Below, in pieces: positions 1 through 15,200 of a stretch of 15,200 nt of DNA. The stretch is from the NCBI GenBank assembly GCA_031266095.1, contig JAISBR010000053.1, positions 1 to 15,200 of the forward strand, in the 5' to 3' direction. This DNA comes from Treponema sp. (GTDB lineage: Bacteria > Spirochaetota > Spirochaetia > Treponematales > Breznakiellaceae). Under the pieces are notes generated by a model. That model was not told the origin of the DNA, did not search any database, and worked only from the letters and a program-made list of their open reading frames with translations. The translations under genes and the position numbers were made by a program. Every line of letters starts with the position of its first letter. The first letter of the stretch is position 1.

Positions 1-3
1 ACT

Positions 4-19
4 ATGCGCTAAAGCGCAT
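4..19. repeat. Short perfect hairpin at window edge
   Basis: ATGCGCT (4-10) and AGCGCAT (13-19) are perfect inverted repeats separated by two bases. The element sits next to a solitary arm of the dispersed hairpin family and downstream of the toxin gene on the minus strand. It has no T-tract on either side, so a simple intrinsic terminator is not supported. Confidence 0.6.
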
Positions 20-21
20 GG

Positions 22-36
22 TTTTGGAACAAGCTC
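22..36 (-). repeat. Solitary arm of the dispersed 15-nt hairpin family
   Basis: Read on the minus strand, this is GAGCTTGTTCCAAAA, closely matching the arm GAGGCTGTTCCAAAA of the copy at 82-118. No matching partner arm lies at the usual 7-9-nt distance. Ten bases (22-31) can instead pair with 87-96, which would enclose the 63-76 palindrome in a larger branched structure. It may be a decayed or rearranged copy. Confidence 0.5.
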
Positions 37-58
37 TTGCGGTTTTTCGGCCTACGTC

Positions 59-388
59 CTACAAAACCGCGGTTTTTAAAGGAAGCTGTTCCAAAAACTG
101 AAGTTTTGGAACAGCCTCATCTTTCTCACTGATGTTTGCCCTGACCGATTTCGCAAATCCGTATACATAAAATGTCCGCTCGCCGCTCTTAAAGAACACG
201 ATCACCCGGTAACCACCCGATTTTCCCTTGCCGGGTCGGGCAAGGCGCACCTTGTAGACCCCGCCGCCAAGATTGGCCGCCGGTTGCCCCGTCTCAAGCA
301 CGTCGTTGACTATGGCCTTGAGTTCACCGTCCGTTATGCCCTCTTTGGCGGCAAACCGGGCGAACCACATATTCTTGAATACCCTCAC
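59..388 (-). CDS. RelE/HigB-type toxin with repeat-derived C-terminus
   Basis: This 109-residue protein belongs to the type II toxin-antitoxin RelE-like toxins of the PF06296 type, whose characterised relatives inhibit translation by cleaving mRNA. Visible family features are the start MRVFKNMWFARFA, the glycine-rich turn near residues 41-43, the RPGKGKSGGYRVIVFF core (about 51-66) and FYVYGFAKS (about 73-81). The start is GTG at 388, because the conserved N-terminus begins there; no Shine-Dalgarno sequence precedes it. Residues up to about 91 fit the family. Residues 92-109 are encoded by the palindromic repeat at 82-118 and neighbouring palindrome DNA, replacing the usual charged and leucine-rich final helix. 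No antitoxin gene is visible in the remaining 58 bases downstream or upstream. It may be an inactivated, orphaned or altered toxin. Family assignment is by recognition and fairly sure; activity is unknown. Confidence 0.75.
   Translation of the reverse strand: MRVFKNMWFARFAAKEGITDGELKAIVNDVLETGQPAANLGGGVYKVRLARPGKGKSGGYRVIVFFKSGERTFYVYGFAKSVRANISEKDEAVPKLQFLEQLPLKTAVL
63..76. repeat. Perfect 14-bp palindrome AAAACCGCGGTTTT
   Basis: The sequence AAAACCGCGGTTTT is self-complementary. Its left half (63-70) can also pair with GCGGTTTT at 39-46, so alternative foldings exist. It overlaps the last codons and stop of the toxin ORF on the minus strand (stop at 59-61) and belongs to the palindrome cluster that covers 1-118. 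Confidence 0.6.
82..118. repeat. Dispersed hairpin repeat, copy 1 (inside toxin ORF)
   Basis: The arms 82-96 (GAAGCTGTTCCAAAA) and 104-118 (TTTTGGAACAGCCTC) pair at 14 of 15 positions around a 7-nt loop (97-103). Copies of the same design lie at 11045-11081 and 12420-12458. The repeat begins exactly where the toxin ORF departs from the usual sequence of its family, so it supplies the toxin's coding C-terminus, read on the minus strand. Confidence 0.7.
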
Positions 389-394
389 TTATAA

Positions 395-423
395 ACAATA
401 AGCAAAAAACAGGCGGATTACAA
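395..423 (-). promoter_or_regulatory. Candidate leaderless promoter for the toxin gene
   Basis: On the minus strand, TTGTAA (423-418) and TATTGT (400-395) are separated by 17 bp. Six bases lie between the -10 box and the GTG at 388, so transcription would begin at or next to the start codon. Both boxes match the consensus at four of six positions, so this is only a candidate. Confidence 0.35.
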
Positions 424-527
424 GCTCGGTCTTTCGCGTATAACGCGCGATTTCCCCATAAATAGTTCATTCGGGCTATTCGCCGCCTTAAAGGAGCGGC
501 CGGCCTCAGGGTTTTTCGCGATTTTTC

Positions 528-557
528 TTGCGTAAAATCCACGTGAGGCGGTATAGT
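528..557 (+). promoter_or_regulatory. Candidate leaderless promoter for the NDK-like gene
   Basis: TTGCGT (528-533) and TATAGT (552-557) are separated by 18 bp. Six bases separate the -10 box from ATG at 564, which places the expected transcription start at or within a base of the start codon. The nearest purine-rich match, GAGG at 545-548, is upstream of the -10 and would not be in the transcript. Confidence 0.5.
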
Positions 558-563
558 AGTACA

Positions 564-1751
564 ATGACTGTATCTTTATCTTATGTGTTGGTGACTCCCT
601 ACACTATAGCGAAAAGCAGAACCGGCGGGGTCCTTTCCCGGCTGCTGTCAAGAACCGATCTTGAACTGGTGGGCGCCCAGATATTTGCCCCGGACGAGGC
701 TTTTGCCAGGGGATACGCCGGCAGTTTACGGCAGCGATCTCCGCAGAATCAGATCATGCTTATCGCTGATTACGTGGAGCAGAATATTTCCCCTTCCGGC
801 GGAAGGCCGCACCGCTCGCTGCTGCTCCTGTTCCGGGGGGAAAATCCCTGCGAAAAACTGCTTGCCGCCTGCGGCCATATATACACCCAGCATGTGGGAG
901 TGGACGCGCTGTCAGGTGAAACAATCCGGGATACTTACGCGGACCTGATATTTTCCAAGGACAATCCCGATGAGGTGAGTTATTTTGAGCCCGCGGTGCT
1001 GACTCCGCGCCATCAGGAAGAAGCGGACCAGGACCTCATGCACATGGCGCGTTTTCTTAAGGGCAGGGAAAACATCATCCAGAATATTACCTATTCTGAT
1101 CCTTCGCACATTGAGCAGACGCTGGTGATCCTTAAACCCGACAACTGGAAGCACAATTCATCCCGGCCGGGGACTATTATCGACATGTTTTCCCGTACCG
1201 GCTTACGCGTCATCGGTGTCAAGGTTCACCGTTTTTCCCTGGCGGAAGCCCTGGATTTTTACGGCCCGGTAGAGGCGGTGCTTAAGGAGAAACTGGCCGC
1301 CAATTTCGGCAGGCGGGCCAGGGAACTATTGGAAAAGGAATTTAACTTCAGGCTGGACGAGGAATCGGCAAAGCTTCTCTCCGTTAATTTCGGGAACGAA
1401 TGCGCAAAAGATCAGTTTGCCCAGATTGTGGAATTCATGTCCGGTAAACGGCCGGGGAGCTGTCCGCCGGAGGAGATGAAAAAGCCCGGCGATGTAAAGT
1501 GCATGATCCTTATCTATGAAGGCGAAGACGCGGTAAAAAAAATCCGGGATGTGCTGGGCCCCACCGATCCGCTCAAGGCGCCGGACGGCACGGTACGCCG
1601 GGAATTCGGCAGCAATGTGATGATTAATACCGCTCATGCCTCGGACTCCCGTGAGAGCTATGAACGGGAAAGGGTCATTGTCAGAACCGGTGAAAATTCC
1701 CTCGCGTCGATAATTGAAGAATATTTAGTATCCAGTCAATGCGCTGAGTGA
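564..1751 (+). CDS. Tandem NDK-fold protein, nucleoside-diphosphate kinase-like
   Basis: The protein has 395 residues, far longer than the roughly 150 of a standard nucleoside-diphosphate kinase, which moves the gamma phosphate of NTPs to NDPs through a phosphohistidine. Two NDK-like halves are visible. The first (about 1-150) has a YVLVTPYTIAKSRTGG strand and a GETIRDTYADLIFSKDNPDE segment that parallels the GTIR...HGSD region but lacks the catalytic histidine. The second (about 184-385) begins LVILKPDNW with Lys191 and ends with GTVRREFGSN then NTAHASDSRESYERE, where His358 is the expected phosphohistidine. An extra helical insert of about 70 residues lies between the KPD strand region and the YEGEDAVKKIRD strand. 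ATG 564 is preferred over TTG 528, because homology begins at SLSYVLVTP and a candidate promoter overlaps the TTG. It is followed nine bases later by the dipeptidase gene. Kinase activity of the second half is inferred. Confidence 0.75.
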   Translation: MTVSLSYVLVTPYTIAKSRTGGVLSRLLSRTDLELVGAQIFAPDEAFARGYAGSLRQRSPQNQIMLIADYVEQNISPSGGRPHRSLLLLFRGENPCEKLLAACGHIYTQHVGVDALSGETIRDTYADLIFSKDNPDEVSYFEPAVLTPRHQEEADQDLMHMARFLKGRENIIQNITYSDPSHIEQTLVILKPDNWKHNSSRPGTIIDMFSRTGLRVIGVKVHRFSLAEALDFYGPVEAVLKEKLAANFGRRARELLEKEFNFRLDEESAKLLSVNFGNECAKDQFAQIVEFMSGKRPGSCPPEEMKKPGDVKCMILIYEGEDAVKKIRDVLGPTDPLKAPDGTVRREFGSNVMINTAHASDSRESYERERVIVRTGENSLASIIEEYLVSSQCAE

Positions 1752-1760
1752 TTTCGGTAT

Positions 1761-2798
1761 ATGAATAACGATGGTTTTTACAAAAAAGCCTTGAACGCGC
1801 ACGGCGCGTTTGTGTGCGACATGCATTGGGATTTAGCGCCGGAAATACTTTTACGGAACCGTGCCGGTGAAAGGCACATTATTAAAAACCGCTATCTTGA
1901 TGATTTAAAAAGGGGCGGTTTTTCCCTGGTCGTGTCGTCAATTTATACCCGTCCTGAGATGATCCCCGAAAAAGCCCTGGGTGACGCTATGCTGCAAATC
2001 GCGGCCCTGCTTGAAGACGTTGACTCCGTTTCAAGTGATGTCGTCATGGTGAAAACAAAATCAGATTTTGAGCGTGTACTAAAGAAAGAAAAAATCGGCG
2101 TACTTATGTATTTTGAGGGATTGGATCCTCTGGGAAACAGCAAAGAGATGCTCCGCAGCTTTTACGAGACGGGAATCCGCGGAGCGAGCCTTACCTGGAG
2201 CCGGCGTAATCTTTTTGCCGACGGCTGCTGCAGCGCGCGGGAAAACTTTGACGTAAAAGGCGGACTGTCGCTTTTGGGCCGCGAAACCGTTTCGTATATG
2301 GAAAACCTCAATATGTTTATTGACGCCAGCCACCTGAACGATGACGGTTTTGCCGAACTCGCCTCCATCGCTAAAAAACCGTTCCTCGCGACACATTCAT
2401 GCACCCGTACCGTTCATTTTAGTTACCGTAACCTCACCGATGCACAAATAAAAACAATCGCCGAAAAGGGCGGTATTATCGGCATGAACGGTTATTCTGA
2501 AATAGCCGGGGCCAAAGGCGATGATCCGGAGCGTTTCTCGAAAATCTGCGCGCATATTGAGCATATAGTGGAGCTTTCCGGTTATGACCATGTGGGTTAT
2601 GGTTTTGATATTTGCGCGCCGTATTCCGAAGCGGAAACCCGCAGGCACGATGTTTTTCAGAACGACTGCATAGCTTCGCACGAGCAAGCCGTAGAACTTA
2701 CCGCCTGTCTTCTGAGACGGGGACACTCCGAGGCGGACGTGAAAAAAATCATCGGCGGAAACTTCGCCCGATTTCTCTCCTCGATTCTGGAAGCATAA
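1761..2798 (+). CDS. M19 family membrane dipeptidase homologue
   Basis: This 345-residue protein is a zinc dipeptidase of the renal (membrane) dipeptidase family, a TIM-barrel hydrolase that cleaves dipeptides, often including D-residues. The binuclear metal site can be followed along the sequence: His22 and Asp24 in CDMHWD, Glu119 in MYFEG, His191 in IDASHLND and His212 in LATHS. GYDHVGYGFDI near residues 274-284 corresponds to the conserved C-terminal aspartate region. The length is close to the family norm. No signal peptide is seen, so it is probably cytoplasmic despite the family name. The start at 1761 lies nine bases after the NDK-like stop, so the two genes are probably cotranscribed; the ribosome-binding site is weak (GAGTGA at 1746-1751). 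Likely substrates are dipeptides from peptide uptake or cell-wall turnover, which is inference. Confidence 0.88.
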   Translation: MNNDGFYKKALNAHGAFVCDMHWDLAPEILLRNRAGERHIIKNRYLDDLKRGGFSLVVSSIYTRPEMIPEKALGDAMLQIAALLEDVDSVSSDVVMVKTKSDFERVLKKEKIGVLMYFEGLDPLGNSKEMLRSFYETGIRGASLTWSRRNLFADGCCSARENFDVKGGLSLLGRETVSYMENLNMFIDASHLNDDGFAELASIAKKPFLATHSCTRTVHFSYRNLTDAQIKTIAEKGGIIGMNGYSEIAGAKGDDPERFSKICAHIEHIVELSGYDHVGYGFDICAPYSEAETRRHDVFQNDCIASHEQAVELTACLLRRGHSEADVKKIIGGNFARFLSSILEA

Positions 2799-2813
2799 TC
2801 CGCATAGTATAGT
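2785..2813 (+). promoter_or_regulatory. Candidate promoter for the VWA gene
   Basis: TTCTGG (2785-2790) and TATAGT (2808-2813) are spaced 17 bp apart and straddle the end of the dipeptidase gene. The same TATAGT -10 appears at the NDK-like and argD candidate promoters. The predicted transcript would start near 2820 and have a leader of about 65 nt. Confidence 0.4.
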
Positions 2814-2843
2814 ATCGTTTATTGTGTAATATTGTTGTTTTTG

Positions 2844-2862
2844 TGAACAATGGGCTTGTTCA
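2844..2862 (+). repeat. Leader hairpin upstream of the VWA gene
   Basis: TGAACAA (2844-2850) and TTGTTCA (2856-2862) form a perfect 7-bp stem with a 5-nt loop. It lies in the predicted 5' leader, 12 bases before the GGAGGA ribosome-binding site. Its role, if any, is unknown. Confidence 0.4.
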
Positions 2863-2874
2863 ACTGAAAAAGAT

Positions 2875-2880
2875 GGAGGA
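2875..2880 (+). promoter_or_regulatory. Ribosome-binding site fixing the VWA gene start
   Basis: GGAGGA ends four bases before ATG 2885. This site, together with the typical signal-peptide N-terminus that begins there, favours ATG 2885 over the upstream in-frame start at 2822. Confidence 0.8.
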
Positions 2881-2884
2881 TCCA

Positions 2885-5344
2885 ATGAGGAACAGGAATA
2901 CTAGGTGGATCGCGCTGTTTTGCATTGTGTTTTTGCACCTGCCCAATGCCGCTGTATGCGGAGGGGCGAGAGCGGCGGCGGGATCCGAAACCCGCGGACG
3001 CTATCTTGCGGGGAGGGGCGTCATTATCCCGCCGGAGGAGATATACACCGACACCTACATTGCCTCTATCAATTACAAGTATCCCCAGCCTGAGGCGGAA
3101 TTCGGGGTTTACCTCTACAACAGTACCAACCTTATGAGCCGGCGGGGGCAGGAAGGGATACTACAGATCGGTCTTCAAGGAAGGAGCGCGGCATTTGAAG
3201 AACTTCCGCCCATGAACCTTGCCTTTGTGATAGACACCTCCGATTCCATGAACGAGGAAGACAAGATAGCCTGGGTGAAGGAATCGATGGTGATTTTTAT
3301 GAATAAGGTGCGTGATGTTGATTCTCTGGCCCTGGTAAGTTTTAACGACAGCGTACAGGTGCTCTTTGAGTCGACCCGCATGGATAGTCCCCGGAAACGG
3401 CAGCGCTTTCTCAACTCGGTACAGAACCTCGCGCCCCGGGGCGGGACGGATATAGAGAAGGGCCTTGCCGCCGGATACGAACAGGTGCTGGCCAATTACC
3501 GCGCGGGTTCGGTGAACCGCGTGTTCCTTTTTTCCGACGGCACGGAGTTTTCCTCCCGGCTTAACCTTGCGGGCGCCCAGTCCGGGGAGGTACGGGTTTC
3601 CCTGCTATGGAATAACTATAACGATCTGGACCTGCATGTGGTGAACCCCCGGCAGGAGGAAATATTCTATGGCCGGCGGGACGACAGTTACGGCGGCATG
3701 CTGGATGTAGACATGAATGCCGGCGGGCGGGAAAGCAGCAAACCGGTGGAAAACATTTTTTGGGGTCCCGGTAAAACGCCCCAGGGCAAGTACCGTGTCT
3801 ATGTTCAGAATTACGCCTTTCATGAAACCAGCCGTGCTCCGACGACTTTTCAGGTAGAGATAAAAAACGGCAATGAATACAGTCATTTTGAAGGCACGGT
3901 AAGGGGGGCCGGCAGGGAAAGTAATATCGAGATTGGAACCTTTGAATACAAGGGTTCTCAGGCGTTGAAACAGGAAAAGGCTATGGTCTATCAGCTCGCC
4001 GAAACCTATAGAGCAATGGGTATCTCTGTTTCGACCCTGGGAGTGGGCCTGGGTTTTGACGTGGAACTTATGCAGACGCTGGCGGAAGAAGGGGGCGGCA
4101 GTTCCCGCTTTATCGGCAGCCGGGAGGAAATGCGGAAAACCTTTGACACGGAGTTTGAACGGATGGCGGTGCTTGTTGCCGGCGATGTAGAGATGGAACT
4201 GGAATTTATGCCCGGCGCCGAGGTATTGGAGACGTGGGGCTATCAGCATCAGATAAACGGGAATACCATTTCTTATCGTTTAACCGGCCTGCATCTGGGA
4301 GATTACGAGACCATACTGATCCGCTACCGCTTAGCCCCGCAGGGGGCGGGCAATGAAAAACAGCTTGCCGCCTTCCGCCTCTCCGCAAAGGATATTTTAG
4401 GAAAACCCATCCATATACCCGAGCGGACGATAACCATCGGGCTTTTCGACAGCCCGGTTCCGGTTGACGGTATTTCTTCCGGAATGGTTTTGTATTCGGG
4501 TACCATGATGTACTTCGCGGAAGCCCTCAAGGAGATAGGCGCGTTCTATTATGCGGGTCAGGATGATCTTAACGCCCTTTCCCAATTTGAGCGGGAAATG
4601 GGGAACCGGGAACCGTCGTCGGCTGACCGTCAACGGCTGGACGCGCTGAAAGACGCGGTTTTTTCCCGCCTGGAAACGGCGCTGCTGAAAACCAACAGCA
4701 ATAAGGCGGAACTTGAAAACGCGAAACTGCGGCTGGATGATACGGAAGCCTTTAACCACGAAATTGAGATTCTTGCCCGGTATCAGGAGATACTGGTTAA
4801 GGAGATACGTGATAACGGCGGCGTCCTGAGAAATGAAACTCCGGCCGCCGGAGAGTCCGGCGCGGACGGAGTGGCGCCGGCTGTTATTGCAGACAGCACA
4901 GCCGCGCCGCAATTGGAAGCGCTGCACGACAGGGTATCAGGACTCTTTAAGGAGATAACGCTTTCCCTGCCGGGCGGACAGCGTTCCGTTGTTGCCCTGG
5001 CGCCCTTTATTACCCGCGGCGGAGGGGAACCGCCCCTGCTTGATTTCCTCAATGAAAGCGCCTTGACAGCCCTTTCCGGCGATCCGGGGCTGCTCCTGGT
5101 GGAACGGAGCCTTCTGGACCGGGTTCGGCAGGAACAGCAGATTCAACTGGTAGAGGTGATGGACGCCGATACCGCCGTCGGTATCGGGAAGCTGCTGGGA
5201 GCGCGGTTTATCATAACCGGGCAGGTCATTCCCCTGCAGACACAGGTCATGATTTTCGGCAGGGTTATCAATGTGGAAACCGGAGAAATCGTAAGCGCCG
5301 CGCAGATCTATGTGGACCGGCAGATTGTCGGAGACTTACTGTAA
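2885..5344 (+). CDS. Exported VWA / DUF2135-like / FlgO-CsgG-like multidomain protein
   Basis: The protein has 819 residues. A basic N-terminus and hydrophobic stretch (about 8-19) indicate export. Cleavage is probably in the GGARAAAGS region; Cys25 is preceded by NAAV, a poor lipobox. The first part of a von Willebrand A domain follows, with the MIDAS motif Asp117-x-Ser119-x-Ser121, Thr188 in GGTDIEKG and Asp218 in LFSDG. At about 233-350 a DUF2135-like beta domain (the type in E. coli YfaP) is inserted, with DLDLHVVNP, GGMLDVD and GKYRVYVQNY. The VWA fold then resumes at about 362-435 (MGISVSTLGVGLGFD and following). A beta-rich segment (435-545) and a helical region (545-690) lead to a FlgO/CsgG-like domain (about 702-815: VVALAPF, LLLVERSLLDRV, GARFIITGQV). 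Metal-dependent adhesion or scaffolding at the cell surface or periplasm is inferred; the exact function is unknown. Confidence 0.8.
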   Translation: MRNRNTRWIALFCIVFLHLPNAAVCGGARAAAGSETRGRYLAGRGVIIPPEEIYTDTYIASINYKYPQPEAEFGVYLYNSTNLMSRRGQEGILQIGLQGRSAAFEELPPMNLAFVIDTSDSMNEEDKIAWVKESMVIFMNKVRDVDSLALVSFNDSVQVLFESTRMDSPRKRQRFLNSVQNLAPRGGTDIEKGLAAGYEQVLANYRAGSVNRVFLFSDGTEFSSRLNLAGAQSGEVRVSLLWNNYNDLDLHVVNPRQEEIFYGRRDDSYGGMLDVDMNAGGRESSKPVENIFWGPGKTPQGKYRVYVQNYAFHETSRAPTTFQVEIKNGNEYSHFEGTVRGAGRESNIEIGTFEYKGSQALKQEKAMVYQLAETYRAMGISVSTLGVGLGFDVELMQTLAEEGGGSSRFIGSREEMRKTFDTEFERMAVLVAGDVEMELEFMPGAEVLETWGYQHQINGNTISYRLTGLHLGDYETILIRYRLAPQGAGNEKQLAAFRLSAKDILGKPIHIPERTITIGLFDSPVPVDGISSGMVLYSGTMMYFAEALKEIGAFYYAGQDDLNALSQFEREMGNREPSSADRQRLDALKDAVFSRLETALLKTNSNKAELENAKLRLDDTEAFNHEIEILARYQEILVKEIRDNGGVLRNETPAAGESGADGVAPAVIADSTAAPQLEALHDRVSGLFKEITLSLPGGQRSVVALAPFITRGGGEPPLLDFLNESALTALSGDPGLLLVERSLLDRVRQEQQIQLVEVMDADTAVGIGKLLGARFIITGQVIPLQTQVMIFGRVINVETGEIVSAAQIYVDRQIVGDLL

Positions 5345-5371
5345 ATGCCTCATTCTTAAAGAAGTCTTTAT

Positions 5372-6646
5372 ATGAAACTCCTGACGGTAGATACCATCGA
5401 AGAAGCCCGGCGGAAACTCCTGGACTGTGTGAAGCATTGGCAGGTTCCGGTTGAGCGGCTGGAAGTTACGCGGGCCACGGGCAGGGTATTGGCGGAGGAT
5501 ATTTCCGCCCCGCTGGACATTCCCGGCTTCCGCCGTTCCACGGTGGACGGTTACGCGGTGATCGCCGCCGACACCGCCGGGGCGGGGGAATCCCTGCCTG
5601 TATTTCTGCGTCTTGCCGGTACGGTGGAGATGGGCAAAGCCGGTTTTGCCGAAGCCGGTGTTACCGGCCCGGCCCCGGCGGACTTCGTTATTTGCCGGGG
5701 ACAATGCGCCGCGGTCCCTACCGGCGGCATGATCCCGGAAGGCGCCGACGCGGTGGTAATGGCGGAGTACAGCGAAGTTTTTGACGCGGGGAGCGTCGCT
5801 GTGTATGAGCCGGCGGCGGTGGGAAGCCACGTAGTCCAAATCGGGGAAGATGTCCGGCGGGGAGCGCCCTTTCTGCGCCGGGGCGCGCGGATCCGCTCAC
5901 CGGAAGCGGGGGCGTTAGCCGCGGCGGGAATAAGCGAAGCCCCGGTGTACGTCCCGTTTCCTCTCACCATTATATCCACCGGGGATGAACTGGTTGCTCC
6001 CACCCGTGTTCCCGGCCCCGGCGAGGTCCGTGACATTAACACCTGGGCGCTGAGGGCGCTGGCCGAGGGAAGCGGTTACCGGATTATCGCTTCCCAAACC
6101 TTGAAAGACGACGCGGCCACCCTGGAACAAGCCGTCCGGGAAGCAATGGAAACCAGCGGCGTGGTTGTTCTTTCCGGGGGGAGTTCCCAGGGTGAAAAGG
6201 ATATGACCGCCCGGATTTTTTCCCGTGTCTCCAATCCCGGGGTTTTCTGCCACGGGCTGGCGATAAAACCGGGAAAACCAACCATCCTTGCTTATGACGA
6301 GGCAGCCGCCGTCATCCTCGCGGGCCTGCCGGGGCATCCGGTTTCGGCCCTGATGGTTTTCAGGACGCTGCTCTCCTGGCTCAGCCTCACGCTCACCGGC
6401 CGGCGGGAACCTTTTCCTGTTCCGGCGAAACTATCCCGCAATCTTGCGGGTTCTCCGGGGCGGGCCTTGTATCAGCCGGTTACACTGCTCCCCGCCGGGA
6501 ACGGTTATCTGGCGGAGCCGCTCTACGGCAAGTCCGGGATGATAAGTACCCTCACCGCCGCGGACGGATACCTAATCATCGATCGCAATACCGAAGGGCT
6601 GCGCAAAGGAGCGGACGTGTGGGTTCATCTCTGGGGTGACGCGTAA
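5372..6646 (+). CDS. moeA: Molybdopterin molybdotransferase MoeA
   Basis: This 424-residue protein matches MoeA, which inserts molybdate into adenylylated molybdopterin to form the molybdenum cofactor in the cytoplasm. Landmarks in order are the N-terminal helix and RATGRVLAEDI (about 30-40), FRRSTVDGYAVI (about 54-65), TGGMIPEGADAVVM (about 115-130), IGEDVRRGAPF, the MoCF_biosynth region STGDELVAP with GEVRDIN, VVLSGGSSQGEKD, and LPGHPVSALM before the C-terminal beta domain. The length is normal. It starts 27 bp after the VWA gene, with only a weak AAGAAG ribosome-binding element. No other cofactor gene (moaA, mogA, moeB) or molybdoenzyme lies in this window, so the partner genes must be elsewhere. 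It may be read through from the VWA transcript. Confidence 0.92.
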   Translation: MKLLTVDTIEEARRKLLDCVKHWQVPVERLEVTRATGRVLAEDISAPLDIPGFRRSTVDGYAVIAADTAGAGESLPVFLRLAGTVEMGKAGFAEAGVTGPAPADFVICRGQCAAVPTGGMIPEGADAVVMAEYSEVFDAGSVAVYEPAAVGSHVVQIGEDVRRGAPFLRRGARIRSPEAGALAAAGISEAPVYVPFPLTIISTGDELVAPTRVPGPGEVRDINTWALRALAEGSGYRIIASQTLKDDAATLEQAVREAMETSGVVVLSGGSSQGEKDMTARIFSRVSNPGVFCHGLAIKPGKPTILAYDEAAAVILAGLPGHPVSALMVFRTLLSWLSLTLTGRREPFPVPAKLSRNLAGSPGRALYQPVTLLPAGNGYLAEPLYGKSGMISTLTAADGYLIIDRNTEGLRKGADVWVHLWGDA

Positions 6647-6664
6647 GACCTTTTCCCTGAAACC

Positions 6665-6698
6665 CCTCAAGGCGCCTCCTTCCATAAGCGCCTTGAGG
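6665..6698. terminator. Strong hairpin after moeA, possible terminator
   Basis: The arms 6665-6675 and 6688-6698 (CCTCAAGGCGC / GCGCCTTGAGG) form a perfect 11-bp stem with a 12-nt loop, 18 bp after the moeA stop. Its position suits termination of moeA transcripts, but the missing T-tract means Rho-independent termination is not established. Confidence 0.4.
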
Positions 6699-6788
6699 TA
6701 CCGGGGCTATACCCGGAAAGACTGTGAGGAAATATGTCCCGCGCCACGGTATGGCGCTATGGTACTATTGGACAAAACGGCTCTGCCA

Positions 6789-6820
6789 GCAGTTTGCTGC
6801 GCTTCGCGCTTACAAACTGC
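6789..6820. terminator. Two-tier hairpin after the hydro-lyase operon
   Basis: GCAGTTTG (6789-6796) pairs with CAAACTGC (6813-6820). Inside it, GCGC (6799-6802) pairs with GCGC (6806-6809) around a three-base loop. It lies about 30 bp beyond the stop of the minus-strand beta-subunit gene. No run of T follows on the minus strand, so a role in ending or stabilising that transcript is only plausible. Confidence 0.35.
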
Positions 6821-6850
6821 GTCGAACCGAAGGTTTGCGGGAGCCCGGTA

Positions 6851-7450
6851 CTAAAATCGGAGGCTTTCAATAATCGGAGCCATGCAGGCATCACGGCGCG
6901 AGGCGTAGTGGGCGGCGTTTTCGGTGAACATGTTGTTTCCCATGGTATCGATGCTCACAATCAGAGGGCCGAATTCGCGGACCCGCATCACCCAGAGGCA
7001 CTCGGGCATGCCCAGTTCCCGCCAGAAGACGTTCTCGATATTTTCAACCTGGCCCGCGCCCAGGACCGCGCAGCCGCCGGGATACACGCAATGGAGGACC
7101 TTGTGCTCCCGGCAGCCCGCAGCGGTTTTGTTCCCCATGCCGCCTTTCCCTATCATCATTTTAATGCCGGTCCGCGCCATAAAATCCGGGGCATATTCCT
7201 CCATGCGGCTTGATGTGGTGGGGCCTACGGAGATTAACTCGTAAGACGGAGGATTTTCCCTGACAATAGGGCCGGCGTGGAAAATGGCGATACCCTTAAG
7301 ATCGGCGGGACATTCCATCCCCTCCCGCAGTATCCGGCGGTGTACAGCGTCCCTGCCGGTAACCAGGATCCCTGAAAGGAATACAATGTCCCCAATTCGC
7401 AGATCCGTGATGTCGGTGTCGCGTAACCGAGTGTGAAGGAGCCGGGTCAC
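6851..7450 (-). CDS. Fe-S hydro-lyase beta subunit (tartrate dehydratase/fumarase type)
   Basis: This 199-residue protein is the small subunit of a two-subunit class I hydro-lyase, closely resembling E. coli TtdB as remembered. Key segments are RIGDIVFLSGILVTGRD, the AIFHAGPIVRE block, SVGPTTSSRME, GIKMMIGKGGMG, GCAVLGAGQVE, and ELGMPECLWVMRVREFGPLIVSIDTMGNN. In this family the beta subunit supplies the swivelling substrate-binding domain, and the alpha subunit carries the [4Fe-4S] cluster. The start is GTG at 7450, overlapping the alpha stop by four bases (GTGA), a sign of translational coupling. The substrate cannot be settled by reading: L-tartrate, fumarate/malate and related hydroxy acids are all possible. 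The neighbouring argH, whose product is fumarate, favours fumarase. Confidence 0.85.
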   Translation of the reverse strand: MTRLLHTRLRDTDITDLRIGDIVFLSGILVTGRDAVHRRILREGMECPADLKGIAIFHAGPIVRENPPSYELISVGPTTSSRMEEYAPDFMARTGIKMMIGKGGMGNKTAAGCREHKVLHCVYPGGCAVLGAGQVENIENVFWRELGMPECLWVMRVREFGPLIVSIDTMGNNMFTENAAHYASRRDACMAPIIESLRF

Positions 7451-8346
7451 AGAGAGACTCCCTTGTATACAGGCAGCTCAAAGGAAAGATCTTTCTTAAG
7501 GCGGATGATCCCCCGGCGGTGGGTGTAACAGGAAACATTTACCCCGCAGGCGATAGTAGCGGTGTGCCTGCCCGATGATTCAATATGCACCGCCATGACG
7601 GCCTGATTACCCCGCAGTCCCTGCGCCCCGATCCCAAGGCCGTTAAGTCCCTCCATAAGGCGGCGTTCCAGTTCCGCCCCCCTGGGATGCGGATGATGGC
7701 TGCCCAGGAGGCGAAGGCAGGCTTTCTTGGAAAGGAGCGCCGCGTTTTCCGCATTATGTCCCAGGCCAATCCCCACCACCAGGGGCGGACAGGCGTTGAC
7801 CCCCAAGCCCGAAACCACGTCAAACACAAAGGGGATGAGCGCCTTGTAGCCGCCGGATGGCTTGAAAACCCGGGCCTTGCCCGGAAGACTGCATCCGGCG
7901 CCGGCGAGGTACAGGGTAATCTCCATATCGGAAGACCCGGGAACTATATCCCAATTGATCCAGGGGATACGCTCAGCGGTATTGTCATTGGTGTTCTGTT
8001 CATCGAAGAAATTAACCGCGTTGGGCCTTAAGGGTACGCTCAAGGTTGCCCGGCGTACCGCCTCGTTGAGAACTTCAGCGGTAATATCCAGCCGGGGGAA
8101 AGCGCTTCCGGCGTTTATATAGAAATGGAGCAGCCCCGTATCCTGACAGCAGGGCCGGCCCAGCTCAAGGGCCTTGCGCAAATTTTCAAAATAGCTGTCA
8201 TAGAGTACCCGCTGCAAAGGAGAATTTTCCCGCTTCCGCATTTCCCCAAGCCGCTCATACACGTCATCGGGCAGACGGATAGACACCAAGCCGATGAATT
8301 TTTCCATTGTGGCGATAAATTGCTCTTTGACCGTCTGTGTGGCCAA
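7447..8346 (-). CDS. Fe-S hydro-lyase alpha subunit (tartrate dehydratase/fumarase type)
   Basis: The 299-residue alpha subunit carries the catalytic iron-sulfur cluster of a class I hydratase. It resembles E. coli TtdA along its whole length: MISTRMPDDV-like VSIRLPDDV at the N-terminus, PCCQDTG, IPWINWDIVP, GCSLPGKARVFKP, VNACPPLVVGIG, GSHHPHPRGAELE, GIGAQGLRGN, and VNVSCYTHRRG. Cys67, Cys186 and Cys273 are the expected cluster ligands. The start is TTG at 8346, chosen because the conserved N-terminus begins there and AGGAG lies six bases before it. The gene follows argH after 48 bp and overlaps the beta subunit. Biochemically, water is added to or removed from a 2-hydroxy acid. Physiological fumarate hydration to malate is an inference from the position next to argH; tartrate dehydration remains an alternative. 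Confidence 0.87.
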   Translation of the reverse strand: MATQTVKEQFIATMEKFIGLVSIRLPDDVYERLGEMRKRENSPLQRVLYDSYFENLRKALELGRPCCQDTGLLHFYINAGSAFPRLDITAEVLNEAVRRATLSVPLRPNAVNFFDEQNTNDNTAERIPWINWDIVPGSSDMEITLYLAGAGCSLPGKARVFKPSGGYKALIPFVFDVVSGLGVNACPPLVVGIGLGHNAENAALLSKKACLRLLGSHHPHPRGAELERRLMEGLNGLGIGAQGLRGNQAVMAVHIESSGRHTATIACGVNVSCYTHRRGIIRLKKDLSFELPVYKGVSL

Positions 8347-8394
8347 TGCTGTCTCCTGAGCGTATAATTTCGCGTAACTGATCTGTATTTCAAT

Positions 8395-9783
8395 TCACCG
8401 GATCTTCTTCCTGAGCATCCTGATCTGCCGCCGCACCTCTTTTGGCGCGGCGCCACCCGGAAGGCTGCGGGCCTTTACACAGGCGCCCGGGGCAATTGCT
8501 GTGTAAATATCTTCCTCAAAAAATTTGGATCGCGCTTTTAACTCCGCGAGGCTTCGGTCGGCGATATGCCGCTGACCCGCCTCAATGCAGTCACGCACAA
8601 CAAAGGCGGCGGTCTCGTGCGCCTTGCGGAAGGGGAGTCCCTGGCGGACAAGGTATTCCGCCAGGTCAGTGGCCTCAAGGAAACCGCCTGAGCAGGCGGC
8701 TTTCATCCGCCGAATGTTGAATTGGGCGTCCCGCATCATGCCTCGGAACATACGAAGGCATGAGCGCAAGGTGTCAAGGCTGTCGAAGAGGCTTTCCTTG
8801 TCCTCCTGCAGGTCCTTGTCATACGCATAGGGCAGGCCCTTGAGCAGGGTAAAAAGGGTGACCAGGTTCCCGGCGGCGCGCCCCGCCTTGCCCCGGATGA
8901 GTTCCGCGAAATCGGGATTTTTTTTCTGGGGCATGATAGAAGAGCCGGTACTCCAGGCTTCGGCAAGCTCAATGAATTTAAATTCCTCACTGGCCCAGAG
9001 GACCACATCCTCACAGAAACGGGAAAGGTGTACCATGGCGATAGCGCAGACGGAGGAAAGTTCCAGAGCAAAGTCCCGGTCCGCCACGGAGTCCATGGAG
9101 TTAAGGCTGGGCCGGGCAAAACCCAAGGCCTCGGCGACGGCCTTTCGGTCCAGGGGAAGGCCCGAGCCGGCCAGCGCGCCTGAACCCAGCGGGCACTCAT
9201 CCAGCCGGGAGAGAGCGTCGGTAAAGCGGGAAAGGTCCCGCTCAAGGGCGGCGCACCAAGCCGTCAGGTGATGCCCCAGAGTCACCGGCTGCGCCCGCTG
9301 CAGGTGGGTGTAGCCGGGCATGATGCTGGCGGCGTATCTTTCCGCCTGGTCCAGCAAAACACCGATGGTTTCAGCTAACTCGGCACGCAGCTCCGGTACA
9401 GTCCGTTTAAGATAGAGTCGAAAATCAACCGCCACTTGATCGTTGCGGCTGCGGCCGGCGTGCACCATCCGGCCGGCATCGCCCAGCCGTTCTGTGAGAA
9501 TCCCCTCGATAAAGGAATGAATGTCCTCGGCGGACAGGTCTATCGCGAGTTTACCTGACCTAATATCCCCGGCAATACGGTCAAGCTCCCTCCCTATCTT
9601 CACGGCGGCGGCATTGGGAATTATCCCCTGCCTGCCCAACATGGCCGCATGGGCCTTACTTCCGGCGATGTCGTCAAAGACAAGGCGCTTGTCCACCCCT
9701 ATCGAAGCCTGAAACGCGAATGCCTCCGCGCCGGGTTTTTCCGCAAGCCTCCCGGCCCAGAGGACTGTTGTCTCTTTCTTCAA
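8395..9783 (-). CDS. argH: Argininosuccinate lyase
   Basis: ArgH performs the last step of arginine synthesis, splitting argininosuccinate into arginine and fumarate, as a cytoplasmic homotetramer of the fumarase/aspartase superfamily. The 462 residues are a normal length. Recognisable blocks are the VLWAGRL start, the EDIHSFIE stretch, MVHAGRSRNDQVAVDFRLYL, PGYTHLQRAQPVTLGHH, and the signature GSSIMPQKKNPD from residue 280, which includes the mobile catalytic-serine loop. The start is TTG at 9783, directly after the argG stop (nine-base gap) with a purine-rich AGGGCGG ahead of it; no ATG near it fits the family N-terminus. The tight spacing to argG indicates one transcript. The fumarate released could pass to the hydro-lyase encoded immediately downstream. 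Confidence 0.97.
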   Translation of the reverse strand: MKKETTVLWAGRLAEKPGAEAFAFQASIGVDKRLVFDDIAGSKAHAAMLGRQGIIPNAAAVKIGRELDRIAGDIRSGKLAIDLSAEDIHSFIEGILTERLGDAGRMVHAGRSRNDQVAVDFRLYLKRTVPELRAELAETIGVLLDQAERYAASIMPGYTHLQRAQPVTLGHHLTAWCAALERDLSRFTDALSRLDECPLGSGALAGSGLPLDRKAVAEALGFARPSLNSMDSVADRDFALELSSVCAIAMVHLSRFCEDVVLWASEEFKFIELAEAWSTGSSIMPQKKNPDFAELIRGKAGRAAGNLVTLFTLLKGLPYAYDKDLQEDKESLFDSLDTLRSCLRMFRGMMRDAQFNIRRMKAACSGGFLEATDLAEYLVRQGLPFRKAHETAAFVVRDCIEAGQRHIADRSLAELKARSKFFEEDIYTAIAPGACVKARSLPGGAAPKEVRRQIRMLRKKIR

Positions 9784-9792
9784 TGATCCGCC

Positions 9793-11013
9793 CTAAGCCT
9801 TTCCGCCGCTTTTCCTGCCCTGTTCCATGAGGGAACGGACCAGTATCGGCAGGCCGTAAAGCCTGATAAAACCCGCAGCGTCGGCGTGATTGTAGAGATC
9901 CCCGGTGGTGAAACTGGCGATACTGGCGTTGTACAACGAGTTGGGGGAGTTGACCCCGGCGGCGCTTATCGAACCCTTGTAGAGTTTGAGCCGTACCGTG
10001 CCGCTCACGGTTTTCTGGGTGGAGTCCACAAAAGCGGAGATAGCTTCGCGTAACGGAGTGAACCAAAGGCCCCCGTAAATAAGTTCGCCCATTTTCAGCG
10101 CCGCCTGCTGCTTGAAGGCGTAAGTCTGCCGGTCAAGGCAGATGTGTTCCAGTTCCTGGTGGGCGTAGTAGAGGATGCTGCCGCCGGGAGTCTCGTACAC
10201 ACCCCGGCTTTTCATTCCCACTACCCGGTTTTCAACCAGGTCCACGATACCCACACCGTGGGCGCCGCCGATCTTGTTGAGCAGTTTGATAAGGGCCACC
10301 CCGTCCATTTTTTTGCCGTTCACCTTAAGGGGGATTCCTTTCTCGAATTCGATATCCACATACTCGGGTTTGTTCGGCGCTTTCTCGGGCGTAACGGTCA
10401 TCTTGAGCATTTTCGAGAGCACCGGCTCGATTGAGGGATCCTCAAGCTCAAGGCCCTCGTGAGAAATGTGCCAGAGGTTATCGTCCCTGCTGTAGGATTT
10501 TTTTTTCTTCACCGGTACCGGAAGTTTTCTTCTTGCCAGATACCTCATCTCGTCTTCCCGGCTCTTGAGCCGCCAAGTACGCCAGGGCGCGATAATTTCG
10601 AGTTCCGGGGCCAGGGCCATAATGCCCAAATCAAAGCGGACCTGATCGTTTCCCTTGCCGGTGGCCCCGTGGGCAACAGCCAAGGCTTTTTCTTTACGGG
10701 CGTATTCCACCAGAACCTTGGCGATAAGGGGCCGGGCGGTGGAGGTTCCCAGCAGGTACTTGTCCTCGTAAACGGCGCCGGCCTTGAGAGCAGGCCAGAT
10801 ATATTCCTCAACGTATTCTTTTTTTACGTCCGCTACATAACAAGCCGCGGCGCCGGTCTGTATGGCCCGTTCACGGACCTCCGCCCAGTCCGCGTCCTGG
10901 CCTACATCAACGCATACGGCGATAATGTCACAGCCATGATTCTCTTTGAGCCAGGGGATGATCACCGTAGTATCCAGTCCGCCGGAATAGGCAAGGACTA
11001 CTTTCTTTTTCAT
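9793..11013 (-). CDS. argG: Argininosuccinate synthase
   Basis: ArgG joins citrulline and aspartate using ATP to give argininosuccinate. The 406-residue sequence has the N-type ATP pyrophosphatase loop SGGLDT (residues 10-15), [15 protein letters not shown], the [14 protein letters not shown] block, IAPWRTW, and the conserved [21 protein letters not shown] stretch. The length is typical. The start is ATG 11013, with AAGGAG spaced about seven bases upstream. It is transcribed toward argH with nine bp between them. The 130-bp gap to argD contains hairpin repeat copy 2 and could carry a promoter, but no convincing one was recognised. Confidence 0.97.
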
Positions 11014-11044
11014 TGCGTGCTCCTTAATGAATCAACGATAGATT

Positions 11045-11081
11045 GAACCGTTTTCAAAACAACCGATTTTGAAATTGGCTC
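11045..11081. repeat. Dispersed hairpin repeat, copy 2 (upstream of argG)
   Basis: The arms 11045-11059 (GAACCGTTTTCAAAA) and 11067-11081 (TTTTGAAATTGGCTC) flank a 7-nt loop. They pair over 15 positions with two mismatches and one G-U pair. The compensated differences from copies 1 and 3, and the shared core TTTCAAAAC-AACCG, mark it as a member of the same family. It ends 32 bp before the argG start. Confidence 0.65.
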
Positions 11082-11113
11082 GATTATTTTACGCACATTC
11101 CGCTATTATCCCC

Positions 11114-11128
11114 CAAGAGGGGCTCTTG
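11114..11128 (-). terminator. Weak hairpin after argD
   Basis: CAAGAG (11114-11119) and CTCTTG (11123-11128) form a 6-bp stem with a 3-nt loop, 15 bp past the argD stop. There is no T-tract on the minus strand (GGGGGATAATAG follows), so it is at most a pause or stability element, and read-through into argG is possible. Confidence 0.25.
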
Positions 11129-11143
11129 AGCAAGCCGTTTCTT

Positions 11144-12346
11144 TTACCGGTCCAGTATTCCCCTCAAAATATCCAGCCCCAGGTCGATCTCACTGTCGCT
11201 GATGGTATACGGCGGCAGGAAACGCAGAGTGTTGGGGCCGGCTGAAAGCAGGAGCAGGCCGCACTGATCTTTCGCCAAATCAGCTCTGGCGACGGCGGCT
11301 TCCAGCACCGACCAAGCTTCGCGATCAATATCCACGCCGGCCATAAGGCCCCGGCCCCGTACTTCTTTTATTCTGGGATGCTTCCAGAACTTGATGATGT
11401 CTATGAGCTTCTCCCCCTTGCGCCTGATCTCCGCCAGAAAAACGGGGTCGGTCACCGTCTTGAGTACCACCAGCCCGGCGGCGGCGGCCACTGGGTTGCC
11501 GCCAAAAGTACTGCCATGATCACTGACGCCGAACACTTCAGCGGCCTTTTCGCCGGCCAGCACCGCGCCCACCGGGATACCCCCGGCCAGGCCTTTGGCC
11601 AAAGTGACCACATCGGCCTTGATGGGCGCGCCGCCGCTGTCCCGGTACTGCTCAAAGGCGAGAAAACTCCCGGTCCGGCCCAGGCCGCACTGGATCTCGT
11701 CAAACATGAGGAGGATATCCCGCTCCGCACAGAACCGGGCCGCGGCCGCGATAAACTCCGCGCTCTGGGGGATGATGCCGCTTTCACCCTGCACCACCTC
11801 AATTAAAAGGCCGGCTACGGTTTTGGGGTCAAGGGCCCTGTCCAGGACCTCGATGTCGCCGCCGGGGACGTAGGCGAAGCCTTCGGTAAAGGGGCCGAAG
11901 TCCTCGTGGAATCTGTCCTGACCCGTAGCGGCCAGGGTGGTGATGGTCCTGCCGTGGAAGCTGCCCCGCAGAGTGACGATGGTATGCCTGCCGGGACCGT
12001 ATTTCTTCAAAGAATATTTGCGGGCGATTTTGCAGGCCCCCTCGTTGGCCTCGGCGCCGGAATTGGCAAGAAACACATTCCGCATCCCGGCGCAGGCCCT
12101 TACCAGCTTCTCCGCGAAAGCCTCGGTAACATCACTCTGAAAGTAGTTGCATACATGGTTATATTTCGCCGTCTGCCCCGAAATGGCCCGCACCAGCGGC
12201 GGGTAACCGTGCCCCAGACAGTTCACCGCGATACCCGCGCTGAAATCCAGGTATTTTCCCCCGTTAATATCGAAAAGCCAGGAACCTTCTCCTCTTGCAA
12301 AAGTCACCGGCAGCCGATGGTAAGTATTCATAAACGCGCCACTCAT
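11144..12346 (-). CDS. argD: Acetylornithine aminotransferase (class III PLP)
   Basis: The 400-residue protein is a class III PLP aminotransferase of the acetylornithine type, converting N-acetylglutamate semialdehyde to N-acetylornithine with glutamate as donor. Features are the YHRLPVTFARGEGSWLFDINGGKYLDFSAGIAVNCLGHGYP region, FLANSGAEANEGACKIARKY, TLRGSFHGRTITTLAATGQ, LLMFDEIQCGLGRTG and VVTLAKGLAGGIPVGAV, with Lys251 as the PLP-binding lysine. The start is ATG 12346, with AAAGGAG five to six bases upstream and homology beginning there; the longer upstream reading frame crosses the promoter and a hairpin repeat and is rejected. It heads the arginine block. Ornithine or other omega-aminotransferases are close relatives, but the argGH neighbours favour argD. 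Confidence 0.92.
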   Translation of the reverse strand: MSGAFMNTYHRLPVTFARGEGSWLFDINGGKYLDFSAGIAVNCLGHGYPPLVRAISGQTAKYNHVCNYFQSDVTEAFAEKLVRACAGMRNVFLANSGAEANEGACKIARKYSLKKYGPGRHTIVTLRGSFHGRTITTLAATGQDRFHEDFGPFTEGFAYVPGGDIEVLDRALDPKTVAGLLIEVVQGESGIIPQSAEFIAAAARFCAERDILLMFDEIQCGLGRTGSFLAFEQYRDSGGAPIKADVVTLAKGLAGGIPVGAVLAGEKAAEVFGVSDHGSTFGGNPVAAAAGLVVLKTVTDPVFLAEIRRKGEKLIDIIKFWKHPRIKEVRGRGLMAGVDIDREAWSVLEAAVARADLAKDQCGLLLLSAGPNTLRFLPPYTISDSEIDLGLDILRGILDR

Positions 12347-12373
12347 AATCACTCCTTTTGAATCAGGTGATAC

Positions 12374-12403
12374 ACTATACCAGAAACAGAAAGTAAAGAG
12401 CAA
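12374..12403 (-). promoter_or_regulatory. Candidate argD promoter
   Basis: On the minus strand, TTGCTC (12403-12398) and TATAGT (12379-12374) are 18 bp apart. The transcript would start near 12367, giving a leader of about 21 nt that contains the AAAGGAG ribosome-binding site. The box sequences resemble those before the NDK-like gene (TTGCGT, 18 bp, TATAGT). No ArgR-like operator was recognised. Confidence 0.5.
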
Positions 12404-12419
12404 TGAGGAATAGTAATAA

Positions 12420-12458
12420 GAGGCTCTTTCAAAACTAACCGGGTTTTGCAAGGGGCTC
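12420..12458. repeat. Dispersed hairpin repeat, copy 3 (upstream of argD)
   Basis: The arms 12420-12434 (GAGGCTCTTTCAAAA) and 12444-12458 (TTTTGCAAGGGGCTC) flank a 9-nt loop. They pair over 15 positions with two mismatches and one G-U pair. It lies just upstream of the candidate argD -35 box. The terminal GAG/CTC and inner CAAAA/TTTTG are shared with the copies at 82-118 and 11045-11081. Confidence 0.65.
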
Positions 12459-12536
12459 ATTTGTCAAGAACTCCGCCCTGTATTTCCCCGTCGGCTTTTC
12501 TTCATTATGTAGGCTTAAAAATTGGCCCATGTGTCA

Positions 12537-12564
12537 AAAAAATAAAATCATCTTTTTATTTTTT
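12537..12564. repeat. Perfect 11-bp AT-only inverted repeat
   Basis: AAAAAATAAAA (12537-12547) and TTTTATTTTTT (12554-12564) are perfect inverted repeats around TCATCT. It lies just upstream of the candidate kinase promoter. It could act as an UP-like element, a binding site for a regulator or nucleoid protein, or a bidirectional U-tract structure; no GC stem supports a standard terminator. Confidence 0.5.
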
Positions 12565-12572
12565 GGGTGTAT

Positions 12573-12601
12573 TTCGTTCATTACAATGATTTTACTATTA
12601 T
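12573..12601 (+). promoter_or_regulatory. Candidate promoter for the hybrid kinase
   Basis: TTCGTT (12573-12578) and TATTAT (12596-12601) are 17 bp apart. The transcript would start near 12608, with a leader of about 86 nt containing the hairpin at 12616-12639. The match is moderate and other AT-rich hexamers exist nearby. Confidence 0.35.
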
Positions 12602-12615
12602 TATCGAAAGACCCT

Positions 12616-12639
12616 CCGGTTTTATCTGAAAAAAACCGG
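12616..12639 (+). repeat. Leader hairpin before the hybrid kinase
   Basis: CCGGTTTT (12616-12623) and AAAACCGG (12632-12639) form a perfect 8-bp stem with an 8-nt loop. It would lie at the very 5' end of the predicted transcript, more than 40 bases before the ribosome-binding site. It may protect the message or be a relic of another repeat. Confidence 0.4.
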
Positions 12640-12681
12640 CCGCTGCAGTTCAGCAAAAAGGGGCGCGGACAATCGGGTCAT

Positions 12682-12688
12682 GAGGAGG
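12682..12688 (+). promoter_or_regulatory. Ribosome-binding site fixing the kinase start
   Basis: GAGGAGG ends five bases before ATG 12694, a strong match that fixes this start. The first transmembrane segment begins within ten residues of it. Confidence 0.85.
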
Positions 12689-12693
12689 TTATT

Positions 12694-15200
12694 ATGTCTC
12701 TATCTATTCGTACCAAAATTATACTCATCATTTTGGCAATAATCGCGGGAATGACCGCGGCCAGCGTGATTATCGGTATAAGCCTGACCCGCCGTAATCT
12801 TATAGAAACTATTAACAATGATATGAGCGTTTTGGGTGATATTGCCGAACGGCTTCTTTCAGAAAAAGTCGCTCATCTAAAAACCAGGATGTGGATTACC
12901 GCTGAAAGATGCCGGGACTTGAATGGTGAAGAAATCACGGAAGTTTTGCGGGAAGAAGTCATTACCCAGAAATTCTTGAGTTTGCGGCTGATAGAAACAA
13001 ACGGCAAGATATGGTCCTACAGCGCCACGGCAGATTACGCGATCGACGGAAACGTGAACTTCCTGCGGCCCCGTTTGGGTGAAATGGTAATGAGCACCAC
13101 CCGGTATAACAACAATGGGGAATTAATCATGCGTTTCTGGCTGCCCCTGGAGGATGGAAGGACTCTGGTGGCGGTTCTGCCGGGAATGGTGATAAGCGAC
13201 GTACTGTCGGAATTCAGAGTCTGGGATTCGGGGAATATCTTTGCCCTGGATAATGAGGGTGTGATGATCGCAAACATGAGGCCCCATCTGGTTTTGGAAC
13301 GGGTCAATTTTATCAAAAGCGCGGGAGCCGATAAAAACTTTGAGCAAATATCGGATATTTTCTCCCTTATGGTTCAGGGAAAAACAGGGGTGGGAAAATA
13401 TAAGTACGATGGAGTTCTCCGGATCTGCGCGTACCGGCCCATTCAAGGTACCGACGGCTGGTCCCTGGGGGTAGTGTGTCCCATAGCGGAAAGCCCCATC
13501 CCCCGTGTGGTACACTCCTTCCTGATTTCAGGAGCGGTATTTCTGGGGCTGGGGATCCTTGCGGCTTTCCTTGCCGCCCGCTTTATCGCACATCCCTTTG
13601 AACGGATGGAAGAGCTTGCCCTGGTGGCCAAATCCGCATCGGAGGCAAAGAGCCATTTCCTGGCCAACATGAGCCACGAGATGCGTACCCCTCTTAACGC
13701 CATCATCGGTTTCGCCGAACTTGAACTGGGGAAAGAAAAAGAAGGGGACGTCAAATACGAAGCCCAGGAAAGCCTGGAAAAAATTTACAGTTCCGGCGTT
13801 ACCCTCCTGGGACTTATCAACGATATCCTGGATATTTCCAAAATTGAATCGGGGAAATTTGAAATGGTACAAGTGAACTATGATGTACCCAGCCTCCTTA
13901 ACGATACAGTGGTCCTCAATATGGTACGCATAGGCAGTAAACCCATCGTGTTTAAGCTGGATATTGAGGAAACACTGCCCGCAAAACTTTATGGTGATGA
14001 ACTACGGATTAAACAGATATTTAATAATCTGCTCTCCAACGCCTTTAAGTACACCAAGGAGGGAAGCGTGGTTCTGAAAATCCGCAGTGAATGTATTGGA
14101 CAAGAGGCGGTAATGATGAATTGCAGTATCTCCGATACCGGCATGGGCATACGGAGCGAAGATATGGATAAGCTCTTCGGCGATTACAACCAGGTTGACA
14201 CCAAAAGCAACCGCCACATTGAGGGAACCGGCCTGGGGCTTGCCATCACTAAAAGGATGGTGGAATTGATGGACGGAACTATTTCTGTGGAAAGCGAGTA
14301 TGGCAAGGGTACCACTTTTACGGTGCGGTTCGTTCAGGGTTTTGTGGATGATGCCGTTGTCGGCAAGGTACTTGCGGAAAACCTTAAGGACCTGCGGTAC
14401 ACCATGGCCCGTCAGGATCGGAACAAGCAGTTGATACGGAGCCACATTCCTTATGCCAAGGTACTGGTGGTTGATGACGTGGCAACCAACCTTGATCTTG
14501 CCAGGGGTATCTTGAAGCCCTATGGCATGACTGTGGATTGTGTTGCCAGCGGACGAGCGGCTGTTGACCTTATACGGAAAGGAGAACCCCGGTATAACGC
14601 GGTCTTCATGGATCACATGATGCCCGGCATGGACGGCATTGAAGCGGTGCGGATTATCAGAAATGAAATAGACAGCGAATATGCCAGGACCGTGCCCGTT
14701 ATCGCCCTTACCGCTAACGCCATCACCGGCAACGACAAGTTCTTCCTCAACAACGGCTTCCAGGACTTTCTTACCAAGCCCATCGATATCATAAAGTTGA
14801 ACGACGCCATTAACCGCTGGGTGCGGGATAAAGCAATGGAAAAGGAACTGGGCCTTGATACGCAGAGCCGGCTTGCCGGAGGGCTGGCCGAAGAGAGCTG
14901 CGACATGGAAGCGGAAGACGCCGACACGGAACTTGAACGCTACATCGGCGATCTGATACTGACCGCCCAGGTGGCGGGCCTTGACGCCGGAAAGGGGCTG
15001 GAACGCTTTGGCGGGGACGGAAAATCCTACATGGAATCCCTGCGTTCTTACGTGATTCATACCCCGGAACTTCTCCAGGCAGCCCGGAACACGGAGCTTT
15101 TGGCGGAGTACGCCATTACCGTCCACGGCATTAAAGGATCAAGCCGGGGCATATCCGCGGACGCCATCGGAGCGAAAGCGGAGGAACTGGAACACGCGGC
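12694..15200 (+). CDS. Hybrid sensor histidine kinase, 3' end outside window
   Basis: At least 835 codons are open to the window edge. Domains in order: transmembrane helix about 9-30; extracytoplasmic sensor about 32-272 of apparent double-Cache type; transmembrane helix about 275-298; a short linker with no HAMP domain; HisKA with FLANMSHEMRTPLNAIIGF (phosphorylatable His328); HATPase with NNLLSNAFKYTKEG, SDTGMGI and GTGLGLAITK; a linker; a receiver with Asp594/Asp595, phosphoacceptor Asp640 in MDHMMPGMDG and Lys695 in LTKPI; and the beginning of an HPt domain with HGIKGSS (His811). It therefore encodes a full phosphorelay in one chain, probably sensing a small periplasmic ligand. It is divergent from argD with its own ribosome-binding site. 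The ligand and final output regulator cannot be told; a regulator may follow beyond the window. The kinase architecture is certain and the Cache call is moderate. Confidence 0.93.
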   Translation, partial: MSLSIRTKIILIILAIIAGMTAASVIIGISLTRRNLIETINNDMSVLGDIAERLLSEKVAHLKTRMWITAERCRDLNGEEITEVLREEVITQKFLSLRLIETNGKIWSYSATADYAIDGNVNFLRPRLGEMVMSTTRYNNNGELIMRFWLPLEDGRTLVAVLPGMVISDVLSEFRVWDSGNIFALDNEGVMIANMRPHLVLERVNFIKSAGADKNFEQISDIFSLMVQGKTGVGKYKYDGVLRICAYRPIQGTDGWSLGVVCPIAESPIPRVVHSFLISGAVFLGLGILAAFLAARFIAHPFERMEELALVAKSASEAKSHFLANMSHEMRTPLNAIIGFAELELGKEKEGDVKYEAQESLEKIYSSGVTLLGLINDILDISKIESGKFEMVQVNYDVPSLLNDTVVLNMVRIGSKPIVFKLDIEETLPAKLYGDELRIKQIFNNLLSNAFKYTKEGSVVLKIRSECIGQEAVMMNCSISDTGMGIRSEDMDKLFGDYNQVDTKSNRHIEGTGLGLAITKRMVELMDGTISVESEYGKGTTFTVRFVQGFVDDAVVGKVLAENLKDLRYTMARQDRNKQLIRSHIPYAKVLVVDDVATNLDLARGILKPYGMTVDCVASGRAAVDLIRKGEPRYNAVFMDHMMPGMDGIEAVRIIRNEIDSEYARTVPVIALTANAITGNDKFFLNNGFQDFLTKPIDIIKLNDAINRWVRDKAMEKELGLDTQSRLAGGLAEESCDMEAEDADTELERYIGDLILTAQVAGLDAGKGLERFGGDGKSYMESLRSYVIHTPELLQAARNTELLAEYAITVHGIKGSSRGISADAIGAKAEELEHA

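Follow-up and report, generated by a model that had tools for sequence, protein, structure and literature searches.

The gene at positions 2885..5344 on the forward strand of the window, that is, of the whole stretch of 15,200 nucleotides from Treponema sp. that was analysed, encodes a protein of 819 amino acids (P0001) whose von Willebrand factor A (VWA) domain is interrupted, directly behind an aspartate of its MIDAS, by a second and complete domain. Insertions at this place of the VWA fold are already known. In P0001, the insertion at this position is a widespread TerD-like domain, which at least two VWA lineages apparently took up independently of each other. The best explanation, held with roughly even confidence, is that P0001 is an exported, MIDAS-dependent binding protein of spirochaetes, in which the calcium domain serves as a lid and the C-terminus as a docking module.

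The gene and its product

The open reading frame begins with an ATG at position 2885 and ends with the stop codon at 5342-5344. It is a real gene, because a GGAGG ribosome-binding site (2875..2879, forward strand) is located 5 bases before the ATG, 819 codons run to the stop, and 205 relatives were obtained by protein search among the candidates scored (E ≤ 1e-3). Among the best 120 of these 205, all relatives named by organism are spirochaetes (Treponema, Spirochaetia, Spirochaetales); their sources label the relatives automatically as 'Ca-activated chloride channel family protein' or as 'VWA domain-containing protein'. The alignment used in the following (A1, 62 rows) consists of the query and 61 of these best 120, chosen by hand with exclusion of fragments and many close copies. 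The top match is identical to P0001 in 98% of the residues, and the remaining aligned rows in 40-83%.

Residues 1-26 (2885..2962, forward strand; boundary set by eye) resemble a signal peptide without lipobox, and residues 2-23 form a helix in the AlphaFold2 model of P0001 (mean pLDDT 85.7). A hydrophobic, signal-peptide-like N-terminus is present in 58 of the 62 rows, and a lipobox-like motif in a single row, which is not that of P0001. P0001 would be exported and would most likely be located in the periplasm or at the cell surface, which agrees with this part of the original prediction of a surface or periplasmic assembly protein.

Strands ahead of the VWA domain, within residues 73-99 (3101..3181), may pack on a beta-sandwich which follows this domain in the model (residues 429-525, 4169..4459). 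Behind the sandwich lie a helical region (residues 533-643, 4481..4813) and an alpha-beta domain of the CsgG/FlgO/LpoB type (residues 677-818, 4913..5338), all encoded on the forward strand. The VWA protein 4fx5 of Catenulispora and ArnB (8s05_B) align within residues 70-641 of P0001; 4fx5, ArnAB plus the Sec23/24 core, and the inter-alpha-inhibitor heavy chain 1 are among the closest known systems.

The VWA domain and its nested insertion

The first part of the VWA domain (residues 105-222, 3197..3550, forward strand) is matched by the Pfam VWA model over residues 111-221 (52.2 bits, cut-off 23.8) and contains the DxSxS, T/S and D residues of the MIDAS without exception (D117, S119, S121, T188 and D218). 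In the 62 rows, D117 is conserved 62 times, S119 and D218 61 times each and S121 60 times; position 188 is S or T in 49 rows and neither of them in 13. Through a divalent metal in this MIDAS, the VWA domain would bind a protein ligand.

In the model, VWA strand 4 (residues 210-217) is followed by the beta-sandwich of the insert (236-355), and this by helix 5 (357-377) and strand 5 (381-387). The inserted domain starts about five residues past D218 and comprises residues 223-356 (3551..3952), and the second part of the VWA domain comprises residues 357-428 (3953..4168), both on the forward strand. The model thereby confirms that a complete beta-sandwich is nested in the predicted VWA fold, between strand 4, which ends in the MIDAS motif SDG, and the next helix. 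The nesting is also apparent from natural relatives, as in the insert-free spirochaete proteins L086 (496 amino acids, without CsgG and FlgO matches) and L087 (578 amino acids, with both matches, on a contig which starts near the gene) a TDG motif leads straight into helix 5. Both lines bear out the earlier claim that a DUF2135-like segment is nested inside the VWA fold, and the picture of a metal-dependent interaction domain which carries an extra domain on a loop is likewise supported.

In the tip pilin Mfa5 from Porphyromonas gingivalis, as described in PMC7835359, ARM2 is a long insertion (residues 257-355) which follows the MIDAS residue D252 and separates VWA strand 4 from the helix behind it; its three strands, all very short, are embedded in long loops, it contains a modelled calcium, and it contributes to a lid that covers the MIDAS. 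The same paper states that the streptococcal tip pilins RrgA and GBS104 also carry ARM2 at that place, and describes the ARM2 of these two as binding no metal. For PilB of S. sanguinis, two arms are described which flank the MIDAS, the second being a four-stranded sheet (PMC8179133). An insertion at this exact place of the VWA domain is already known as ARM2 of Mfa5, RrgA and GBS104, and the statement that nothing comparable has been characterised does not stand at the level of the VWA domain. P0001 resembles these three proteins in combining a MIDAS-containing VWA domain with a long insertion right after the MIDAS aspartate of strand 4. It differs from them in that a complete, portable domain with nine strands has been inserted.

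Because the insertion site is the ARM2 lid site of Mfa5, RrgA and GBS104, the role of a lid is the most likely one. The insert would thus form a lid over the MIDAS or the second half of a binding cleft, and would decide what reaches the MIDAS. Its orientation relative to the MIDAS is not fixed, because the linker (residues 221-231) is modelled with a pLDDT below 50; this speaks against the lid, since the position of the insert may vary and take it away from the MIDAS.

In a sample of 392 Spirochaetota genomes, 183 match P0001 somewhere, among the rows listed mostly with the VWA or the CsgG part alone, and the insert-bearing form is found among these rows in at least seven genomes (G003, G058, G314, G216, G377, G299 and, with a shortened insert, G072); with at most two candidates scored per genome and a shortened list, the true numbers may be higher. 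In a tree calculated from 35 proteins after removal of the insert, insert-bearing and insert-free members are interleaved. The presence of the insert changes four times on this tree, at least three of the changes being forced by well-supported branches, which indicates repeated gain or loss. Since the insert comes and goes within the spirochaete family, the VWA domain can do without it.

Conservation, distribution and kinship of the inserted domain

The insert is a portable domain of nine strands in the model (pLDDT of the insert alone 91.8). Residues N244, D247, D249, D274, D276, N278, E289 and N290 are each present in 62 of 62 rows, and the acidic residues among them are more strictly kept in this alignment than those of the MIDAS. 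In a non-redundant set of 114 domain copies (415 domain rows, duplicates included, thinned at 80% identity), D247, D249, D274, D276, N278 and E289 occur in all copies, N244 and N290 in 113 each, and N246 in 112. The eight invariant or nearly invariant N, D and E residues are probably metal ligands. The metal is probably calcium, which would keep the inserted TerD-like domain in shape.

When a collection of species genomes was scanned with P0001, 149 stretches were found to encode a relative, and the best 80 yielded 79 loci. Four of these (L001-L004) encode spirochaete proteins that are related to P0001 over the full length; for the remaining 75, the matched residues that were listed lie within 188-403, mainly 220-340. 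Copies with about 40-50% identity to the insert occur in marine archaea, Armatimonadota (L010, L023 and L028), Gemmatales (L005) and Coprothermobacterota (L012), and copies from phages are near 40%. Poseidoniales archaea possess one or two copies in proteins that showed no VWA match in this comparison, and in Armatimonadota, too, the domain is present without a VWA match. PHROG 1735 and PHROG 23228 match the insert. At E ≤ 1e-5, 403 phage records out of 50,697 contain a match, which extends over 80% or more of the insert in 101 records, and the viral protein closest to it by fold comes from a Cellulophaga phage (TM 0.71 on the query). Matches were found in 14 of 72,556 plasmid records; one plasmid copy forms the last part of a gene that precedes genes of the srfB/srfC type. 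The insert is a common, largely uncharacterised domain across archaea, bacteria and phages.

The solved folds nearest to the insert are TerD proteins (PF02342), including the calcium-binding TerD of Klebsiella (2kxt), and the W, DLD, D..N and E motifs of both are collinear in a profile alignment. At the level of sequence, the support for a kinship to TerD is weak and no more than suggestive. A profile of 32 insert rows (A2, hand-chosen from domain-holding loci with 86 ORFs, duplicates included) matched eight TerD-type sequences with a probability of 50% (P 1.7e-4), and with 22.5% (P 9.3e-4) when TerA halves were added to the TerD set. This weak match fell once the insert profile was broadened to 114 rows (14.5%, P 1.9e-3; with TerA halves 10.8%, P 2.8e-3). 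Controls, which cover the 114-row profile and the neighbouring segments against TerD, gave P values of 0.03-0.25 when the 114-row profile was compared with reversed TerD profiles and with the sandwich, CsgG and VWA segments of the neighbourhood, and of 0.26-0.36 when these three segments were compared with TerD. No signal was obtained when a single TerD sequence (probability 0.3%) or the C-terminal halves of TerA were compared with the insert profile, the Pfam TerD model did not match P0001 at E ≤ 0.1, and no sequence relative of the insert was found among solved structures at E ≤ 5. TerD genes were detected in 0 of 5 and 0 of 10 genomes of relatives, so that co-occurrence lends no support to a ter system.

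In a ter cluster, a protein which is annotated as VWA, presumably TerF, begins, by eye, with a TerD-type sequence. Ter systems were reportedly reviewed in 2012 by Anantharaman and colleagues, and in the open-licence literature no paper was found that joins TerD, calcium-binding, tellurite resistance and von Willebrand. If the inserted domain is a relative of TerD, it would connect exported binding proteins of the VWA type to the poorly understood TerD and VWA proteins encoded in stress-response clusters, and it would offer a single domain in which binding of calcium and of a ligand can be measured.

The DUF2135-like identity that had been proposed for the insert is supported through its relatives. 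P0001 itself remains below the cut-off of the DUF2135/YfaP model PF09906 (17.2 bits, cut-off 22), whose 48 positions cover only residues 299-326, and the insert relative L009 passes it with 27.7 bits as the only one of 12 domain-bearing proteins scanned. Many archaeal relatives of the insert, among the matches listed, carry the DUF2135/YfaP label. No paper on DUF2135 was found in the open-licence literature; yfaP appears as a strain marker in PMC8117528.

The same domain in other VWA lineages

The locus L012, which a PP2C gene adjoins, encodes a VWA protein of the YegL type in which the domain is inserted in another loop than in P0001. A search with this protein resulted in 5177 proteins, among the best 120 of which is a set that resembles it in length and architecture, including P0129 of Herpetosiphon. 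YegL-like proteins of less than 400 residues (group 2, drawn from P0122-P0168) contain the domain in 40 of 40 cases, and hand-picked insert-free sisters in 0 of 8. As in P0001, the domain is nested in the VWA fold next to the MIDAS. In contrast to P0001, these proteins have no CsgG match and, by eye, no signal peptide, and the junctions differ: in the spirochaete proteins the domain follows SDGTEF, and in the YegL-like ones it precedes GGGNTDMG, which is the loop of the MIDAS threonine. With the inserts removed, the VWA profiles of the two groups align (probability 80.7%, E 1.3e-5).

In a tree of the inserts (47 rows), those of spirochaetes form one clade (support 99/93), and a branch with a support of 100/99 separates them, together with the inserts of a family of proteins of 480 residues and one phage row on a long branch, from the inserts of YegL-like proteins and from those of archaea and other bacteria. 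The YegL-like inserts group together at lower support (89/92). The differing junctions and the 100/99 split of the insert tree give good support to the view that the domain entered VWA proteins twice independently, each time beside the MIDAS.

In the 480-residue family (group 3, represented by L106 and drawn from P0243-P0362), all 118 members of more than 430 residues contain the domain, and, judged by eye from the order of motifs, it follows the apparent VWA strand 5. Profile comparisons of the N-terminal part of group 3 gave no confirmation of a VWA fold (probability 0.5% and 0.1%), and Pfam VWA did not match L106 and L111; one member (P0300) is named 'VWFA domain-containing protein'.

It is possible, and put forward tentatively, that unrelated VWA proteins have, independently of each other, acquired a portable calcium domain of the TerD type in different loops on the MIDAS side: behind loop 3 in the spirochaete family, ahead of loop 2 in the YegL-like proteins, and perhaps behind strand 5 in the 480-residue family. 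The result would be a recurring unit with two metals, the MIDAS being gated or shaped by the calcium domain, and the TerD-VWA fusion TerF would represent its un-nested form. The observation of a split VWA domain thereby becomes a testable rule, according to which the same small domain with acidic motifs has been set beside the VWA metal site more than once.

The insert could also be a passive passenger, a stable domain which a surface loop tolerates and whose function, if it has one, does not depend on the MIDAS; it might, for instance, act as a second head for adhesion or for the binding of sugars. The interleaving of insert-free and insert-bearing members, the archaeal and Armatimonadota copies that come without a VWA match and the low confidence of the linker all speak for this. 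Both insertion sites, however, adjoin MIDAS residues (after loop 3 and just before the GGGNTDMG loop), and the acidic residues of the insert are kept more strictly than the MIDAS, which makes a mere passenger rather unlikely. The gain and loss of the insert, the variable position 188 and the weak match to TerD also count against the favoured binding protein with a calcium-domain lid, as does the lack of a lipoprotein-like neighbour in the window and in L003.

The C-terminal domain and the gene neighbourhood

The C-terminal domain of P0001 belongs to the same family as that of the outer-membrane lipoproteins CsgG, FlgO and LpoB. Pfam CsgG (PF03783) matches residues 737-811 (26.4 bits, cut-off 20.8), and FlgO (PF17680) and LpoB (PF13036) remain below their cut-offs (18.0 versus 22.6 bits and 14.9 versus 22.3 bits, respectively); the insert-free relative L087 passes the FlgO cut-off with 28.7 bits. 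The FlgO/CsgG-like C-terminus that had been predicted is thus retained as CsgG in P0001 and as FlgO in L087, and FlgO falls short in P0001 itself. Unlike CsgG, FlgO and LpoB, P0001 has no lipobox, lacks the second part of the CsgG profile and carries the domain fused behind a VWA protein. This C-terminus would most likely serve for self-assembly or for docking on a related envelope lipoprotein.

The window encodes a tandem NDK-like protein, an M19 dipeptidase, MoeA, fumarase, ArgH, ArgG, ArgD and a hybrid kinase next to P0001. Its neighbours match nothing in 15 related loci, several of which are short and end near the gene and some of which hold insert-free relatives, except that the histidine kinase resembles one kinase in L001. 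A conserved operon was not found, and the notion of an undescribed system receives no support from these loci. Fimbrial or sortase genes were absent among the 9 other window proteins scanned, the model marine_srt_targ (TIGR03788) reached 46.6 bits as compared to a cut-off of 551.65, and PADLOC defence-system models matched none of 3 proteins tried.

In L001 and L002, the directly upstream gene possesses a lipobox, by eye, and matches the C-terminal domain of P0001. The one of L001 (scanned as L088) is matched by Pfam CsgG and LpoB, the latter with 33.4 bits (cut-off 22.3). No match to this lipoprotein-like neighbour occurs in the other 13 loci or in the window, including L003, the closest relative with a locus, which ends just after the gene. 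Three paralogous genes of the LPG_synthase_C type are also located nearby in each of L001 and L002 (one gene each by Pfam, the rest by BLAST), and an M19 dipeptidase gene lies directly upstream of the P0001 gene in the window. Together with the LpoB match upstream of the L001 relative, these genes would fit a regulator of envelope or peptidoglycan synthesis whose C-terminus activates a synthase or ring complex, the VWA domain and the insert only sensing calcium or a partner. This is improbable, as P0001 itself stays below the LpoB cut-off, the neighbours are not conserved, and five relatives have no match beyond about residue 652 (L093, L132, L133, L134 and L135), with no Pfam CsgG match in L133.

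A co-chaperone of a MoxR-type ATPase, suggested by the common pairing of VWA proteins with such ATPases (PMC7159879 and the abstracts of PMC9976466 and PMC13036017), is highly improbable, as the N-terminus is signal-peptide-like and scans of the 9 other proteins of the window and of 10 neighbours from related loci revealed no ATPase of the MoxR type.

The CsgG match above the cut-off might point to a secretion channel or a flagellar ring component in the sense of CsgG or FlgO, but this can hardly apply, since the match spans only positions 55-131 of the 210 of the profile (132-210 being unmatched) and 61 of the 62 rows are without a lipobox-like motif. The later part of the profile represents the membrane segments of the export channel. 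As the chain ends at residue 819, 8 residues beyond the match, it leaves no room for this part, which contradicts a CsgG channel. A channel of the CsgG type was ruled out for P0001 by the profile coverage and the missing lipobox, and the secretion or flagellar role attached to the predicted assembly protein is not sustained.

In the loci of three relatives without the CsgG part (L093, L132 and L133), a gene for a protein with an FGE-sulfatase domain is located directly upstream (by Pfam in L093, by BLAST in the other two).

Insert domain in spirochaete paralogs and phages

In one spirochaete genome (G072), two tandem paralogs of the VWA family are encoded on the minus strand of locus L101 (188-1348 and 1477-3504). 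One of these proteins lacks the TerD-like/DUF2135-like insert domain and possesses a CsgG-type end, while in the other the insert is shortened to about half, as if it were in the course of being lost.

The insert domain was also matched by 403 phage records. Two phage proteins containing it, encoded on the plus strand (L080, 3663-5774; L143, 2771-4801), comprise about 680-700 residues and are of unknown function; in the L080 protein, a match to PHROG 1735 spans its length.

Neighbouring genes

In three genomes (L093, L132, L133), the gene of a relative that lacks the CsgG part is immediately preceded by a gene for an FGE-sulfatase (SUMF1-like) domain. At L001 and L002, the VWA gene is accompanied by three paralogous LPG_synthase_C-type genes and by another gene, whose product is lipoprotein-like and of the CsgG/LpoB type. 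The gene of the YegL-like VWA protein with the nested domain (L012) has a PP2C phosphatase gene (1-828, plus strand) as neighbour. On a Cereibacter plasmid (L125), a hypothetical protein ending in the insert domain (7131-8399, plus strand) is directly followed by srfB/srfC-type genes, with a vWA gene downstream.

Other genes in the window

The 407-residue protein encoded at 528-1751 (plus strand) exhibits, by eye, two tandem NDK-like domains and reads as an unusual relative of nucleoside diphosphate kinases. In the second domain, the NCBIfam/Pfam match to NDK falls into two pieces (approximately residues 195-234 and 325-382), separated by about 90 extra residues.

An ORF of 159 amino acids (6734-7213, plus strand) is probably spurious, because Pfam and NCBIfam scans gave no match and it overlaps the minus-strand fumarase C-terminal-domain gene (6854-7450; Fumerase_C, 139 bits).
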